NCBI GenBank assembly: GCA_028279365.1
Contig: JANQNX010000014.1
Coordinates: 1 to 64,000 of the forward strand
DNA from: Gammaproteobacteria bacterium
GTDB lineage: Bacteria > Pseudomonadota > Gammaproteobacteria > Eutrophobiales > Eutrophobiaceae
Length of the DNA stretch: 64,000 bases
Reading direction: 5' to 3'
Shown here one piece after another: positions 1 through 64,000 of this stretch. Within the stretch, counting starts at the first letter, position 1. The number at the start of each line of letters is the position of its first letter. Both the position numbers and the translations under genes were made by a program. A model generated the notes under the pieces. It searched no databases. It saw only the letters and a program-made list of their open reading frames with translations, and had not been told where the DNA came from.

Positions 1-2
1 TG

Positions 3-1673
3 GTCGATGGTCAGGCGGTGACGGATACGTTCAGTTATACCATTAAGGATAGTGACGGTGACTTCAGTACCGCGACCTTTGTGTTTACGATTAATGGTAC
101 TAATGATGGTCCGGTGCTCGACCTAGATGCGAACGACAGCAGCACAGCGACCGGGGCGAACTTTAATCAGAGCTTTACCGAGAACGGTGGGGCGGTCGCG
201 ATTGCTGATAGCGATACGAGCATCATCGATGTGGACGACGTCAATATTGAGGGGGCGACGATTACCTTGACCAACCCACAGGCGGCTGACGTGCTGGCGG
301 CGGGCAGTTTGCCGGTGGGTATTAGCGTCGACGGAGCATCGACGTCGACTAACATTATTTTAACTGGCAGCGCGACGCTGACGGACTACCAGACAGCGAT
401 TCAGGCGATTACCTTTAACAATACTAGTGAGAACCCGGCGACGGTGGACCGCACGATTACCATAGTGGTCAACGACGGTGACGTAAACAGTAACACGGCG
501 ACCACGACGATTAGTGTGGCGGCAGTCAATGATTCACCGGTGGCAAACAACGACACATTTACTGTTAATCAAGATACAACATCTACAGTGATAGGTATGC
601 TGGCAAATGATACAGATGTCGATGGTGACACCTTGTCTGTACAGTCGATTAACGGTACGACGTTAACACCGGGTACGCCGCAATCTATCACGGTAATTAA
701 TGGCACGGTAAACGTGAGTGCAGCAGGTGCTGTGACTTTTACTCCTACAGCAGGATATAGCGGTGCAGTGAGTTTCGGTTATGTTGTAAGTGATGGCCAT
801 GGTGGGACAGATACCGGAACAGTTAATGGAACAGTAATAGCTATTGCTACTTCAGGAGATACAGAAATAACCGAAGATATTAATGAAGAACAGCAGACGG
901 CTGGTGATGGCATTAATAACTTCATTCAATCTCAAGGCAATGGTTCTGATAGGCAATCCGATCCGAGGGAATTATCTGCTGATGGCGCGGTGATTGATGC
1001 TGTTGGTGGAGCAAACAGCTTGGGTTCATTGCGATCACTAGATGCAGACGGTGCAGTACTGGATGCAGTTGAAGGTGCGAATCAGAGCAGAATTTATTTT
1101 AGTGATATTGTTGAAGATCAATTGGCTGATAACGTCGGCATGTGGGATATCAGCGGTGTTAAAGGATTTTCAGTTAGCTTTTCTTTATCTGAAACGACTC
1201 AAGGTTCGGAAACAGAGTTAAGCCTGTTCCCGCTTCGCGTCGGTTCTGCAGAGGCTGAAAATCGAGATCAGTTGTTAGTTAAATCAATATTGAGGGATAG
1301 AACATTGTTCCTTGAAATCGATTATAAGATTAAGTCTGATGGGGGATTGACGGCAATGGGTCTTAGCGTTACACAGCTTGATGGCAGTCCGTTACCGGCA
1401 TGGTTACGTATCGATGATGCGGGTGGTTTAGTCAGCGGAGAGCCTCCGGTAGGAACAGAAAAAGTCCAATTACGTATCGAGGTAACCTTAAGCGATGATA
1501 CGGTCATTGTTCGTTATATTGATGTCAACGTGACGAGTGGAGAGATAGCTGGCTTACAACAAGTGGGCAGTGAGTTTGTGGCGGGTGCGAGCCTGTTCGA
1601 GAAGCAGTTGGAGCAGGAAGCCGATAAGTTTGACTCCTCGTCTGAAGAAATAACAAAAATCTTTATTAATTAA
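3..1673 (+). CDS. Giant VCBS/cadherin-repeat adhesin, C-terminal part (5' truncated by window edge)
   Basis: The reading frame is open to the left edge, so the GTG at 18 is internal and the true start lies outside the window. Visible in order: the end of a VCBS-type unit (to about nt 115), a cadherin-like unit with FTENGGAVAIADSD (116-545), a tandem-95/cadherin-like unit with DVDGDTLSV and VVSDGHGG (545-840), a linker holding two copies of ADGAVxDAVxGAN (975-1080), a dystroglycan-type cadherin-like domain with PLPAWLRIDDAGG (1330-1530), and an acidic tail. Such proteins are secreted surface adhesins. No RTX nonapeptides or VWA domain are visible in this part. The next four genes encode envelope-spanning export parts, so the adhesin is their likely substrate (inference). 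Codon use changes near 545: the upstream repeats are clearly more GC-rich than the 3' part. Confidence 0.85.
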   Translation, partial: VDGQAVTDTFSYTIKDSDGDFSTATFVFTINGTNDGPVLDLDANDSSTATGANFNQSFTENGGAVAIADSDTSIIDVDDVNIEGATITLTNPQAADVLAAGSLPVGISVDGASTSTNIILTGSATLTDYQTAIQAITFNNTSENPATVDRTITIVVNDGDVNSNTATTTISVAAVNDSPVANNDTFTVNQDTTSTVIGMLANDTDVDGDTLSVQSINGTTLTPGTPQSITVINGTVNVSAAGAVTFTPTAGYSGAVSFGYVVSDGHGGTDTGTVNGTVIAIATSGDTEITEDINEEQQTAGDGINNFIQSQGNGSDRQSDPRELSADGAVIDAVGGANSLGSLRSLDADGAVLDAVEGANQSRIYFSDIVEDQLADNVGMWDISGVKGFSVSFSLSETTQGSETELSLFPLRVGSAEAENRDQLLVKSILRDRTLFLEIDYKIKSDGGLTAMGLSVTQLDGSPLPAWLRIDDAGGLVSGEPPVGTEKVQLRIEVTLSDDTVIVRYIDVNVTSGEIAGLQQVGSEFVAGASLFEKQLEQEADKFDSSSEEITKIFIN

Positions 1674-1753
1674 TAAGTTAAATATAAAATAAAAACAATT
1701 TTATTAAGTTTAATTACAAATTAATAACAACTCGATAAAAGTTAAAGCAGATT

Positions 1754-3289
1754 GTGGGGATGAGATATTCAAAAACAGCTTTGAGTAAAATATGCGCTCG
1801 CATATTTTTACTGCTTTTCTGCGTTGCTGTCTCTGGCTGTTCTTTCATTCCTGTTCCATTAACTGCCGATGAATTAAAACAGCAGGCCAAACAGGACAAT
1901 ATTGCGGTTACAAAAAACCAGCAAGAATTGAGTGGCCCAATCTCACTATACGAAGCAATAGCCAGAGCATTGAAATATAATCTGGATTTCAGGCTTGAGT
2001 TCGCAGAGAAAGTCCTGTCGCAAACACAGCTAGATGTGTCCCGCTATGAATTATTACCGCAATTAGTTGCGCGCTCTGGTTATGACGGACGTGATAACTT
2101 CAGTGGTGCATCCAGCCAATCATTGATTACCGGCCAGCAATCACTGGCTACGTCGACTTCGTCAAACCGAGATATATTCACGACTGATCTGAATCTGACC
2201 TGGAGCGTGCTTGATTTCGGATTGTCCTATATTCGTGCAAACCAGGCGGCGGATAGAGTACTGATTGCTGAAGAAGAAAAACGTAAAGTCATCAATCGAA
2301 TCGTACAAGACGTCAGAACAGCCTATTGGCGTGCGGTGACCAATGATCGCTTAAGCGGGAAAGTTGAGACGTTATTGGAAAGGGTATCGATAGCAATCGA
2401 GGAATCCAAACAGATAGAGATAAAAAGACTGGATCGTCCACTGACTGCATTAACCTATCAGCGCGAATTGATTGGGATTAAACGTGAGCTGGAGGAATTA
2501 CAGCGCGATCTTTCTTTAGCAAAAATTCAACTGGCAGCATTAATGAATCTTAGACCGGGTCAGGAATATGAGTTGGTAATTCCCGATCGTTCCGATGTGG
2601 TCAACAAGGTTGATATTTCTCCAGAGACGATGGAAACACTGGCATTGGAAAATAGACCGGAAATTAGAAGTATTTCTTATGAGCAAAGGATTAACAAAAA
2701 AGAGGCCAAGGCCGCGATTCTTGGTTTGTTACCGGGGCTTGATATTAACTTTGGAAAAAACTACAGCACTAATACGTTTCTGTTTAACAACAACTGGTTG
2801 AGTTACGGTGCACAGGTTAGTTGGAACCTGTTAAATGTATTTAAATTACCTTCTACAAAACGGGAGTTGGAGGCAAGGGATAAAGTATTGGAAGCGAGAC
2901 GACTTGCCCTGAGTATGGCCATTATGACCCAAGTTCATGTCAGTCTGGCACAGTATGAGCACTCACAAAAAGAGTACCGTACCGCTTCTGATTATTATGT
3001 GACCCAGGACAAGATTCTCGAACAGTTGGAATCCGGCGTGACACTGAATACTGTGACCGAGCAATCCTTGATACGTGAAGAAATGAATATGATGGTCGCT
3101 GAAGTGAAATATGATATTGCTTATTCAGATGTTGAAAATGCTTATGCAAGTATTTTTGCTGCGTTGGGTATTGATCCGTTCCCTACTGATGTTGATACTG
3201 GTGATCTGGATTCATTAACTGATTCTATTAAAGGTTATTTCGATGATTTATCTTTACAAGAACAGCTTTTCTCACTAAAAGTAAAATAA
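1754..3289 (+). CDS. TolC-family outer membrane efflux lipoprotein
   Basis: Outer-membrane channel protein of the TolC/OEP family, 511 aa, close to the usual size. The N-terminus is a lipoprotein signal: a basic stretch, a hydrophobic core and lipobox VSGC with Cys29. Residues from about 55 (ISLYEAIARALKYNLDF) begin the first OEP repeat, and the second starts near residue 290 with METLALENRPEIRS. Long amphipathic helices typical of the periplasmic barrel lie between. It is the first of four closely packed genes (gap 13 nt to the next), 80 nt after the adhesin stop. The GTG start at 1754 could be replaced by the ATG at 1760; neither has a clear ribosome binding site. The partners suggest it is the outer-membrane exit of a dedicated export machine. 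Confidence 0.88.
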   Translation: MGMRYSKTALSKICARIFLLLFCVAVSGCSFIPVPLTADELKQQAKQDNIAVTKNQQELSGPISLYEAIARALKYNLDFRLEFAEKVLSQTQLDVSRYELLPQLVARSGYDGRDNFSGASSQSLITGQQSLATSTSSNRDIFTTDLNLTWSVLDFGLSYIRANQAADRVLIAEEEKRKVINRIVQDVRTAYWRAVTNDRLSGKVETLLERVSIAIEESKQIEIKRLDRPLTALTYQRELIGIKRELEELQRDLSLAKIQLAALMNLRPGQEYELVIPDRSDVVNKVDISPETMETLALENRPEIRSISYEQRINKKEAKAAILGLLPGLDINFGKNYSTNTFLFNNNWLSYGAQVSWNLLNVFKLPSTKRELEARDKVLEARRLALSMAIMTQVHVSLAQYEHSQKEYRTASDYYVTQDKILEQLESGVTLNTVTEQSLIREEMNMMVAEVKYDIAYSDVENAYASIFAALGIDPFPTDVDTGDLDSLTDSIKGYFDDLSLQEQLFSLKVK

Positions 3290-3302
3290 TAACAGGAGAA
3301 AA

Positions 3303-4085
3303 ATGATGAACAGACTTTATATCAAAGCAGGTGTTTTCATTTTTTTTCTGACGCAGAATTTTTCTACAGGTGTTTTCGCAGAGGACGATGTTGAGTTGTT
3401 TAGCAATGGGATTGTTGCTGACAATGTCAGGGGGTTGATTAAGCCGGTGGAAAAAGCCGTTATCTCTAGTGAGATCTCTGCAAGAATCAAACGTATCCCG
3501 AATAAGCCTGGTGATGCCTTCAAGAAAGGCGATGCCTTAGTTGAGTTTGACTGTTCATTTTATCGTGCAGATCTGGCCTCTGCAGAAGCCGAGTACAAGT
3601 CCAGGAAAAACGTTTACGAAAATAATAAACAATTACTGGCGTTGAATGCGATCAGTGATATCGATGTCTCAATCTCTCAGGCAGATATGGAGGTTGCCAG
3701 GGCTGACAGAACGATGCGAGCGATTCGTGTCAACCAATGCAAAATTAATGCGCCATATAATGGTAGAGTGATAGAGGTTTCAGTCAACGAGCATGAGACG
3801 GTCCCGGCGGATAAGGAATTGCTCTCCATACTCAATGACAGCCTGCTCGAGATAGAATTAATTGTTCCTTCCAATTGGCTTAACTGGCTGAAAGCCGGAG
3901 AAGCATTTTCTTTTCAGATAGATGAGACCGGCAAGACACTGGATGCCAAGGTATCTAAAATCGGTGCTGTTGTGGATCCAGTAAGCCAAACGATAAAACT
4001 TAATGGCAGGTTTGATGACACACTTGATGGCGTATTATCCGGCATGAGTGGTACCGCTATGTTTAGTCAATCTGCTGACCGATAA
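3303..4085 (+). CDS. Short HlyD/RND-type periplasmic adaptor protein
   Basis: Membrane-fusion (adaptor) protein of 260 aa with a cleavable signal peptide ending near VFAED. A barrel-sandwich half-motif (VEKAVISSEISARIKRIPNK) and its return strand (INAPYNGRVIEVSVNEHETV) flank a short helical hairpin around residues 85-140. A beta-barrel follows to the C-terminus. It is shorter than typical RND adaptors (350-400 aa) and has no membrane anchor after cleavage. A good Shine-Dalgarno (AGGAG) precedes two adjacent ATGs (3303 and 3306). Its stop overlaps the start of the next gene by one base, so the two are likely translationally coupled. Confidence 0.85.
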   Translation: MMNRLYIKAGVFIFFLTQNFSTGVFAEDDVELFSNGIVADNVRGLIKPVEKAVISSEISARIKRIPNKPGDAFKKGDALVEFDCSFYRADLASAEAEYKSRKNVYENNKQLLALNAISDIDVSISQADMEVARADRTMRAIRVNQCKINAPYNGRVIEVSVNEHETVPADKELLSILNDSLLEIELIVPSNWLNWLKAGEAFSFQIDETGKTLDAKVSKIGAVVDPVSQTIKLNGRFDDTLDGVLSGMSGTAMFSQSADR

Positions 4086-5440
4086 TGAACGAAGCAACTC
4101 AAGCGCCTGACCTGTCAGCGGTCTCAAAATTATTGCAGCTGGAGTCGATGGCGCGTGCTGCCAGTTCCAAACAGGCGCTGAGTTTTATGATCGTCAATGA
4201 GACGCGACGATTATTAAATTACCGACAAGCCTATTTATTTCTTTCTACGCATCCGATTCAACGCAAATGCGATCTGGTCGCGGCATCCAGCGTTGCCGTC
4301 GTTGAGACTAATGCACCATTTGCGATATGGATGAATAAACTGAAAAAACAGCTATTCGACAGTAACACCATCAACAAACAAAAACAGATTGATCAGAGCC
4401 AATGTCCTCAAGAATTATTGGAGGGGTGGGGAGAGTTTTCATTACCGTTTGTATTATGGACACCATTGAAACTGCCTGATGGTACATTTGTCGGTGGCCT
4501 TTGGCTCACACGTGAGAATCCCTGGCAAGACAATGAAATGGCATTACTAAAACGTTTAGGAGAAACCTATGCGCATGCCATGATTGCAGTCACCAGTCGA
4601 CGTTCTATGTATAAACGTCCGACGGTGGTTAAAGTTGCGATATGGGTCATCGTGTTTTTTCTACTTGCCGTGTTATTAAAACCGATTCAGTTAACTGCGT
4701 TGGCTCCTGCAGAGATTACGGCGATAGAACCGGAAATAATCAGTTCACCAATGGATGGTGTGATTGCTGATGTGTATTACCCTCCGAATAGCTATGTTGC
4801 CAAAGATGATATCTTGTTTTCTTTAGAAGATACGAATTTAAGAAATGAATATAACGTAGTTGAAAAGACACTGGCTGTTGCTGAAGCTGAGTTAAAAAAA
4901 GCGTCGCAAGATGCGTTTCGTGATGCAAAAAGTAAAGCCCAGGTTGCCTTATTAGAAGCCGAGACCAAACTACAGGAAACCAAACTGGCATTTGCAAAAG
5001 AGATGTTGGAAAAGGTGCAGGTTAAAGCCGACAGAAGTGGTTTACTGATCTATGCAGATAAATCAGACTGGATCGGCAAACCGGTTCAGGTCGGTGAGCG
5101 TATTATGGAAATCGCCGATCCGCAAATGATTCAATTGAGAATTAACCTGCCTATTGATGATGCTATTGTGCTGAATAAAGATGCGGAAGTTGATGTTTTT
5201 CTTGATGCCGACCCGATTCATCCTGTCGCTGCCAAAGTTACCAGCACCAGTTACATTGCAGAGAAGTATGATCAGGAAACATTAAGCTATCGGGTTTATG
5301 CCAAGTTTAATGAAAGTGAAAATGACTCACTGCGTATCGGCTTGCAGGGAACGGCAAAAATCTATGGTGAAAACGTGTCCGTGTTTTTCTATCTGTTCCG
5401 ACGACCTATTTCATACGTACGACAATTTATCGGACTATGA
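4085..5440 (+). CDS. GAF-like domain - TM - HlyD adaptor fusion
   Basis: A 451-aa inner-membrane protein. Residues 1-175 look like a GAF-type sensory or structural domain (helix ALSFMIVNETRRLL, strand AYLFLS, later FVLWTPLKLPDGTFVGGLWL). One membrane helix follows (about 180-197, VAIWVIVFFLLAVLL). The rest is a periplasmic HlyD-like adaptor: barrel-sandwich strand IISSPMDGVIADVYYPPNS, a coiled-coil hairpin at about 255-310 and return strand KADRSGLLIYADKSDW. An adaptor with a cytoplasmic GAF-like domain is unusual. Coupled by ATGA overlaps to both neighbours. It may link a cytoplasmic signal to the export channel (inference). The HlyD part is clear; the GAF call is weaker. Confidence 0.8.
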   Translation: MNEATQAPDLSAVSKLLQLESMARAASSKQALSFMIVNETRRLLNYRQAYLFLSTHPIQRKCDLVAASSVAVVETNAPFAIWMNKLKKQLFDSNTINKQKQIDQSQCPQELLEGWGEFSLPFVLWTPLKLPDGTFVGGLWLTRENPWQDNEMALLKRLGETYAHAMIAVTSRRSMYKRPTVVKVAIWVIVFFLLAVLLKPIQLTALAPAEITAIEPEIISSPMDGVIADVYYPPNSYVAKDDILFSLEDTNLRNEYNVVEKTLAVAEAELKKASQDAFRDAKSKAQVALLEAETKLQETKLAFAKEMLEKVQVKADRSGLLIYADKSDWIGKPVQVGERIMEIADPQMIQLRINLPIDDAIVLNKDAEVDVFLDADPIHPVAAKVTSTSYIAEKYDQETLSYRVYAKFNESENDSLRIGLQGTAKIYGENVSVFFYLFRRPISYVRQFIGL

Positions 5441-7563
5441 ACCCGCCGGCTGAAGATTTTCCGCTGCCGGAATTAAGAAGTGATTTGCAATTAATTGAGG
5501 GGCCTGTCGCGCTGGACGGCTCTCCAAGCTGGATAATCTTTGATCCGCTGCGTAATAAATATTTTTCTATTGGTTGGACTGCTTTTCAATTGTTGTCACG
5601 TTGGTCAATTGGAAAAGCGAATGCACTGATACAGACGATTAATAAAGACACTGCGGCTAACATCGATAGCCAGGATGTTCAGAGCATATTGGGGTTTCTC
5701 TATTCAAATAGCCTGACTCGTTACCCCGCATCCGGTTCCAGTCAGGATTATCTGGAACAATATGAAGCCAGTAAGCCTAATTTTTTCATCTGGCTGATTC
5801 ACAATTATTTATTCGTGAAATTTCCGCTGGTCAAACCGACCGCGTTTCTTAGAAGAACACTGGTTTTTGTTGAACCTGTTTTTTCCAGGACTGCGTTCGC
5901 ATTGGTCATTACGCTCGGTCTGATTGGCTTATATATGATAGGACGGCAATGGGACAGCTTTACTTCGACTTTTTTGTATTTCTTTAATATGCAAGGTCTG
6001 CTGTTTTATTTTTTGTCGTTGATCTTTATCAAGGTCTTGCACGAACTCGCGCATGCCTACACGGTTATTCGCTACGGTTGCCGAGTACCAACCATGGGCG
6101 TCGCTTTGTTGGTGATGTTTCCGATTCTGTATACCGATACGTCAGACACCTGGCGTTTGCAGTCGGCTAAAGAACGTGTGCATGTCGGTGCTGCCGGTAT
6201 GTTGATGGAGTTTTACGTGGCTTGTCTTGCTACCTTTAGCTGGAGTTTTTTACCGGATGGTTTTTTTAAAAGCGCCGCGTTTATTTTGGCAACGACTAGC
6301 TGGGTATTATCTTTAGCAATCAACCTTAACGGCATGATGCGGTTTGATGGTTATTACATTTTGTCGGATTTACTTGGCATTCAAAATTTACAAAAGCGAT
6401 CGTTTGATGTCGGCAAATGGCGGCTGACCGAATGGTTGTTCGGTTTGGGCCTGCCTGCTCCAGAGGCTCTGCCCAGAAGTATGTTAACCAAGCTGACAAT
6501 CTATGCCTGGTGTGTTTGGGTCTACCGCTTTTTCCTTTTTATCGGTATCGCGCTGCTGGTTTATTATTTCTTCTTTAAAGTATTAGGCATACTGCTATTT
6601 GCAATTGAGATTCTGTGGTTTATTGTTTTACCAGTTGTTGGTTTATTCAGAGGGTGGTGGGAAATGCGAGCCAGTATCATCAAAACTAAACGCTTTTATA
6701 TTACTTTGTCTGTTATGTTGTTAGCTCTGGCGCTTTTTCTGATTCCCTGGAATACATCGATTGCCATTCCTGCCATTTATCAAAGTCAGCAGAAATTACA
6801 GGTATTCACGCCAACCCCCGCTTATATTGAACAGGCTTTTCTGGAAAATGGAAAAGCGGTAAAAGAGGGTGATGTGCTGTTGCAGTTACGTTCTCCACAG
6901 ATAGAGCATGACATAAAGTTGGCTCAAGGCAGGATTGATTATTATCGTTTGCAGGCAAAACGAATCGCTGCCAGTGAAAAAGAGTTGTCGAATGTGCAGG
7001 TTATTATCAGACAATTACAAGAAAGGCGCTCTGAATTATTGGGCTTATATGAAGAAAAAGAGAAGCTGACGATACGTGCGCCATTTGATGGGGTTGTATT
7101 TGATGTTGAACCGGCGTTACATTCGGGCAGATGGATTAACCAAAGTTTACCGTTAGCAACGCTGATACAACCGACACAGCCGGTGGTTGAGGCAGTCATG
7201 TTTGAAAAAGACCTGCCGCGTGTATCAAAACAGGCTCAGGCCATGTTTATTCCCGATAACCCGCAGCTTGATTCAATCTGGTTATATGTCAAAGATGTGG
7301 AACTGGCGAACATGAAGACCCTGGATTTACCGGCCTTATCTTCAATCTATGGTGGTAAAGTTCCTTCACAATTTAACCAGGATAATCAGTTGATCCCTGA
7401 TAAATCACTTTATCGTGTAAGGTTAGGGGTGAGCGAAGTCGAACAGGCTAGTGTGCAGCAAATGCTAAGGGGGGTGGTGCACATCCAGGGAGAAGCAGAG
7501 AGCTTTATCAAACGATTTTACAAACTGGTCGTGTCAGTATTGATCAGGGAATCAGGTTTTTGA
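5437..7563 (+). CDS. PqqD-like / M50 peptidase / HlyD fusion membrane protein
   Basis: A 708-aa polytopic protein. Residues 1-95 resemble a PqqD-type winged helix (WIIFDPLRNKYFSIGWTAF, then a helical part ending in FLYSNSLTRY), a fold known to bind peptides. The middle part (about 140-435) is a site-2-protease-like M50 membrane domain: HELAH at 202-206 (Zn ligands His202 and His206, catalytic Glu203) and the third-ligand motif FDGYY with Asp304. The C-terminal third is a HlyD-type adaptor (QQKLQVFTPTPAYIEQAF, helical hairpin about 490-545, return strand IRAPFDGVVFDVE). Database relatives are often called putative peptide zinc metalloprotease. It overlaps the previous gene by 4 nt (ATGA) and ends the cassette. 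It occupies the place an ABC transporter would have in a type I secretion system (inference). Confidence 0.83.
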   Translation: MNPPAEDFPLPELRSDLQLIEGPVALDGSPSWIIFDPLRNKYFSIGWTAFQLLSRWSIGKANALIQTINKDTAANIDSQDVQSILGFLYSNSLTRYPASGSSQDYLEQYEASKPNFFIWLIHNYLFVKFPLVKPTAFLRRTLVFVEPVFSRTAFALVITLGLIGLYMIGRQWDSFTSTFLYFFNMQGLLFYFLSLIFIKVLHELAHAYTVIRYGCRVPTMGVALLVMFPILYTDTSDTWRLQSAKERVHVGAAGMLMEFYVACLATFSWSFLPDGFFKSAAFILATTSWVLSLAINLNGMMRFDGYYILSDLLGIQNLQKRSFDVGKWRLTEWLFGLGLPAPEALPRSMLTKLTIYAWCVWVYRFFLFIGIALLVYYFFFKVLGILLFAIEILWFIVLPVVGLFRGWWEMRASIIKTKRFYITLSVMLLALALFLIPWNTSIAIPAIYQSQQKLQVFTPTPAYIEQAFLENGKAVKEGDVLLQLRSPQIEHDIKLAQGRIDYYRLQAKRIAASEKELSNVQVIIRQLQERRSELLGLYEEKEKLTIRAPFDGVVFDVEPALHSGRWINQSLPLATLIQPTQPVVEAVMFEKDLPRVSKQAQAMFIPDNPQLDSIWLYVKDVELANMKTLDLPALSSIYGGKVPSQFNQDNQLIPDKSLYRVRLGVSEVEQASVQQMLRGVVHIQGEAESFIKRFYKLVVSVLIRESGF

Positions 7564-7591
7564 CCTAGACAGACATTCCTATCTAATTGTT

Positions 7592-7660
7592 TAAATAGCG
7601 CGATATGCGTCACATTTCCCTGTTCCATAATGTGTAATGCAACACGCTATTTATTTTTAT
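7592..7660 (+). terminator. Possible structured terminator after the export cassette
   Basis: Outer arms TAAATAGCG (7592-7600) and CGCTATTTA (7645-7653) can pair, and an inner CACATT/AATGTG pair (7611-7616 with 7629-7634) lies inside. A T-rich run (TTATTTTTAT) follows. The long interrupted stem is not a textbook terminator, so this is a weak call. Confidence 0.35.
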
Positions 7661-7702
7661 CTATAGTATAGTTTAACTATGTTCAATAAATAACTAATTA
7701 AT

Positions 7703-8044
7703 ATGGTTAAATTAACTTATCGTTTATTTCTTGTTGGTTTTATGGTTCTGTTTATCAGCGCTTGTGCAAACACCTCGAATAGCACCGGATCGCTGAGTTT
7801 CGATGATAATTCTGAAACGCTCTATATCTATGAAGACGGTCGGATGCTCTACAAAACCCGTTTTCTTAACCCTGATGATGTGGTCATTTATGACGCGGGT
7901 TTTAATGGAGAACGCGCTGCGGTTAAGGTGTATTATCCTGTCCGCGCTGATTTTTACCGCGATTCGATAGAGGTTGTTCGGGTGGAGGATCGTAAGGACG
8001 AAGCGATCAGCGTCAATCAGGAGATACTGCAGCAAATAAACTGA
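7703..8044 (+). CDS. Small lipoprotein of unknown function
   Basis: A 113-aa protein with a lipoprotein signal: basic start, hydrophobic core and lipobox ISAC, Cys21. The mature part is a small mostly beta domain with YIYEDGRMLYKTRF and a polar C-terminus. I do not recognise the family. It stands alone on the plus strand, downstream of the export cassette after a 139-nt gap. No strong ribosome binding site is visible; the ATG at 7703 is chosen because the signal peptide begins there. Confidence 0.7.
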   Translation: MVKLTYRLFLVGFMVLFISACANTSNSTGSLSFDDNSETLYIYEDGRMLYKTRFLNPDDVVIYDAGFNGERAAVKVYYPVRADFYRDSIEVVRVEDRKDEAISVNQEILQQIN

Positions 8045-8210
8045 TTTAGCCAAATTCCGCCTTTCAATAGCCTCAAGAGTGAACTACTACCGCTGATTTT
8101 TCTGGAAGCTGCCATAGTTATCGTCTATGCTTAAAGCGATGTCGTCAAAAGTCTTCGTCAAGATAAGGCTGATGGCATTGATTTAAATTTATAGAAGGGG
8201 AGTATCAGAA

Positions 8211-8417
8211 ATGATCAGTGGTAAAGTAAAGTGGTTTAGCGAGTCCAAAGGTTATGGTTTTATTGAGCCTGAGGGCGGAGGCGATGACATATTTGTGCAT
8301 TATTCCTCCATTAAAGCTGAAGGTTTCAAGACCTTAAATGAAGGACAAGCTGTGTCTTACAACGCAGAAAAAGGGCCTAAAGGGATGCATGCGGTTGAAG
8401 TAGAACCGATGTCCTGA
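8211..8417 (+). CDS. CspA-family cold shock protein
   Basis: A 68-aa single-domain cold-shock protein, an OB-fold nucleic-acid chaperone. Both RNA-binding motifs are present: RNP1-like KGYGFIEP and RNP2-like [10 protein letters not shown] strong Shine-Dalgarno (AAGGGGAG) sits before the ATG. About 165 nt upstream are gene-free, which fits the long structured 5' leader usual for csp genes, though no promoter was assigned. A strong terminator follows 18 nt after the stop, so the gene is probably monocistronic. Confidence 0.93.
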
Positions 8418-8435
8418 CTGGCATTCGATTGTCAT

Positions 8436-8465
8436 AAAAAAACCCTGCTGCTGCAGGGTTTTTTT
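8436..8465 (+). terminator. Rho-independent terminator of the cold-shock gene
   Basis: Stem AACCCTGC (8441-8448) with GCAGGGTT (8453-8460), loop TGCT, A-tract before and seven T in total after. It is symmetrical enough to also stop transcripts of the convergent antiporter gene. Confidence 0.92.
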
Positions 8466-8499
8466 ATGGAAAACCGAAGCCGCCTTGCACCAAAATGAT

Positions 8500-10473
8500 C
8501 TAGCCGCCAAGCAGGCGTTTTTCGGTTAACAATATCGCTTCCTGTTTCCCCTCAATGACAATTGCGTCGCCCACCTTGAATAAAAATTGACCGTCGAATT
8601 GTTCCAGTCTTTCCTGTCCGCGTCGAATTGCAATCAGGCAGGTGTCATCAGTTTCGAATGCCATTTGTTCGACAGATTTATCCACTGCATAGCTATCTGG
8701 AGACAGGGTAATGGTATGAAAACGCAGTGCATCATAATCATCAATACCCAGGCTTTCCTCACCCCGAAAATAGCCACGCAATTTTTTGTATTCGTCCTCG
8801 CGTGCCTGCTCAACAAAACTCATAGAATCCTCAGTCGAAATGCCTAACTGTTTGAGTAGGTGAATGGCTAACATCATGCTTGCCTCAAAACTTTCCGGCA
8901 CGACATTCGAGGCCCCTTTTTCCTGTAGTAAATCCATGTGTCGTTCGTCTTTGCTGCGTACGATGATCGGTACCTCCCGACAGATTGAGCGGCAAGCCAG
9001 GATGATCTGTTCTGCCACGCGGGCTTCGTCGAATGTGACGATCAATGCACTGGCATGTTCAATGTCGGCTTTTTTTAAAATTTCTGCCTGGGTACTATCG
9101 CCATAGTAGACTTTTTCGCCAGCTTCCCAGGCTTCGCGAATCAAGCTGTGATCCAAATCCAGGGCAATGTAATTGATCTGCATTTCTCGCAGTATGTTTG
9201 CCAGGTTTTGTCCGATGCGGCCAAAGCCACAGATAATGACGTGGTTAGTCAACTCGGCGCAGGCTTCTTCTAGTCCTTTGGGAGGGACATTAGTGCCGCT
9301 GACATAGCGACCGCGAAACAGCTTTTCAGTAAATAAACTGTTATAACGTATTAGCAGCGGGCTAATTAGCATGCTCAAAATGATAGAGGCAATGATGGGT
9401 TGCGTTTCTTTCAGCGTGAGTAAATGGTTACTGATCGCAACGACCAAAATGGCGAAGCCAAACTCACCTGCCTGTCCTAATACCAAACCGGTACGAAAAG
9501 CGACTGGCCATTCATAGCCAGCCACTCGGGTCATCAATAATATAACACCGCCTTTGCCGACAATCAGACCGGCGGTTAATAGTCCAATCCACAACCATGC
9601 TTCAGTAATGATGGAAACATCTAGCTGTGCTCCGACACTGATGAAAAACAATCCCATTAATACGTCGCGGAAAGGGCGGATGTCTGCTTGAATTTGGTGG
9701 CGATATTCAGTTTCACTTAACATCAGCCCAGCCAAAAATGCACCGAGTGCGAGTGACAGGTCGAGTTGATGGGTTAACCAGGCTGCTGTCAACGAAATTA
9801 ACAAGGTTGCCAGGGTAAATATTTCGGCGGAACGTGTGCTGGCTACAAGGTGATAGAAGGGTCTCAGTAAACGCCTGCCGGTTTCATACATAATGAAAAA
9901 TGCCAGTAAGCCTTTCGCCATGGCAATAAGCAATGGCATTAACATGGATTGTTCACTGCCACCCGCCAGTATTGGAATAACGACTAACAATGGTACTACG
10001 GCCAGATCCTGAAACAGTAAAATGCCGATAGCGAGTTGCCCATGTCGTCCCTGCATCTCCAGCTGGTCAGACAGCTGCTTGGCAACAATCGCCGTAGAAG
10101 ACAATGCCAGTGCGCCGCCTACTACCAGGGCGGCTTGCCATTCAATACCGGTCAGCCAGGCAATGAGTCCGCCCGATAATGTAGAAATAATGACCTGGAC
10201 ACTGCCGAGTCCGAATACGGTATTGCGCATGGCGATGAGTCTGGAAATAGAAAACTCCAGGCCAATCATGAACAGTAAAAATACAACCCCGATTTCTGCC
10301 AACAACTGGATGCTTTCTGTTTCTGGAAACCAGCCGAGCGCATACGGGCTGACCAGTATGCCGACAAACAAATAACCCAGAATAGGCGTGAGCTTGATTC
10401 GTTTGAGTAACCAGACCATCAGTACAGACAGGGCAAGCAGCACCAGTCCGTCGTTTAAAGCATTATGTTCCAT
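8500..10473 (-). CDS. CPA2-family cation:proton antiporter with RCK domains (KefB/KefC-like)
   Basis: A 657-aa monovalent cation:H+ antiporter or glutathione-gated-type K+ efflux protein. The N-terminal 380 residues form the CPA2 membrane domain with about 12 helices (VVFLLFMIGLEFS, LALSSTAIVAKQLSD, LGAFLAGLMLSETEYRHQI). A TrkA-N (RCK) Rossmann domain follows, with HVIICGFGRIGQNLA and a partner acid near IALDLD. A TrkA-C domain lies at about 570-650. Length and order match the KefB/KefC/YbaL group; the exact ion cannot be told. Convergent with the cold-shock gene and divergent from the small gene at 10589. Confidence 0.9.
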   Translation of the reverse strand: MEHNALNDGLVLLALSVLMVWLLKRIKLTPILGYLFVGILVSPYALGWFPETESIQLLAEIGVVFLLFMIGLEFSISRLIAMRNTVFGLGSVQVIISTLSGGLIAWLTGIEWQAALVVGGALALSSTAIVAKQLSDQLEMQGRHGQLAIGILLFQDLAVVPLLVVIPILAGGSEQSMLMPLLIAMAKGLLAFFIMYETGRRLLRPFYHLVASTRSAEIFTLATLLISLTAAWLTHQLDLSLALGAFLAGLMLSETEYRHQIQADIRPFRDVLMGLFFISVGAQLDVSIITEAWLWIGLLTAGLIVGKGGVILLMTRVAGYEWPVAFRTGLVLGQAGEFGFAILVVAISNHLLTLKETQPIIASIILSMLISPLLIRYNSLFTEKLFRGRYVSGTNVPPKGLEEACAELTNHVIICGFGRIGQNLANILREMQINYIALDLDHSLIREAWEAGEKVYYGDSTQAEILKKADIEHASALIVTFDEARVAEQIILACRSICREVPIIVRSKDERHMDLLQEKGASNVVPESFEASMMLAIHLLKQLGISTEDSMSFVEQAREDEYKKLRGYFRGEESLGIDDYDALRFHTITLSPDSYAVDKSVEQMAFETDDTCLIAIRRGQERLEQFDGQFLFKVGDAIVIEGKQEAILLTEKRLLGG

Positions 10474-10588
10474 TTACAGATTTTACAGAAAAGAAGTGAG
10501 TTTAAAGCAAACGATCAAAAGCTTGAATAACTTGAGCTGTCAATGCGTTTTATGTTCTCATACTCGCTTCATTTAAGGAGTAGATTCA

Positions 10589-10777
10589 ATGCCGATGTGG
10601 GGTCAAATACTGACCGGTATTATGCTGGTTGCGATGCTGGTTTTGCTGTGGCCGAGTGCAAAGCAAATGCTGGAAGAAAGTCGACAGGCAGAAAATCCTG
10701 ATTGGCAAGGTGCGCTGTTTGCTATTGGCGGCGTAGTGTTGTTTGTTGTGTTATTGATTGCCATGTCCCGAGCATAA
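10589..10777 (+). CDS. Small two-helix membrane protein
   Basis: A 62-aa protein with two predicted membrane helices (about 7-24, ILTGIMLVAMLVLLW, and about 44-60, ALFAIGGVVLFVVLLIAM) joined by a polar loop (KQMLEESRQAENPDWQ). A clear ribosome binding site (AAGGAG) lies 8 nt before the ATG. Family known to me only as a conserved small membrane protein of gammaproteobacteria; function unknown. Confidence 0.75.
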   Translation: MPMWGQILTGIMLVAMLVLLWPSAKQMLEESRQAENPDWQGALFAIGGVVLFVVLLIAMSRA

Positions 10778-10911
10778 GCCTATTCAAGGAACGATTGCGT
10801 TTTTTCCCTTTCCAATTGGTACCAATACACTCGATAACCAGTGACAGTTGAAATCATGGTGATACGGGCATGATACTATAATGACTAATATTGAATGAGG
10901 ACTATACAAGA

Positions 10912-11301
10912 ATGAAGCGATTAATCAGGTCAATTACCATCGTCGGTATTTTGCTGTTATCAGGCTGGCAGTTGGCGCAGGCAGAAGATGCTGATGAAGA
11001 AGTCTTAAGTGCCGGTGAGTTACTGACCAATTGTGAAGAGGGCTCAGCCCCCGGTGCACCGAATCAATACTGTATGCGTTACGTGTTTGGTCTGGTGCAG
11101 ACAGTGCTGTCTTTGCAACAAGCTGAGCAAAGTGCGCCGGTGTTTTGCATCAATCCGCAAGTCACCCGATTAGAGGAAGCCACTGATAATGTAATCGGTT
11201 ATTTACGATCACAATCATCGCGTGCTAACGAAGACGCCTACATTATTGTCACTGAAGCACTGAATAAAAATTATCCTTGCTCTATCAGTAACCAAACTTA
11301 A
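10912..11301 (+). CDS. Secreted Rap1a/Tai-like domain protein
   Basis: A 129-aa exported protein. The signal peptide runs from MKRLIRSITIV to AQAED; I chose the ATG at 10912, which starts exactly at it, instead of the in-frame TTG at 10891. The mature part has the layout of the Rap1a/Tai family, periplasmic immunity proteins against type VI amidase effectors: LLTNCEEG, YCMRYVFGLVQT, VFCINP and the ending NKNYPC, with four conserved Cys likely forming two disulfides. No effector gene is adjacent, so an immunity role is not supported by context, and many members are of unknown role. It abuts ttcA with no gap. Confidence 0.7.
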   Translation: MKRLIRSITIVGILLLSGWQLAQAEDADEEVLSAGELLTNCEEGSAPGAPNQYCMRYVFGLVQTVLSLQQAEQSAPVFCINPQVTRLEEATDNVIGYLRSQSSRANEDAYIIVTEALNKNYPCSISNQT

Positions 11302-12156
11302 ATGACCGCTGTTGCTAAAAAAGCGCAATACAATCTGAATAAGCTGCATAAGCGACTTCGGCGTCATGTCGGTAAGGCGATCGCAGACTTTAACATGATT
11401 GAAGAAGGCGACCGGGTGATGGTTTGCCTGTCTGGTGGCGCTGATTCTTATACCATGCTGGACATACTGATGCAGTTGCAACAAACAGCACCGGTCAGTT
11501 TTTCCTTGCATGTGGTGAATCTGGATCAGAAGCAGCCCGGTTTCCCCGAGCATGTTTTACCAGAGTATCTGGATAAGCTTGGTGTCGATTACCACATCCT
11601 CGAAGAAGATACCTACAGCGTCGTAAAACGAGTGATACCCGAAAATAAAACCACATGTGGATTGTGTTCGCGTCTGCGCCGCGGCATTTTGTATCGGTTT
11701 GCGAAAGAGCAGGCTTATACAAAGATTGCACTGGGTCATCACCGTGAAGACATCATTGAAACGCTCTTTTTAAATATGTTTTATGGCGGTAAATTAAAAT
11801 CAATGCCGCCTAAACTAAAAAGCGATGACGGTCAGAACATTGTTATCAGGCCGTTGGCGTATTGTCCGGAAACGGATATCAAACATTATGCGGAAAGTCA
11901 GGCGTTTCCGATCATCCCTTGTAATCTCTGTGGTTCGCAGGAAAATCTGCAGCGGCAAGCGATTAAAACGATGCTGCAGGAATGGAACAGGAAATTTCCC
12001 GGTCGTGTGGAAACAATCTTTACCAGTCTACAAAACACAGTGTCCTCACACCTGCTTGATACTTCCCAGTTTGACTTTAGCTTTTCCGACGCGACTGAAA
12101 AAACCTCATTGCTGGATAGCACTGACTGGTTGTTAAACAAACAAAACAGCGACTGA
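11302..12156 (+). CDS. ttcA: tRNA 2-thiocytidine(32) synthetase TtcA
   Basis: TtcA thiolates C32 of certain tRNAs in the cytoplasm with an Fe-S cluster and ATP. The 284 aa contain the PP-loop (SGGADS, residues 44-49), the [15 protein letters not shown] motif with the CxxC pair and the [14 protein letters not shown] motif with the further cluster Cys. Length is near the usual 270-310 aa. One oddity: enterobacterial TtcA has SGGKDS, here the Lys is Ala47; other PP-loop enzymes such as TilS tolerate variation at that place. The ATG follows the previous stop directly. Identity is certain. Confidence 0.95.
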
Positions 12157-12160
12157 GCGC

Positions 12161-12805
12161 ATGCAACAGTTACCTGTCCTCTACCAGATTTTGATTTGGG
12201 GTGTGCCTGTCTTGTTTGCTATCACCTTGCATGAAGTCGGGCACGGTTGGGCAGCGAAAATGTTAGGCGATCCGACTGCCAAAGAAATGGGCAGACTGAG
12301 CTTGAATCCGATCAAGCATATTGATCCCGTCGGTACCGTGTTGGTGCCGTTAACGATCTATTTTACCAGTGGCTTTATCTTCGGCTGGGCCAAACCGGTG
12401 CCAGTCAATTGGTATCGGCTGAATAACAAAAAGCGCGACATGGCCTTGGTGGCACTGGCCGGTCCTGGTGCTAATTTATTAATGATTATCTTTTGGGCAA
12501 TGGTCGGCAGATTCAGTTTAGGCTTGGGAACAGGCAGTACTATTGCAGGCATGCTGGAGTGGATGTCGATCATCGGTATCATCATCAATGGCCTGTTGAT
12601 GTTACTCAACCTGTTTCCATTACCGCCACTGGATGGAAGTCGTGTGATGTATTCACTGCTTCCTGACAAATTGGCTCATCAGTATTCTCGTCTTGAACCT
12701 TTCGGTATCATCATTTTATTTGTCTTGTTGTCCTTGTTTATTTATTTCGGTTTAAATGAACGATTGTTTGATGTCTTACCGTATGTTTTGAACATAATCA
12801 TTTAA
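12161..12805 (+). CDS. Site-2 protease family (M50B-like) membrane protein
   Basis: A 214-aa membrane metalloprotease homologue. HEVGH at residues 24-28 gives two zinc ligands and the catalytic Glu; NLFPLPPLDGSRV near residue 155 holds the third ligand Asp. Five to six hydrophobic helices and no PDZ domain make it the short, widespread type found throughout bacteria with unknown substrates. It starts 4 nt after ttcA and is likely co-transcribed. Confidence 0.88.
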   Translation: MQQLPVLYQILIWGVPVLFAITLHEVGHGWAAKMLGDPTAKEMGRLSLNPIKHIDPVGTVLVPLTIYFTSGFIFGWAKPVPVNWYRLNNKKRDMALVALAGPGANLLMIIFWAMVGRFSLGLGTGSTIAGMLEWMSIIGIIINGLLMLLNLFPLPPLDGSRVMYSLLPDKLAHQYSRLEPFGIIILFVLLSLFIYFGLNERLFDVLPYVLNIII

Positions 12806-12934
12806 GCTGTATTGTCATGATTCATTATTTGTCCGGGTTATTGAATTGACAATAGTCTGGACAATAGCTGCGGTAATTGAATTTAACCTGTTGGCTCAGG
12901 TCGATTATCAAGAAATGATAATGAGAGAACGCAC

Positions 12935-13735
12935 ATGCTTAAAAACTTAACGATAGGCTTACTTTTTTTCTCACATTTAGTTTTCGCAGCTGATTACGAC
13001 GCAGTTTATGCAGCGTATGAAAGCGGTGATTATGATACTGCCCTCAATGGTTTTCAGGAACTTGCTGCCGAGAATCATGTTAAAGCGCTGTTTTACCTGG
13101 GGACGATGTATCGAGAGGGCAAAGGCGTCGAACAGGATTACCAACAATCGTTTGACTGGTATAAAAAAGCGGCGGAGCTGGGTGAACCAAAAGCTCAGCA
13201 TAATGTAGCCATGTTTTACCACAATGGTATTTATGTGGAACGTGACATTTTTACAGCAATGGATTGGTATAACAAAGCAGCCGAACAGGATTATGTGCCT
13301 TCCATGACCAATATGGCACGTTTGTACTTTATGGGACAGGGTGTTAAGAAGAATACCGATATTTCTATTAAATGGTGGCGTAAAGCCGCCGAGCTAGGTA
13401 GTAAAGGTGCACAACATAATCTGGGGTTGGTGTATTACCTGGGCGACGGTGTCGAGCAAAACTATGAAACCGCATTTAAATGGTATCTCAAAGCGGCAGA
13501 GCAGGGTTCCAAAGAAGCACAGAACAGTTTGGGTGCAATGTATTTTGATGGTAAAGGCGTTGAAAAAGACTTGATGGAAGCTTATGCGTGGTTTCGGTTA
13601 TCTGCCAGAGCTGAATATGAGCAAGCGATACTTAATGCATCGGTGATTGAAGCCAATCTAACCCAGGAACAAATGCAACAGGCAAAACTTTATGCTGAGG
13701 AATATTTAGCTAAATACCCTGCGCCGGAAAAATAG
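12935..13735 (+). CDS. Secreted Sel1-like repeat protein
   Basis: A 266-aa protein with a signal peptide (cleaved near VFAAD) and about six Sel1-like (SLR/TPR-type) repeats of 36 residues. Each carries the pattern A-x-YxxG-x-GVxxD-xxxAxxWYxKAAExG, for example GTMYREGKGVEQDYQQSFDW. Such solenoids serve as scaffolds for protein contacts; the partner is unknown. The first unit is degenerate (YESGDYDTALNGFQELA), as usual for an N-cap. The 129 nt upstream are gene-free. Confidence 0.88.
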   Translation: MLKNLTIGLLFFSHLVFAADYDAVYAAYESGDYDTALNGFQELAAENHVKALFYLGTMYREGKGVEQDYQQSFDWYKKAAELGEPKAQHNVAMFYHNGIYVERDIFTAMDWYNKAAEQDYVPSMTNMARLYFMGQGVKKNTDISIKWWRKAAELGSKGAQHNLGLVYYLGDGVEQNYETAFKWYLKAAEQGSKEAQNSLGAMYFDGKGVEKDLMEAYAWFRLSARAEYEQAILNASVIEANLTQEQMQQAKLYAEEYLAKYPAPEK

Positions 13736-13771
13736 ACCCAAAGCCGCTCTTTATAAATTTAATATAACGTT

Positions 13772-14242
13772 TTGAATATTTTGAACCTGGCAGATCGTCC
13801 TTGCTGGATTAGACAGTTAGCAGAGTGGCATCATCAGGAATGGCAGGGGTTGAATCCCGGTCAAACACTTAAGCATAGGATAGATGCGATGCAGGCTTAT
13901 CTGGATAATGCATTAATACCTTCAACCTATATAGCGTTGGAAAATAATACTTTGCTGGGTTCCGCAGCGATTGTAGAACATGACATGGATAATAAGCCTG
14001 AGTTGAGTCCATGGCTGGCCAGCGTTTATGTTGATAAAGAATATCGATATCAAGGTATTGGTTCTAAACTGGTAAAGCATGTTATTAACATTGCTCGAAA
14101 GGCTAATGTTACCGAGTTGTTTTTGTTTACGACCCAACAAGCCGAATTTTATAGCAAGCTGGGCTGGAACAAGCTTCAATCAGAAAAATATCGAGATGAA
14201 GATGTGACGATTATGTCGATTAAACCCGGGAGCGATCAATGA
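13772..14242 (+). CDS. GNAT-family N-acetyltransferase
   Basis: A 156-aa acyl-CoA-dependent acetyltransferase. The core is visible: ALENNTLLGSAAIVEHDM (strands 2-4), SPWLASVYVDKEYRYQGIG (strand 4 plus the acetyl-CoA pyrophosphate loop, of type R/Q-x-x-G-I-G) and ELFLFTTQQAEFYSKLGW (strand 5 and the C-terminal motif). The start is a TTG at 13772; the next in-frame ATG would remove the first helix. Substrate unknown. The last four bases overlap the start of the MAPEG gene. Confidence 0.85.
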   Translation: MNILNLADRPCWIRQLAEWHHQEWQGLNPGQTLKHRIDAMQAYLDNALIPSTYIALENNTLLGSAAIVEHDMDNKPELSPWLASVYVDKEYRYQGIGSKLVKHVINIARKANVTELFLFTTQQAEFYSKLGWNKLQSEKYRDEDVTIMSIKPGSDQ

Positions 14243-14628
14243 TCAGCGCACTGTATGGTGTGTTGCTGGCGTTGTTGATCTGCGGGCTATCACTGAATGT
14301 GATTAAGGCAAGGCGAAAAAATAAAGTGATTTATGCGGACGGTGATTGCAAGGAACTCATTGTCGCACGAACAGCACAATCTAATGCAGTTGATTATATT
14401 CCTGTCACATTAATTTTATTATTACTATTGGAGTTGAACGGCGGGAATGTGTGGCTCATTCATGCTGTCGGTATTGTTTTTGTTACAGGCCGGGTGGTGC
14501 ATGCCCGAGGTATTATTAATGAAAGTTTAAAGGGCAGGGTGTTAGGTATGCAGATAACGCTTTATACGATCTTTGCGTTATGTTTCCTGAATATCGTTTA
14601 TCTGCCTTTTGAAAAACTGTTGATGTAA
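14239..14628 (+). CDS. MAPEG-family membrane protein
   Basis: A 129-aa protein with four predicted membrane helices. MAPEG (eicosanoid/glutathione metabolism) signatures are the loop ARTAQSNAVDYIPVTLILL and the later GRVVHARGI. Bacterial members of this YecN-like group have unproven activity. It is translationally coupled (ATGA) to the acetyltransferase. Confidence 0.85.
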   Translation: MISALYGVLLALLICGLSLNVIKARRKNKVIYADGDCKELIVARTAQSNAVDYIPVTLILLLLLELNGGNVWLIHAVGIVFVTGRVVHARGIINESLKGRVLGMQITLYTIFALCFLNIVYLPFEKLLM

Positions 14629-14642
14629 TCATTTAATAACAA

Positions 14643-14676
14643 TGCGAACACGGCCTGATAGAAGACCGTGTTCGCA
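14643..14676. terminator. Bidirectional terminator-like hairpin between convergent genes
   Basis: Perfect 11-bp stem TGCGAACACGG (14643-14653) and CCGTGTTCGCA (14666-14676) with a 12-nt loop, between the MAPEG stop and the mscS-like stop. The T-rich tails are weak on both sides, but the position fits. Confidence 0.65.
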
Positions 14677-14681
14677 AACGC

Positions 14682-15479
14682 TTATTTTTCTACCGTATGC
14701 ATATGCACATCTTGTTGTGGGTACGGAATAGAAATACCTTCTTTATCAAAGGTTATTTTCACTGCTTCAGTATAGTCAAACATGACTCCCCAATAATCTT
14801 CGCTTTTAACCCAGGGACGTACGACAAAATTGACGCTGCTATCGGCGAGTTCAGAAACAGCAACGGTGGGTTCAGGATCTTTCAAAACGCGTTCATCGTC
14901 TTCAAGAAGTTTAATTAAGATATCTTTTGCCTGTTTGATATCGTCGTCATAACCAATACCAAATACCATATCCACGCGACGGGTATCTTTAGCTGAATAG
15001 TTAACAATATTACCGCCCATGATGCTTGAGTTAGGGATAATCATAGCCTTATTATCGCCGGTGCGCATTTGCGTAGAGAAGATTTGTATACCTTCAACCA
15101 CGCCAGCGGCACCGCCTGCTTCGACGAAATCACCGACTTTGAAAGGGCGAAACGCAATGATCATGACGCCAGCAGCAAAGTTAGATAGCGAATCCTGTAA
15201 AGATAGACCAATGGCCAGACCGGCCGCACCAATAACGGCAACAAACGATGTTGTTTGAATACCTAAATGGCTCAATGCTGCGATGACGACAAACGCGACC
15301 AGACCTACGTAGGCAATATTACTGGTAAACGATGCCAGCATCGGATCAATGTTGCGTTTTTCCATCAACACGACGATGTACTTTTTGATCTGTTTTGCCA
15401 CCCAGACACCGCCAAACAGGATGGCCGCTGCGACAACAACATTAATAATTAATGTCATCATAGATTCACTCATTATCAA
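14682..15479 (-). CDS. Small-conductance mechanosensitive channel (MscS family)
   Basis: A 265-aa MscS-type channel that releases solutes on osmotic downshock. It has three N-terminal membrane helices. The pore helix region reads AAGLAIGLSLQDSLSNFAAGVMII, followed by FRPFKVGDFVEAGGAAGVVEGIQIF, the beta domain. The C-terminal alpha/beta domain ends in SIPYPQQDVHMH, typical of short MscS proteins (E. coli MscS is 286 aa). Its start overlaps the stop of the EamA gene by 4 nt, so both form one operon. Confidence 0.93.
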   Translation of the reverse strand: MIMSESMMTLIINVVVAAAILFGGVWVAKQIKKYIVVLMEKRNIDPMLASFTSNIAYVGLVAFVVIAALSHLGIQTTSFVAVIGAAGLAIGLSLQDSLSNFAAGVMIIAFRPFKVGDFVEAGGAAGVVEGIQIFSTQMRTGDNKAMIIPNSSIMGGNIVNYSAKDTRRVDMVFGIGYDDDIKQAKDILIKLLEDDERVLKDPEPTVAVSELADSSVNFVVRPWVKSEDYWGVMFDYTEAVKITFDKEGISIPYPQQDVHMHTVEK

Positions 15480-16372
15480 TTCCCCGATTTGTTATTAGTT
15501 TTTACGCGGCATATTGCAACCTCAAACTCGTACAAAAGCAAGCCTGACAGGATAAAAACGCTGCCCAGTACAATATTTAAATTTAAAGGTTCCGCATTAA
15601 CCAGATGCCCCAGTAGCAGAGCACAGACCGGGCTGAGCAGCGAAATCAATGATGCGCGTGTGGCCTCAACCCGACGTAGTACATAGTAAAAAAGCAAAAA
15701 GCCTAAAATTGAACCGACTGTGGCAAGGTAGATAATGGCATATCCTGCTCGTTCGGGAATGACGTTGGGTAATGACATACCGGTGAACAACCAGATGCTT
15801 GCAAATAACACCGCTGCCACTAGCAGCGTGCCGATGACAGAGGAGAATGCATCGATATCAGCACCAACGCGTTTAATCGCAACCATACTGGATGAATAAA
15901 TCAGTGCTGATAACAACACAGCCAGTATGCCTTTGAAAGCATGCTGATCGTATTGCATCCCTGTTTCCAGCATGATCCATAAACCTGCAAGACTCATCAT
16001 CACTGCAACCGTACGATAGAAGGTCAGGCCGCGTTCCTGCAATAAATACGAGGCCATGATGCCGGTCATCATCGGTGAAAAACCGAACATGATCGAGACC
16101 CAGCCTGATGGAATATATTGTGAACCCCAGTAAACGCTGAGCATCGCCAAGGACATACCAAGCCCACCGGCGAGATAGGTTAGCAAGGCTTTTCTATGAA
16201 ACGGTAAGCGTTTGCCTATGAACAATGCGATGCTTGAAGCAATCAACGCACCAAGAAAAAAACGGCTGCATATGCCAAATAAATAGCCGACGCTCTCGCT
16301 GCTCCATTGAATTGCGAGTGGCGTGGTCGCCCAGATAAGCACGACCGATAAATAGGCAATAATCAGTGTCAT
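15476..16372 (-). CDS. EamA/DMT-family transporter
   Basis: A 298-aa drug/metabolite transporter with ten predicted membrane helices in two EamA halves, for example VVLIWATTPLAIQWSSE in the first and GILAVLLSALIYSSSMVAIKRVG starting the second. The substrate cannot be deduced. It is the first gene of a two-gene minus-strand operon with the MscS channel. Confidence 0.9.
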   Translation of the reverse strand: MTLIIAYLSVVLIWATTPLAIQWSSESVGYLFGICSRFFLGALIASSIALFIGKRLPFHRKALLTYLAGGLGMSLAMLSVYWGSQYIPSGWVSIMFGFSPMMTGIMASYLLQERGLTFYRTVAVMMSLAGLWIMLETGMQYDQHAFKGILAVLLSALIYSSSMVAIKRVGADIDAFSSVIGTLLVAAVLFASIWLFTGMSLPNVIPERAGYAIIYLATVGSILGFLLFYYVLRRVEATRASLISLLSPVCALLLGHLVNAEPLNLNIVLGSVFILSGLLLYEFEVAICRVKTNNKSGN

Positions 16373-16391
16373 GAGTCTCTCTCAGTAAGCA

Positions 16392-16430
16392 AAAAAAAAG
16401 CCACAGGTTTTTCAGACCTGTGGCTTTTCG
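16392..16430 (-). terminator. Strong hairpin terminator, no assigned gene upstream
   Basis: A 12-bp stem (AAAGCCACAGGT at 16397-16408 with ACCTGTGGCTTT at 16416-16427) is flanked by nine A on one side and four T on the other, so the strongest reading is on the minus strand. It lies before the EamA gene and would end a minus-strand transcript from about 16.4-16.7 kb. That stretch (16431-16701) has only a weak 81-aa frame; see findings. Confidence 0.8.
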
Positions 16431-16701
16431 TCATTCTTGGGTTAGTTAAGGATTAAACGCTAACTTTCTCCATCGCACAGGCAATAGCTATCGGCTTCAG
16501 AACCAATAGGCGCCAAAGAGAGCAGACTTGCTTGTGAATTCGTTTAATCATGTTGCGGAGTTTCGGAAAATGACGATGATTTGTCAAGAAATACTTAATA
16601 CTAATTGGTGCATAAATAAGTTTAAAAATGTCATAAAGTTGTAGTAACAGAATTATACAGTCATATTTTATAAAAGATGCATATGCAAGGAGAAGCAAAA
16701 A

Positions 16702-17406
16702 GTGAATTTAATTAAAATATTGGCATATTCTATCCTCTCAATGATTTGTTTAAGTTCTCATGCATCAACGATTTTTTTTAATATTGGTGGACAAATTACA
16801 ACAGTAGATCCGCGTATAACTACAGTTTCCATCGAAGATACATGGTCAGCTGATTTATATATAGACGCATTGACTTTGGATACATCTTCATCATCGAGTT
16901 GGAGTGGCACTGCATGGTATGACGGTGTCACTGGCAGCTATAACATTGGTGAGTTAGAAATAATAAATATCGATTTAAGCAGTCCATATGATCAAGGCAC
17001 ACAATATAATCGAAAAGTTGTGAGCAATAACTTCCCAAGTGCTGTGGGTGTAAATGATTCATTACAGTTTCTATCATTAAATACTGATTTGAGCACAGAA
17101 CAAAAAATTGATGGATATAAGTTTAGAGTTATCAAGGCAGCAATATATGATACTGTTTCTGCTTTAGCATTAAATGGGAATATGTTAGATGAATCACTTT
17201 ATGTTGACCTTGAAAACTACGATTTAACTGATTTTGTTATTACTGTTTTTGAAGGTGTGGGTTCGGGTTCATTTGCAGCCGTTAGAGGAAATGTCACCAA
17301 CTACAGTGCTACTGTAGTTCCCATACCTTCTGCTGTCGGGCTTTTTGTGTTTGGTTTAGTAAGTCTTTCATCATTTTATAGAAAAACAATAACTTCACAG
17401 ATGTAA
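16702..17406 (+). CDS. PEP-CTERM sorting domain protein
   Basis: A 234-aa exported protein. The signal peptide ends near SSHAS and a mostly beta, Ser/Thr-rich mature region follows. The C-terminus has the PEP-CTERM anatomy: VPIPSAVGLFVFGLVSLSS, then a basic end (FYRKTITSQM), expected to be cut by an exosortase. The GTG start is well supported by a strong Shine-Dalgarno (AAGGAG) 9 nt upstream. No exosortase is in the window. More AT-rich than its neighbours, as is common for such surface proteins. Confidence 0.82.
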   Translation: MNLIKILAYSILSMICLSSHASTIFFNIGGQITTVDPRITTVSIEDTWSADLYIDALTLDTSSSSSWSGTAWYDGVTGSYNIGELEIINIDLSSPYDQGTQYNRKVVSNNFPSAVGVNDSLQFLSLNTDLSTEQKIDGYKFRVIKAAIYDTVSALALNGNMLDESLYVDLENYDLTDFVITVFEGVGSGSFAAVRGNVTNYSATVVPIPSAVGLFVFGLVSLSSFYRKTITSQM

Positions 17407-17493
17407 TTATTGTTTAACTCCTGCTATTAAGAGTTAATAGTTTTACTAACCCTAATTAGTTTCGAAAATAGGATAGACATAGTTTTTTATGTA

Positions 17494-17700
17494 TCAAATT
17501 TCTTCTATATACATCGCAGTGATTTTATCTCGATAAAAAACCAACAACGCGACAGTGACACCAATTGACTCAAATAATAAAGCAGTAATGTATACCTGAT
17601 TTGTGTTTAACATGGGTAACAAACCTAACGGCGCGACCAAAAATAACACAGCACCAGTGATAAAAATCACAACAGGGATATTAAAGTCCAAATTATTCAT
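17494..17700 (-). CDS. Small two-helix membrane protein
   Basis: A 68-aa protein with two hydrophobic segments (about 8-30, IPVVIFITGAVLFLVAPLG, and 37-56, VYITALLFESIGVTVALLVF) and a charged C-terminal tail. A ribosome binding site (GGAG) lies 7 nt before the ATG, which supports it as a real gene. No family recognised. Confidence 0.6.
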   Translation of the reverse strand: MNNLDFNIPVVIFITGAVLFLVAPLGLLPMLNTNQVYITALLFESIGVTVALLVFYRDKITAMYIEEI

Positions 17701-17727
17701 CTTTTGTCTCCAATCATTTATCTTGAA

Positions 17728-17946
17728 TTAACTTTTGCAACCGGCATGCCAATGAAGCCAAAAGATGCATGTAGCGGGTTTATTCGCCGGTTGCATCGCA
17801 TTTTTATTATTATCTTGTGATTGATGTCTCAAAATGTTGGGTTCTGACAGGCAAAGCCATAGAAAAATTAGCGATAGGCCAGTGAACAATAAATAAAATG
17901 CAATGCTGGTTGATGAATATTCATCAAACTGTCGAAATTTCACCAT
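17728..17946 (-). CDS. Small single-helix membrane protein, hypothetical
   Basis: A 72-aa frame with one hydrophobic segment (AFYLLFTGLSLIFLWLCL) and a polar Asn/Gln-rich second half. The ribosome binding site is weak. It lies 27 nt upstream of the previous small membrane protein on the same strand, so the two could be co-transcribed. Family unknown. Confidence 0.45.
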   Translation of the reverse strand: MVKFRQFDEYSSTSIAFYLLFTGLSLIFLWLCLSEPNILRHQSQDNNKNAMQPANKPATCIFWLHWHAGCKS

Positions 17947-17985
17947 CTTTCTGGACTGGGACGTGTGGTTTGTTTTGTATTACGT

Positions 17986-19314
17986 TTAATCCATGACATG
18001 CAATAGGCTTTTTAGCTGTTGAACTGTATTAACAGGTTTTGATTTCACCCCATCTATTTCAACAATGACGGATTCGTTTCCAGACTCTGACAAGTTTAAC
18101 CGTTTGTACCAGCCGGTATAACTCAGCGCAGTTTTCATTAGTTCAGATTGATACAAATTAGATTGACTAATGGATAGATGAAACGTGATTGGCGCCGTTT
18201 GCATTTCCCTGTCTAACAATAATATGCCTGCTTCTTCCATGCGCGAGGTCGCAATCTCCGTCATGGATAAGTAACGTAAGCCATGCTCTGCCATCTTCTG
18301 ATATTGTCCATTGCCGGTGTAGTGGAATAACAAGTTAGCAAACCGTGAGATTGATATGTTCTCATCAATCTGCCTCGGGGTGGAGTTATGTTGAGAGCTG
18401 TTCAACAGGGTTGTGTAGCCTGCCTGTTGGTGCCTGAAATGTTTATTTATGTAGTTTATTGTGGCGCAAGCCAGTTCAAGATAATACGTACGCAACGTTA
18501 CTCGATAGAGTTGTAGTGCAGCACGTGCCATGGCCAGATTGTCGGCTAGATAATAACTTTGTAAGCGCATTGTATCTGCGCACCAACCATTGTTATTTCG
18601 ATAACACTGCTTTGTGATGTTATTCATCGCAGTGTTTGCTAAAAACAAGCTGTTATGATCGAGACAGTATTCGGCATGGGTCGCTAATGCCTCTATCGCC
18701 CAGCCATTGTCCCGGGTCAGGATTCGTTTATCGATTTCAGGTAGTCCGATTTTATGTCGTTCCTGATCGCTTAAGCTGAAATAGTAATGACTATCAACAT
18801 GACCAACTGTATCTTGCTGTGCTTTATAAAAGCTGCCGTGTTTGTTTGCCAGGAAACTCGACATGTAGTGAATAATGTCATGCGTAACATTGAAATAGCG
18901 TTTCAGTTTTGTCTGCGCATAGGCAAGCGCATAAAGCCGAAGGTGTGCGGCTTGTGTCGCCATCGTTTTACGATAATGTGGTCTATCCCATCTTGATTGG
19001 GTTGAATATTGATAGACTCCTCCCCATACCGGATCAATCAGTGCCATTGCGTTATCCAATGTCAGCATGGCCAGGCTTAATTCTTCATCGTCGTTTTCTT
19101 TTGCCATTACTAATGCATATTCGGTGCTATCGCGGTCAATAAATTTGATTGGTGAAAGCAAACCTCCTTGTTCACGATCGGTATTTTTTTGATGCATCTC
19201 AAGCAAACGTTGACGGCATTCATGAGTTAATGCAGGACTGATTGTTGAATAGTGATTAAGTGTTGGCGTTAGTTTCAATGGTTCAATGGCTGTCGTTTTA
19301 AGTAATGTATGCAT
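17986..19314 (-). CDS. YyaL/SSP411-like (alpha/alpha)6-barrel protein without thioredoxin domain
   Basis: A 442-aa protein. Residues 50-240 match the catalytic-like barrel of the YyaL/spermatogenesis-associated protein 20 family: DPVWGGVYQYSTQSRWDRPH, a block of helices, the SFYKAQQDTVGHVDSHYYF segment and RILTRDNGWAIEALA. Usual members are about 680 aa and begin with a thioredoxin-like domain, absent here. The start at 19314 was chosen over 19380 because GAGGAAACC lies just before it and because 19380 would overlap the sortase gene by 56 nt. It is the last gene of the sortase operon, 10 nt after the sortase stop. Reaction unknown. Confidence 0.78.
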   Translation of the reverse strand: MHTLLKTTAIEPLKLTPTLNHYSTISPALTHECRQRLLEMHQKNTDREQGGLLSPIKFIDRDSTEYALVMAKENDDEELSLAMLTLDNAMALIDPVWGGVYQYSTQSRWDRPHYRKTMATQAAHLRLYALAYAQTKLKRYFNVTHDIIHYMSSFLANKHGSFYKAQQDTVGHVDSHYYFSLSDQERHKIGLPEIDKRILTRDNGWAIEALATHAEYCLDHNSLFLANTAMNNITKQCYRNNNGWCADTMRLQSYYLADNLAMARAALQLYRVTLRTYYLELACATINYINKHFRHQQAGYTTLLNSSQHNSTPRQIDENISISRFANLLFHYTGNGQYQKMAEHGLRYLSMTEIATSRMEEAGILLLDREMQTAPITFHLSISQSNLYQSELMKTALSYTGWYKRLNLSESGNESVIVEIDGVKSKPVNTVQQLKSLLHVMD

Positions 19315-19324
19315 GGTTTCCTCG

Positions 19325-19909
19325 TTAGCTGGTAATGACGGGCTCCGGTTCTGCGATGACGACATAGCGCAGGCTGCCACCGGCTGTTAATGCATGAAAC
19401 GGGTAGCAGGTGATTAAAATAAGTTTGTCTGTCTCATCGATAGTAATAAAAGGTGTGCGGTTAGTATCAACAACAAACTGCTGTGTAACTTTATATAGGC
19501 GTTGAGTGTGCTGCGCAGTTTCAAGTAGTAGTGCATCGTTAATATTGATGTGTTTTAGAAAGGCAAAATGCGTATCGCGGTGACCTGATACGATAATGTT
19601 GCCGGACTCATCCGGTCGGGCGCTATTAAAAAGGTGCCCTGGACCGAAAGCCAGGGATGAACCCGTGGCCCCGGCCAGGACGATGTGGCTAATACCAAGT
19701 TGCGGCACACTGAGACGAGCAACCGGCCAGGTATCCGCCCACGGCCAGGGTTTCACCTCCTTTTGACCGTCGAGCGTTTCTGACCATGCTGTTTCCAGGA
19801 GAAACTGTGCCAACACAGCCTTGGTGTGGATATAAGCGCCCTGACTCATAAACCACAAACCACAGAGGGGGAGGAGATAAAGCCAATATTTTTTTATAAA
19901 GATCTGCAT
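19325..19909 (-). CDS. Class GN sortase of the proteobacterial dedicated sortase system
   Basis: A 194-aa inner-membrane transpeptidase. It has an N-terminal membrane anchor (WLYLLPLCGLWFMSQGAY) and the sortase catalytic residues His110 (SGHRDTHF), Cys168 (LILITCYPF) and Arg181 (SLRYVV). In this family the sortase acts on a single dedicated substrate encoded beside it, here the VIT/VWA protein whose stop lies 1 nt upstream. Identity is firm from the catalytic triad and the context. Confidence 0.93.
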   Translation of the reverse strand: MQIFIKKYWLYLLPLCGLWFMSQGAYIHTKAVLAQFLLETAWSETLDGQKEVKPWPWADTWPVARLSVPQLGISHIVLAGATGSSLAFGPGHLFNSARPDESGNIIVSGHRDTHFAFLKHININDALLLETAQHTQRLYKVTQQFVVDTNRTPFITIDETDKLILITCYPFHALTAGGSLRYVVIAEPEPVITS

Positions 19910-19910
19910 A

Positions 19911-22037
19911 CTAGACGCTCAGGCGTGCTGGTGAGTGACGCAGGACTGCGTAAACTAAAAACAGCATCAGTGCTAACAGAAAGTAAAAACGTGAGTCAGT
20001 CGCGGTTGCTGGATAAGCCTGGCCAAACACTTTATTTCTGTCCCAGCCTTCGGGGAGATGCGTCGGGATAGCCTTGGAATCAAGTTTGCTATTTTCAGGT
20101 CGTATCGGCGTAACATCGACGGCGATCAGGCTGGTATAAGCGCTGACCAGATGATGCGTTAAGGCAGTTTCAATAATTTGACTTTTTATCTTATCGAAGT
20201 CGGGTTGACCTTTTTGTTGCATCAGGCTTGCGATTTTATTTCTGGCCCAGAGCGTTGCGATTCCTGAATGCTGTTGTCCGCCGTTTAACTTAAGTTGATG
20301 GTTCCAGGCTTGATTCGCAAGTTGACCAGATATGCTAATTTGTTTTGGCAGCTGTGTTAATTTAGCCGTGACAAGTAGCGGTTCGCCCTGGTAGAGGTCA
20401 ACGATTTTCTCAGGCCACATCTCCGTATTGGTTGCTGGCCAACTGATATGGATATCTTTCAGTACAGGGCTTTCTATCTTCTCGAACAGTGCCAGCATTT
20501 TTGTTTGCACTTCAGTCAGGTCACCAATGTAAGTATGCGTTCCTTTGCCAAAGCTGGCCGCCCTGCGCATGAAATACGAATTGGGTGCCGATCCAATACC
20601 GACAGTAAACAGGCGACTGTTTCCGAGCTTATTCTGAATAATGTTAAATAGCGCCTGTTCGTTACCAATGCTGCCATCGGTCATAAAGATGACCTGGCGC
20701 AATAATTTTTCGTTTGCATTATTCGACAATGCCGCATTCATGGCCGTTGCCATCTCTGTGCCGCCGTTAGCTTGTAATGAAGCAACATAGGTCAGGGCCT
20801 GATCAATGTTGGCGTTGTTAACGCGCCGGGGTTGACTGAACAAGGCCGAGGTATAGGAATTAAATTGAATAACGTTAAATGTATCGCCGCTGTGTAATCG
20901 GTTTAGCGCCAGCGATAATGCAGACTTGGCTTGCAGGATGGATTGTCCGCCCATGGAACCGGACGTATCGATGACAAAGATAATTTCCCGATTGAGTTTA
21001 TTAGTCTGTTTTGCTTCTGGTGGTAACAGCATGACCATGGCATAGATTTCTCCGTCTTTTTGTTCAGTAAAAAAGGCGGCGCGGGGTGCATTATCCGTGG
21101 TGGGTCGCCAATGCAGTTCGAAGTCGCGATTCGCTAACGTGGTTTCATTATTTAATTTGATGTAATGGTTTGAATCTTGTTGAATAACATCAACCTGGTG
21201 GTAGCGGCTATCGATTTTTTCTAATTCGAGGCCCGCATCTAACGCAATGGTGATAGACACTGGATTTTTACGCGTGCTGTGTTCTGATAGGAGCGGTGGC
21301 GTGATTTGTGATGCATCGGGTACCTGATCGGTATTCTGTGCCCAGCCATTACCATTGAACTCGCTTACATTATTCGTCTCGAATAACACTGGTGTACCCG
21401 GGATATAACGGGGGCCAACTACCATCGGGAAGCGCAGAGAAAATTCGCCACTGTCATAATTGACCACTTGCTGATACTCGATTTGAATCTCCACCGATTC
21501 ATGCGGGGGGATATTGACTACCGAGTTAGTAAAGATATTGGGACGCTGTTGTTCTGTTAAGGCCGCACGCTTACCTTGTTGCTTTGCCTGTTGGTAGACT
21601 TTTTTCGCTTCCTGCCTTTCTTTAATCTTACCTTCAATGATGCGCTCATTAACCTTGATGCGCATATGATCAACGGCCGCATTTTCCGGTAACGGGAAGA
21701 CATAAATACCTTCCTGCCATTGATCGGTGGTATTTGTGAATTGCTGTGTCAGACGAACTCGATTAATCATGCCTGTGACTTGCATGTTAACGACAGTATT
21801 GAGTATTGGCGCGTTGCGATAGCGTTGCTCATTGTTAAATAACAATGAGCCTTGTCCTACTTCGTTTAAGTGATTGATGGTCACTAACTCAGACGTTGTA
21901 AGATTGCCGGAGACTGTCTCGGCGTGAGCAGTTCGACTATTGGTAATAAGCGCAGTGATTAGGGCAAGGCTGATGAATACCATCAGCCCGGTAATGCCGA
22001 GAAACTGCCTCATACTTAAGTGTGTCTTCGTCGTCAT
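19911..22037 (-). CDS. Dedicated sortase target protein with VIT and VWA domains
   Basis: A 708-aa exported protein, known as marine proteobacterial sortase target. N-terminal signal/anchor (FLGITGLMVFISLALITALI), then a VIT domain (about 60-190, RVRLTQQFTNTTDQWQEG), a VWA domain with a MIDAS motif (FVIDTSGSMGG, about 353-363, with later TDGSIGN) and a C-terminal sorting signal: YPATA followed by a hydrophobic helix (FYFLLALMLFLVYAVL) and a basic end (RHSPAR). The motif deviates from LPxTG-type signals by Tyr in place of Leu and Ala in place of Gly. Likely anchored by the sortase encoded next. Confidence 0.92.
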   Translation of the reverse strand: MTTKTHLSMRQFLGITGLMVFISLALITALITNSRTAHAETVSGNLTTSELVTINHLNEVGQGSLLFNNEQRYRNAPILNTVVNMQVTGMINRVRLTQQFTNTTDQWQEGIYVFPLPENAAVDHMRIKVNERIIEGKIKERQEAKKVYQQAKQQGKRAALTEQQRPNIFTNSVVNIPPHESVEIQIEYQQVVNYDSGEFSLRFPMVVGPRYIPGTPVLFETNNVSEFNGNGWAQNTDQVPDASQITPPLLSEHSTRKNPVSITIALDAGLELEKIDSRYHQVDVIQQDSNHYIKLNNETTLANRDFELHWRPTTDNAPRAAFFTEQKDGEIYAMVMLLPPEAKQTNKLNREIIFVIDTSGSMGGQSILQAKSALSLALNRLHSGDTFNVIQFNSYTSALFSQPRRVNNANIDQALTYVASLQANGGTEMATAMNAALSNNANEKLLRQVIFMTDGSIGNEQALFNIIQNKLGNSRLFTVGIGSAPNSYFMRRAASFGKGTHTYIGDLTEVQTKMLALFEKIESPVLKDIHISWPATNTEMWPEKIVDLYQGEPLLVTAKLTQLPKQISISGQLANQAWNHQLKLNGGQQHSGIATLWARNKIASLMQQKGQPDFDKIKSQIIETALTHHLVSAYTSLIAVDVTPIRPENSKLDSKAIPTHLPEGWDRNKVFGQAYPATATDSRFYFLLALMLFLVYAVLRHSPARLSV

Positions 22038-22042
22038 CAGGA

Positions 22043-22756
22043 TTAGGCCTCTTGATCCAATGTCAGCCGGATGCTGACTCGACGGTCGAACATATAGTCT
22101 TCTTTATTATTCTTTAACGATTGTGCATATCGTTCGCCATAGGCATGACTTTGTATCCGTTTACTCGATATACCTGCCTGTCTGAATTGCTTATGAACCT
22201 GTTCAATACGTTGTTGACTTAAACGCAGGTTGTAATGATCGGAACCACGTTCATCCGCAAAGCCTGATATCTGAATGGTAATTTCCGGATAGGGCTTTAC
22301 CAGTTCGGCCAGTTGTTGAATACGTGGTAACACATCGCTGTGGATGGACGCATCATCGGTTTTAAAGAAGATATCATAGGCGATGCCATCGCTTAGCGAT
22401 TCCAGTGACTGGATTTGTTGATTGAGCATGACCTTTTGGAATTCCGTTTCAAATTGTCGTTTGGTTTCAGTAAGTTCGTTTTGGCTATAGGCTAATTCGA
22501 GGCTCTTGGCATTGAGTTCCTTTTCCAGTCGGGCAATATGCTGTTTGCTATCAGCTTGTTTGCTGCCGAACCATCCGCCGCCTGCAGCACCGATGACTGC
22601 CCCGGGAGGCCCGGCTAATAAGCCACCGATTAATGCACCTAATCCAAATCCCCTGGGCGTTTCAGTATCTTGAGGAGTGTGAGAGATGTCGTCTGCTCTT
22701 ACTGTAGTTTGAAATAGCAATAGCGTGCTTATGAATAGTGGTATTAATGTTTTCAT
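22043..22756 (-). CDS. pdsO: OmpA-family protein of the dedicated sortase system (PdsO-like)
   Basis: A 237-aa exported protein. The signal peptide MKTLIPLFISTLLLFQTTVRA supports the ATG at 22756 with GGAGAAACC upstream; the frame is open a further 37 codons but that part looks non-coding. A glycine-zipper segment (LGALIGGLLAGPPGAVIG) is followed by a coiled coil (85-125) and an OmpA-like peptidoglycan-binding domain with ISGFADERGSDHYNLRLSQQR. It is the first gene of the sortase operon, 5 nt before the target gene. The name follows the known family arrangement. Confidence 0.85.
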   Translation of the reverse strand: MKTLIPLFISTLLLFQTTVRADDISHTPQDTETPRGFGLGALIGGLLAGPPGAVIGAAGGGWFGSKQADSKQHIARLEKELNAKSLELAYSQNELTETKRQFETEFQKVMLNQQIQSLESLSDGIAYDIFFKTDDASIHSDVLPRIQQLAELVKPYPEITIQISGFADERGSDHYNLRLSQQRIEQVHKQFRQAGISSKRIQSHAYGERYAQSLKNNKEDYMFDRRVSIRLTLDQEA

Positions 22757-22941
22757 GCTGGTTTCTCCTGAGTATTGAATGTCGAGGTTTATTAAAACCT
22801 GGAGAAATGGCAGTGACGGGGTGGCTTTCAGGCAAAGTACTGATGAATTGTGGCAAAAAAAGGGCAATTGCCCGGTCAGCTATTCAAATCAAGCTAATAG
22901 CACTTTAAAGTACGGGTAGATTTTGAAGGATAGCCGAACAC

Positions 22942-23631
22942 ATGCCGAAACAGATTGTGCTGGTCGAAGACGAACCGATATTGCGCGAAAACTATGCAAA
23001 AGCCATCGCTGCGGAGGGCTATGCTGTTACCTGTTGTGAAAGTAAAACTGAGGCGTTGGCTGTTTTTGCGAAGCAGTTACCGGATCTGGCCTTGTTGGAT
23101 ATTGGCCTGGGTGATGATGTTGAGGCGGGGTTTGATCTCTGTCGCGAACTGCGTTCATTATCCAAAACATTGCCTATCATTTTTCTTACTGCGCGGGATT
23201 CGGATTTCGATACGATTTCCGGTTTGCGCCTCGGTGCGGATGATTATCTCAGTAAAGATGCCAGCATGCCTCATATCCTGGCACGCATTGCGGCGCTATT
23301 TCGTCGTATCCATGCTTTGCAAGTGAATAATGATGAGGATGCGCTGATAAAGCTTGGCCAATTAAGTCTGGATACTTCACGTTTCCGGGTTGCATGGGAT
23401 GCAAACGAAGTTGAGTTGAGTTTGACCGAGTTTTGGATGTTGCATTCTTTGACGCAGCGGGCCGGTCATGTAAAGAGTCGTGAGCAGTTAATGCGCGATT
23501 CAAATATCTATGTCGATGATGGTACGATCACTTCTCATATCAAGCGCATCAGAAAAAAATTTAAACAGGTCGATACCAGCTTTGATCATATCGAAACCGT
23601 GTATGGCGTCGGCTATCGATGGAAAGTGTAA
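22942..23631 (+). CDS. pdsR: Response regulator of the dedicated sortase system (PdsR-like)
   Basis: A 229-aa OmpR-type regulator. Receiver domain: acidic pair at residues 10-11 (VLVEDEP), phosphoacceptor Asp53 (LALLDIGLG), FLTARD and a Lys in DDYLSKDAS. A C-terminal winged-helix DNA-binding domain ends in HIETVYGVGYRWKV. It is divergent from the sortase operon (185 nt between starts), which it probably controls, and precedes its kinase by 13 nt. Confidence 0.9.
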   Translation: MPKQIVLVEDEPILRENYAKAIAAEGYAVTCCESKTEALAVFAKQLPDLALLDIGLGDDVEAGFDLCRELRSLSKTLPIIFLTARDSDFDTISGLRLGADDYLSKDASMPHILARIAALFRRIHALQVNNDEDALIKLGQLSLDTSRFRVAWDANEVELSLTEFWMLHSLTQRAGHVKSREQLMRDSNIYVDDGTITSHIKRIRKKFKQVDTSFDHIETVYGVGYRWKV

Positions 23632-23644
23632 TCATTAGCTGACC

Positions 23645-25717
23645 GTGATGAATCAGACCGCCACGCGTTTTTCGCTAAAACGAAAACTACTATTGGTATC
23701 GGCGGCGGTATTGATTATCCCTTATATGGGTTTTGACTATCTGCGGCAGATGGAAAGCTATCTGCGAGATACGTTAGAGTCATCACTGGTTGATACGGCT
23801 TATGCCGTAGCTGGCGGATTAAATAATGATTATTCGTTATTTAATAGTTATTCTTCCGCTAAAGACAATGGCCTGTTCATCCACGAATTAAATCATACCG
23901 TTCAGTTAGACGGTTATACTGCTGAATGGATTGCCTACCTTGATTGGTCTAATACCTATCAGTCTGAAACCAGCGAAGACAGTTTTAAATTAATTGCCAG
24001 CACGGATGACAACTACTATTACGTACTCATCCAAGTGAATGACAATGTCTTACGTTATACCTCGCCGGAAAACAAAAATGGAATCGATGGCGATCATCTG
24101 GTTATGGTATTTACCGATAAGCAGTATCAATTGGATCGATACTATTTTGTGCCCACCGGCCCGGGCAGTCTACTTCCATTTCGCTATGAACAACGTTTTG
24201 ATGAATATGGTGTTGAAACTGAGGTGCAGCTGGACGTTACCAACATTACTGCAGTATGGCAAAAGGTTGAGCATGGTTACAACATCGAAATAAAGATCCC
24301 GGAATATATGATTGGTGAAAAGCTGGGATTTATCCTGCGTGATGTCGATCAAGCTAGTCCCGATAGTAACTATGATACTGTTGCCACGGCAAGAGCAGAG
24401 ACCTTTTTACGGCCAAATAGCCTGTTGCGTTCTTCACCAGAGATCCAGAATATTATTTTGACGCAAGGTCGAAGCGAAGGGCGTCGTATCTGGGTGCTGG
24501 ATCAATTTGGTCAGGTACTGGCCAGTGACGGCAGCCTGAAACGCAGCTTTCCGGAAAACGCATTTAATATACTGTATACGCTATTATTGCCACCGGCCTA
24601 TGATCAGTTTAAAGACGACCTGGCCGGTGCCTCGCGTTTACAGGGTGACGAAGTGGCGTCGGCATTAACTGGCCATGCCGCAACACGTTGGCGTTCTTCT
24701 CCAGATAAAAAGGCCGTCATTGTTTCCGCCGCGACGCCAATCTGGCTGGGTGACAGTGTTGCGGGCGCTGTGGTCGTAGAAGAAACCACCAACAATATTC
24801 AGATCATGCAACGGCAGGTACTGGCAAACCTGTTTAATAAGACTTTATTAATATTTTTGATTGTCGTCGTGTTATTGCTATGGTTTGCAGGGCGTTTGTC
24901 TTCACGTTTGATCCGCTTAAATAAAGAAACCAGTGCAGCGATTGACGAGTATGGCAAGGTCTCAGGTGAGTTTATTCCGAGCAATGCAAACGATGAAATC
25001 GGAGAACTTTCAAGAAGTTTTAGTCAGATGCTGGAACGACTGCAGCATTATCATCGTTACCTGGAAGGTATGGCCGGGCGCTTATCGCATGAATTAAAAA
25101 CGCCGATGGCAATCGTGCGTTCTTCGCTGGATCGTCTAAAGGAAGAGCAAGACGAACAGCAGCGACAGGCCACCTTGCTTGCTGCCGATGAGGGATTACA
25201 GCGGCTACAAACTATATTGTCTCGGCTTAGTGAAGCCGCACGGCTTGAGCAGGCGTTGCAGGAAGCAGAAAAACAGATGGTGGATATTAATGCTTTTTTA
25301 TCGGAGTGTATCGAGGCTTATCGTCTGGCTTATCCTGATCATAAGTTTGAGCTCGAGTTACCTGATGCAAGAGTCGAACGTTCTATTAATCGTGATTTGT
25401 TTTATCAGATGCTGGATAAGTTTGTCAGCAATGCGACCGGCTTTTCCAGACCAGATAGCCCCGTCATTATTCAGTTATCTAAACAAGACATTAGCTGTGT
25501 GATTACTATTTCCAACTATGGCCCACTGTTGCCAGAGGGCATGGAACAGGATCTATTTCATTCCATGATTTCGATTCGTGATAAACGTAGCAGTGAGACC
25601 CCGCATCTTGGCCTAGGTCTGTTTGTTGCCAGATTGGTCGCTGAGTTTCATCAGTTCAGTCTGAGTGCGAATAATCTGGATAGTGATGACGGTGTTTGTA
25701 TCAAGATAGAGCTATAA
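23645..25717 (+). CDS. pdsS: Sensor histidine kinase of the dedicated sortase system (PdsS-like)
   Basis: A 690-aa membrane kinase. Two membrane helices (about 14-30 and 396-416) enclose a large periplasmic sensor region of about 370 residues. HAMP-like linker, then HisKA with the phosphoacceptor His in GRLSHELKTPMAIVR, and a HATPase domain with an N-box-like DKFVSNATGFS and G-rich LGLGLFVARLV. Partner of the regulator just upstream. GTG 23645 or ATG 23648 may start it. The sensor region fits the kinase found with class GN sortases. Confidence 0.9.
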   Translation: MMNQTATRFSLKRKLLLVSAAVLIIPYMGFDYLRQMESYLRDTLESSLVDTAYAVAGGLNNDYSLFNSYSSAKDNGLFIHELNHTVQLDGYTAEWIAYLDWSNTYQSETSEDSFKLIASTDDNYYYVLIQVNDNVLRYTSPENKNGIDGDHLVMVFTDKQYQLDRYYFVPTGPGSLLPFRYEQRFDEYGVETEVQLDVTNITAVWQKVEHGYNIEIKIPEYMIGEKLGFILRDVDQASPDSNYDTVATARAETFLRPNSLLRSSPEIQNIILTQGRSEGRRIWVLDQFGQVLASDGSLKRSFPENAFNILYTLLLPPAYDQFKDDLAGASRLQGDEVASALTGHAATRWRSSPDKKAVIVSAATPIWLGDSVAGAVVVEETTNNIQIMQRQVLANLFNKTLLIFLIVVVLLLWFAGRLSSRLIRLNKETSAAIDEYGKVSGEFIPSNANDEIGELSRSFSQMLERLQHYHRYLEGMAGRLSHELKTPMAIVRSSLDRLKEEQDEQQRQATLLAADEGLQRLQTILSRLSEAARLEQALQEAEKQMVDINAFLSECIEAYRLAYPDHKFELELPDARVERSINRDLFYQMLDKFVSNATGFSRPDSPVIIQLSKQDISCVITISNYGPLLPEGMEQDLFHSMISIRDKRSSETPHLGLGLFVARLVAEFHQFSLSANNLDSDDGVCIKIEL

Positions 25718-25786
25718 AACGTATTCAAAAAGTTATTGTCAATTAGTTATTCTTCAATGAAAGAGTAGCCTGTTCTGATTGTTACT

Positions 25787-26932
25787 TTAACGACTGGTAA
25801 GTTTTAATTCTATACGTCGATTACGCGCATAGGCCTCCGCTGTTTCTGCCGTATCGGCGGGATGGTTTTCGGCGAAGCCGGTTGCTGCCATGCGGTTCCC
25901 CGGAATACCATTTTTCATCATTTCCCGGACAATACTGATGGCGCGTGCCGAAGAGAGCTCCCAGTTTGATTTAAAGCGATCGCTACTGATGGGTCGCTTA
26001 TCGGTATGTCCATCAATACGGAGTATCCAGTCAAGATCGTTGGGTATGACCTGCGCGATATCTTTGAGTGTGTTTGCGAGTTTTTTTACTTGCTGTTGGC
26101 CGGCAACACCGAGTTCATCTGAACCGGATTCAAACAATAATTCAGACGGAAACACAAACCGATCACCTTCAATACGAATATCGGGATAATCACTTAACGT
26201 CTCTCGTAAATGGCCAAAAAACTCTGAACGATATCGTTGTAATAGCTGTGCCTTACTGGCCAGCGCGGTGTTCAGGCGTGTACCAAGGTCATCAATAACA
26301 AGTTGTTTCTCTGCAATATCTTTTTCTGCTACTTCTAACGCGCTTGCCAAGACTGAGAGTTGTTGTCGCAGCTCTTCCAATTGTTGATTCAATAATTCCA
26401 TTTGCGCAATATTGCGAACATTCAGTTCGCTTTTTTCTTGTAGCTTTTGTCGGATTAAGTCATGTTCTGCGATTTGTTTTTCAAGTTCTGCTTGTATGCG
26501 ATCACGTAGTGCGGTAAGCGCTGCGATATCAAGTTGCAGTGTTTCAATCACGTTCAGTTGTTCAGTAATCGTATTTCCCTGTTCTTCAATCGTTGTATTA
26601 CGCTGTGAGAGCAGCGTAGTTTTCTCTGTAATCGTTTGTTGTTGAGTGTTGATACGTGACCTGGCTTCATCCAGGTTTGCTGTTCTAACAGCCAATAGTT
26701 TCTCAAGTCGATCAGTTTCGGCCTGTTCCAATGAAAGTATTTCAGCAAGATGACTGATGCGGGTACTGAGCTCGGCCAACGCCTCATCGCGCCCAGTCAG
26801 TGCTGTGCTTAATACCAGATGTCCTAATACAGCAAGTAATAGGGCAAACACGACGACCATCAATAAGGAAGCCGTTGCATCAACAAAGGCAGGCCAAATA
26901 TCAAGCGGGCGTCGACGACGAAGTGCGGTCAT
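25787..26932 (-). CDS. MotB/OmpA-like membrane protein with coiled coil
   Basis: A 381-aa protein. A single membrane helix near the N-terminus holds Asp18 in FVDATASLLMVVVFALLLAV, at the position of the proton-carrying Asp of MotB/ExbD/TolR stators. A long periplasmic coiled coil (about 50-225) is followed by an OmpA-like peptidoglycan-binding domain (about 245-381, ILRIDGHTDKRPIS and NRRIELKLTSR). Its ATG overlaps the stop of the MotA-like gene by one base. The pair should form a proton-driven stator complex outside flagella; no flagellar or tol genes are near. Confidence 0.85.
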   Translation of the reverse strand: MTALRRRRPLDIWPAFVDATASLLMVVVFALLLAVLGHLVLSTALTGRDEALAELSTRISHLAEILSLEQAETDRLEKLLAVRTANLDEARSRINTQQQTITEKTTLLSQRNTTIEEQGNTITEQLNVIETLQLDIAALTALRDRIQAELEKQIAEHDLIRQKLQEKSELNVRNIAQMELLNQQLEELRQQLSVLASALEVAEKDIAEKQLVIDDLGTRLNTALASKAQLLQRYRSEFFGHLRETLSDYPDIRIEGDRFVFPSELLFESGSDELGVAGQQQVKKLANTLKDIAQVIPNDLDWILRIDGHTDKRPISSDRFKSNWELSSARAISIVREMMKNGIPGNRMAATGFAENHPADTAETAEAYARNRRIELKLTSR

Positions 26933-27978
26933 TAGCCGTCCCGTGAGGAAAGTGCGTTAGCGATGGTTTTTGTTAGTAGCCTGAGTTCTGAACGGAGTTC
27001 ATCATCCGCATTACTGCTTTGATTTTGATCCGATGTATTTTTAAGTAAACGCACGATTTCGGCCTGGTTTGTATTCAGTCTTTCCAGACGTTCATTTTGC
27101 TGACCAAGCAGACCATTAAAACGATCAAATGTACCACGCAGCTCGCCGAGTTGTTTTACCAAGAGTTCACGTTGTTGATCGTCAGATGCGCCGGAGCGTT
27201 GCATCTTTTCCAGGGTGTCCGCTGTTTTTTCCAATAAGGCCTGGACATAAGCAGGTGCATTTAGCGAAGCACCCTCATCGCCAATGATACTGCTGGATAT
27301 ACGTGTACTACTGGAAAGCCATTCTTCAAGTTCGTTAACAAAACGGTTTTGCGCATGACCTGCCTGTAAATCAAGAAAACCGACAACTAATGAACCGGAT
27401 AAGCCAAATAATGAAGAAGAAAAAGCAACACCCATACCGGATAATGGATCCGCCAGGCTGGACTTAAGGTTTTCAAATATTTCAGCGCCGCTTGCCGACT
27501 CAACGGACATGTTGTTGATCAAATTACCAATCGTGCTGACCGTTGCCATCAAACCCCAAAATGTACCGAGCAGACCAAGAAATACTAATACGCCTATAAA
27601 ATAACGGGACAGATCGCGTGAGTCTTCCAGGCGTGTCCGGATCGAATCCAGGATCGTCTGCATGGAGTTCGTCGACATTACCACGTCTTCTTTACCACTC
27701 AATAAACGCGCCATTGAAGAGAGTAGTCTGGGTTGGATTGTTTCCCGTGTTATCGAACTGGTTTGGTAGCGTTCTATCCAGTTAATCTCGGGATAAAGTT
27801 GTATGACCTGTCGAAAGTTAATGGCAACACCGATAACTAAAACAACAAGGATAATGGAGTTAAAAACAATATTAGAAGAATAGGCGTCATGCAGTGGTTT
27901 ACTCAGGAGCAGACTACCGACGAGGATGATGAATGTAAAAACACCCATCCATAACAGCGTTTGAATCGGACGTGTCAT
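26932..27978 (-). CDS. MotA/TolQ/ExbB-like proton channel protein
   Basis: A 348-aa membrane protein. Two helices at about 8-50, then the stator pair (about 120-150, GVLVFLGLLGTFWGLMATVSTIG, and 175-205, PLSGMGVAFSSSLFGLSGSLVVG), matching the conserved proton-channel helices of the MotA/TolQ/ExbB family. The C-terminal third is a cytoplasmic coiled coil (LGELRGTFDRFNGLLGQQNERL). Operon with the MotB-like gene. The modest C-terminal tail and the lack of further genes argue against a Zorya defence operon. Confidence 0.85.
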   Translation of the reverse strand: MTRPIQTLLWMGVFTFIILVGSLLLSKPLHDAYSSNIVFNSIILVVLVIGVAINFRQVIQLYPEINWIERYQTSSITRETIQPRLLSSMARLLSGKEDVVMSTNSMQTILDSIRTRLEDSRDLSRYFIGVLVFLGLLGTFWGLMATVSTIGNLINNMSVESASGAEIFENLKSSLADPLSGMGVAFSSSLFGLSGSLVVGFLDLQAGHAQNRFVNELEEWLSSSTRISSSIIGDEGASLNAPAYVQALLEKTADTLEKMQRSGASDDQQRELLVKQLGELRGTFDRFNGLLGQQNERLERLNTNQAEIVRLLKNTSDQNQSSNADDELRSELRLLTKTIANALSSRDG

Positions 27979-28146
27979 ATTACATAATCCTTAATTTGGT
28001 TTTTGATCACGTGCGCTCATTCTCGCATAAATCCACGTGAACTCATAAGCCGTTCATGCCTCAAATTTTCAATACACATTACTGTCATCTTTTTTTGTTA
28101 TAGTTTCTTAATTTCAGAAATCGAACTAACCATGAGGGTCAATTAA

Positions 28147-28707
28147 ATGAAAATATTCTTTACCAGTCTTGCACTCACGATGCTTTTGGTGGGTACTGCT
28201 CAAAGCGTTGAAAAAGCGCCGATGGTGCTAAATACCCAATGTATTACTGAACAAGAAGTTGTCAAAGCGCAAAAGGCTTGGAGTGACGGGATTGTGAAGA
28301 TTGGTGCTGCTTTGACTAATGGGGAAGATTACGTGGCGGCAGCGTCTGACCATATAAATCAATTTTATGGCTACGATCTTGGCTTGGTTCTTTTTAAGCC
28401 AACACTGGCGTCTGATGAACAATTTAGAGCATCTTTTGATGGCGCTTTGTCCTATTTTGTTGGCGGAAACCCCTCTTTTAAAGAGGATAAAGGTTTTGCG
28501 CTAAAACCCTGGACTAAGGTTCGCTGGGCGAACGCCGGGATTGTCAACAGCGGTTGTACCATGGCGGTTGCGATGGGCAACTACTATTTTACTCCGCTAA
28601 AAGGCGAGGAAATAAAGGTCGAATACACGATAGGTTATATTAGAGACGAAGCTGGCGACCTGCGCATGGTCGTTCACAAATCTTCATTGCCCTATCAAGG
28701 ATCTTGA
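28147..28707 (+). CDS. Secreted NTF2-like protein of unknown function
   Basis: A 186-aa protein with a signal peptide (MKIFFTSLALTMLLVGTAQS). The mature part looks like the NTF2/SnoaL fold: ITEQEVVKAQKAWSDGIVKIG (helix), GYDLGLVLFKPT, FDGALSYFVGG, later beta strands VRWANAGIVNSGCTMAVAMGNYYF and a final RMVVHKSSLPY. Homologues are sometimes mislabelled phosphoribosyl-AMP cyclohydrolase. It stands alone, between the MotAB-like pair and the CRISPR region. Confidence 0.7.
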   Translation: MKIFFTSLALTMLLVGTAQSVEKAPMVLNTQCITEQEVVKAQKAWSDGIVKIGAALTNGEDYVAAASDHINQFYGYDLGLVLFKPTLASDEQFRASFDGALSYFVGGNPSFKEDKGFALKPWTKVRWANAGIVNSGCTMAVAMGNYYFTPLKGEEIKVEYTIGYIRDEAGDLRMVVHKSSLPYQGS

Positions 28708-28796
28708 GTAGCTTTTCCCGTTACACACTAAGATGAACTAGTTTAGGTGCTGGGCTGTACACTGCCTTAGGTCGGTTCATTAGGTTGTCTGCTTGA

Positions 28797-28952
28797 CAGT
28801 TGCTTTGGGTAATTGAAGGCCAATATCAACCTGACTCTGATGAAACCGTATTGCTTAATAATCTTAGAATTACCAATGCCAGTGATCTGGAAAATATCGA
28901 ATATAATTTACTCATAGAAACACAAGCCCTCCTTTTTGACCTTATGAAGTAG
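28797..28952 (+). pseudogene. Remnant resembling the N-terminal part of a Fic-family protein
   Basis: A 51-codon open stretch between a TGA at 28794 and a TAG at 28950. It reads like the start of Fic/DOC-type proteins: EGQYQPDSDETVLLNNLRI followed by a helix rich in Glu (DLENIEYNLLIETQALL), as in the known pattern VLKNKLGI...E. The catalytic Fic core (HPFxxGNGR) is missing and no ATG begins it. It sits between the NTF2-like gene and the CRISPR array. The assignment rests on a short pattern from memory. Confidence 0.4.
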
Positions 28953-28990
28953 GCCAACTCTAATTAGCTTAAGTTTTATCTAGCTTTTGT

Positions 28991-31900
28991 GTTGTGATTT
29001 GAAGGGAATCGTTGTTTGGTTACACTTCCCCTGTATCAAAGGCCGTTTATTAGTCCGTTGTGATTTGAAGGGAATCGTTGTTTGGTTACACTGATAAATC
29101 CATCGTCCGCAACTGTGATGTGTTGTGATTTGAAGGGAATCGTTGTTTGGTTACACTTGAATCTAAACTAGTATAAACAGGAGCTAAGTTGTGATTTGAA
29201 GGGAATCGTTGTTTGGTTACACTGTTCTGAATACTGCTGTGGCTCATTATATAGTTGTGATTTGAAGGGAATCGTTGTTTGGTTACACTCAATGTTATTA
29301 ATCATGATACCGGGAGAATGTTGTGATTTGAAGGGAATCGTTGTTTGGTTACACTACCATTCATCTTTATTGTTCAGTGCTAGGTGTTGTGATTTGAAGG
29401 GAATCGTTGTTTGGTTACACTCTGCGATTGCCTGTCTACTTCCCCGTACAGGTTGTGATTTGAAGGGAATCGTTGTTTGGTTACACTATCGACACGAGTA
29501 CACTGACGAACAGCATGGTTGTGATTTGAAGGGAATCGTTGTTTGGTTACACTCGGAGAACCCAAATTATGACGGAACAACTCGTTGTGATTTGAAGGGA
29601 ATCGTTGTTTGGTTACACTAGGGAGAACACAACATGTTGCAGCTGAACGGTTGTGATTTGAAGGGAATCGTTGTTTGGTTACACTCAGGTCTGGACGCCC
29701 GCCATAACCGAGCCAGTTGTGATTTGAAGGGAATCGTTGTTTGGTTACACTTCCAGGTAGCGCAAGGTCTCGCCGTCGATCGTTGTGATTTGAAGGGAAT
29801 CGTTGTTTGGTTACACTTACCACCATTACCTGAAACACCTAAAGTTAGTTGTGATTTGAAGGGAATCGTTGTTTGGTTACACTCAGTTGGTACTGCATCA
29901 GGTTCTGCTAATAGTTGTGATTTGAAGGGAATCGTTGTTTGGTTACACTTTTACAATGTGGAACAGTTGATGGAGAATAGTTGTGATTTGAAGGGAATCG
30001 TTGTTTGGTTACACTCACCGCCGGCGCAATACCTGATCGAAACACGTTGTGATTTGAAGGGAATCGTTGTTTGGTTACACTCGATGGATTTAAGCCGTGA
30101 CCTTGAGTTTTGTTGTGATTTGAAGGGAATCGTTGTTTGGTTACACTATTCTTTGTGAAAAACATAACGTACCTCCTGTTGTGATTTGAAGGGAATCGTT
30201 GTTTGGTTACACTAATCGCGCCGTAGGTCTCGATACCTTTGTCGTTGTGATTTGAAGGGAATCGTTGTTTGGTTACACTGAGCGAGACTGTAAAGCCTCC
30301 AAAACTCCGGTTGTGATTTGAAGGGAATCGTTGTTTGGTTACACTCCATAGGGGTTGGATAGCGCGTTTCGAGGGGTTGTGATTTGAAGGGAATCGTTGT
30401 TTGGTTACACTCGCATCTTGATATTGGCGATCAACCTGATTGTTGTGATTTGAAGGGAATCGTTGTTTGGTTACACTCAGTTGCTACCAGTATAAAGACG
30501 GACGTGAGTTGTGATTTGAAGGGAATCGTTGTTTGGTTACACTGACCGTTACACGTACTACTGGGGATTGACCGTTGTGATTTGAAGGGAATCGTTGTTT
30601 GGTTACACTAAAGAATTTTAGAAGCTTTAAACAACAAGGTTGTGATTTGAAGGGAATCGTTGTTTGGTTACACTACCGCCCACTTTGTTCATCGATGCCA
30701 GCATGTTGTGATTTGAAGGGAATCGTTGTTTGGTTACACTTTTGAGATTGACGTTAATCTATGATTGACAGTTGTGATTTGAAGGGAATCGTTGTTTGGT
30801 TACACTTTTCGTGCTTGTTGAATTGCGCGAGCAGTTGGTTGTGATTTGAAGGGAATCGTTGTTTGGTTACACTGTACTTGACATGAATACAATTGAAACA
30901 TTAGTTGTGATTTGAAGGGAATCGTTGTTTGGTTACACTTGATAGGAGTAGCATCAGCAAGCGCTGCCTGTTGTGATTTGAAGGGAATCGTTGTTTGGTT
31001 ACACTCACTTGTAAAAATTCGTATTGAACGTCTGTGTTGTGATTTGAAGGGAATCGTTGTTTGGTTACACTAAATTTGGCGCAGTCAGCGAGCGATAGGT
31101 GTTGTGATTTGAAGGGAATCGTTGTTTGGTTACACTAACATCCATTAAAGCGACATTTAAAAGCTAGTTGTGATTTGAAGGGAATCGTTGTTTGGTTACA
31201 CTCATACATACGCTCATCACTTCCATTCGTAGTTGTGATTTGAAGGGAATCGTTGTTTGGTTACACTTGTGTCATAATTGTTTATTCACCAATTCATGTT
31301 GTGATTTGAAGGGAATCGTTGTTTGGTTACACTTTCGCTGACACGTTAGTTTCATTATGGTTGTTGTGATTTGAAGGGAATCGTTGTTTGGTTACACTTA
31401 ATCTCTTTTTTATCAGGATGATTCACTGTTGTGATTTGAAGGGAATCGTTGTTTGGTTACACTCCCATGCAGCGGCGAGCCATGCTAGTAGTAGTTGTGA
31501 TTTGAAGGGAATCGTTGTTTGGTTACACTGATATTGGAATTCTCGCCTTCACCCATAGTGTTGTGATTTGAAGGGAATCGTTGTTTGGTTACACTCTGGG
31601 CTAATGTTGTAATAGGATGATGATTGTTGTGATTTGAAGGGAATCGTTGTTTGGTTACACTCCGTGAATTTTTGGACGCCAAAGAAGATCCGTTGTGATT
31701 TGAAGGGAATCGTTGTTTGGTTACACTACGTTGATGAATCAAGATATCACCGACGCGGTTGTGATTTGAAGGGAATCGTTGTTTGGTTACACTTAAAGGG
31801 CAAGTGTCAGTAGCAGGTTCAGGGTTGTGATTTGAAGGGAATCGTTGTTTGGTTACACTCAAATCAAAATAGTTATAGAACAACATACAGTTGTGATTTG

Positions 31901-33306
31901 AAGGGAATCGTTGTTTGGTTACACTACGACGCCGACATCATTCAGATGGAAGTAGTTGTGATTTGAAGGGAATCGTTGTTTGGTTACACTAACTAATGTA
32001 CCTGCTGATGTTGCTACACGTTGTGATTTGAAGGGAATCGTTGTTTGGTTACACTAATTGTTTTATCAGGATGATGCAGAAGAAGTTGTGATTTGAAGGG
32101 AATCGTTGTTTGGTTACACTACTGGTGCAGGGGATGGTGCTGCTATTTTTGTTGTGATTTGAAGGGAATCGTTGTTTGGTTACACTTAATACAAAATTCA
32201 GCAGCAAAGAAACATAGTTGTGATTTGAAGGGAATCGTTGTTTGGTTACACTAAATACTGATTTTTTGCAGCAAGATAAGTAGTTGTGATTTGAAGGGAA
32301 TCGTTGTTTGGTTACACTAATTCATTTTGTATAAGTTAATACCTTCAGTTGTGATTTGAAGGGAATCGTTGTTTGGTTACACTAACTACACGTAATGCAT
32401 GGGAATGTTTTAGTTGTGATTTGAAGGGAATCGTTGTTTGGTTACACTCGGTATCGGTCTTGGGGCCTATATGATTCTGTTGTGATTTGAAGGGAATCGT
32501 TGTTTGGTTACACTGGACAATGGGGACATTGCAATAGATCAATAGTTGTGATTTGAAGGGAATCGTTGTTTGGTTACACTGTGGAACTATAAATACAACA
32601 ACAGGTGTCAGTTGTGATTTGAAGGGAATCGTTGTTTGGTTACACTACGATTTATCAGAAGGTGCTGTAATGGGCGGTTGTGATTTGAAGGGAATCGTTG
32701 TTTGGTTACACTAATACGTCACTATGATGTTTACCGGTACGTGTTGTGATTTGAAGGGAATCGTTGTTTGGTTACACTGATGCCTTGCATACGCTCACCG
32801 GAGATACCGTTGTGATTTGAAGGGAATCGTTGTTTGGTTACACTATGCAAAAAATTGCCATGAGTCGAAATATGGTTGTGATTTGAAGGGAATCGTTGTT
32901 TGGTTACACTTAAATATTCGCTCGTCAATATATAAGGCTTGTTGTGATTTGAAGGGAATCGTTGTTTGGTTACACTTCGGCTTGCTGCCAGGCTTGTGCA
33001 AATTCTGTTGTGATTTGAAGGGAATCGTTGTTTGGTTACACTGGAGGGCGTTGCGTGGATAATATCGTCATTGTTGTGATTTGAAGGGAATCGTTGTTTG
33101 GTTACACTTTAGGGCCGGCCATCATGGCAATACACTTCGTTGTGATTTGAAGGGAATCGTTGTTTGGTTACACTACCTGCACCTAAAGGTATGTGGGAAT
33201 TAGCGTTGTGATTTGAAGGGAATCGTTGTTTGGTTACACTTTATTCCGATTTCATCAACCTTTAATTTTTGTTGTGATTTGAAGGGAATCGTTGTTTGGT
33301 TACACT
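28991..33306 (+). CRISPR. Type II-C CRISPR array: 66 identical 36-bp repeats, 65 spacers
   Basis: Counted by eye: repeats start at 28991, 29057, 29122 and so on to 33271. The repeat is 36 nt, begins GTTGTGATTTGAAGGG and ends GTTTGGTTACACT; all copies look identical, including both end copies. Spacers are 29-31 nt, mostly 30. The tracrRNA anti-repeat shows that the plus strand is the crRNA strand. Each repeat holds a promoter-like pair, TTGAAG (repeat positions 9-14) and TACACT (31-36), spaced 16 nt, as in Neisseria type II-C arrays where each spacer is transcribed from the preceding repeat. A hairpin with a T-rich tail follows the last repeat. The array lies beyond the 3' end of cas2 and points toward it. 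Confidence 0.99.
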
Positions 33307-33330
33307 ACCAGTTCCATAACTGGTTGTTTT
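33307..33330 (+). terminator. Terminator-like hairpin directly after the last repeat
   Basis: ACCAGTT (33307-33313) pairs with AACTGGT (33318-33324), loop CCAT, then TGTTTT. It starts at the first base after the last repeat, so it would end the last crRNA transcript. The stem is short (7 bp), so moderate support. Confidence 0.55.
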
Positions 33331-33354
33331 GCAAAAGAATGGTCCACTTTTGCA

Positions 33355-33684
33355 TTAAAACATTTCCACTTGGGAAGGCGCCGATTCCGGCGCTTTTCTC
33401 ATTTTTCCATGGAAAACTTTCATTTTCGCATACTGAATATCCGTTAACGTCATAATCCTGACCTCACCATCATCGGGCAAAAAGGATTTTATCCTGCGGC
33501 GATGCACTTGCGCCTTTTCTTCATTCTCACAGTATCTCCCATAGACAGAATACTGCATCATTGAAAAACCATTATCCAGCAGTTTATTCCGGAATTCTGT
33601 ATAAGCCCTACGCGCCTCTTTCGAGTCAGTGGGTAAATCAAATAAGGCAATTAACCACACGGCCTGATAGGGCGAAATCGCCAT
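33355..33684 (-). CDS. cas2: CRISPR-associated endonuclease Cas2
   Basis: A 109-aa Cas2, the dimeric core of the spacer-integration complex. Ferredoxin-like fold with AVWLIALFDLPTDSKEARR (the Asp in the first strand is typical) and SMMQYSVYGRYCEN in the middle. Its ATG overlaps the cas1 stop by one base, so the two are coupled. Last gene of the cas9-cas1-cas2 operon; the array begins 48 nt past its stop. Confidence 0.95.
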   Translation of the reverse strand: MAISPYQAVWLIALFDLPTDSKEARRAYTEFRNKLLDNGFSMMQYSVYGRYCENEEKAQVHRRRIKSFLPDDGEVRIMTLTDIQYAKMKVFHGKMRKAPESAPSQVEMF

Positions 33685-34574
33685 TAAAAATCAGGTAGTG
33701 CAAGTAACTTTTCTTCTCCCTGAAATAGCTTGCCCAATGATTGGCTGGTTTTCTGGATTGCGCCTTGCAATGTCAGCATTTCCTTGTCCATAGTGACACG
33801 CCTCTCGACAATGTTCAGCAGGTTTGCACGAATTGTTTTATGCATTTCCTGTTCTGACCCATATTCTTTTACACATTCCCAAACATGTAAGTCCGCTATT
33901 GGACGAAACGGTTCCATGACATCGTCAGCCAGACAATAAGCGTTATAACGATTGTGATGATGAACGCCAATAGAGGGGTGCAGACCTGTTGCACAAAGCG
34001 AACGAGCAACCAGCGCACGAACAATCGCATAACAATAATTCAGATAGCGATTTTGATCATCGGCAAAACGATCCCGCTTAAAACCATCTTGCTCAAAGAG
34101 CTGACTCCAGTAACGCCTCGCCGCCTGTGCTTCAATATTATCCGGGTCGCCGGAACGGATCTTCTTGGCTAACACTTTTAGGCTCATATCCTTGCCGGTC
34201 AGGTCATTGAGCATTCTGGCTTGCATCATTACCTTGCAATAAATCAACTGTTTCCAGATATTTTTCTTCATGGGTGTCGTTGCGTTAATTTGGTGATCGA
34301 AACGTTCGGATTGTAGGGTGTTACTTTGCAATGGAAGAAACATACCATTAGGTTGGTGTTTTTCATCACTGCTAATCACCATGACATTGGCATCGAGTAG
34401 TTTGCCCAGGCAGGTCTGGGTAATCAGTGTTTGCGGATGATCGATAATCAAGGCAGACATATCTTCAATCGACACTGAACCAATGATTTCTTTGTCGCGT
34501 TCAATGATAAGCTGTTGATGCTTGAAATGCAGATAACAGCCCTCCGTGCCGATTTCGATAATCCGTTTGCTCAT
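33684..34574 (-). CDS. cas1: CRISPR-associated integrase Cas1 (type II)
   Basis: A 296-aa Cas1, the metal-dependent integrase that inserts spacers with Cas2. Characteristic parts: ALIIDHPQTLITQTCLGKLLDANV at the N-terminus, CATGLHPSIGVHHHNRYNAYCLADDVMEPFRP with the catalytic His and downstream acidic residues, and a helical C-terminus. It starts immediately after the cas9 stop (TAAATG), so translation is coupled. No csn2 or cas4 follows, which defines subtype II-C. Confidence 0.97.
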   Translation of the reverse strand: MSKRIIEIGTEGCYLHFKHQQLIIERDKEIIGSVSIEDMSALIIDHPQTLITQTCLGKLLDANVMVISSDEKHQPNGMFLPLQSNTLQSERFDHQINATTPMKKNIWKQLIYCKVMMQARMLNDLTGKDMSLKVLAKKIRSGDPDNIEAQAARRYWSQLFEQDGFKRDRFADDQNRYLNYCYAIVRALVARSLCATGLHPSIGVHHHNRYNAYCLADDVMEPFRPIADLHVWECVKEYGSEQEMHKTIRANLLNIVERRVTMDKEMLTLQGAIQKTSQSLGKLFQGEEKLLALPDF

Positions 34575-37500
34575 TTAAATAGCTCGTTCTTTTTTTATTT
34601 TTCCTAAACTGTTTATTTCTAGTAATCTAAGGTTTGTTTCTTTCAGTGAGTTCGCCGAAAAATTAATTTGTTTTTTCCAGTCTTTTATATTTGCATCTGT
34701 ATGTTCGCGAAAAATAATATTTTCATTCATATCCATTTTCTGAACGCGACAGACTTTTTCTTCGCCTTTATGAATGAGTTTGACCATGTCGTTAGGATGC
34801 AAGGCAGTCAAGAAGCGTTCATCGTTTTCAAATGCTGTTCTGATAACCGGTTCTTTACCATTACTTGCATTGCGTAATGTCGCTTCCAGCGTGCTGACGA
34901 CATACCCCTTCCACTTTTTATTGTCTTTTTTATCCAAGTACTCGACTAATTCCATATGATGGTTGCCCATTGTCCAGACATTCCTTCTTTTATCGTCAGA
35001 GTTGGGAAATATTTTTCCTATTGAGGTCACACTGCGGTTATAAACCAGTCGTACTTTTTTAATTTTTCTGAACTCTCCTTTTTTAGTTTTCATTTGAAAA
35101 GGATTGTCATCGTTTTTAAAAGCATCATTATAATTTTTTGAGTTTTTCAAATGCTCTTTAGCCAGTTCCCTAATTTTAGGGTCACGTATATGTTCCAGAT
35201 CGGATTCTTTCATATCAGATAATGACTTCCGGATAGCCACAACCGAAATACCTTTTTTATCTATCTCAGGTGTCAGGCTGTAAAGAAACTCTTTATGCAA
35301 GGCACCTTTAATCTTCCGCTGTGATTTGTGTGACACAATTATATTTTGAATGGTGTTTTCTGCCTGTTGTCGGATATCGGAAAAAGGTGGAGGATAGTCT
35401 TTGATTCTTAATTCGCCATGGCTATTGCTGCTGGTATAGGTATTAATCTTTTGTACTGCACTGAGGCTGGTATAGGCTACAACTAGAGCATCAATGGCAT
35501 GGTGGCGATGATCCAGCCGTGTTTTTTCACCGGAGACATCGAGAATATTATTTAACCCCCAGGCACGGCGTAACAGCGCTGTGGTACCCCCTTTGACGGG
35601 TTCGACTTTTATTCCTAATTGTTTTAAATAGTCCGCTGTCTTTCTGGCGATGTAACGGGTTTCGTTGAGTTGCTGGCTGACAAACTCATCCATATCTTTT
35701 ATGGCATTGGCGGAAAAGCGTTTGAACTTGGGATACGGCAGATTTTTGGCGCGTTGTAACATATCCGCATACTCAGACTCATTACCATGAAAGGCTTCCC
35801 ATGGGGTCTGATTACCTTTTTGTTTATTGTGATCCCTGTGACACAAGGTTTTGTTCATAAAACTATCATCAAGGCAACGTGAATACGGAATAATATGTTC
35901 TATCTCATAAACGGGTTGGGTAAATAACTCATGAACGCTGATTGCGTTGCCACTGAATGGACAGACATGTTCGCACTCTTGCCAGAGACGATATTTTAAT
36001 TTATCAGTTCTGGTCGGGTTAGGAATGCCGACTTCCTCTTTTAAAAACTGTTCCGCCTCCTGATTAGCTTCTTCATTCTTGCGTTGTTGTCTCTGATAGT
36101 CGTCGCGTTGTTTGGCATTCAGTTTTAGGTCGCGGGCCATTTCGATTCGAATCACATCCGGTTTACCGTATTGGCGAATAATCGCATTCACTACTTTACG
36201 TACCTGGAACAAGGCACGCTCCACCATTGGATTTCGCAAACCATCTGTGTCGATCAAGCTGCTGGTATGTTCGCCTCTTTTCTTGGCAGCAACACCAGGA
36301 AAAGGCAGTTGCTCCAGTGACTTCTCTTCCTGTGGCTTGGTATGTTCATAACCCGCCTTTTCACAGGCTTCGGCATAGTTATAACCACGTTCCAGACCGG
36401 TATCACCAAACTCTAAAAATTTAACGATATGACGCATCGCCTTTTGTGAAAGATGCATATAGCCTTTAGGCAATTCGCCACTTTTCTTGACTAACTTATC
36501 GATAGTTTCCTGCTCGAACTTCCATTTGCGGATAAGACGATTGCGCAGCGCACGGTCTTCATTAATATAAACGAGATCATTAATCAGCTGTTCTTTATCT
36601 CTATCAGATAAATCTTTCCATTGTTTGGCGCCTAATGCGGGTTTGATTAATGAAACGGTCTGGTTGCCTAACATGCCCGACTTTCTGACCTTCTCAAGGT
36701 TAATTTTGTCAGACTCAAATATGCCAATCAGGTCTCGAACCTTTTCCCAACTAAGCTGTTTCTTGTCCTTTAGAGCTTCATAAAGCGTTCTTCTTTCCTT
36801 ATCAGTCAGAAAACGCTCTGTGCCATCACCCAATAATAATTTCAGATTATTAATATTGCTCCAAAGACGAAATTCCTGTGCAATCAACGCCGCCTTGGCG
36901 GCACGTTTGCGATCCTTTTCAAAATCACAATACCCCACGAGATGTTTTTGTATCTTTAACGGACGTTGAAAAAAGATAGCGTCATAGATAGCTTTCCTAG
37001 TTGCAACATTAAGCAGATCGGGATGATGTTGTTTCTGCGCAGACCAGATGTGTTCAAACTCTTCTTCAAACATCTCCCTTGCGGTGTAACGGCCTCGAAT
37101 GCGTTGCTCATGCGGGTCGAGACTATTCAGGTATGCACCAAGCGTTTTAAAATTACCCTTTTCTATCTCTTGTATGATCTCAGTAATACCCTGGGCAACC
37201 TTGCCGTCTTTTTCATCACCGGTTTTACGATTGGAGAGATAACCTCGGCGTTGGCCCAAATGATAAAGTGCGCGGCCAACCTGGAAGGGTTCCAGCTTTT
37301 CGCTCAATGCAGCCGCGCGCAAGTCATAAGGGTTGGTTGTCTGTAAAAGTTTTTCTAACGTTGGTTCGTCAGCAGGGAGAAGATTAAATTCGATTAATAA
37401 ATATTTTAGTTTTTCTTTACGTCTTGTCCTGCGATAGGTTTGGCGGCGAATACTGCGGGCGATGCGTCGGTCCTGGTTTAGCGATTTCTCGCCACGGCTC

Positions 37501-37625
37501 CGATCCATCCCTTCCGGAAAGATACGTACGCCTGCATCAATGATATTGGTCGGTTCGGTCAAACACCAACCGATAGAAGATGTACCTAGATCCAATCCAA
37601 GAATCTGTATGTTCTCATTAACCAT
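34575..37625 (-). CDS. cas9: Cas9 endonuclease, type II-C
   Basis: RNA-guided DNA nuclease of 1016 aa, in the size range of compact II-C enzymes. RuvC-I: LGLDLGTSSIGW with Asp12. Arg-rich bridge helix: QDRRIARSIRRQTYRRTRRKE. RuvC-II: IRIEMARDLKLN near residue 495. HNH: YEIEHIIPYSRCLDDSFMNK with His577, followed by NKQKGNQTPWEAF. RuvC-III: RLDHRHHAIDALVV near residue 710. The PAM-interacting C-terminal part is present, and all catalytic residues look intact. ATG at 37625 with GGGAA upstream. First gene of cas9-cas1-cas2; its predicted promoter lies about 190 nt upstream. The PAM cannot be read from the sequence. Confidence 0.98.
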   Translation of the reverse strand: MVNENIQILGLDLGTSSIGWCLTEPTNIIDAGVRIFPEGMDRSRGEKSLNQDRRIARSIRRQTYRRTRRKEKLKYLLIEFNLLPADEPTLEKLLQTTNPYDLRAAALSEKLEPFQVGRALYHLGQRRGYLSNRKTGDEKDGKVAQGITEIIQEIEKGNFKTLGAYLNSLDPHEQRIRGRYTAREMFEEEFEHIWSAQKQHHPDLLNVATRKAIYDAIFFQRPLKIQKHLVGYCDFEKDRKRAAKAALIAQEFRLWSNINNLKLLLGDGTERFLTDKERRTLYEALKDKKQLSWEKVRDLIGIFESDKINLEKVRKSGMLGNQTVSLIKPALGAKQWKDLSDRDKEQLINDLVYINEDRALRNRLIRKWKFEQETIDKLVKKSGELPKGYMHLSQKAMRHIVKFLEFGDTGLERGYNYAEACEKAGYEHTKPQEEKSLEQLPFPGVAAKKRGEHTSSLIDTDGLRNPMVERALFQVRKVVNAIIRQYGKPDVIRIEMARDLKLNAKQRDDYQRQQRKNEEANQEAEQFLKEEVGIPNPTRTDKLKYRLWQECEHVCPFSGNAISVHELFTQPVYEIEHIIPYSRCLDDSFMNKTLCHRDHNKQKGNQTPWEAFHGNESEYADMLQRAKNLPYPKFKRFSANAIKDMDEFVSQQLNETRYIARKTADYLKQLGIKVEPVKGGTTALLRRAWGLNNILDVSGEKTRLDHRHHAIDALVVAYTSLSAVQKINTYTSSNSHGELRIKDYPPPFSDIRQQAENTIQNIIVSHKSQRKIKGALHKEFLYSLTPEIDKKGISVVAIRKSLSDMKESDLEHIRDPKIRELAKEHLKNSKNYNDAFKNDDNPFQMKTKKGEFRKIKKVRLVYNRSVTSIGKIFPNSDDKRRNVWTMGNHHMELVEYLDKKDNKKWKGYVVSTLEATLRNASNGKEPVIRTAFENDERFLTALHPNDMVKLIHKGEEKVCRVQKMDMNENIIFREHTDANIKDWKKQINFSANSLKETNLRLLEINSLGKIKKERAI

Positions 37626-37811
37626 CCTTATCTGTTCCCTGAAATATTTGTTCTAATATATTTTTAGTCCATTTCTTTATAAAAGTAAAAAAATCAATAT
37701 GTTGAGGTCGACCAATTTTAATATAGCCTGGCATAGAGTCTTTCGAGGCTTTAATTGAAATATGAACTTCAATTTCTTCAATATTTGATTTTCTAGATTA
37801 TTTTGCAAATT

Positions 37812-37840
37812 ATTATATTTTGGATATTAAGAATATTGAA
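37812..37840 (-). promoter_or_regulatory. Predicted cas9 promoter
   Basis: On the minus strand a perfect TATAAT -10 box (37817-37812) is preceded at 17 nt by a weak -35, TTCAAT (37840-37835). Transcription would start near 37805 and leave an untranslated leader of about 180 nt before cas9. The -35 region overlaps that of the divergent orphan RNA gene. Motif-based prediction only. Confidence 0.5.
37817..37828 (+). other. Candidate target site of the orphan guide in the cas9 promoter
   Basis: ATTTTGGATATT here equals the last 12 nt before the orphan repeat (ATTTTGGATGTT, 37902-37913) except for one base. Farther upstream the similarity stops. The site lies between the predicted -10 and -35 boxes of the cas9 promoter. 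The bases 3' of it, where a Cas9 PAM would be, read AAGAATAT. Confidence 0.45.
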
Positions 37841-37863
37841 ATAATGCTCTCAGATGTTATATT
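37836..37863 (+). promoter_or_regulatory. Predicted promoter of the orphan crRNA-like RNA
   Basis: TTGAAA (37836-37841), 16-nt spacer, TATATT (37858-37863): five of six matches in each box. Start predicted near 37870. Confidence 0.55.
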
Positions 37864-37869
37864 TGTCAA

Positions 37870-37985
37870 TAAGCATCAAAAAGAACTCATTTCCGTGAGC
37901 CATTTTGGATGTTGTTGTGATTTGAAAGGAATCGTTGTTTGGTTACACGCAAAAGGCAGATATTGATCGTATCTGCCTTTTTCTT
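37870..37985 (+). ncRNA. Orphan single-repeat crRNA-like RNA
   Basis: A predicted transcript of about 115 nt: some 43 nt of guide-like leader (37871-37913), one CRISPR repeat copy (37914-37948) and a strong terminator hairpin (37951-37981). The repeat copy differs from the array consensus at repeat position 14 (G to A) and has lost the last T of the internal TACACT box. The change at 14 makes a Watson-Crick pair with the tracrRNA where array repeats form a G-U pair. Its last 12 guide nt match the cas9 promoter, 11 of 12. It may load onto Cas9 with the tracrRNA as a repressive guide, as known in principle for Streptococcus tracr-L and Francisella scaRNA. No expression evidence. Confidence 0.6.
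37951..37985 (+). terminator. Terminator of the orphan crRNA-like RNA
   Basis: A 12-bp stem, AAAAGGCAGATA (37951-37962) with TATCTGCCTTTT (37970-37981), loop TTGATCG, followed by a T-rich tail. It starts two bases after the repeat copy ends. Confidence 0.88.
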
Positions 37986-38029
37986 TTTGAATTCAGGATT
38001 CTAAAACTATCTTTTTTTTCTTGGCGGTC

Positions 38030-38035
38030 TATACT
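38030..38035 (+). promoter_or_regulatory. -10 box of the tracrRNA gene
   Basis: TATACT, 8 nt before the first base of the anti-repeat at 38043, which places the start at the anti-repeat itself. No convincing -35 box is seen; TTGGCG at 38021 is too close. Confidence 0.5.
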
Positions 38036-38041
38036 CTAAAT

Positions 38042-38168
38042 CTGTAACCAAACAACGGTTCCTTTCTTACCACAATAAAACGGACACCGTTGCAGGCTCT
38101 GAAGCATGCTTCAACCTTATCGCCCGAGGGCACATAGAAGAACCCCAGCTTGATCACTGGGGTTTTTT
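38042..38168 (+). ncRNA. tracrRNA of the type II-C system
   Basis: The anti-repeat (38043-38075) is complementary to the array repeat: 15 nt of perfect pairing (TGTAACCAAACAACG), then a region with G-U pairs and three mismatches that would form a bulge, then CACAA pairing with the 5' end of the repeat. After it come ATAA, a short hairpin AACGG-ACA-CCGTT (38079-38091), GAAG-CATG-CTTC (38101-38112), a GCCC/GGGC element near 38122-38131 and the terminator. This order matches Neisseria-type tracrRNAs (anti-repeat, AATAA, nexus-like hairpins, terminator). It lies upstream of cas9 on the opposite strand and fixes the crRNA strand as plus. Confidence 0.9.
38139..38167. terminator. Terminator shared by tracrRNA and the convergent gene
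   Basis: AACCCCAG (38141-38148) pairs with CTGGGGTT (38157-38164), then a run of T. The last codons and stop of the minus-strand gene at 38154 lie inside this hairpin, so both transcripts end in it. Confidence 0.88.
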
Positions 38169-38855
38169 ATTTTCTATTATTCTTGCGATTAATCCTGTTT
38201 GTGTAATGGAAACGATGTAACGTGCACCATCGGCCATGGGTAGATATGTTGCGCTACCGTAGTAAGCATCAATCCAGGGGGTAAAGTCCTGATAGCTTCT
38301 GACCAGTTTCCAGTAATCAATCGCCTTCTCTTCGGCAAGCGAATAGACACTGCGGGGTTTGCTTAATTCGTCATCAATATCGGTATAACGGCCACTGATA
38401 CGTTCCAGTCGAAAATGCGAATTGAGTCCGAGCAAGTTGGCCCATGATTTCCATTTAATCATCCTGGCATCGAGCTGCCATTCATCGCCAAACAGCAAAA
38501 ATTGATCGGCCAGTTTACCGTCAGCGTAGTTAATGACGGCTTGATAAGCCTGTTGCCCGGCCTTGGTAAATTGGATCTCGGCTATGTCCTGTTCGTAGGT
38601 CAAGCGCTGATAGCTATACAGGTTCATGCCGATTGAAAATAATAGCAGGGCAATAGCGACACAGCTTAAGCCTGACAATCCTTGTATGCTGCCACTGACA
38701 AAACGTCCAGTGAAATGACGCCGGCATCCCAATGCAAGCAATATCAAACCCGGAAAAAAAAGCAGTAAGATGATGAGAAGTAGCGATGGCTCAATTTGTT
38801 GTAAGTGCTCGAGCGTGAATAACTCCGTAAGCAGCTGTTTTATGGACATATCCAT
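38154..38855 (-). CDS. Conserved membrane protein of unknown function
   Basis: A 233-aa protein with two membrane helices (about 23-43, PSLLLIILLLFFPGLILLALG, and 60-80, LSGLSCVAIALLLFSIGMNLY), then a periplasmic alpha/beta domain with GDEWQLDARMIKWKSWANLLG and FRLERISGRYTDI. Homologues are common in gammaproteobacteria and often carry the unproven label cation/multidrug efflux pump. Convergent with the tracrRNA gene, whose terminator overlaps its stop. Confidence 0.72.
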   Translation of the reverse strand: MDMSIKQLLTELFTLEHLQQIEPSLLLIILLLFFPGLILLALGCRRHFTGRFVSGSIQGLSGLSCVAIALLLFSIGMNLYSYQRLTYEQDIAEIQFTKAGQQAYQAVINYADGKLADQFLLFGDEWQLDARMIKWKSWANLLGLNSHFRLERISGRYTDIDDELSKPRSVYSLAEEKAIDYWKLVRSYQDFTPWIDAYYGSATYLPMADGARYIVSITQTGLIARIIENKKPQ

Positions 38856-39036
38856 GACGAGATTTTAGGTGAATTATGGCTTGTCAGCTATGGCTGTCAG
38901 GCTGACAATTCAGGTCTATCCTGTATACTTCGTTACCTGTCTTTTATAAAGCTTGATCTGTTTCACAGACTCAACAAAAAAATAATATTCAAATGTACGG
39001 AAACCAGGAACATGCCCCGGAGGCCTGCGGTTAACG

Positions 39037-41445
39037 ATGTCCGAAGATAAAGCGCAATTACTTGAAAAAGTTAAAAACCTGATACCAATCAATGAATTGA
39101 CGACAAACCTGCAAATGCAGTTGCTAAATCGTGCGGCTGTGATTGATTGTAAAAAATCACGCTTTGTCTTTAAGCAGGGCGATAAAGATAACTATTCCTA
39201 CTACCTGCTCGATGGCGAGGTTGAGTTCTATGCTGACGATCAATTAAACAGCGTCATTACCAGTGATAGCGATCGTGCCCGTTATGCCCTGGCGCAATTG
39301 CAGCCACGTCAGTTTTCTGCCAAGGCCAAAACGCCGTTAAAGGTACTACAGCTGGATCGAGGCGCACTCGATCAATTACTCGTCTTGTCACAGGAGACGA
39401 CTGCCGATCCTACGTTAAGCTCAGGTACTGAGGTTGATATTGCTGATGCTGAGGACGAAGAAGGGGATTGGATGACACAGATGCTTCAGTCCCAGTTATT
39501 TTCACGTATGCCAATGGCAAATATGCACCAGTTATTTGCTTCTCTGGAACCGGTTGAATACAGCAAGGACGATGTGGTGATACAACAAGGTGATGTCGGT
39601 GAAGACTATTTTATTATTTCTGAAGGTCGTTGCGCCGTCTCCAGAAAACCGTCTCCGAATAGTAAAGATATCAAGTTGGCAGAGCTTGGTACCGGTGACA
39701 GTTTTGGAGAAGAAGCCCTGATCTCCAACGCAAAACGTAATGCCACGGTGAAGATGTTAACCGATGGCGTCATGATGCGACTCGGCAAAGATACGTTTAT
39801 CGAGTTGATTAAAAACCCGACCCTGAATTCATTAAAATTTGCTGATGCTAGTGCATTAATTGAACAAGGGGCAAAATGGCTAGATGTGCGTTTCCCCAAC
39901 GAGCACCAGGAGTCTTCTATCAAAGACAGCATTAATGTGCCGCTGAATTCATTACGCCTGCAAATCGATAAACTTGATAGTGCCACGCAATACATCCTTT
40001 ATTGTGATACCGGCGGTCGTAGCTCTACCGGTGCCTTTTTGTTAGCGGAACGAGGTTTCGATGTGTCTTTTTTGGAAGGCGGTTTGGTCAATAATGCTGA
40101 TGCAGTGGGTGGCATCATCGAATCTGCTGAAACCGAGAAACCAAAGAAATCGGTTGATAAAAAGACCGAGACTGAAGTTGAAGATGATGACCATGTTGAT
40201 GCTGATGTCAAAGTCGAGATGTTAAATGCTGAACTCGAAACGACACAGATAAAAATGCAGGCGGTTGAGAAGGAAAAAGCCGCGGCCGCAGCGGACGAAA
40301 AAAAGAAAAAAGAATTCGAACAAAATCGCAAGAAACTGGCAGAAGCGCAAAAGCGGCTTGAACAGCAGAAGAAACAGGCCGAGGCCGAGGCAAAAAAACG
40401 TGCTGCGGCAGAGGAAGCCCGCTTGAAAAAGCTGAAGCAGGAAGCTACTAAACAAATGGACAAGGAAAAGAAGCAGCTTGAGGAAATCTACAATAAAAAT
40501 GCGCTTGAGATGGAGAAACTGCAAAAGCTGAAAGAAGAGTCGGAAGCAAAAATGCGTGAAGAACGTGAGCGGCTCGAGCAGCAAGCACTGGAAGCCAAAA
40601 AACAGGTAGAGGAAGCCGAGCGTTTAAAACGCGAAGTGGAGGAATCAAAGAAACAACTTGAAGCGGAAGCTGAAAAGAAAAAACAGCAAGAGCAGGAACG
40701 CGAGCAGGAGTTACAGCGTAAAGCCAAGGAAAAGATCGAGATTGAAAAAAGAAAGCTGGCAGAACAATACGAACGTAACTCCAAAGAGTTTGAGCAATTG
40801 CAGAAGGAAAAGGCTGCAGCGGAAGCAGCCCGGTTGGCAGCAAAGGAAGAGGCCAACAAGATCATTGAGGAATACAAACAGTCTCATGACAAAACTCGCG
40901 AGGCAGAGGAGGCAAAGTTACAGGCGGAAAGACAAAAGCTGGAGGAAGAGGCGCAAAAGATTCGCGAGACTATGAAACAAATCCAGCAGGCCAAACTGGA
41001 AGCAGAAAAAATCAAACAGGCGGCATTGGCAGAAGCGAAATCACTAAAAGAGAAACAACAGGAATCGACCAGCAGTAAGGAACAGCGAGAGCAGCTTGAA
41101 GAGAAAATTCAGGCGGCCGAGCAAAAAGCCACAGAGGCAGAAAGAGAGATTGAGGATGCTGCGCACAAAGAGAAGATTACCGAGTCTGCGCAACAGGAGA
41201 ACGAGGCTGATTTAGTCAAGAAGAAAAAAGAGCAGGAATCATTGATGGCTAAAATCAATGAAGACCTGGCGTCATTCGAAGATGATCAGGAGTCCGAAGC
41301 GCCATCCATCACGCAGGTGCAGATGCAGGCCGATATGATGAAACGGATCAAGCAAAAGGCGCAACAGGCAAAACAAGATGCTGCAAAAAAGAACTCCAGT
41401 TTGCTTGATGAAGTCTCACAACAGTTAGGAAAGAATACCGATTGA
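39037..41445 (+). CDS. Two cNMP-binding domains - rhodanese - long coiled coil
   Basis: An 802-aa cytoplasmic protein. Two cyclic-nucleotide-binding-type domains lie at about 25-120 (FKQGDKDNYSYYLLDGEVEFY) and 160-270 (VVIQQGDVGEDYFIISEGRC, GDSFGEEALISNAKRNATV). A rhodanese domain follows at about 275-350 with the active-site-like loop YCDTGGRSS. Residues about 385-770 are an almost unbroken Lys/Glu/Ala-rich coiled coil. cNMP plus rhodanese proteins are known in gammaproteobacteria; the very long TolA-like coiled coil is unusual. The second cNMP domain keeps GE near the phosphate-binding cassette, but the usual Arg is not clear, so ligand binding is open. It has no signal peptide and stands alone. 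Confidence 0.88.
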   Translation: MSEDKAQLLEKVKNLIPINELTTNLQMQLLNRAAVIDCKKSRFVFKQGDKDNYSYYLLDGEVEFYADDQLNSVITSDSDRARYALAQLQPRQFSAKAKTPLKVLQLDRGALDQLLVLSQETTADPTLSSGTEVDIADAEDEEGDWMTQMLQSQLFSRMPMANMHQLFASLEPVEYSKDDVVIQQGDVGEDYFIISEGRCAVSRKPSPNSKDIKLAELGTGDSFGEEALISNAKRNATVKMLTDGVMMRLGKDTFIELIKNPTLNSLKFADASALIEQGAKWLDVRFPNEHQESSIKDSINVPLNSLRLQIDKLDSATQYILYCDTGGRSSTGAFLLAERGFDVSFLEGGLVNNADAVGGIIESAETEKPKKSVDKKTETEVEDDDHVDADVKVEMLNAELETTQIKMQAVEKEKAAAAADEKKKKEFEQNRKKLAEAQKRLEQQKKQAEAEAKKRAAAEEARLKKLKQEATKQMDKEKKQLEEIYNKNALEMEKLQKLKEESEAKMREERERLEQQALEAKKQVEEAERLKREVEESKKQLEAEAEKKKQQEQEREQELQRKAKEKIEIEKRKLAEQYERNSKEFEQLQKEKAAAEAARLAAKEEANKIIEEYKQSHDKTREAEEAKLQAERQKLEEEAQKIRETMKQIQQAKLEAEKIKQAALAEAKSLKEKQQESTSSKEQREQLEEKIQAAEQKATEAEREIEDAAHKEKITESAQQENEADLVKKKKEQESLMAKINEDLASFEDDQESEAPSITQVQMQADMMKRIKQKAQQAKQDAAKKNSSLLDEVSQQLGKNTD

Positions 41446-41511
41446 GAGCAAGCTGACATAATTATTAATCCTTTTTAAACCCTTCAAATAATAATCGACA
41501 GGAGAGAAAAC

Positions 41512-42060
41512 ATGAGTGAACGTATTGGTATGCGCGTTGGTGAAGCATTAGTCGCAGGTGGTCCTCCGGGCACCGCGGCTGAGCCAGAAATTGTCATTGG
41601 TGAACTTGATGGGCCGGTAGGCACTGCATTTGCTACTTTACTTGGCGATCAGGTCAAAGGCCATTCACGGGTATTGGCAATCATGAACACCGATATTCAG
41701 GTAAGACCGTCTACCTTAATGGTCAGTAAAGTGACGGTAAAAAAAGAACGCTACACTAATATATTAATGGGTACTGTGCAGGGCGCCATTGCTAATGGTG
41801 TACTGGATGCGGTAAGAAATGACGATATCCCAAAAGAGAAAGCCAATGAGTTGGGTATTATTGTTTCAGTCTGGTTAAATCCGATGGTTGCCGATGCGGA
41901 CGATCTGGACCATAAGATCCTGTTTGATATTCACCGCAAAGCAACCGCCTCGGCAATTCACAAAGCGATGAATCATGAACCGGACATTGACTGGTTACTT
42001 GAGAATCAGGAAGAAATTGTGCACAAGTACTATCAAATGGGTCTGGACGGAAAGATATAA
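41512..42060 (+). CDS. Formaldehyde-activating enzyme (Fae) family protein, catalytic His absent
   Basis: A 182-aa homologue of Fae, which condenses formaldehyde with tetrahydromethanopterin. Conserved parts: RVGEALVAGG, GPVGTAFATLLGDQVKGHS, VRPSTLMVSKVTVK, IANGVLDAVRNDDIPKEKAN and IHRKATASAIHKAMNHEP. In Methylobacterium Fae the active-site His sits in AHIDLIIG; the aligned segment here is AEPEIVIG, so the His is replaced by Glu. The 182 aa include a C-terminal extension. Ribosome binding site AGGAGAG before the ATG. No pterin-pathway gene is nearby, so a Fae2/Fae3-like role other than formaldehyde fixation is possible. Confidence 0.85.
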   Translation: MSERIGMRVGEALVAGGPPGTAAEPEIVIGELDGPVGTAFATLLGDQVKGHSRVLAIMNTDIQVRPSTLMVSKVTVKKERYTNILMGTVQGAIANGVLDAVRNDDIPKEKANELGIIVSVWLNPMVADADDLDHKILFDIHRKATASAIHKAMNHEPDIDWLLENQEEIVHKYYQMGLDGKI

Positions 42061-42108
42061 GCCTAAGCTTGTTGGGATGTGACAGATAGTTCTCTTATTA
42101 AGTCGTCT

Positions 42109-43344
42109 ATGCGTATTTTGCCACAAACGATGAAGCCAGCTGCGTTTATAATCGCGCTCTGCGTTAGCGCACAGTTATCTGCTTATGAGAACTATCCTGT
42201 CATTAACTCTAACGAGGTACTCAGTTCAAAGTACCTATCCTCGCCTTATCATCGGGTTGAATCTGTCGACATAGAGAACGGCTTTTACCGATTTGACATG
42301 GAGTCTGATTTTGGGCGGTATACTATTTATTCCAAGGCTTTATTTAAAAAACGCGTCGATGAAGTCATCGCGCTGGGTAAGGCGATGAACCAGTTTGAAC
42401 GTGAGAACGAATCATTGTCCGAGGAGTTGCGTAGCGAACTCACTGTTACCGGTGACTCCGCTGTTGATATCCTGTCGTCGCCGTTTAGCACGGCGTCAAA
42501 ACTTGCTGGACAGATTACTGACAATCTTGAAGGTACATTTACCGGCGAAAACCCTTACGTCGATAGTCGTAAGCGTTATTCCTATCAGGAACCAAAAGAC
42601 CCAACCACGGCTTCGCATAAGCGCAATATCGCATTTCAAACCGGACTCGATCTGTATTCTAACTATTCGCGTGTGCAGTCATTCCTGAACAAACTGGCGA
42701 ATGAACGCTCTGCTGGCAGAGTGTCAGCTGGTGTTGGACTGGGTGATCCCTTTTCCAATGCGTCTTCAGTATCGCAGCTGGATCGTAGTATTCAACTGAC
42801 GATGAAAACCAAATCATTGGATGAACTCAGGTATTACCACCAGAGTTTATTACAGCAGTTGCGAGTCAGAGGTACGGTTGCGGATTCGTTTATCGAAAAA
42901 CAGATGTTATCACCGGCGCAAAAAACCCGAATGCTGGTTTATCTCAACGAGATTAAACAGGTGAATCGGCTGGGTTCGTTAGTTGATATGGCAACACAGG
43001 CAGATAACGAGGTGATGGCGGCTGTGTTTGTTCGTCTCAGTAAAGCCTTGTATCGCTATTATCATAACGTCGAATCTTTCTCTGCTTTCTTTGTTTACAA
43101 AGACTATCCGGCAGTGATCACCAATTCACGAAAATTTGTCTATTTTAATTATTATGATTTGTTGGCCTGGTCAGAGAATAATGAGAACAAATTTAAACAA
43201 CTGGCTGAGCATGCCAGTCAATCAGGTTATTCTGCCTGGCGCCTGATTTCTCTGGGTGATGTGACTGCCATGGCGGGTCGTAATCTGCAACAGCTGGAAT
43301 ATGAACAACAAACGAACTTTCTCGACACCTCCACGAAGAATTAA
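42109..43344 (+). CDS. Exported protein of unknown function
   Basis: A mostly helical exported protein, up to 421 aa if read from the GTG at 42079. The signal peptide core AAFIIALCVSAQLSA suits a start at the ATG 42109 or 42130; none has a clear ribosome binding site. After cleavage the protein begins with YENYPVINSNEVL and has many charged helices, for example VDEVIALGKAMNQFERENESL, but no motif I know. It follows the Fae-like gene on the same strand. Confidence 0.68.
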   Translation: MRILPQTMKPAAFIIALCVSAQLSAYENYPVINSNEVLSSKYLSSPYHRVESVDIENGFYRFDMESDFGRYTIYSKALFKKRVDEVIALGKAMNQFERENESLSEELRSELTVTGDSAVDILSSPFSTASKLAGQITDNLEGTFTGENPYVDSRKRYSYQEPKDPTTASHKRNIAFQTGLDLYSNYSRVQSFLNKLANERSAGRVSAGVGLGDPFSNASSVSQLDRSIQLTMKTKSLDELRYYHQSLLQQLRVRGTVADSFIEKQMLSPAQKTRMLVYLNEIKQVNRLGSLVDMATQADNEVMAAVFVRLSKALYRYYHNVESFSAFFVYKDYPAVITNSRKFVYFNYYDLLAWSENNENKFKQLAEHASQSGYSAWRLISLGDVTAMAGRNLQQLEYEQQTNFLDTSTKN

Positions 43345-43411
43345 CTTGTCACATCAGCAAAATATTACACCTCAACGCTGATAATATAACTGCTATTTAA
43401 AAATAGTCATT

Positions 43412-43672
43412 ATGCCCGCCAAATCATTAACTGAAGAAGACATCTCCCGTATCGTCGAAATGGCATGGGAAGATCGTACGCCGTTCGAGGCGATTGAGGC
43501 AAATTACAGTCTTAAGGAAAAAGACGTGATCTGTCTAATGCGTCAACAGCTTAAAAAGAAGCGTTTTAACAATTGGCGTGCGCGCGTATCAGGAAGAAAA
43601 ACCAAACATACAGCGTTGCGGTCAAATAAAGTCACGCGGGCTTATTGCCCAACCCAATACAAACAGCGTTAG
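43412..43672 (+). CDS. DUF2805 / TIGR03643 family small protein
   Basis: An 86-aa basic protein. The start LTEEDISRIVEMAWEDRTPF, then a helix-turn-helix-like part (IEANYSLKEKDVICLMRQQL) and the tail NNWRARVSGRKTKH are diagnostic of this conserved family of unknown function. It looks like a small DNA- or RNA-binding protein. Convergent with the PHP gene; only 2 nt separate the stops. Confidence 0.85.
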   Translation: MPAKSLTEEDISRIVEMAWEDRTPFEAIEANYSLKEKDVICLMRQQLKKKRFNNWRARVSGRKTKHTALRSNKVTRAYCPTQYKQR

Positions 43673-43674
43673 CG

Positions 43675-44508
43675 TTACCAAACTTGCCATATAGGTGTCA
43701 GGTTGTCAGGTAAAGAAGCCAGATTTCCCAGCTGCGCCCAGGCGGTATCAAGGTTGTGAAAGTCAGAACCAACCGAGGCTGCTAGCTCGTATTGTTTGGC
43801 ATAGTTTGCGACCAGCGATATTTCGTCACGACTGTGGCTGCCGGTTACCACTTCTATTCCTAACCCTCCCAGCTGTTTGAACTCGGTCATTAATTGACGC
43901 AGTTTTGTGGCTGTCATTTTGTAGCGTAGTGGGTGCGCGATCACTGCGACGCCACCTGCCGAGTGAATCAAGTACAGGGTTTCATTCAGCATCGGCCAGT
44001 CGGCATTGACATAGCCTGGTTTATTCCTGACTAGATAACGTTTGAATACATCATTGGTTGTTTTGGCTACGCCCATGTCGACTAATACATGGGCAAAGTG
44101 CTGGCGTGTGACTGTGCCGGAACCCGCCAGCTGTTTGGCTTTTGCATAAGTGTGTTCAATGCCAGCACGCGCCAGTTTGTCACCGATTTTTTTTGCGCGT
44201 TTATCACGCATGCTATCCAGTCTGGACGTGACATTAATTAACTCGTCATGATCTTTGTTAACGTTTAATCCAACAACGTGAATCGTCTGGTTTTGCCAGC
44301 GGGTTGATAACTCTATACCGTTGATAATACTTATTTGTTTGCCGATAGCGGCATGCTGTGCTTCAGTCAAGCCGCTGACAGTATCGTGGTCGGTCAAGGC
44401 AAGATGACGAATACCGAGCGCATCCGCTCGGGATACTAATTCTGCCGGGGGGATTAATCCATCCGAAGCATTTGAATGGGTATGCAGATCGTATTCGGCT
44501 GACATCAC
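43675..44508 (-). CDS. rnm: PHP-domain 3',5'-nucleoside bisphosphate phosphatase / RNase AM homologue
   Basis: A 277-aa metallohydrolase of the YciV family, which hydrolyses 3',5'-nucleotides and trims 5' ends of RNAs. Metal-binding PHP motifs: DLHTHSNASDGLIPP at the N-terminus, ALTDHDTVSG, GIELSTRW, a His in GVAVIAHPLRYK and GSDFHNLDTAW near the end. Length matches the family. Last gene of a minus-strand run apbE-DUF3301-yajQ-rnm with small gaps. Confidence 0.88.
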   Translation of the reverse strand: MMSAEYDLHTHSNASDGLIPPAELVSRADALGIRHLALTDHDTVSGLTEAQHAAIGKQISIINGIELSTRWQNQTIHVVGLNVNKDHDELINVTSRLDSMRDKRAKKIGDKLARAGIEHTYAKAKQLAGSGTVTRQHFAHVLVDMGVAKTTNDVFKRYLVRNKPGYVNADWPMLNETLYLIHSAGGVAVIAHPLRYKMTATKLRQLMTEFKQLGGLGIEVVTGSHSRDEISLVANYAKQYELAASVGSDFHNLDTAWAQLGNLASLPDNLTPIWQVW

Positions 44509-44517
44509 AGGGATTCG

Positions 44518-45000
44518 TTAATCGCGAAAATTATTGAATTGCAGCGGTAAGTCGTACTTTGCTTCTTTGATCAAGCTGATCGCCTGTTGCAGATCATCGC
44601 GTTTCTTGCCGCTGATGCGAACCTGTTCGCCCTGAATGCTAGCCTGAATCTTCATTTTGCTGTCCTTGATTGATTTGACAAGCTTGCGCGCCAGTTCTTT
44701 ATCGATGCCTTGCCTGATATCGATAGATTGTGTCGCCTGATTATGGTTTTCAATAATGTCCTTGTAGTCCAGGCAGCGAATATCAATACCGCGTTTGGAT
44801 AATTTATTCTCAAGTATGTCGTGTATCTGCTTTACCTGAAATTCAGAAGAGGAACGAATAGTAAGACTGTCCTGGGTATGTTCTATTTTTGAATCTGTTC
44901 CTTTAAAGTCAAAGCGGTTTGAAATTTCACGATTAGCTTGATCAATGGCATTGGTTAATTCATGTTGATCAATTTCTGACACAACATCAAATGATGGCAC
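44518..45000 (-). CDS. yajQ: YajQ-family nucleotide-binding protein
   Basis: A 160-aa cytoplasmic protein; YajQ homologues bind nucleotides, and in Xanthomonas cyclic di-GMP. The family start PSFDVVSEIDQHELTNAIDQA, NRFDFKGTDSKIE and the ending LPLQFNNFRD are all present. It starts 17 nt after the DUF3301 gene. Confidence 0.95.
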   Translation of the reverse strand: MPSFDVVSEIDQHELTNAIDQANREISNRFDFKGTDSKIEHTQDSLTIRSSSEFQVKQIHDILENKLSKRGIDIRCLDYKDIIENHNQATQSIDIRQGIDKELARKLVKSIKDSKMKIQASIQGEQVRISGKKRDDLQQAISLIKEAKYDLPLQFNNFRD

Positions 45001-45017
45001 GATACCCCTCCGTTACA

Positions 45018-45362
45018 TTAATGAATATTATCTGACTCATCGCGACTCTCTATAATGTTACCATTAGGATGATCCAGGTGAATTGAATAGAGCTGATGGC
45101 CAATTAAATTTGCCGTGCCATTATACCTGCTGTAGCCATCCAGGCTAAATTCAAAATGATACTGTCTGAGTAGTGTGATTGTCCCGCGATCATTGCGCCC
45201 CGGGCGTAAAGATGACAATGCTACCGTTTCGTCAAGAAACTGGTAATGATAGTTTTTACAATAACGTCTCGACTCGCTAACAGCAATTTCGCGGGCGCGC
45301 ATACTATCTTGCCAGAACCAGACAACCAGGCCGAGTATGATAAGTAACAATAAAGAATTCAT
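45018..45362 (-). CDS. DUF3301 domain membrane-anchored protein
   Basis: A 114-aa protein with one N-terminal membrane helix (LLLLIILGLVVWFW) and a small cytoplasmic domain: ARRYC-like ESRRYCKNYHYQFLDETVAL and RRYHFEFS-like LRQYHFEFSLDGYSRYNG. These are the hallmarks of DUF3301, function unknown. It starts 3 nt after the apbE stop. Confidence 0.88.
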   Translation of the reverse strand: MNSLLLLIILGLVVWFWQDSMRAREIAVSESRRYCKNYHYQFLDETVALSSLRPGRNDRGTITLLRQYHFEFSLDGYSRYNGTANLIGHQLYSIHLDHPNGNIIESRDESDNIH

Positions 45363-45365
45363 TGA

Positions 45366-46367
45366 CTAGTTCAGGTAAGGTTTAAAGGCATCATTGTATT
45401 GTTGTTCAAATCCATGTTCATTTTTAATAAGCATGAAGATCGGCATCGCCAGTGTATCGGCAAGCTCCATGGTTTTTTCCGGTCCCATTACCATAAACGC
45501 AGTTGCCATTGCATCAGCGCGCATACATGACTCGTGTAATACGGTAACGGATGCCAGACCATGTGTTACCGGTCTGCCTGTTGTTGGATCAATCGTGTGT
45601 GAATAACGTATACCATTTTCCTCAAAATAATTTCGGTAGTCGCCTGAGGTTGCCATCGACATCGCGTTTAAATTAACAATGCGCTGTATTGAGCGTGAAT
45701 AGGGATCAGGTTGTTCAATCGCGATGCGCCATGGACTACCATGATGATTGTTTCCCTTGGCCCTGACTTCACCGCCGATGTCGATCAGGTAATGTTCGAC
45801 GTTGATTGAATCCATATAAACAGCAAGCTTGTCGACGGCATAACCTTTAGCGATGGCGGACAGATCAACGTATATCTCTGATACGGTTTTTGTAACCGTC
45901 GAGCGCTCGTGATCAAATGATAGTTTTTGATAGCCGGTAAATGCTTTTACCTGATTAATGGTATTGTCATCAGGTACCGTATTTTTTTTTGCCGGTTTGT
46001 TCGCTCCGAACCCCCACAAATTAACCAACGGCCCTACCGTCACGTCAAAGGCGCCATCGGTTAACTGGCTAATCTCATTTGCCGTTTCCATTACCAGAAA
46101 CAATTCGCTGGATAGGGTAATTGGCAAGGGGAGGTTGACCCGATTGAATAGCGACAGTTCAGAGTCGGCAATGTAAGTGGACATATGCTCATTAATCTCA
46201 AGCAAAATACTGTCAATTCTCTCATGGATCTTTATCGGTTGCTTATCGACAGTTCTCGGGTCGTAACTGATATGATAAGTGGTTCCCATTGTTTGGCCGG
46301 AAAACTGCAGATATTGAACATCCGTTTGGCTACACGCGTTGAGTAATATCAACAATATAAACAACAC
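45366..46367 (-). CDS. apbE: FAD:protein FMN transferase (ApbE lipoprotein)
   Basis: A 333-aa periplasmic lipoprotein that attaches FMN covalently to Thr of flavoproteins, for example Na+-NQR or RNF subunits. Lipobox LNAC with Cys12. Family motifs: GTTYHISYD, GAFDVTVGPLVNLWGFG, DLSAIAKGYAVD (FAD binding), YLIDIGGEVRAKG, SMATSGDYRNYFEENG and SHTIDPTTGRPV, with metal-binding Asp in CMRADAMATAFMVMG. First gene of a four-gene run. No NQR gene is in the window. Confidence 0.95.
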   Translation of the reverse strand: MLFILLILLNACSQTDVQYLQFSGQTMGTTYHISYDPRTVDKQPIKIHERIDSILLEINEHMSTYIADSELSLFNRVNLPLPITLSSELFLVMETANEISQLTDGAFDVTVGPLVNLWGFGANKPAKKNTVPDDNTINQVKAFTGYQKLSFDHERSTVTKTVSEIYVDLSAIAKGYAVDKLAVYMDSINVEHYLIDIGGEVRAKGNNHHGSPWRIAIEQPDPYSRSIQRIVNLNAMSMATSGDYRNYFEENGIRYSHTIDPTTGRPVTHGLASVTVLHESCMRADAMATAFMVMGPEKTMELADTLAMPIFMLIKNEHGFEQQYNDAFKPYLN

Positions 46368-46630
46368 GAGTCGATGTTGGGGGTGATGACAATGTAGTTT
46401 GTTGTCAGAGATGGCCTTAGATCCAGAAATTACAGGTAAGCTAATTATAGACAGCTTGTGTTACGAAACGAATGTTAGTTGCTGTCATTAGTAACAAGAT
46501 AAGCTTGTTTAGAGACCCAATCGCCGACAGGAAAGCGCAAGTCTGGATTAATTTAATCAAATGGACGTTACTTAAACACAATAACTTGCCAGATGATCAG
46601 ACGGTTTGTTGCTGATTAAATCGCGTTTTA

Positions 46631-48472
46631 TCAGTGCGATTGTCTGACGCCATAAAGCTTTGAGTAGAGCCCGTCTTGTGATAACAGTTGTCCGTGGGTG
46701 CCTTGTTCTCCAATTTGCCCCGCTTCAAATACATAGACATGTTTTGCTTGTTTTATCGCACTTAAACGGTGTGCCACGATGATAGTCGTTTTTTGTTCCA
46801 GGAAATCTGCCAGCGCTTCATGTAAATGATATTCGGTCTCTGCGTCCAATGCCGATGTCGCTTCATCCAGTATCACGACTTTAGGATCGCTTAATACCAT
46901 ACGCGCAATGGCGAGTCGCTGTCGTTGACCGCCGGATAGTCGAACACCCTGACGACCCACTATCGTATCAAGTTGATCTGGCATCGCCTCAACTGTCTGT
47001 CTTAACTGTGCGATCTCCAATGCCTGCCATAATTGTTTATCATCCAGCTCGCGACCCAGGGTCAGGTTAATACGTACACTGTCGTTAAACAGTGCCGGGT
47101 GTTGCAATACAGTGGCAACGTTTTCTCTTACAACATCAAGACCGATACGTGATATTGATTCGCCGTTGTAACAAATATCGCCTCGTTTACTTGGGTATAA
47201 GCCAACCAATACCTGCACTAATGTTGATTTACCGCCGCCGCTTGCACCGACCAGTGCAACCTTTTCACCCGCATCGATATGCAGGTCGATCCCATTTAGT
47301 ACGTCCGGACCATCGCCATAAGCAAAATGCAGATCTGATATATTGATATCAACCGTATGATTATTTTCAAATGGGTTGACGATATGCGGATAGTCCGGCT
47401 CCTGATTCAGTCTTGTCAATTCATTGATGCGTGATAATGCTGCCTTGGCACTATAAAACGCATACTGAATATTCAGTATTTCCTGCACCGGTCCCATCAT
47501 GAACCAGAGGTAACCAAAGACAGCAAACATTTGTCCAATGGTTAAACCAGAATAGATCACCATGATCATCGAAACGGCGCGAAAAATGTCGAAGCCAAAT
47601 AAAAATATCAGAAAGCTCAAGCGATTCGCTGCGTCACTCTTCCACGCGAACGCAGTGCCGTGCTCCTTGACATGTCTTGCCTGTTCGATGATGCGTGCAA
47701 GATAATGTTTTTCACGATTGCTGGCACGGATTTGATGAATCGATTCCAGGGTTTCGGTCAGGGATTGTTGAAATACACCGAATGCCGAGTTTTCTTCACG
47801 CTTGAGTTCCTTGACGCGTTTGCCTAATACGGTGGTGAAATAGATAACTACCGGATTAGCAAACAAAATCAGCAAAGCGATTTGCCAATGCATGATCAAC
47901 AGGATAATGGCAACACCAATGATGGATAAGACTGCGATCAACAATTTGCTGATGGTCGTGCCGACAAAATCATCGACCGTTGTCAGGTCGGTAACAAAAT
48001 ACGAGGCAACGGTGCCACTACCCAGTGTTTCGTATTCAGACATGGAAACCTGATTCAGACGTGCCAGTAATTGGCTGCGAATACGAAAAATCACGTCTTT
48101 GGCAATAATTGTGAATTGCCGTGTTTGGTAGACATTAAGTAATAATGCGATAAGTCGAAGTACCAGCGTCAGTAGCATGATACAAACAATATAAAGAGCC
48201 GGACTATGCCAATTCTCGGGCGTGATTTGATTAATCGTACTGACGACGACCGCGGGTTGATTTAATAATACTTCGTCAACTAATAGCGGTAATAGTAGCG
48301 GTACCGGCACACTTGCCAGGGTCGCCAGTACCGCAATGATATTTGCCAGGATTAACTGTTGCTTATGTTCCTTGGCGATGTTGAGTATGTACTGCCAGGT
48401 ATACGCCTCATTGGGTTCCTCGTGGTTTTCCAGTTTCGCTTTTGGTTTATCCGTCTCAATAATACTTGCCAT
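46631..48472 (-). CDS. ABC exporter with fused permease and ATPase domains
   Basis: A 613-aa half-transporter of the type IV (MsbA-like) exporter fold. Six membrane helices at about 35-330 with coupling helices, then an ATPase: Walker A GASGGGKSTLV, Q-loop ATVLQHPALFNDS, signature RLSGGQRQRLAIAR, Walker B VVILDEATSALD and His-switch IIVAHRLSAI. It should act as a homodimer; the substrate (lipid, drug or peptide) cannot be told. No peptidase C39 domain and no adaptor genes adjacent, so it is not an obvious type I secretion ATPase for the adhesin cassette. Confidence 0.92.
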   Translation of the reverse strand: MASIIETDKPKAKLENHEEPNEAYTWQYILNIAKEHKQQLILANIIAVLATLASVPVPLLLPLLVDEVLLNQPAVVVSTINQITPENWHSPALYIVCIMLLTLVLRLIALLLNVYQTRQFTIIAKDVIFRIRSQLLARLNQVSMSEYETLGSGTVASYFVTDLTTVDDFVGTTISKLLIAVLSIIGVAIILLIMHWQIALLILFANPVVIYFTTVLGKRVKELKREENSAFGVFQQSLTETLESIHQIRASNREKHYLARIIEQARHVKEHGTAFAWKSDAANRLSFLIFLFGFDIFRAVSMIMVIYSGLTIGQMFAVFGYLWFMMGPVQEILNIQYAFYSAKAALSRINELTRLNQEPDYPHIVNPFENNHTVDINISDLHFAYGDGPDVLNGIDLHIDAGEKVALVGASGGGKSTLVQVLVGLYPSKRGDICYNGESISRIGLDVVRENVATVLQHPALFNDSVRINLTLGRELDDKQLWQALEIAQLRQTVEAMPDQLDTIVGRQGVRLSGGQRQRLAIARMVLSDPKVVILDEATSALDAETEYHLHEALADFLEQKTTIIVAHRLSAIKQAKHVYVFEAGQIGEQGTHGQLLSQDGLYSKLYGVRQSH

Positions 48473-48491
48473 CTGTTTACATCAATGTTGA

Positions 48492-49490
48492 TTAATCGGG
48501 TCGCCAGTCAAGTGGCGCTTCATCCAGTAATGCTGATTGCTCTCGCAATGCGAGAACATGATCTTCCCAGTAACGCTGCGTATTAAAATAGGGGAAGGCA
48601 ATGGGAAATGCCGGGTCGTCCCAACGCGCCGCTAACCAGGCGGAGTAGTGAATGATACGCAAAGATCGTAATGCTTCAATCAAATGCAGTTCACGTGGAT
48701 CAAACTCTCTAAACTCAATATAGCCATCTAATATATCGTATAACCTGGCTGTCATGTATTGCCGATCGCCGGACAGAAACATCCATATGTCCTGTACAGT
48801 GGGCCCGGTTCGGGCATCGTCAAAATCAACGACATAGAATTGGTCATCTCGTGTTAAAACATTGCCGTGATGGCAGTCACCATGTAAACGAATCGTCCTT
48901 ATGTCGCCGGCCTTGTCAAATGCAGTGGTTATACGTTTTATCAGGTCTTCAATGACACTGCTGTAGGAAGCCAGCAAGTCCATTGGAATAAAATCATGTT
49001 GTAGTAAATATTCCGATGGTTGTTTCGCAAATGCTTCAATGCTAATAGTAGGTCGATGTTCAAATGATGTGGCATCGCCGATGTTATGAATACGCGCGAG
49101 AATTCTGCCCAGCTGTAGCAAATGTTCAGGGTTATCTAACTCCGGCGCGTAGCCACCAAAGCGTGGATAGATTGCAAAGCGATAGCCTTCAAACTCAAAC
49201 AGGGTTTGCTTATTAATCGAGATTGGCGCTACCACAGGAATCTCGGCATCAAGTAATTCCCGGGTAAAATCATGCTCTTCCTGAATCATCTGATTGCTCC
49301 ATCTTTCCGGCCGGTAAAATTTGACGATGATCGGTTCAGCTGCTTCGATTCCAACCTGATAAACCCGATTTTCATAACTATTTAGTGCCAGAATGCGGTG
49401 ATCAGATAAGTAACCGAGTGACTCAACCGCGCTAATAATGGTATCCGGATCCAGTTCGTTATAGTGTTGCTTAGCGCCTAATTCAGTCAT
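48492..49490 (-). CDS. srkA: Stress response Ser/Thr kinase SrkA (YihE)
   Basis: A 332-aa kinase of the choline/aminoglycoside kinase-like fold that counteracts toxin-driven death under stress in E. coli. Close agreement with E. coli SrkA: ALNSYENRVYQVG, VKFYRPERWSNQMIQEEHDF, RLHGDCHHGNVL (catalytic loop with Asp), FYVVDFDDARTGPTVQDIW (metal-binding DFD) and YYSAW-like IIHYSAWLAARWDDPAFP. The ATG at 49490 (MTELGAKQ) fits the family length; the frame extends to 49553 without homology. Confidence 0.93.
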   Translation of the reverse strand: MTELGAKQHYNELDPDTIISAVESLGYLSDHRILALNSYENRVYQVGIEAAEPIIVKFYRPERWSNQMIQEEHDFTRELLDAEIPVVAPISINKQTLFEFEGYRFAIYPRFGGYAPELDNPEHLLQLGRILARIHNIGDATSFEHRPTISIEAFAKQPSEYLLQHDFIPMDLLASYSSVIEDLIKRITTAFDKAGDIRTIRLHGDCHHGNVLTRDDQFYVVDFDDARTGPTVQDIWMFLSGDRQYMTARLYDILDGYIEFREFDPRELHLIEALRSLRIIHYSAWLAARWDDPAFPIAFPYFNTQRYWEDHVLALREQSALLDEAPLDWRPD

Positions 49491-49630
49491 CGCAGCAGAG
49501 TGTAACAGAAGTTCAGACCGATAATATGACTGGCAGGAACAGAATAATTGCATTGCCTTAACTATAAAAATCCACTATTAAAGGCTAAGCTGCAATGAAT
49601 AGTTGTAATACTATCTTGTGACAATGTGCT

Positions 49631-50875
49631 ATGAGTGCCCAGTTTGACATAATTACTCGAGATGCCAGTGCCGGCGATATTGAGGCGCAACTGCAACTGG
49701 CCGAACTATTTGAAAATGGTATTGGTGTGCCGTTGGATTATGGGCAGGCTGCCAACTGGTATAAACAGGCTGCTGCTCAGGACTCAACCGCTGCACAATC
49801 CAAACTCGGGCAGATGTATTTACGTGGTATCGGTGTTCCGGAAGATATCCAGCAAGCGGCAGACTATCTACAACATGCCGCAAACAAAAATGACGCGACT
49901 GCCCAGGCCAACTTTGCCTGGTGTTTTCAACATGGTCTTGGTGTACAGCAGGATTACGATCAGGCATTTCAGTGGTATTTAAAATCGGCTGAACAGGGAC
50001 ATGCTGGTGCACGTTATAACCTTGCGTATATGTATTCCAAGGGTATTGGCACAGAAAAAAATAATAAAGCTGCGCTGGAATGGTATCTACGCGCTGCCAA
50101 GCAGGGACATATGAAAGCGCAGTTAAATGTCGGTTTGATGTATGCCCGGGGTGAGGGAACCGGTAATGATGAAACCGAAGCCGCGCGCTGGTATCAAGAA
50201 GCCGCCAATCAGGGTTACGCCAAGGCGCAATATAATCTGGCATTAATGTATGGTGCCGGTATTGGTGTTGAGCAGGATGATGAGCAGGCGTTCAAGCTAC
50301 ATAGTCTTGCTGCCGAGCAAGGTTATGCGCGAGCACAATATAATATTGGGTTATTTTATGTGAACGGTCTGGGTATCGAGCAGGACTATGACAAGGCCGT
50401 CAAGTGTTTTCGTCTCGCTGCCAAACAGGGTTATCCCAAAGCCAATTATCAACTAGGTAAATTATTTGCCTATGGTAGAGGTATGCCAATCAACGAGATT
50501 GAGGCGGTAAAATATTATCGGCTGTCGGCTGAAGCAGGGTATGCCAAGGCCCAATATCGGCTGGGCCATCTTTATGTCGATGGACATGGTGTGACAGCCG
50601 ATGAGGCAATAGCCTGCCAATGGTTTCTTAAATCTGCCAAACGCGGCTTTAAAAAGGCGCAACACATGATCGGGATTCGCTATGCCAAAGGCCTCGGTGT
50701 TGAGAGAGACTACAAACAGGCCTATGCCTGGTTATCACTGGCGCTGGAGCAAGATAATGACGCGAACATCGAACATGCCTTGTCGAGGGTTAAGGAAAAA
50801 TTATCGGAATCAGAACAGGCGGAAGCAAAAGTACAGGCCAGTGTGTTTAGCCAGGGCTATCAGCGCGGTAATTAA
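49631..50875 (+). CDS. Sel1-like repeat protein (cytoplasmic)
   Basis: A 414-aa protein made almost wholly of about ten Sel1-like repeats of 36 residues with the pattern AxxWYxxAAxQGxAxAQxxLGxMYxxGxGVxxD, for example AKAQYNLALMYGAGIGVEQD. It has no signal peptide, unlike the protein at 12935. Likely a protein-interaction scaffold; partner unknown. Its last four bases overlap the end of the convergent mltF gene. Confidence 0.9.
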   Translation: MSAQFDIITRDASAGDIEAQLQLAELFENGIGVPLDYGQAANWYKQAAAQDSTAAQSKLGQMYLRGIGVPEDIQQAADYLQHAANKNDATAQANFAWCFQHGLGVQQDYDQAFQWYLKSAEQGHAGARYNLAYMYSKGIGTEKNNKAALEWYLRAAKQGHMKAQLNVGLMYARGEGTGNDETEAARWYQEAANQGYAKAQYNLALMYGAGIGVEQDDEQAFKLHSLAAEQGYARAQYNIGLFYVNGLGIEQDYDKAVKCFRLAAKQGYPKANYQLGKLFAYGRGMPINEIEAVKYYRLSAEAGYAKAQYRLGHLYVDGHGVTADEAIACQWFLKSAKRGFKKAQHMIGIRYAKGLGVERDYKQAYAWLSLALEQDNDANIEHALSRVKEKLSESEQAEAKVQASVFSQGYQRGN

Positions 50876-52299
50876 AGTATCGGTGAACTAAGTGTTAGTT
50901 TGTCGACCTCAATCGGTTTGTCCAGTTTTTCCAATAATTCTTCCTGCTGATACAGACGTAAAATATCAAAATAACGGTGTATCTTTCTGACAAATGCGAC
51001 CGGTTCTTTGCCTCTGGCATAACCATGTCTGGTTGTCTGGTACCATTTTTTTTGACTCAATTTAGGCAGATGCGCAGCGACATCGATCCATAGGTTGGGA
51101 TTATCCCCTGCCTTTTGCGCTAACACACGCGCATCTTCAAGGTGACCCAACCCAACGTTATAGGATGCCAATGTCATCCAGGAGCGATCCGGTTCCTTGA
51201 CCGATTCGGGTAAGGATTGCTTGATGATGTTCAGGTATTTGGCACCGCCGTGGATGCTTTGCTCCGGGTCGAGCCGATCCTCTACACCGACACGTTTTGC
51301 GGTATCGTTAGTCAGCATCATCATGCCGCGTACACCGGTCACCGATCTTGCTTTGGGATCCCAATGCGATTCCTGGTAACTGACAGAGGCCAGAAAACGT
51401 TCATCAAATTCATACTGGCTGGCAGCGTCAACAAAGATTGGCCAGTATTCAGGCAGTTTTGATTCGATACGCTCAACAAAATATACGCTATCAATATAAT
51501 TAAACCGGTTTAAATGGTTGAAGTAGGTCAAGTTTAATCGTTCCAGTTGTTTGCCCGATTTATAATCATTGATGAATGCTAATAACGAAGCGCTCAATGA
51601 TGCATCACCATTTTTAAGCGTCAGCCAATGTGAGCTGCTTTGCGATGGCAAGGTAAACGCAATTTTTAATTCTGGATACAGATGTTGGTAATAGTTAAAT
51701 ACGTCTTCGTTGATGACGCTTAGCTTGATGTTATTCAGGTTTATCTGTTCCAGGATCTGCCGATTATTACTATCCGGCAGTTCTTTCCATTCCAGCGTAG
51801 GTAAATCCTGTCGCAGGGATTGTAATAACTGTGATGGCCGACTACCTTCAGCGACAACAAGCTGGTTGGCTGGCATCGTTTCAGCATCATCCGGCAGAAA
51901 ATTTTGTCTGTTACCGATAACGTACCAATGATTAGGGCGGTATGAACCAGCGATAGCGATGTTTTCATCAGCCAGGTACGGAACACTGCCGGATACGACA
52001 ACATGCACCTTGCCTTGTTTTAGCAATTGAATCAGTTCTGATAATTTACTGGCGCGAACGATATCAGTCTCAACGCCAAGAGAATCGGCATAACTGGATA
52101 TGATTTCATAATCCAGTCCACGAAATTGCGATTCGTCCGGGAAGTAAAGCGGTGGTGTGGCAATCATGCCAATGCGAAGGCTGCCATGTTGATGGACACG
52201 CTCCAGCTGACTCAGATTATCTGAACAACTGCTAATCAGGATCAAGAACAAGCCTAGTGCCAGGATTTTAATGGCGTGAGGAGTACTGCTGACAATCAT
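50872..52299 (-). CDS. mltF: Membrane-bound lytic murein transglycosylase F
   Basis: A 475-aa periplasmic enzyme that cleaves peptidoglycan glycan strands. N-terminal signal with lipobox-like SSCS (Cys25), a solute-binding-protein type 3 regulatory domain (about 35-265, LRIGMIATPPLYFPDESQFR, GLDYEIISSYADSLGV) and a lysozyme-like SLT domain (about 285-430) with the catalytic Glu in SVSYQESHWDPKARS and GVRGMMMLTNDTAKRVG. The order and length match MltF. Confidence 0.93.
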   Translation of the reverse strand: MIVSSTPHAIKILALGLFLILISSCSDNLSQLERVHQHGSLRIGMIATPPLYFPDESQFRGLDYEIISSYADSLGVETDIVRASKLSELIQLLKQGKVHVVVSGSVPYLADENIAIAGSYRPNHWYVIGNRQNFLPDDAETMPANQLVVAEGSRPSQLLQSLRQDLPTLEWKELPDSNNRQILEQINLNNIKLSVINEDVFNYYQHLYPELKIAFTLPSQSSSHWLTLKNGDASLSASLLAFINDYKSGKQLERLNLTYFNHLNRFNYIDSVYFVERIESKLPEYWPIFVDAASQYEFDERFLASVSYQESHWDPKARSVTGVRGMMMLTNDTAKRVGVEDRLDPEQSIHGGAKYLNIIKQSLPESVKEPDRSWMTLASYNVGLGHLEDARVLAQKAGDNPNLWIDVAAHLPKLSQKKWYQTTRHGYARGKEPVAFVRKIHRYFDILRLYQQEELLEKLDKPIEVDKLTLSSPIL

Positions 52300-52429
52300 A
52301 ATTTAGTGATTTTCCATTATTGTAGAAGTAATTGACAGCATTAATCCGGTTATAAATTTCGGGACTCTTAATTCTTTGCTGACTGGGTTATCATCTTACA
52401 GATTTCATTGTTAACAAAAGATATGACTT

Positions 52430-53113
52430 GTGCATGACGTGCAAACAATTCTGAACCGCATAGTTTTTATTATTTTACTGTTAGCCAGCAACAAAATGCT
52501 GGCGTTTGAAAATTATGATGAGATTGCGGTCAATACCTTCTGGAATGAACTGTATAGTGGTGGTGGCTGGTCGCTTTATTGTGGCTTCAAATTTACCAAT
52601 GCGCATGACCTCAGTGATGGACATCTGTTTGTAATCGAACAAATTTATCCGGTTAGTTGGATGCTACGTGCGTTGAATTGCGATAGTCGTATGCAATGTC
52701 GCAATGATAAAAACTCCCGCTATACCGTCATGGAAGCCGACATGCATAATCTCTATCCAGTCTGGCAGGATACGGATGTATTACGACGCGACACTTACTA
52801 TGGCATCATAGAAGGTGAAGATTGGCGTTATAAGGATTGTGATTTTGAAAGACGCGCCGGTATCACTGAACCACGCCCGATTGCGCGAGGCAATATTGCT
52901 CGCGCCATTTTCTATATGCACACACAGTATGGCGTGCCAATTGATGCCGGTATGTTGGATACATTAAAACGTTGGAACAGGGACGACCCGCCGAGTAATC
53001 AGGAAGTAAAACGCAATGATCGTATTGAAGAATTGCAAGGCAATCGTAACCGCTATATTGATAATCCTACCCTGGCTGAACAGCTTTCCAGTAAATGGCT
53101 CTCGACTCGTTAG
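52430..53113 (+). CDS. Endonuclease I (EndA/NucM) family protein with altered active site
   Basis: A 227-aa exported protein with signal-like N-terminus ending near MLAFE. The family layout is clear: WNELYSGGGWSLYCGFKF, the ADMHNLYPVW motif, EPRPIARGNIARAIFYM and RYIDNPTLAEQLSSKW. The catalytic motif, EHVVP in Vibrio Vvn and E. coli EndA, reads EQIYP here, so the general-base His is Gln. The downstream metal-binding Asn is also not in place (DTDVLRRDTYYG). It may be inactive as a nuclease or use other residues. It lies before the AddAB-like genes on the same strand. Confidence 0.82.
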   Translation: MHDVQTILNRIVFIILLLASNKMLAFENYDEIAVNTFWNELYSGGGWSLYCGFKFTNAHDLSDGHLFVIEQIYPVSWMLRALNCDSRMQCRNDKNSRYTVMEADMHNLYPVWQDTDVLRRDTYYGIIEGEDWRYKDCDFERRAGITEPRPIARGNIARAIFYMHTQYGVPIDAGMLDTLKRWNRDDPPSNQEVKRNDRIEELQGNRNRYIDNPTLAEQLSSKWLSTR

Positions 53114-53168
53114 TGAGCTAACATGCTTATAACGATTGACTTCAGCATGTTGCATTCACTTGTCAGGC

Positions 53169-55838
53169 ATGTCTGAACCAAACGCTCATAGTATTGCACT
53201 GACGACGATTACCCCGACGCGTCGATTAAGTCGTTATCTACGTTATGCTTATGCTAATCAGCAGCTTGCTGCAGGCAATCAAGTGTGGCAAATACCGGAC
53301 TTTCTACCCTGGAATATCTGGTGCCGCCGTTTGTTTGAGCAGATTCAACTGTTGAACGGTGATAACCATTTGTTATTGTCTGAGGCACAACAACAGTGGC
53401 ACTGGCAAACGATAGTACGTAATTCGCACTATGCCAATCAGTTACTACAGCCTGCATCGACGGCCAAACAAGCGATGCAGGCTTATAAAGAATGTCGGCA
53501 ATGGGACATTGCTATTTCTTTTGCAGCCACAACAGAAGACGCACGTGCATTTCAGCATTGGGCAAATACTTACGAGACCTTAAAGCAGGATAATCGCTGG
53601 TTTGACGATGTTACCCTGGTGGATTACATCATTGAGCATATAGAGCTGTTACAAGGCAAACTGCCGGCAATTTCCGTCACCGGCTTTGACTTTTATACCA
53701 GGCAACAACAACGACTGTTCAAGGCACTGGAAGCTAACGGTATTGCTATTTCTTTTCCTGAATATCAACAAACTCCGGCTAAGGTGTCAGTGTTTAGTGC
53801 GACGGATACACGTGATGAAATCGTTAATGCCGCCTGTTGGGCAAGAAAGCTATTACTGGACAGTCCTGATGCCAAGATTGGAATTATTAGCCCGCGTTTA
53901 CAAGATAACAGGACGCGTATTGTTAATACATTCAATACAGTATTCACGCCGGAGAAAATACTGGCGCCGGCTATCTCCTGTTCACCCAGCTGGTCAATTA
54001 CATTGGGTAAACCGCTGTTGTCATATCCCCTGATTGATACCGCCATGAATTTGCTGGCGTTGGGAAGGCGTAAGCTCAGTCGGGATTTACTCAGTCAGTT
54101 GCTGCATTCCTGTTACATCAAGGATGCCGGTATCGAGATGTCGGCCCGTGCCCGGTTTGATAACATATTGCGGAACGCAGGTGAACAACAGTTCAGCCTG
54201 GACAACTTATACTGGTTTGCAGAGCATCGTTGTGAACCCGATCAATGTTGTAACAGTTTTATACAGCTGATCAAAAATTTTCAAATCAGTTTCCTCAGTC
54301 ATGCACGTAAACATACTCTGCGTCAGTGGGCGATATTATTTTCTGATTGGTTAGCTGACTTTGGTTGGCCGGGAGAGCGCAAGCTCGACAGTGTTGAACA
54401 TCAAACCGTCAGTAAGTGGCAAGAGATACTGGGTGAATTTAGCCGGCTGGATATGGCAAATCGTCAGTATGATTTTTCTGCCGCTCTACGACAGCTGCAA
54501 CAAATCATTGCAGAGACAACGTTTCAACCCGAGACGCCAGAGACGCCGATAGAGATTGCCGGGATGGCGGGTAGTGCCGGTATGCAGTTTGATTATCTTT
54601 GGGTACTGGATATGCAGGATGAGTATTGGCCGCCTGCGCCTGTACCGAATGCGTTTATCCCCAAGTCATGTCAACGGGATGCCGGTATGCCAACGGCGAC
54701 AGCAGAGAGTCAGTTGGATTATGCGCAACAATTGACACAGGGTCTTATTCATTCGGCAAAAGAGGTCGTGATGAGTTACGCCACTCAGCAAGGAGACAAA
54801 CAATGTCGACCGTCACCGTTGCTTGCCGGATATGCAACAATAATAACTCCATTTACCCAACAAGTCCCTGACGCTCCGATTGATGTTATCCATGCCAGTG
54901 CGGCGTTAGAGGAATTTACCGATATCGTAGGGCCTGCCATTGAACAACAGGAAGACATAGTTGGTGGCAGTGCTTTATTAAAAGATCAATCGCTTTGTCC
55001 GTTCAGTGCATTTGCAAAACATCGTTTGCATGCTATGACATTGGCGTCGACAGATATCGGTCTGGATGCTGCTGATAGAGGAATACTTGCGCATCGTTCA
55101 TTACAATATTTGTGGCAGCGTTTAACTGATTACGAAACGCTGCGTTATCGTTCCGAGAATGAACTGGATAAATTAATCAGCTCAGTAGTACAGGAAGCGA
55201 TCAAGCAACAGGCCATCCATCAACCCGATACGTTTGCCAATAAGTTTACCGATCTCGAGCAGAAACGACTGACGAAATTACTCAGGCAATGGCTCGCGAT
55301 AGAGGCTGAGCGCAGCCCGTTTAAGGTATTGGCTACTGAGGAATGGCAAACGATTGATTTTCAAGGTATGCAGTTTCACCTGCGTATTGATCGTATTGAT
55401 GAACTGGCTGACGGTCGCTGCGTCGTGATTGATTACAAAACCGGTATTGCTAATAAAAATGATTGGGATACGGATCATCCTGGTGATCCACAACTGCCGC
55501 TTTATGCCGTGACTCAGGACAAGACAATAGCTGCCGTTGCATTTGCCAGTTTAAAACCAGGTAAGCAGGGTTTTTATGGACAGGCTGATGCGGATCACAT
55601 TCTGCCTGAGGTCTATGAAGATGAAGACTTATCGTTATCACAACGCATGGTCGATTGGGAAACGGTATTGCAGCGTCTGGCAAACGATTTCAAAAGCGGG
55701 CAGGCGTCAGTCGAGCCTTTACAAAGCGCCTGTCGTTATTGCGATCTGAAACCGCTATGCCGCATCTATGAACGACTTGAAGTGATCAATGATGCTAACT
55801 TTGATACCTATATAGATGGAGTGACAAGTGAACCATAG
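53169..55838 (+). CDS. AddB-like nuclease/inactivated-helicase subunit of DNA repair complex
   Basis: An 889-aa partner of the helicase that follows. The first 600 residues resemble the degenerate helicase-fold part of AddB/RecC-like proteins, and the C-terminal part is a PD-(D/E)XK nuclease: ADGRCVVIDYKTGIANKNDW with Asp and Lys of the active site. Four Cys suit the iron-sulfur staple of AddB: one in QSLCPFSAF and three in CRYCDLKPLC. The ATG at 53169 is preferred over a TTG at 53136. Known in databases as probable DNA repair protein. It overlaps the next gene by 11 nt. Confidence 0.87.
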   Translation: MSEPNAHSIALTTITPTRRLSRYLRYAYANQQLAAGNQVWQIPDFLPWNIWCRRLFEQIQLLNGDNHLLLSEAQQQWHWQTIVRNSHYANQLLQPASTAKQAMQAYKECRQWDIAISFAATTEDARAFQHWANTYETLKQDNRWFDDVTLVDYIIEHIELLQGKLPAISVTGFDFYTRQQQRLFKALEANGIAISFPEYQQTPAKVSVFSATDTRDEIVNAACWARKLLLDSPDAKIGIISPRLQDNRTRIVNTFNTVFTPEKILAPAISCSPSWSITLGKPLLSYPLIDTAMNLLALGRRKLSRDLLSQLLHSCYIKDAGIEMSARARFDNILRNAGEQQFSLDNLYWFAEHRCEPDQCCNSFIQLIKNFQISFLSHARKHTLRQWAILFSDWLADFGWPGERKLDSVEHQTVSKWQEILGEFSRLDMANRQYDFSAALRQLQQIIAETTFQPETPETPIEIAGMAGSAGMQFDYLWVLDMQDEYWPPAPVPNAFIPKSCQRDAGMPTATAESQLDYAQQLTQGLIHSAKEVVMSYATQQGDKQCRPSPLLAGYATIITPFTQQVPDAPIDVIHASAALEEFTDIVGPAIEQQEDIVGGSALLKDQSLCPFSAFAKHRLHAMTLASTDIGLDAADRGILAHRSLQYLWQRLTDYETLRYRSENELDKLISSVVQEAIKQQAIHQPDTFANKFTDLEQKRLTKLLRQWLAIEAERSPFKVLATEEWQTIDFQGMQFHLRIDRIDELADGRCVVIDYKTGIANKNDWDTDHPGDPQLPLYAVTQDKTIAAVAFASLKPGKQGFYGQADADHILPEVYEDEDLSLSQRMVDWETVLQRLANDFKSGQASVEPLQSACRYCDLKPLCRIYERLEVINDANFDTYIDGVTSEP

Positions 55839-58800
55839 TCTTGATGATAGCGATGTCCGATTAGCTGCGTTAAGTCCGGAGCAGTCATTCATCATTCAGG
55901 CGCCGGCCGGTTCTGGAAAGACCGGTTTGTTGATTCAACGTTATTTAACGTTATTGTCTCTGGTCGATGCGCCGGAGGAAATTATCGCGATTACGTTTAC
56001 GCGTAAAGCCGCGGCAGAAATGCAATCACGCATATTGCAGGCCTTGAGCGATGCTCAGCAGCAAGAACCTGCAATTGATGCGAACGCGCATACATTATTA
56101 ACCAGAGAGTTAGCCTTGAAGGCGCTGCAACGCGACCGACAAATGGGCTGGCAATTATTGTTGAGTCCATCGCGATTACGCATACAAACGATCGATTCGC
56201 TATCGACCGCATTAACCCGACAGATGTCTCTGTTAGCAAGGTTGGGTTCGCAACCTGAGATCGTCGATGATGCATATGTTCTGTATGAACAGGCCGCAGT
56301 CGCCACTTTGGCCGAACTGGAAAGCGATACGCATTGGTCTGAATCGATCGCTGAACTGATCTTTCATCTGGATAACGATTTACCACGAATCAAACAGCTG
56401 ATCGTGAATATGTTAATGAAACGCGATCAGTGGTTAGGATATGTCGTCGAGGCACATGATAAAGATCGCATGCAACGTTCGCTCGCCAGGCTAATCGAAC
56501 AACGCTTGCAGAATGTATACTCAATCTTTCCAGATGTTGCAGTGTCTGATTTAGTCAGTTTGTTTAATTATGCACAGGGTAATTTACAAGCGTCGGACAC
56601 CGATAGTGTCATAACGCAATGTGATCGATTGACTGAGTTGCCTGAGCCGAAGGTGTCCATGCTGGATCAGTGGCAGGCTATCAGCGAGTTACTGCTAGTG
56701 AAGCAGGGTGGATGGCGAAAGCGCCTTGATGCCAAACTGGGTTTTCCGGCACCCAGCGAAAAGTTGATCAGCAGTGAAGAGAAAGCGACGCGCCAGGAAA
56801 TGAAATTAATGATGCAGGCCTTGCTTAACGAACTGAATGAAAACGCATCACTCAGACTATTGTTACAACAAGTTAAGCAGTTACCCGCGAAGGAATATCA
56901 CGAAGCTGATTGGAATATCCTTAATGCCTTGTGCGATTTGCTTAAGCTGGCCGCATCACAACTACATCTGATTTTCTCACAGCGACACCAAATGGATTTT
57001 ATTGGTGTGGCTGATTCCGCAAGGCAAGCCTTGGGCAGTGATGACGAACCGACCGACCTTGCTCACTATCTGGATTTTCAAATCAAGCATCTGCTGGTGG
57101 ATGAGTTTCAGGACGTATCTGCCTCGCAGACGCATCTGATTCGTTCGTTGATTCGTGAGTGGTCGCTGGATGATGGACGCAGTCTATTTCTGGTAGGCGA
57201 TCCGATGCAATCGATCTACCGGTTTAGAGAAGCCGATGTGTCGATTTTTATCAAAACGTTTCATGCCGAGCACTTTGGTCCAGTTAAGTTAAGCGCGCTA
57301 AGCTTGAAGAAAAACTTTCGATCACAAAAGAATCTGATTGCGTGGATTAATCAGCAGTTCATGACGATTTTCCCCAAACAAGATGATGTCCTGGCAGGCG
57401 CCGTGTCTTACTCTGAATCGGAAGCAGCGGATGAGTCAGATACTGATGATAATGTCAGGATTTATCCTTTATACGATAAGGCATTTGATCAGGAGGCAAC
57501 GCACGTCTGTCAAATTATTACAGAGCTAAAACAGCAGTCGCCCGATGATAGTATCGCAGTGTTGGTGAGGAGTCGGGCGCACCTGGAAAAAATCATACCG
57601 GTGCTAAAACAGGAAGACATCAGGTTCAAAGCGGTTGATATTGAACGTTTGGATAAACAATCAACTATTCAGGACCTGTTGTCCTTAACCCGTGCATGGT
57701 TATACCCTGCTGATAAGCTTGCGTGGCTAGCCTGCCTGCGTGCGCCCTGGTGTGGCTTGACTCTGGAAAGTCTTTATCATTTATTTCATTCGCAACAGCA
57801 TCAACTGGCCTGGGATTGTTTGCAATCAAAAGAACGGGTCGAGCGTTTATCTGCTGAACAGCAACAGCGTGTCACGCGTTTTATTGATGTCATGCAGTCA
57901 GCGTTTGTCAATCGACAGCGCTATTCACTAAGGGCCACCATCGAATCATTATGGTGCCAGCTGGGTGGTCCGGCGACAGTCGCAAGTAAAACCGATCTGG
58001 AAAACGGTGAAACATTTTTTGCGCTGTTGGACAACATCGAACATGGTAGTAGTATCAGTAGCCTTGAAGAATTAACGGATAGTGTCAATCAGCTTTATGC
58101 CTCATCTGATGTGCAGGCTGATGATCAAGTCCAGTTGATGACCATACATAAGGCAAAGGGATTGGAGTTTGATCACGTGATTATCCCCGGACTGGGTCGC
58201 GCGACACGCAATAATCAGGATGAGTTACTCGTCTGGTTGTTACGAGAACAGGAACGGCAAGACGATCTTATTCTGGCGCCGATAAAACAGGCCGGTGATA
58301 CACAATCTGCGATTTATCAATTTGTCAGTGATATTAATAAAGAGAAACAGCATTATGAGAATCGCCGCCTGCTTTATGTCGCAACCACGCGCAGTAAAAA
58401 AACATTGCATTTGATTGGTCATGCAAAATTAAAACAGAAGCAGGCCGATATTAGCTGTGAACCGGCGAGACACTCATTACTGTCTTACTTATGGGATGGT
58501 GTTGAATCGGTTTACCGGCAGCATTGCCCGAGGAGTTTAATGGATGAGTCGGAGCAGCAGCTAACCCAGATTCATCAACATAACAGACGCCTAGTAAAAA
58601 ACTGGATATTACCGGAGATGCCTGCATCGTTGAACACTGTCATGCCTACAGAGACTGATATTGACAGTGAGGCGATTGAGTATGAATGGGCAGGCGAAAC
58701 GATCAAACACATAGGCTCGCTGGTTCATCGAGTGATACAAACGGTGGCGGAAGAAGGCCTCACAAGCTGGAACAGCGATCGGGTCGAACAAAGCAAACCG

Positions 58801-59226
58801 TTATTTAATAGTGCCTTGTTGCAAATGGGTGTGCCGGATGACGAGAGAGCGGAGGCTATCAATACAGTCTGTCTGGCATTAAATAACATGCTGGCTGATA
58901 GTCGTGGTCAATGGATATTGTCCAGTGAACATCAGCAGCCGCGAAACGAATTAGGTTTGGGTGGCCTGATCGACGGTCTGATCACCCATGTCTATCTGGA
59001 CCGGACCTTTATCGATAAAGATGGAGTACGCTGGATTGTCGATTACAAGACCAGCCGCCATGAAGGTCCCAATAAAGATAGCTTTCTTGATCAGGAACAG
59101 CAGCGCTATCGCCAACAGTTACAAAAATACGGATACTTAATGCAGTTGCAGGAAACGCGGCCGATTCGACTGGCATTGTATTTTCCATTATTAAAAGCCT
59201 GGCGTGAGTGGGAATATCAACAATAG
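55828..59226 (+). CDS. AddA-like UvrD-family helicase-nuclease
   Basis: An 1132-aa superfamily 1A helicase with C-terminal nuclease, which processes double-strand DNA ends with the AddB-like partner. Helicase motifs: I APAGSGKTGLLIQRYL (Walker A), Ia ITFTRKAAAEMQSRI, II LLVDEFQDVSASQ, III FLVGDPMQSIYRFREA, IV LKKNFRSQKNLI, V LMTIHKAKGLEFDHVI and VI RRLLYVATTRSKK. The nuclease motif is WIVDYKTSRH near residue 1073. It starts with GTG inside the end of the upstream gene. The pair is the likely recombination nuclease, since no recBCD is in the window. Confidence 0.93.
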   Translation: MNHSLDDSDVRLAALSPEQSFIIQAPAGSGKTGLLIQRYLTLLSLVDAPEEIIAITFTRKAAAEMQSRILQALSDAQQQEPAIDANAHTLLTRELALKALQRDRQMGWQLLLSPSRLRIQTIDSLSTALTRQMSLLARLGSQPEIVDDAYVLYEQAAVATLAELESDTHWSESIAELIFHLDNDLPRIKQLIVNMLMKRDQWLGYVVEAHDKDRMQRSLARLIEQRLQNVYSIFPDVAVSDLVSLFNYAQGNLQASDTDSVITQCDRLTELPEPKVSMLDQWQAISELLLVKQGGWRKRLDAKLGFPAPSEKLISSEEKATRQEMKLMMQALLNELNENASLRLLLQQVKQLPAKEYHEADWNILNALCDLLKLAASQLHLIFSQRHQMDFIGVADSARQALGSDDEPTDLAHYLDFQIKHLLVDEFQDVSASQTHLIRSLIREWSLDDGRSLFLVGDPMQSIYRFREADVSIFIKTFHAEHFGPVKLSALSLKKNFRSQKNLIAWINQQFMTIFPKQDDVLAGAVSYSESEAADESDTDDNVRIYPLYDKAFDQEATHVCQIITELKQQSPDDSIAVLVRSRAHLEKIIPVLKQEDIRFKAVDIERLDKQSTIQDLLSLTRAWLYPADKLAWLACLRAPWCGLTLESLYHLFHSQQHQLAWDCLQSKERVERLSAEQQQRVTRFIDVMQSAFVNRQRYSLRATIESLWCQLGGPATVASKTDLENGETFFALLDNIEHGSSISSLEELTDSVNQLYASSDVQADDQVQLMTIHKAKGLEFDHVIIPGLGRATRNNQDELLVWLLREQERQDDLILAPIKQAGDTQSAIYQFVSDINKEKQHYENRRLLYVATTRSKKTLHLIGHAKLKQKQADISCEPARHSLLSYLWDGVESVYRQHCPRSLMDESEQQLTQIHQHNRRLVKNWILPEMPASLNTVMPTETDIDSEAIEYEWAGETIKHIGSLVHRVIQTVAEEGLTSWNSDRVEQSKPLFNSALLQMGVPDDERAEAINTVCLALNNMLADSRGQWILSSEHQQPRNELGLGGLIDGLITHVYLDRTFIDKDGVRWIVDYKTSRHEGPNKDSFLDQEQQRYRQQLQKYGYLMQLQETRPIRLALYFPLLKAWREWEYQQ

Positions 59227-59237
59227 CATTGATGATG

Positions 59238-60278
59238 TTATTGCCAGACACTGGTCGGATTGGTAATCGGTTTTTCCCCACGCTTAATGTCATATCGTTC
59301 CATTAAATAGCATAAACAGTCATTACGAATGATCTCTATATTGGTAGTCAACATGGCAGGGATCAGGCTGACACGATTTTCCAGTTTGTTATCATTGATG
59401 TTGAATAGCCTGACAAGCATATCATTACCGTCTTCATCGATAACGTTCAGAGGTTTGTCGAGGTTTGAATTCAATTTGGCCAGGCTGGTTCCGGCAGGAA
59501 TTTCTTCAAAGTTTAATCGTTCAATGCCATTGATGAACTGAATATCAGCGGCTTCATCAGTAAAGCTGATGCTAAGCTTATCAGGCACTTTTATGACACC
59601 TATGGTGTGATAAAGGTCAATCGTGCTGTCGATGTCTGGCGTTGCATCCAGCTGCTCGAGTTTCAATATGTTATCAACATAGTTAGTTGCCAACTGGATA
59701 CCGTATTCATCGCCGGGTTGTCCGCACTCCAGTGTGACGGAGGGGCATAGTTCAGCAAAGGCCAGGCTTTGCACACCTCTTGGCCGGACAAAATAGATCA
59801 CCATTCTTGAGAAAGCGCGGGCCAATTCAAGAAAGGCCGGGGTCAGTTTGTTGATACAGGCATAATGAGGGTTGAGTCCGTTATTGTTATGTATGTCGAT
59901 ACTTGCGAACACCTGGCGTTTTTGCATAGCGTCGACGACTTCTTGCATCATCGTGTTTTCAGCATTATCACCCGCTATCCACACACGATTAAAATCCGGT
60001 TGAGTATCAAGTTTTCGTTTTTTATACCTGGCTGCCTCGATATTACCGACGAACACAGACAAGCTGCGTGGCAAGCCCTGATCTTTGTAGCGCGCGACGA
60101 TATTCTTTACTACTTCCCAACCGGTATTTTCATTGCCATGTAATAACACGGATAAAAATAGTGGCGCTGTATTTTGACCGGTTAAATGAAACAGGCTGGG
60201 ACCATCGAGTTGCTGATACAGTTGGTCCGCGTTCAGGTTTAATAGGGCATCATCAAATTCATGCAAGGTTGTCAGCAT
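59238..60278 (-). CDS. AstE/AspA-type zinc hydrolase (M14-like)
   Basis: A 346-aa metallohydrolase related to succinylglutamate desuccinylase and aspartoacylase. Zinc motif HGNENTGW with His47 and Glu50, further ligand His in SIDIHNNNGLNPHYACI, and catalytic Glu in SVTLECGQPGDEYG. The substrate is likely an N-acyl or peptide-like bond; the neighbour at 60279 encodes a glutamate-cysteine ligase-type enzyme. The two genes abut with no gap, so they probably act in one pathway (inference). Confidence 0.86.
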   Translation of the reverse strand: MLTTLHEFDDALLNLNADQLYQQLDGPSLFHLTGQNTAPLFLSVLLHGNENTGWEVVKNIVARYKDQGLPRSLSVFVGNIEAARYKKRKLDTQPDFNRVWIAGDNAENTMMQEVVDAMQKRQVFASIDIHNNNGLNPHYACINKLTPAFLELARAFSRMVIYFVRPRGVQSLAFAELCPSVTLECGQPGDEYGIQLATNYVDNILKLEQLDATPDIDSTIDLYHTIGVIKVPDKLSISFTDEAADIQFINGIERLNFEEIPAGTSLAKLNSNLDKPLNVIDEDGNDMLVRLFNINDNKLENRVSLIPAMLTTNIEIIRNDCLCYLMERYDIKRGEKPITNPTSVWQ

Positions 60279-61697
60279 TTATAGTTCCCATTGGTGAACA
60301 GGTTTTCCTTCATATTGTCGGCGCATCATTTGACAGCTTAGCTGCTGCATATCGATGCCATGAGCATCAACCCATCGTCGCTGCCAGTCAGCACCATTTT
60401 GCCCACTCGCGACGCGCTGTTGGATGATACCCAGATAGTGATCAATGTCATCAGAATCAACGTCCATTTTCGCCAAGCCCTGTTTTGCCGCGGGCAGTAA
60501 TTCTTCCAGTATCAATGTTGTGACCGGGACAGCTGCTTGCGCCAGCCAATTCACGTTCGCCTTTAAGCCATGTTGGGCGCATTGATAGAAATTATATTTA
60601 GCCTGAGCGAAGGATAATTGATGACATAGTGATTTGGCATCATCCGCCAGCGCATTAACCAGACCAAAATAGAAGGCAGCGTTGGCGATACTGTCCACTA
60701 CTGTCGGCCCGGCAGCAATGACACGATGTTCAATGCGCAGATGAGGTTTGCCCGAACCATTGAAGCCAATCAGCGGGCGATTCCAGCGCCATATGGTTCC
60801 GTTATGAAAGCGCAAATGGTGTAACCGTGTTTCTTCAGCATCGCTATCCGTTATTGGTACTAGCACTGGATAGCAATCAATATTTTCCTGGAAGCATTCC
60901 ATGATGGACTCGTGAACATAGTCCTCGCCAAACGAAACACGTTGTTTATGATTCTCACCAAGATCGATCGCCTGTTCAAATAAAGGAATACGGGTTTCTG
61001 CCCAGCAATCCCTGCCGAACAGGAACGGTGAATTCGCTGTTGCTGCGACGATTGGTGCAGAGACAATACTCGAGACATTCAACGCGTCACAGGCCCTGGC
61101 TAATGGCATTTGCAAATGCAGTTGCAACGAGGTGCAGGCAGATTCAAGCATGACATCTTTTTGTGTCACATGAATGTGCTGATGCCCCTCGATTTTTAAT
61201 TCAAATGGCTTGCCCTCACGTGATTTAATGATTTGTTCATTCAAGGCGCGATAACGATTCAGACGCGACATGTGTTCCAACCTCAAGTGCCGCGTTTCGA
61301 TGCTGGGCAGGATCCCGGTCATCATTACGTTGGCAGACAAACGTTTTGCAACTTCGCGACAGCTATCCCAGGTATGTTGTAGATCCTGTTGCATATTGCG
61401 TAACATATTGCTGGTCAATCTGACCGGTACACTATTGAGTTCGATATTGAATGCCGCCAACTCATGCACAACCAGAGGATGGTTAAGCTCAGCCAGATAA
61501 GTATGGTTGATGGGGGTCGGCATGCCGGTCTCGCTGACTAACCAGGCTTCTATTTCAAAACCGACGATATGTTCATCGTCAGAAAAACCTTGTTCGTTAA
61601 TCAATTGTTTCAGCTGCTCAGTTTCCACTGACAGACATTTTGCAAACGCATCAAAATCGTGCCGGCTAAAACGGGTGGTATCGATTTCCTGTCCCAT
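60279..61697 (-). CDS. Glutamate-cysteine ligase-like (GCS2 family) protein
   Basis: A 472-aa carboxylate-amine ligase of the GCS2 type (YbdK/EgtA-like fold). Visible parts: IVGFEIEAWLVSE (strand with metal-binding Glu), ELNSVPVRLTSNM, GHQHIHVTQKD, SSIVSAPIVAATANSPFLFG, FHNGTIWRWNRPLIG and PHLRIEHRVIAAGPTVVDSI (late Glu and Arg, nucleotide-binding). Its exact product (gamma-glutamyl-cysteine or another gamma-glutamyl amide) is not fixed by the sequence. Directly upstream of the AstE/AspA-like gene. Confidence 0.86.
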   Translation of the reverse strand: MGQEIDTTRFSRHDFDAFAKCLSVETEQLKQLINEQGFSDDEHIVGFEIEAWLVSETGMPTPINHTYLAELNHPLVVHELAAFNIELNSVPVRLTSNMLRNMQQDLQHTWDSCREVAKRLSANVMMTGILPSIETRHLRLEHMSRLNRYRALNEQIIKSREGKPFELKIEGHQHIHVTQKDVMLESACTSLQLHLQMPLARACDALNVSSIVSAPIVAATANSPFLFGRDCWAETRIPLFEQAIDLGENHKQRVSFGEDYVHESIMECFQENIDCYPVLVPITDSDAEETRLHHLRFHNGTIWRWNRPLIGFNGSGKPHLRIEHRVIAAGPTVVDSIANAAFYFGLVNALADDAKSLCHQLSFAQAKYNFYQCAQHGLKANVNWLAQAAVPVTTLILEELLPAAKQGLAKMDVDSDDIDHYLGIIQQRVASGQNGADWQRRWVDAHGIDMQQLSCQMMRRQYEGKPVHQWEL

Positions 61698-61783
61698 GCT
61701 GTTTGATACTTATACTAAAATATTGCCGAATGATCAGAATGTTTCATCATACTTCGTCTGTACGATTCTGTTAACATTACCCT

Positions 61784-62497
61784 ATGAGTCAAATTAACAG
61801 ACAAATTGATGCGCGTAAGTTACTCGTGTCTGAGTATCAGTCGGTATTAAGCACACTATCTGTGGATGTGCCCGGCTATCCGTTCGGTTCTGTCGTGCCC
61901 TATTGTTTGACCAGACAAGGCCTGCCGCTGATATTGATTAGTAATATTGCCCAGCATACAAAGAATATACTCGCCGATTCTCGCGTTTCGCTGATCGTCT
62001 CAACCAGGCACGCAGCCGATCAGCAAGCATCGGCAAGGTTGACCATTGTTGGTGACGCGCAAGCGGTTGAACAAGAGTTGGGCGATGTCGCCTGGCGTTA
62101 TTATAGCTTTTTCCCGCAGGCACGTGACTATCATAAAACGCATGGTTTTGATTTTTTCGTCATCAAGCCTAGTAAATTTCGTTTCATTGGTGGCTTTGGC
62201 GATATTGGCTGGATTGAACAGGATCGGCTGTTGCTGGCCAACCCATTTAGCCTGGAAGATGAACAGCGGATTGTAAATCATATGAATGACGATCATGCTG
62301 ATAGTCTGAAAAAATATTGCCATTCCAATGGCATTGCTTGTGCGGAAAATGATGAGGTTGTAATGGTCGGGATTGATGCCGAGGGTTTGCATCTCGCAAT
62401 AGCCAGCGTGATTTATCGTATTCATTTTAGCGAACCTGTCGCCGATGCGATGGAGGCCCGTAAAATGCTGGTGGCGATGAGCCAACAGGCGGCATGA
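61784..62497 (+). CDS. HugZ-like split-barrel FMN/heme protein with DUF2470 domain
   Basis: A 237-aa protein. Residues 10-140 form a pyridoxamine-phosphate-oxidase-like split barrel (LSVDVPGYPFGSVVPYCLT, LILISNIAQHTKNILADSRVSLIV). Residues 160-235 are the DUF2470 domain (NHMNDDHADSLKKYCHSN, with His typical of haem contacts). This arrangement is found in HugZ/HutZ haem-degrading proteins and in uncharacterised relatives, so haem use is likely but not proved. It overlaps the pilin-like gene by 4 nt. Confidence 0.85.
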   Translation: MSQINRQIDARKLLVSEYQSVLSTLSVDVPGYPFGSVVPYCLTRQGLPLILISNIAQHTKNILADSRVSLIVSTRHAADQQASARLTIVGDAQAVEQELGDVAWRYYSFFPQARDYHKTHGFDFFVIKPSKFRFIGGFGDIGWIEQDRLLLANPFSLEDEQRIVNHMNDDHADSLKKYCHSNGIACAENDEVVMVGIDAEGLHLAIASVIYRIHFSEPVADAMEARKMLVAMSQQAA

Positions 62498-62967
62498 ATA
62501 AAACCCTGATTGTATTGATTCTTGCCATTGTTGTACTAAGTTGGAACTTCATTTTTTCATCTGAGAAAAAGGTGGAATTAACCGATGCTGCTAAAGTCCT
62601 GCAAGGACTGTCTTTGGCCATACCATATAAAGCGGCAGTCAGAAAATATTGGCAGGAGCAGGGAAGATTACCGCTGCAAGAAGATTCGCTATCACTGAGC
62701 AGCAATATTAAGGTGGATTTAAGTCATTCATTGGCGTCGTCGATTACACTGGCGGATGATGGTCCTGGCGTGATTAGCGTGTATTTTGCTAACAAAGACA
62801 CGATCAAGGTGTCTTCAAATATTAATGGAAACAAGATAATGTTGGAGCCTTTCATTATTAACGGCAAACTGGACTGGTCCTGCCGCGGAACTGTTTCGGC
62901 GGCATTGTTACCAAAGGCCTGTCAGGCTATAGCGATCAAACAAGAGGCAAAAGTAAGCAGTGAATAA
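62494..62967 (+). CDS. Pilin-fold membrane-anchored protein
   Basis: A 157-aa protein with an N-terminal membrane helix (LIVLILAIVVLSWNFIF). The C-terminus has the type IV pilin D-region look: KLDWSCRGTVSAALLPKACQ with a Cys pair. The ALAIPYKAAVRKYWQEQGRLP-like helix also resembles type IV pilins. There is no GFTLIE prepilin peptidase site, so it is not a standard pilin. Coupled to the HugZ-like gene (ATGA) and overlaps the EF-hand gene by 8 nt. Confidence 0.7.
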   Translation: MNKTLIVLILAIVVLSWNFIFSSEKKVELTDAAKVLQGLSLAIPYKAAVRKYWQEQGRLPLQEDSLSLSSNIKVDLSHSLASSITLADDGPGVISVYFANKDTIKVSSNINGNKIMLEPFIINGKLDWSCRGTVSAALLPKACQAIAIKQEAKVSSE

Positions 62968-63187
62968 GCAAACTGAAGAAGCAAAGATTAGGGAGATTTT
63001 TGAAAAATACGATGTGGACGATAACGGCACTATTGATTGGGATGAGTTTCGTCTGTTAGTTGATGAGCTAAAGCAGGATGTCTCTTTGAAAGATAAAGCT
63101 GCTCAATTTGATGACGCGGATGCCAATAATAGCGGCATGATCAGTTTTCAGGAATTTCAACAATGGTGGAAGACAGGCAAGATCTAG
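62960..63187 (+). CDS. Two-EF-hand calcium-binding protein
   Basis: A 75-aa protein with two EF-hands. The first loop, DVDDNGTIDWDE, has all calcium-coordinating positions. The second, DANNSGMISFQE, also fits. There is no signal peptide, so it is cytoplasmic. The GTG/ATG-type start overlaps the end of the pilin-like gene, which suggests coupled translation. Partner unknown. Confidence 0.88.
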   Translation: MNKQTEEAKIREIFEKYDVDDNGTIDWDEFRLLVDELKQDVSLKDKAAQFDDADANNSGMISFQEFQQWWKTGKI

Positions 63188-63224
63188 AAATCCTTGTTCG
63201 ATAGCAGGTTAATCTGTTTCTCGC

Positions 63225-63995
63225 TTACACGCGGCACTGGCTGACCTTATTAATGTGTGATTGGGTTATATTGTGTCGGTGATGTTGAGACTCAAGAAAG
63301 CGTGCCTCCAGAATATAGGCCAGCGATTCAAGTTCATTTTTACACCTGGCATGGTTATCAAGTCCGGTTTGATACTGTAAATAGTGCACCAGTTCATGCA
63401 GTAAAATTCCTTTACCATCCTTGCTATCCAAATCGATGGAATCAAGCAGGTAGACTGTCTTTTCATTAAAGTTATACAGTCCGAAAATCCTCAGGCTCTT
63501 GGCATCAACCGCTGCCGGTAACCTGCCACCAAAAGCAACCCTGGCCATGTCATGCGCCGAGACCTTTTTTACTTTTGGAATGTTATGGATATCAAATGAA
63601 AATGAAGAATGCGCGTTGATCCAACTCAGCAAACCAGTTATTAATTCTTCTTGAGTATGATAGGCGTCAAAATCAAAATCGGCTACGTTGTCTATATGAT
63701 ATTGCCCGCTAGTGTCAGCATGATGATTGGTCTGTGAGTTATTGAATGATTTCGCATATGCTGATTGTGAGATCAAACCAGCGGTTAAAATCATCACCGA
63801 AACTGCGTTCGAGCGACGTCTGTTTTTTACTCGTTTGATGCCTTCCAGGAAGTCAGCACGCTGATCTTCCTTAAGCTGGAAGCCATGAGAAATAGCATAA
63901 TTCTGAATTAGGCTAAACGCAGTCGGATCAGCGTCAGCCAAACCTCGCTCATAGACCAGCGTTTGCTTTCCGGCAATGACACAAGGATGAACCAT
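63225..63995 (-). CDS. HExxH zinc-motif protein, DUF6647-like (may continue past right edge)
   Basis: A 256-aa frame from an ATG five bases before the window edge, so the true start may lie outside. A zinc-protease-like motif HELVHYLQYQ near residue 196 follows GKGIL. A hydrophobic segment (AVSVMILTAGLISQSAYA, about 64-81) looks like a signal or anchor, preceded by a polar 63-residue stretch. The mature part recalls a DUF6647-type periplasmic domain. Neither substrate nor role is known. Convergent with the EF-hand gene. Confidence 0.65.
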   Translation of the reverse strand: MVHPCVIAGKQTLVYERGLADADPTAFSLIQNYAISHGFQLKEDQRADFLEGIKRVKNRRRSNAVSVMILTAGLISQSAYAKSFNNSQTNHHADTSGQYHIDNVADFDFDAYHTQEELITGLLSWINAHSSFSFDIHNIPKVKKVSAHDMARVAFGGRLPAAVDAKSLRIFGLYNFNEKTVYLLDSIDLDSKDGKGILLHELVHYLQYQTGLDNHARCKNELESLAYILEARFLESQHHRHNITQSHINKVSQCRV

Positions 63996-64000
63996 GGCTT

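Follow-up and report, generated by a model that had tools for sequence, protein, structure and literature searches.

A crRNA-like element upstream of a type II-C cas9 gene, and its counterparts in scattered lineages, carry guides that match the cas9 promoter region

RNA-guided autorepression of cas genes is already known from tracr-L in type II-A systems and from CreR in types I and V-A, and the candidate type II-C version described here appears to be new. In tracr-L, reported by Workman and colleagues in 2021, a match of about 11 nt beside a PAM directs Cas9 to the cas promoter of its own locus; tracr-L is reported for some II-A systems only and is stated to be absent from other subtypes (PMC8616872, PMC11417352). 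CreR RNAs, the cas-regulating RNAs of mini-CRISPRs, have been described for types I-B, I-E, and V-A (PMC13131331, PMC12737573), and their action is relieved by competing crRNAs or anti-CRISPRs (PMC12737573). The scaRNA of Francisella novicida, a type II-B system studied by Ratner et al. in 2019, represses without cutting through 9 to 15 bp of DNA pairing, as cited in a later paper (PMC13431127). In Neisseria, scaRNA acts on efeO mRNA, with no sequence-guided DNA target found; among the transcripts tested, it formed a complex with efeO only and none with cas9 (PMC13431127). Among II-C systems, scaRNAs have been predicted in Neisseria and Pasteurella, where they are located upstream of the array and not in the cas9 promoter (PMC6199352). 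Finally, II-C arrays can give rise to an extraneous crRNA, which comes from a repeat lacking a normal spacer and is able to load Cas9 (PMC12080349). In the open-access literature, we found no report of a guide that targets the cas9 promoter in a II-C system.

The window, by which we mean the whole 64,000-nucleotide stretch of DNA analyzed, contains a CRISPR-Cas locus with the following features.

28991 to 33306, plus strand: CRISPR array of 66 repeats and 65 spacers, with plus as the crRNA strand
33355 to 33684, minus strand: cas2 (TIGR01573, E = 2.3e-21)
33684 to 34574, minus strand: type II cas1 (TIGR03639, E = 1.4e-82)
34575 to 37625, minus strand: cas9, 1,016 amino acids (TIGR01865, E = 5.4e-215)
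38030 to 38035, plus strand: tracrRNA -10 box TATACT, read from the sequence, with a start expected near 38042
38041 to 38168, plus strand: tracrRNA, with an anti-repeat (38041 to 38076) that pairs with the array repeat, stem-loops, and a terminator (38137 to 38168)

Neither csn2 nor cas4 was seen in the cas9-cas1-cas2 operon, and the system is therefore assigned to type II-C, with cas9, cas1, and cas2 as the only cas genes alongside a tracrRNA and an array. The HNH and RuvC columns of the window Cas9 are invariant in an alignment with its relatives, and the enzyme is presumably catalytically intact. A strong -35 box was looked for upstream of TATACT and not found, and an Rfam search returned no match. 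The 65 array spacers were compared with phage and plasmid collections with the aim of finding the PAM, and this gave no convincing match.

Between cas9 and the tracrRNA lies a lone CRISPR repeat, here called the orphan repeat, surrounded by the parts of a small transcription unit.

37836 to 37863, plus strand: predicted orphan RNA promoter TTGAAA-16 nt-TATATT, a consensus match, with a start expected near 37870
37890 to 37913, plus strand: guide part, 24 nt adjoining the orphan repeat
37902 to 37913, plus strand: guide seed ATTTTGGATGTT, the 12 nt directly before the orphan repeat
37914 to 37949, plus strand: orphan CRISPR repeat GTTGTGATTTGAAAGGAATCGTTGTTTGGTTACACG
37951 to 37985, plus strand: predicted intrinsic terminator of the orphan RNA, 13 pairs (37951 to 37981) followed by a T run

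An earlier, sequence-only reading of this DNA had proposed a lone repeat upstream of cas9 with TTGAAA-16-TATATT boxes and a strong terminator, and all of these parts were located. On the plus strand, the order upstream of cas9 is promoter-like pair, guide, lone repeat, terminator, tracrRNA -10 box, anti-repeat, and tracrRNA body. A search of the 3.14-Mb genome found the orphan repeat to be the sole copy outside the 66-repeat array, from which it is 4.6 kb distant. The element thus combines a crRNA-like unit outside the main array with a tracrRNA-pairing repeat-like segment, its own predicted promoter, and a terminator. The orphan and array repeats differ at two positions, G14A and T36G. Through G14A, one of the pairs formed with the anti-repeat changes from G-U to A-U. 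The predicted energy of the duplex with the anti-repeat is -45.0 kcal/mol for the orphan repeat; the array repeat gives -44.7 and shuffled sequences -14.4 ± 2.7. II-C array repeats carry a -10 box at their 3' end, and T36G would remove the T that completes it.

For the window, the terminator and a gap of 93 nt led us to reject the reading of the orphan repeat as only the promoter of the tracrRNA. That reading may apply to a second repeat-like piece (TTGACC...TATCCT) seen in two loci of the survey described below, L188 and L247, at the expected place of the tracrRNA promoter, between the orphan region and the anti-repeat. The tracrRNA promoter of these loci may derive from a repeat, given the -10 box at the 3' end of II-C repeats.

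The guide seed finds its match in the region upstream of cas9, where four further features are relevant.

37812 to 37839, minus strand: alternative cas9-directed promoter, TCAATA, 16 nt, TATAAT (37817 to 37812), 9 of 12 consensus positions with a loose -35
37817 to 37828, plus strand: target site (protospacer seed) ATTTTGGATATT, identical to the guide seed at 11 of 12 positions
37829 to 37838, plus strand: flank at the PAM position, AAGAATATTG, which fits NRRNNT
37841 to 37869, minus strand: best cas9-directed promoter, TTGACA (37869 to 37864), 17 nt, CATTAT (37846 to 37841), 10 of 12 consensus positions

The Cas9 seed must be anchored at the repeat junction, and the match of the 12 nt before the repeat was borne out, with a sole mismatch at position 3, counting from the repeat, where the guide has G and the target A. 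The accompanying estimate that so good a match arises by chance about once in 1,000 was optimistic: 36 of 6,000 random genomic 20-mers (0.6%) score as well as the window guide, and a within-region null built from the remaining 20-mers of that region gives a p value of 0.011 to 0.015. When the NRRNNT flank is also required, 3 of 6,000 random genomic 20-mers (0.05%) reach the window score. None of the 65 window array spacers does so. Taken alone, then, the window match is moderately unlikely. The guide is partially complementary to its cognate cas promoter beside a putative PAM, itself read from the 16 loci presented below.

Promoter calls in this work are consensus matches. The sequence-only reading had placed the target between the -10 and -35 boxes of a cas9 promoter; the TATAAT box of that promoter exists, and the target site touches it, but its -35 is weak and TTGACA-17-CATTAT scores better. 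The latter, rather than the TATAAT box, is most likely the cas9 promoter; its start is expected near 37834, which puts the target site just inside the predicted cas9 transcript. Both candidate promoters would fall under the footprint of a Cas9 bound at the target site. The predicted 5' untranslated stretch of cas9 (37626 to 37834) is unusually long, about 180 to 210 nt going by the predicted promoters, and AT-rich.

The window element resembles each of the known systems in part. Like CreR, it comprises a crRNA-like RNA outside the array that is partially complementary to a cas promoter and is predicted to use the system's own effector, and a response to crRNA load and anti-CRISPRs is expected of it. 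Whereas CreR belongs to types I and V-A, the window element, a candidate repressor, belongs to a II-C Cas9, and its guide needs a separate tracrRNA. Because a cas9-cas1-cas2 operon with a tracrRNA is of type II-C, this is not the CreR of I-B, I-E, or V-A; we file the element as a candidate that works like CreR without being the CreR of the described subtypes. It shares with tracr-L a match of about 11 nt to the cas promoter beside a PAM-like flank. However, tracr-L is one long RNA, while in the window, guide and tracrRNA are separated by a predicted terminator, with read-through possible; moreover, tracr-L loci are II-A, and the window operon is cas9-cas1-cas2, with csn2 not seen adjacent. The extraneous-crRNA repeat belongs to an array, in contrast to the window orphan, which stands 4.6 kb off and has a guide matched to cas9. 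Like scaRNA, finally, the predicted product is a small RNA from outside the array with a repeat-like part that pairs with the tracrRNA, but scaRNA targets are other genes and the window guide matches the cas9 promoter.

This last likeness raises the question of whether the RNA works through tracrRNA and Cas9 on other genes as its real targets. The general make-up is common to the orphan RNA and Francisella scaRNA, and II-C scaRNAs have been predicted in Neisseria and Pasteurella (PMC6199352). Nevertheless, a genome-wide search for seed plus PAM gave 7 matches against 6 for a reversed-pattern control, which is no excess; 6 of the 7 fall within reading frames, the cas9 site being the exception, and no second promoter-located target of the window guide was found in that search. 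Since the recurrent match across 16 loci is also to cas9, we regard other genes as the real targets as highly improbable.

No relatives emerged from the genome collection when Cas9 alone served as a back-translated query, and a search for the anti-repeat pattern through the order to which the window belongs matched only the window itself. An alignment query against the GTDB set then yielded 80 loci. With loci from gammaproteobacteria, from the family of genome G277, from the phylum, and from the families of G608 and G578, the survey comprised 140 distinct Cas9 loci, nearly all II-C and many from metagenome assemblies; 103 had an array repeat and 98 a recognizable anti-repeat. Among the Cas9s collected, the one nearest to that of the window is only 42% identical, and covariation was therefore tested across II-C as a whole and not in close relatives.

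In most surveyed loci, the anti-repeat lies less than 150 bp from cas9 with nothing between. In 16 loci, the interval from cas9 to the anti-repeat contains a lone repeat on the same strand as the tracrRNA; these are the window and 15 others spread over gammaproteobacteria, alphaproteobacteria, and one planctomycete:

L053/L092, G277, JAUVOQ010000003.1
L183, G475
L089, Gsub, JYIN01000009.1
L052, G375
L130, Porphyrobacter, JACESM010000005.1
L138, Sphingomonas, NZ_SCNL01000007.1
L233, G987
L238, G1088
L230, G906
L231, G1095
L242, G879
L144, Aquamicrobium, NZ_LBCQ02000001.1
L188, G578
L122, Marinosulfonomonas, NVTS01000125.1
L124, planctomycete, JAKFWC010000009.1

The anti-repeat lies more than 200 bp from cas9 in 22 loci, of which 16 have the orphan; no orphan was found among the others surveyed. 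Spaced anti-repeats without a convincing orphan match were set aside in L186, L145, L237, L113, L240, and L247, as was L155, where a formally low p value came from a poly-T artefact outside the anti-repeat. Two viral contigs from IMG/VR (L146 and L147) encode a II-C cas9 with an anti-repeat and have arrays of 15 to 17 repeats.

On a Cas9 tree of 98 systems, the trait needs at least 10 changes, and the window branches alone and deep. The Cas9 of L185 is 87% identical to that of L130, yet L185 lacks the element. Together, these observations imply recurrent gain, loss, or both.

In all 16 loci, the guide adjoining the orphan repeat matches the region upstream of its own cas9, with the match anchored at the repeat junction. 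Mismatch-free matches of 10 to 13 nt occur in 10 loci, and 5 have 11 to 12 nt with one mismatch, at position 3 in the window, L122, L230, and L231 and at position 5 in L138; L242 matches at 16 of 20 positions. By one fixed procedure, 13 loci including the window gave p values of 0.003 to 0.045 against the other 20-mers of their own region, while spurious repeat hits in the same scan had p values above 0.16. So did L242, a clear orphan with seed mismatches. L230, L231, and L242 were recognized by eye, and their matches are weaker or have more mismatches (p = 0.057, p = 0.036, and 4 of 890, respectively). Across 15 loci (all but L242), 343 array spacers all score below the orphan of their own locus, and some 2,000 guide tests over 103 loci, mostly of array spacers, gave five genuine scores of at least 10, none with NRRNNT. 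Guide sequences differ from locus to locus and each still matches, which means that guide and site change together; the covariation of seed and promoter site that the sequence-only reading had called for is thus found across II-C. The window site lies on the strand opposite to that of most other loci, as do those of L144, L188, L122, and L242.

A few guides have peculiarities of their own. That of L242 resembles its cas9-upstream site far past the usual 10 to 12 nt, with mismatches at positions 3, 5, and 14, and the element was perhaps freshly copied from the promoter and then detuned by mismatches. In the related loci L052, L053, L089, and L183, the guide has one extra base after a 10-nt seed, and then ATA matches once more, which looks like an insertion favored by selection because it halts pairing.

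The sites of the Thioglobaceae group, our inferred name for the family of G277, bear on where such guides act. The seeds of its four loci (TCTTATAGTT, CCTAATAGTT, CTCAATAGTT, and CTTCCTAGTA) each match 10 of 10 positions of their own promoter region, and three of the four sites run into the -35 box of a TTGAAA-16/17 nt-TATAAT promoter reading to cas9. In the window, the target and its PAM lie directly against the TTGAAA box of the orphan promoter, with the flank (37829 to 37838) extending to that -35 box at 37836, and the guide might chiefly limit its own promoter. The four Thioglobaceae-group sites, however, are at a distance from the probable promoter of the orphan and on or beside cas9-directed boxes, and we judge such a main role quite unlikely.

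The arrangement of the loci also bears on whether guide and tracrRNA form one molecule. The order in tracr-L is guide, repeat-like segment, and anti-repeat, and the guide-repeat-antirepeat-tracr order found here is the same. Read-through could fuse guide, orphan repeat, and tracrRNA into a natural single guide, a long RNA that represses cas9 as Streptococcus tracr-L does. The predicted fold of the read-through RNA has the two repeats paired in cis, and most alphaproteobacterial loci have no terminator between the parts and a gap of just 8 to 70 nt, so that a joined, tracr-L-like RNA is possible there. In the window, on the other hand, the 13-pair terminator and the -10 box at 38030 to 38035 separate guide from tracrRNA, and L053 likewise has a terminator between orphan and tracrRNA, so that two RNAs are expected in both. 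A fused RNA therefore seems unlikely for the window, and its terminator and the tracrRNA's own -10 box support the earlier proposal of a separate crRNA-like RNA.

Pairing ends abruptly, after 10 to 12 nt. All 16 guides agree with their sites at positions 1, 2, 4, and 6 to 10; the count falls to 11 at position 11 and to 5 at position 12, and beyond that identity is about 25%. Identity in the first ten columns is partly due to the selection of matches, but the abrupt end is not. An NRRNNT flank is present in 14 of 16 loci with 1.3 expected, and in 13 of 15 without the window, although the motif was read from the same loci on which it is scored. A motif from the other 15 loci alone still fits the AAGAAT of the window. 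In four alphaproteobacterial loci, T6 of NRRNNT begins a -35-like TTGA; because T6 partly coincides with -35 boxes, the purines at positions 2 and 3 are the safer part of the motif. The sudden end of pairing and the shared flank fit Cas9 binding without cutting.

The same data speak to the possibility that the element is a remnant of a dead array or an old leader, its seed match being chance or the leftover of a self-derived spacer. Orphan repeats have decayed in L052, L230, and L231, and the window match alone has a p value of only about 0.006 to 0.015. Still, the window orphan keeps full anti-repeat pairing along with a promoter and terminator, the guides match in 16 of 16 loci where spacers do not, and neutral decay would not stop pairing at a common 10 to 12 nt in unrelated loci. 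We consider a remnant very unlikely.

We propose instead that a crRNA-like RNA very probably guides tracrRNA-Cas9 to the promoter of cas9 itself, where pairing is too short for cleavage and cas9 is repressed as a result. From the observed parts, match, recurrence, covarying guides, flank, and sharp end of pairing, we infer transcription, loading, binding, repression, and relief. The element's own promoter, guide, single repeat, and terminator would yield a short crRNA-like RNA transcribed from near 37870, the repeat of which would pair with the ordinary tracrRNA and load Cas9. At the cas9 transcription start, beside the PAM, the guide seed would then pair over about 12 bp with its one mismatch (position 3), which should be enough for binding and too little for cutting. 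A Cas9 bound at its own start without cutting would block its own transcription, and the loop would open when many crRNAs or an anti-CRISPR draw Cas9 off the orphan guide.

Recurrence with different yet matching letters suggests an RNA thermostat not described before, which would keep these Cas9s in check. Our confidence is evenly balanced on a broader reading, in which II-C Cas9 evolved RNA-guided self-repression many times, in separate crRNA-like forms (the window and L053) and joined tracr-L-like forms (alphaproteobacteria). In the window, where the target abuts the guide's own promoter, Cas9 would on that reading restrain its own expression together with that of its guide.

The guide-target pairs found here offer a clue to the PAM of II-C Cas9s that are otherwise uncharacterized, and natural short guides from these loci should bind without cutting. 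If true, the proposal predicts the response of such systems to anti-CRISPRs and to a growing array. It would also imply that control over their own dose evolves repeatedly in CRISPR effectors, here in II-C systems of scattered lineages under a pairing limit of 10 to 12 bp.

What the first reader, a model, noticed from the sequence alone, without database searches (positions are those of the whole stretch)
37914..38075. Orphan repeat and tracrRNA fit each other better than the array repeats do
The orphan repeat differs from all 66 array repeats at position 14 (G to A). The tracrRNA anti-repeat has U at the opposing base, so the orphan forms a normal A-U pair where array repeats form a G-U wobble. 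The second change (last T to G) destroys the repeat-internal -10 box. A decayed leftover repeat would not be expected to gain pairing while losing the promoter, so this speaks for selection.
Basis: seen in the sequence. Interest (0 to 1): 0.7.

Follow-up and report, generated by a model that had tools for sequence, protein, structure and literature searches.

The report
Cas9 guide aimed at own promoter
A single CRISPR repeat next to the Cas9 gene looks like a tiny dedicated guide-RNA gene that sends Cas9 to its own promoter without cutting, most likely as a built-in brake, and the same layout recurs in distantly related bacteria.

Summary
In detail: 66 identical array repeats, and one orphan repeat (37914-37949) with G14A and T36G; A14 faces U in the anti-repeat.

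The orphan is nonetheless very probably functional, for another reason. The 12 nt just 5' of it (the guide seed) match the cas9 promoter region at 11 of 12 bases, the mismatch being a G:T wobble, next to AAGAAT. In 15 of 15 type II loci whose orphan was picked by repeat similarity alone, the seed matches its own cas9 upstream DNA (at least 10 of 12), against 14 of 276 array spacers (Fisher 2e-17; seed-swap permutation p = 3e-6). The match stops exactly at the repeat boundary, the flank shows a shared NRRAAT motif, and in four relatives seed and target change together. Best reading: a stand-alone crRNA gene that, with tracrRNA, takes Cas9 to its own promoter on a match too short for cutting. 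This is known for II-A (tracr-L) and for I-B, I-E and V-A (CreR); I found no report of it for II-C. Repression itself is inferred.

The parts
37902..37913 (+). guide seed of the orphan RNA, ATTTTGGATGTT, directly 5' of the orphan repeat
   Evidence: 11 of 12 match (12-run allowing one G:T wobble) to 37817-37828; 0 of 65 array spacers of the window reach 11 of 12 against the same region, 4 of 65 reach 10
37914..37949 (+). orphan CRISPR repeat, array sense, 34/36 identical to the array repeat
37817..37828 (+). predicted target (protospacer) of the orphan guide in the cas9 promoter region, ATTTTGGATATT
   Evidence: only match of TTTTGGATRTTNRGA in the 3.14 Mb genome
37829..37834 (+). PAM-side flank AAGAAT, fits the NRRAAT motif of the other targets
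37841..37869 (-). predicted cas9 promoter P1, TTGACA-17-CATTAT; target lies just downstream of its -10 box
   Evidence: consensus match only
37812..37839 (-). alternative cas9 promoter P2, TCAATA-16-TATAAT; target lies between its -35 and -10 boxes
   Evidence: consensus match only
37836..37863 (+). predicted promoter of the orphan RNA, TTGAAA-16-TATATT with TG extension
   Evidence: 10 of 12 matches
37951..37988 (+). intrinsic-terminator-like hairpin (13 pairs) and T-rich tail that would end the orphan RNA
38030..38035 (+). TATACT, probable -10 box of a separate tracrRNA promoter
   Evidence: read by eye; not listed by the consensus scan
38043..38168 (+). tracrRNA: anti-repeat 38043-38075, tail, terminator 38137-38168
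34575..37625 (-). cas9, 1016 aa
   Evidence: TIGR01865, 716.9 bits, cut-off 100
33684..34574 (-). cas1
   Evidence: TIGR03639 (cas1_NMENI), 277.2 bits, cut-off 120
33355..33684 (-). cas2
   Evidence: TIGR01573, 75.9 bits, cut-off 24.5
28991..33306 (+). CRISPR array, 66 identical 36-nt repeats, 65 spacers

Best explanation
The orphan repeat is the 3' part of a small stand-alone crRNA gene lying between cas9 and the tracrRNA gene. It has its own promoter (TTGAAA-16-TATATT), a guide whose last 12 nt match the cas9 promoter region, the repeat, and a terminator (sequence features seen; transcription inferred). Its RNA pairs with tracrRNA like any crRNA and loads Cas9 (inferred from near-identity to the array repeat). 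Cas9 then binds the cas9 promoter region at 37817-37828 beside an AAGAAT PAM (site and flank shown as sequence; binding inferred). Because only about 12 guide bases match, Cas9 should bind without cutting, as described for S. pyogenes tracr-L, and so represses cas9-cas1-cas2 transcription: negative feedback on Cas9 level that would relax when array crRNAs or inhibitors occupy Cas9 (last step by analogy only).
For: (1) Picked by repeat similarity alone (at least 13 of the first 18 repeat bases, array sense, between cas9 and anti-repeat): 15 loci of 126 analysed; 15 of 15 have a seed match of at least 10 of 12 to their own cas9 upstream DNA, 10 of 15 with an exact run of 10 or more; the 276 array spacers of the same loci give 14 and 0 (Fisher 1.6e-17 and 2.9e-15). 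(2) Swapping seeds among the 15 loci: 6 of 210 off-diagonal pairs reach 10 of 12, none 11; permutation p = 3.3e-6, the floor. (3) Without anchoring, the longest shared run ends at the repeat boundary (0 or +1) in 10 of 15 loci; over 18 targets identity is 18/18 at most positions -10 to -1 and 0/18 at +1, +2 and +4, so the match stops where a spacer stops. (4) The flank of 18 targets, not used for selection, is NRRAAT-like: positions 2-4 all purine in 15 of 18 against 0.136 background, binomial 5e-11. (5) In four relatives (Cas9 59-77% identical) six of ten seed columns vary and each change is mirrored in the target; in three of them the target abuts a TTGAAA/TATAAT promoter of cas9, the PAM overlapping the -35 box. 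(6) The window's seed plus PAM pattern occurs once in its genome, at this site.
Against: No expression, binding or repression data. Alone, the window's match is modest: 3.5% of other positions in its AT-rich region match as well, and its longest unanchored shared run is elsewhere. Promoters are consensus predictions; in L137 the top predicted cas9 promoter is not at the target, and several other loci show no overlap. The flank motif was not confirmed from protospacers of the arrays (none found). The orphan leader folds onto the seed, so the guide may need processing. 17 of 35 loci with a cas9 to anti-repeat gap of at least 200 nt, and all 91 with a shorter gap, have no such orphan, so it is dispensable.
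Confidence: 0.83

Rival explanations
1. Decayed leftover: the orphan is a stray or ancestral repeat without function, and the seed match is chance in AT-rich DNA.
For: Alone, the window match is only p about 0.035; orphans are often missing, e.g. L213 (Cas9 87% identical to L105) has none and L276 and L074 have none.
Against: 15 of 15 loci against 14 of 276 array spacers; seed-target covariation; match ends at the repeat boundary; shared flank.
Confidence: 0.06
2. scaRNA-type regulator of other genes: the orphan RNA with tracrRNA takes Cas9 to non-cas promoters or mRNAs, the cas9 match being secondary.
For: Layout fits predicted scaRNAs of type II systems (PMC6199352, passages read); meningococcal scaRNA acts on efeO mRNA (PMC13431127, abstract and passages).
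Against: The only TTTTGGATRTTNRGA match in the window's genome is at the cas9 promoter (looser targets not searched); in 15 of 15 loci the seed matches the own cas9 upstream DNA.
Confidence: 0.06
3. Repeated operator: seed and target are two copies of a binding site of a protein repressor that controls the two divergent promoters.
For: Both copies lie by divergent promoters; in 11 of 18 loci the copies are in inverted orientation.
Against: An operator has no reason to end exactly at the first base of a CRISPR repeat, to carry an NRRAAT flank at one copy only, or to change sequence between close relatives.
Confidence: 0.03
4. Natural single-guide RNA: read-through joins seed, orphan repeat and tracrRNA into one RNA like tracr-L, and that single RNA is the guide (a variant of the best explanation, not exclusive of it).
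For: The read-through RNA folds with orphan and anti-repeat paired, -107.5 kcal/mol; in L121, L137 and L355 orphan and anti-repeat are 7-8 nt apart and in L105 and L115 31 nt.
Against: In the window a terminator-like hairpin and a probable separate -10 box lie between them; L073 and L349 also carry terminator-like hairpins after the orphan (read by eye).
Confidence: 0.2

Closest known systems
tracr-L of the Streptococcus pyogenes type II-A system (Workman 2021; original not held; read through PMC8616872 passages, and PMC11417352 passages)
   Same: RNA guide of about 11 nt complementary to the cas promoter next to a PAM; binding without cleavage; autorepression of cas genes
   Different: tracr-L is one RNA (guide fused to tracrRNA) in II-A, and the 2021 review calls it not found in other subtypes; here II-C, with a near-perfect extra CRISPR repeat, probably a separate crRNA in the window, and guide and repeat of different sequence in each lineage
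CreR, cas-regulating RNAs of type I-B, I-E and V-A (Liu 2023; original not held; read through the passage in PMC13131331)
   Same: guide RNA with partial complementarity to the cas promoter, autorepression (that it is repeat-bearing and lies outside the array is recalled)
   Different: other effectors; here Cas9 of type II-C, needing tracrRNA; autorepression not shown here
scaRNA of Francisella novicida (II-B) and predicted scaRNAs of type II loci (PMC6199352, passages; PMC13431127, abstract and passages)
   Same: small RNA outside the array with partial repeat homology, pairing with tracrRNA
   Different: scaRNAs are described as acting on other genes; here the best target is the cas9 promoter region, and the gene sits between cas9 and tracrRNA

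Membership tests
type II-C CRISPR-Cas | cas9, cas1 and cas2 only, array next to cas2, tracrRNA nearby | tested here: met
   no gene between cas2 and the array; csn2 and cas4 not searched for separately in the whole window
CreR (cas-regulating RNA) | repeat-bearing guide outside the array (recalled definition) | tested here: met
CreR (cas-regulating RNA) | partial complementarity to the own cas promoter beside a PAM | tested here: met
   11 of 12 in the window; 15 of 15 loci at least 10 of 12; NRRAAT-like flank. PAM not confirmed independently
CreR (cas-regulating RNA) | autorepression of cas genes | not testable with these tools
   needs a reporter or transcript assay
tracr-L natural single-guide RNA | guide and tracrRNA in one transcript | tested here: inconclusive
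   terminator-like hairpin and probable separate -10 box in the window; 7-31 nt between orphan and anti-repeat in L121, L137, L355, L352, L105, L115, L266
tracr-L natural single-guide RNA | type II-A locus | tested here: not met
   cas9-cas1-cas2 layout with cas1_NMENI-type Cas1, array directly after cas2
scaRNA | repeat homology outside the array, TSS and terminator, pairs with tracrRNA | tested here: met
   (promoter and terminator by consensus only)
scaRNA | regulates genes other than cas | tested here: inconclusive
   one exact seed-plus-PAM pattern in the genome, at the cas9 promoter; looser targets not searched

The most novel reading that the evidence does not exclude
Type II-C systems of Gammaproteobacteria, Alphaproteobacteria and Planctomycetes carry, in part of their loci, a dedicated autorepressor crRNA gene next to tracrRNA. 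Its 10-13 nt guide co-evolves with a PAM-flanked site in the cas9 promoter region, it is gained and lost repeatedly, and it ranges from a separate crRNA to a natural single-guide RNA. Guide-RNA autorepression would then be a property of Cas9 systems in general and not only of II-A.
Probability: 0.75. Interest if true: 0.85.

Novelty: new variant of a known kind. Interest (0 to 1): 0.76.

Why it matters
If true, it explains how some horizontally moving type II-C systems can hold Cas9 levels in check, extends RNA-guided cas autorepression to a subtype for which I found no report (searches), gives natural designs of truncated, non-cutting II-C guides, and offers PAM predictions for uncharacterised Cas9s without any phage data (the target flank is a PAM candidate). 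It also warns that lone repeats near tracrRNA should not be discarded as array debris.

Tried and rejected
Selection for better orphan:anti-repeat pairing: rejected as the explanation; gain of 0.3 kcal/mol, and pairing worse than the array repeat in 11 of 13 loci. Covariation of orphan and anti-repeat: no general pattern.

PAM from protospacers: no match of the window array in phages or plasmids, none of the L220 and L357 arrays in phages, none of five 22-nt spacer ends (of 65 spacers) in viral contigs. The flank motif is therefore not independently confirmed.

Close relatives of the window locus: none. Genome and viral scans with its Cas9 found no relative; the nearest Cas9 is about 41% identical; so A14 cannot be polarised.

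Rows dropped or missed: one search dropped 8 duplicate loci of 199 (191 left), L138 being the same locus as L073 of later calls; 35 of 191 were not analysed for want of a usable repeat or upstream DNA; 30 of 156 did not pass the array-orientation and anti-repeat filter. One search listed 27 orphan candidates at the loosest cut (11 of 18): 19 have a seed of at least 10 of 12, 8 do not. At 12 of 18: 16 of 17 (L354 fails). At 13 of 18: 15 of 15. The cut of 13 was settled after the data had been seen. L347 (seed 10, candidate 286 nt from the anti-repeat) was left out of the 18-target table by hand, and L355 and L115 (11 of 18) were put in. L266 comes from a distant Cas9 (25% identity), subtype not checked. 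The first permutation test (13 loci) had used the seed in choosing loci and is superseded.

Full report
What is there. The window holds a compact type II-C locus: array of 66 identical repeats (28991-33306, + strand), cas2, cas1 and cas9 on the - strand (33355-37625), then 0.5 kb of intergenic DNA with one orphan repeat (37914-37949, +) and the tracrRNA gene (38043-38168, +).

RNAduplex: array -44.7, orphan -45.0 kcal/mol; G14A gives all of the 0.3, T36G nothing. In the 13 orphan-bearing loci known at that point the orphan pairs better than the array repeat in 2 of 13 (whole repeat) or 4 of 13 (first 26 nt). Pairing strength is therefore not what is being kept.

What else the orphan could do. 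In type II crRNAs the guide lies 5' of the repeat and its last 10-12 bases are the seed (established knowledge). The 12 bases 5' of the orphan, ATTTTGGATGTT, match ATTTTGGATATT at 37817-37828 in 11 of 12 positions; the one difference (guide G, non-target A) is an rG:dT wobble. That site lies just downstream of the -10 box of a TTGACA-17-CATTAT promoter on the cas9 strand and between the boxes of a second candidate, TCAATA-16-TATAAT. A divergent TTGAAA-16-TATATT promoter reads into the orphan, and a 13-pair hairpin with a T tail follows it. The pattern TTTTGGATRTTNRGA occurs once in the whole 3.14 Mb genome, here. Alone this is suggestive only: 3.5% of other positions in the region match as well; 0 of 65 array spacers reach 11 of 12 and 4 reach 10.

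Comparative set. I looked for array-sense copies of the first 18 repeat bases between cas9 and the anti-repeat.

Seed test. All 15 have a match of at least 10 of 12 between seed and their own cas9 upstream region, 10 of 15 with an exact run of 10 to 12 (13 in L105). The 276 spacers of the same 15 arrays, tested the same way, give 14 of 276 and 0 of 276: Fisher 1.6e-17 and 2.9e-15. Exchanging seeds between loci, 6 of 210 pairs reach 10 and none 11; in 300,000 permutations none reached the observed sum. Other positions of the same regions reach 10 in 13.7% and a run of 10 in 1.3%.

Form of the match. Over 18 targets (the 15, L334, and L355 and L115 at 11 of 18) the identity is 18/18 at seven of the ten positions -10 to -1 (15, 15 and 17 of 18 at -5, -3 and -1), falls to background by -12, and is 0/18 at +1, +2 and +4: the similarity ends where a spacer ends. 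Unanchored, the longest shared run ends at 0 or +1 in 10 of 15. The next bases of the target, which played no part in selection, show a motif: purine at position 2 in 17 of 18, at 3 in 18 of 18, A at 5 in 14 of 18, T at 6 in 13 of 18; positions 2-4 all purine in 15 of 18 against 0.136 expected. The window's AAGAAT fits. This looks like a PAM; it was not confirmed from phage protospacers. Mismatches inside the seeds were G/A (wobble) in 4 of 23 cases; A/T was commonest, so wobble is not a general rule.

Covariation. In L073, L334, L071 and L137 (Cas9 59-77% identical) the flanking DNA has drifted, six of ten seed columns differ, and every difference is mirrored in the target; the PAM side (GAAAA or TAAAA) is kept. 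In L071, L073 and L334 the target abuts a TTGAAA-N16/17-TATAAT promoter of cas9, the -35 box overlapping the PAM. In L276 and L074, relatives of the same family, and in L213 (87% Cas9 identity to L105) the orphan is absent and cas9 and tracrRNA are adjacent. Among loci with a gap of at least 200 nt, 18 of 35 have orphan and seed; among shorter gaps 0 of 91, partly for want of room.

Mechanism. Shown: sequence match, its boundary, flank motif, covariation, position near predicted promoters. Inferred: transcription, loading with tracrRNA, binding, lack of cutting, repression. The last steps rest on tracr-L of S. pyogenes, where an 11-nt match beside a PAM gives binding without cleavage (PMC8616872 passages; PMC11417352 passages), and on CreRs of I-B, I-E and V-A (PMC13131331 passage). 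In the window the hairpin between orphan and anti-repeat and a probable separate -10 box (by eye) favour two RNAs; in L121, L137 and L355 the two lie 7-8 nt apart, and a joined single-guide RNA is likely.

Novelty. Eight literature searches gave no report of Cas9 autorepression by an orphan-repeat guide in type II-C; the library lacks most subscription papers (the Liu original was looked up and is not held; the Workman 2021 original was not looked up and is known to me from citing papers and recall). scaRNAs have been predicted in type II-C loci (PMC6199352 passages), but with other locations and for other targets, so parts of this may have been catalogued under that name.

Noticed in passing
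window 37868-37913: The 5' leader of the predicted orphan RNA folds onto the seed (AGCAUC with GAUGUU, AAAA with UUUU), which might lock the guide until processed.
   Followed up: no
18 targets in L071, L073, L098, L100, L105, L115, L121, L137, L217, L220, L238, L266, L334, L349, L352, L355, L357 and the window: Target flanks share an NRRAAT-like motif although most of these Cas9s are far diverged, a possible way to read PAM preference from self-targets.
   Followed up: partly
L349, L357: The first 18 bases of the orphan equal the array repeat exactly, so these orphans look recently derived from the array, while others are degraded after the first 12-18 bases.
   Followed up: no
L352, L115 between orphan and anti-repeat: A second partial repeat seems to follow the orphan (by eye), which may be the remnant of a two-repeat mini-array.
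   Followed up: no
L105 and L213: Cas9 is 87% identical, but L105 has the orphan unit and L213 has cas9 and tracrRNA adjacent: recent gain or loss of the whole unit.
   Followed up: partly
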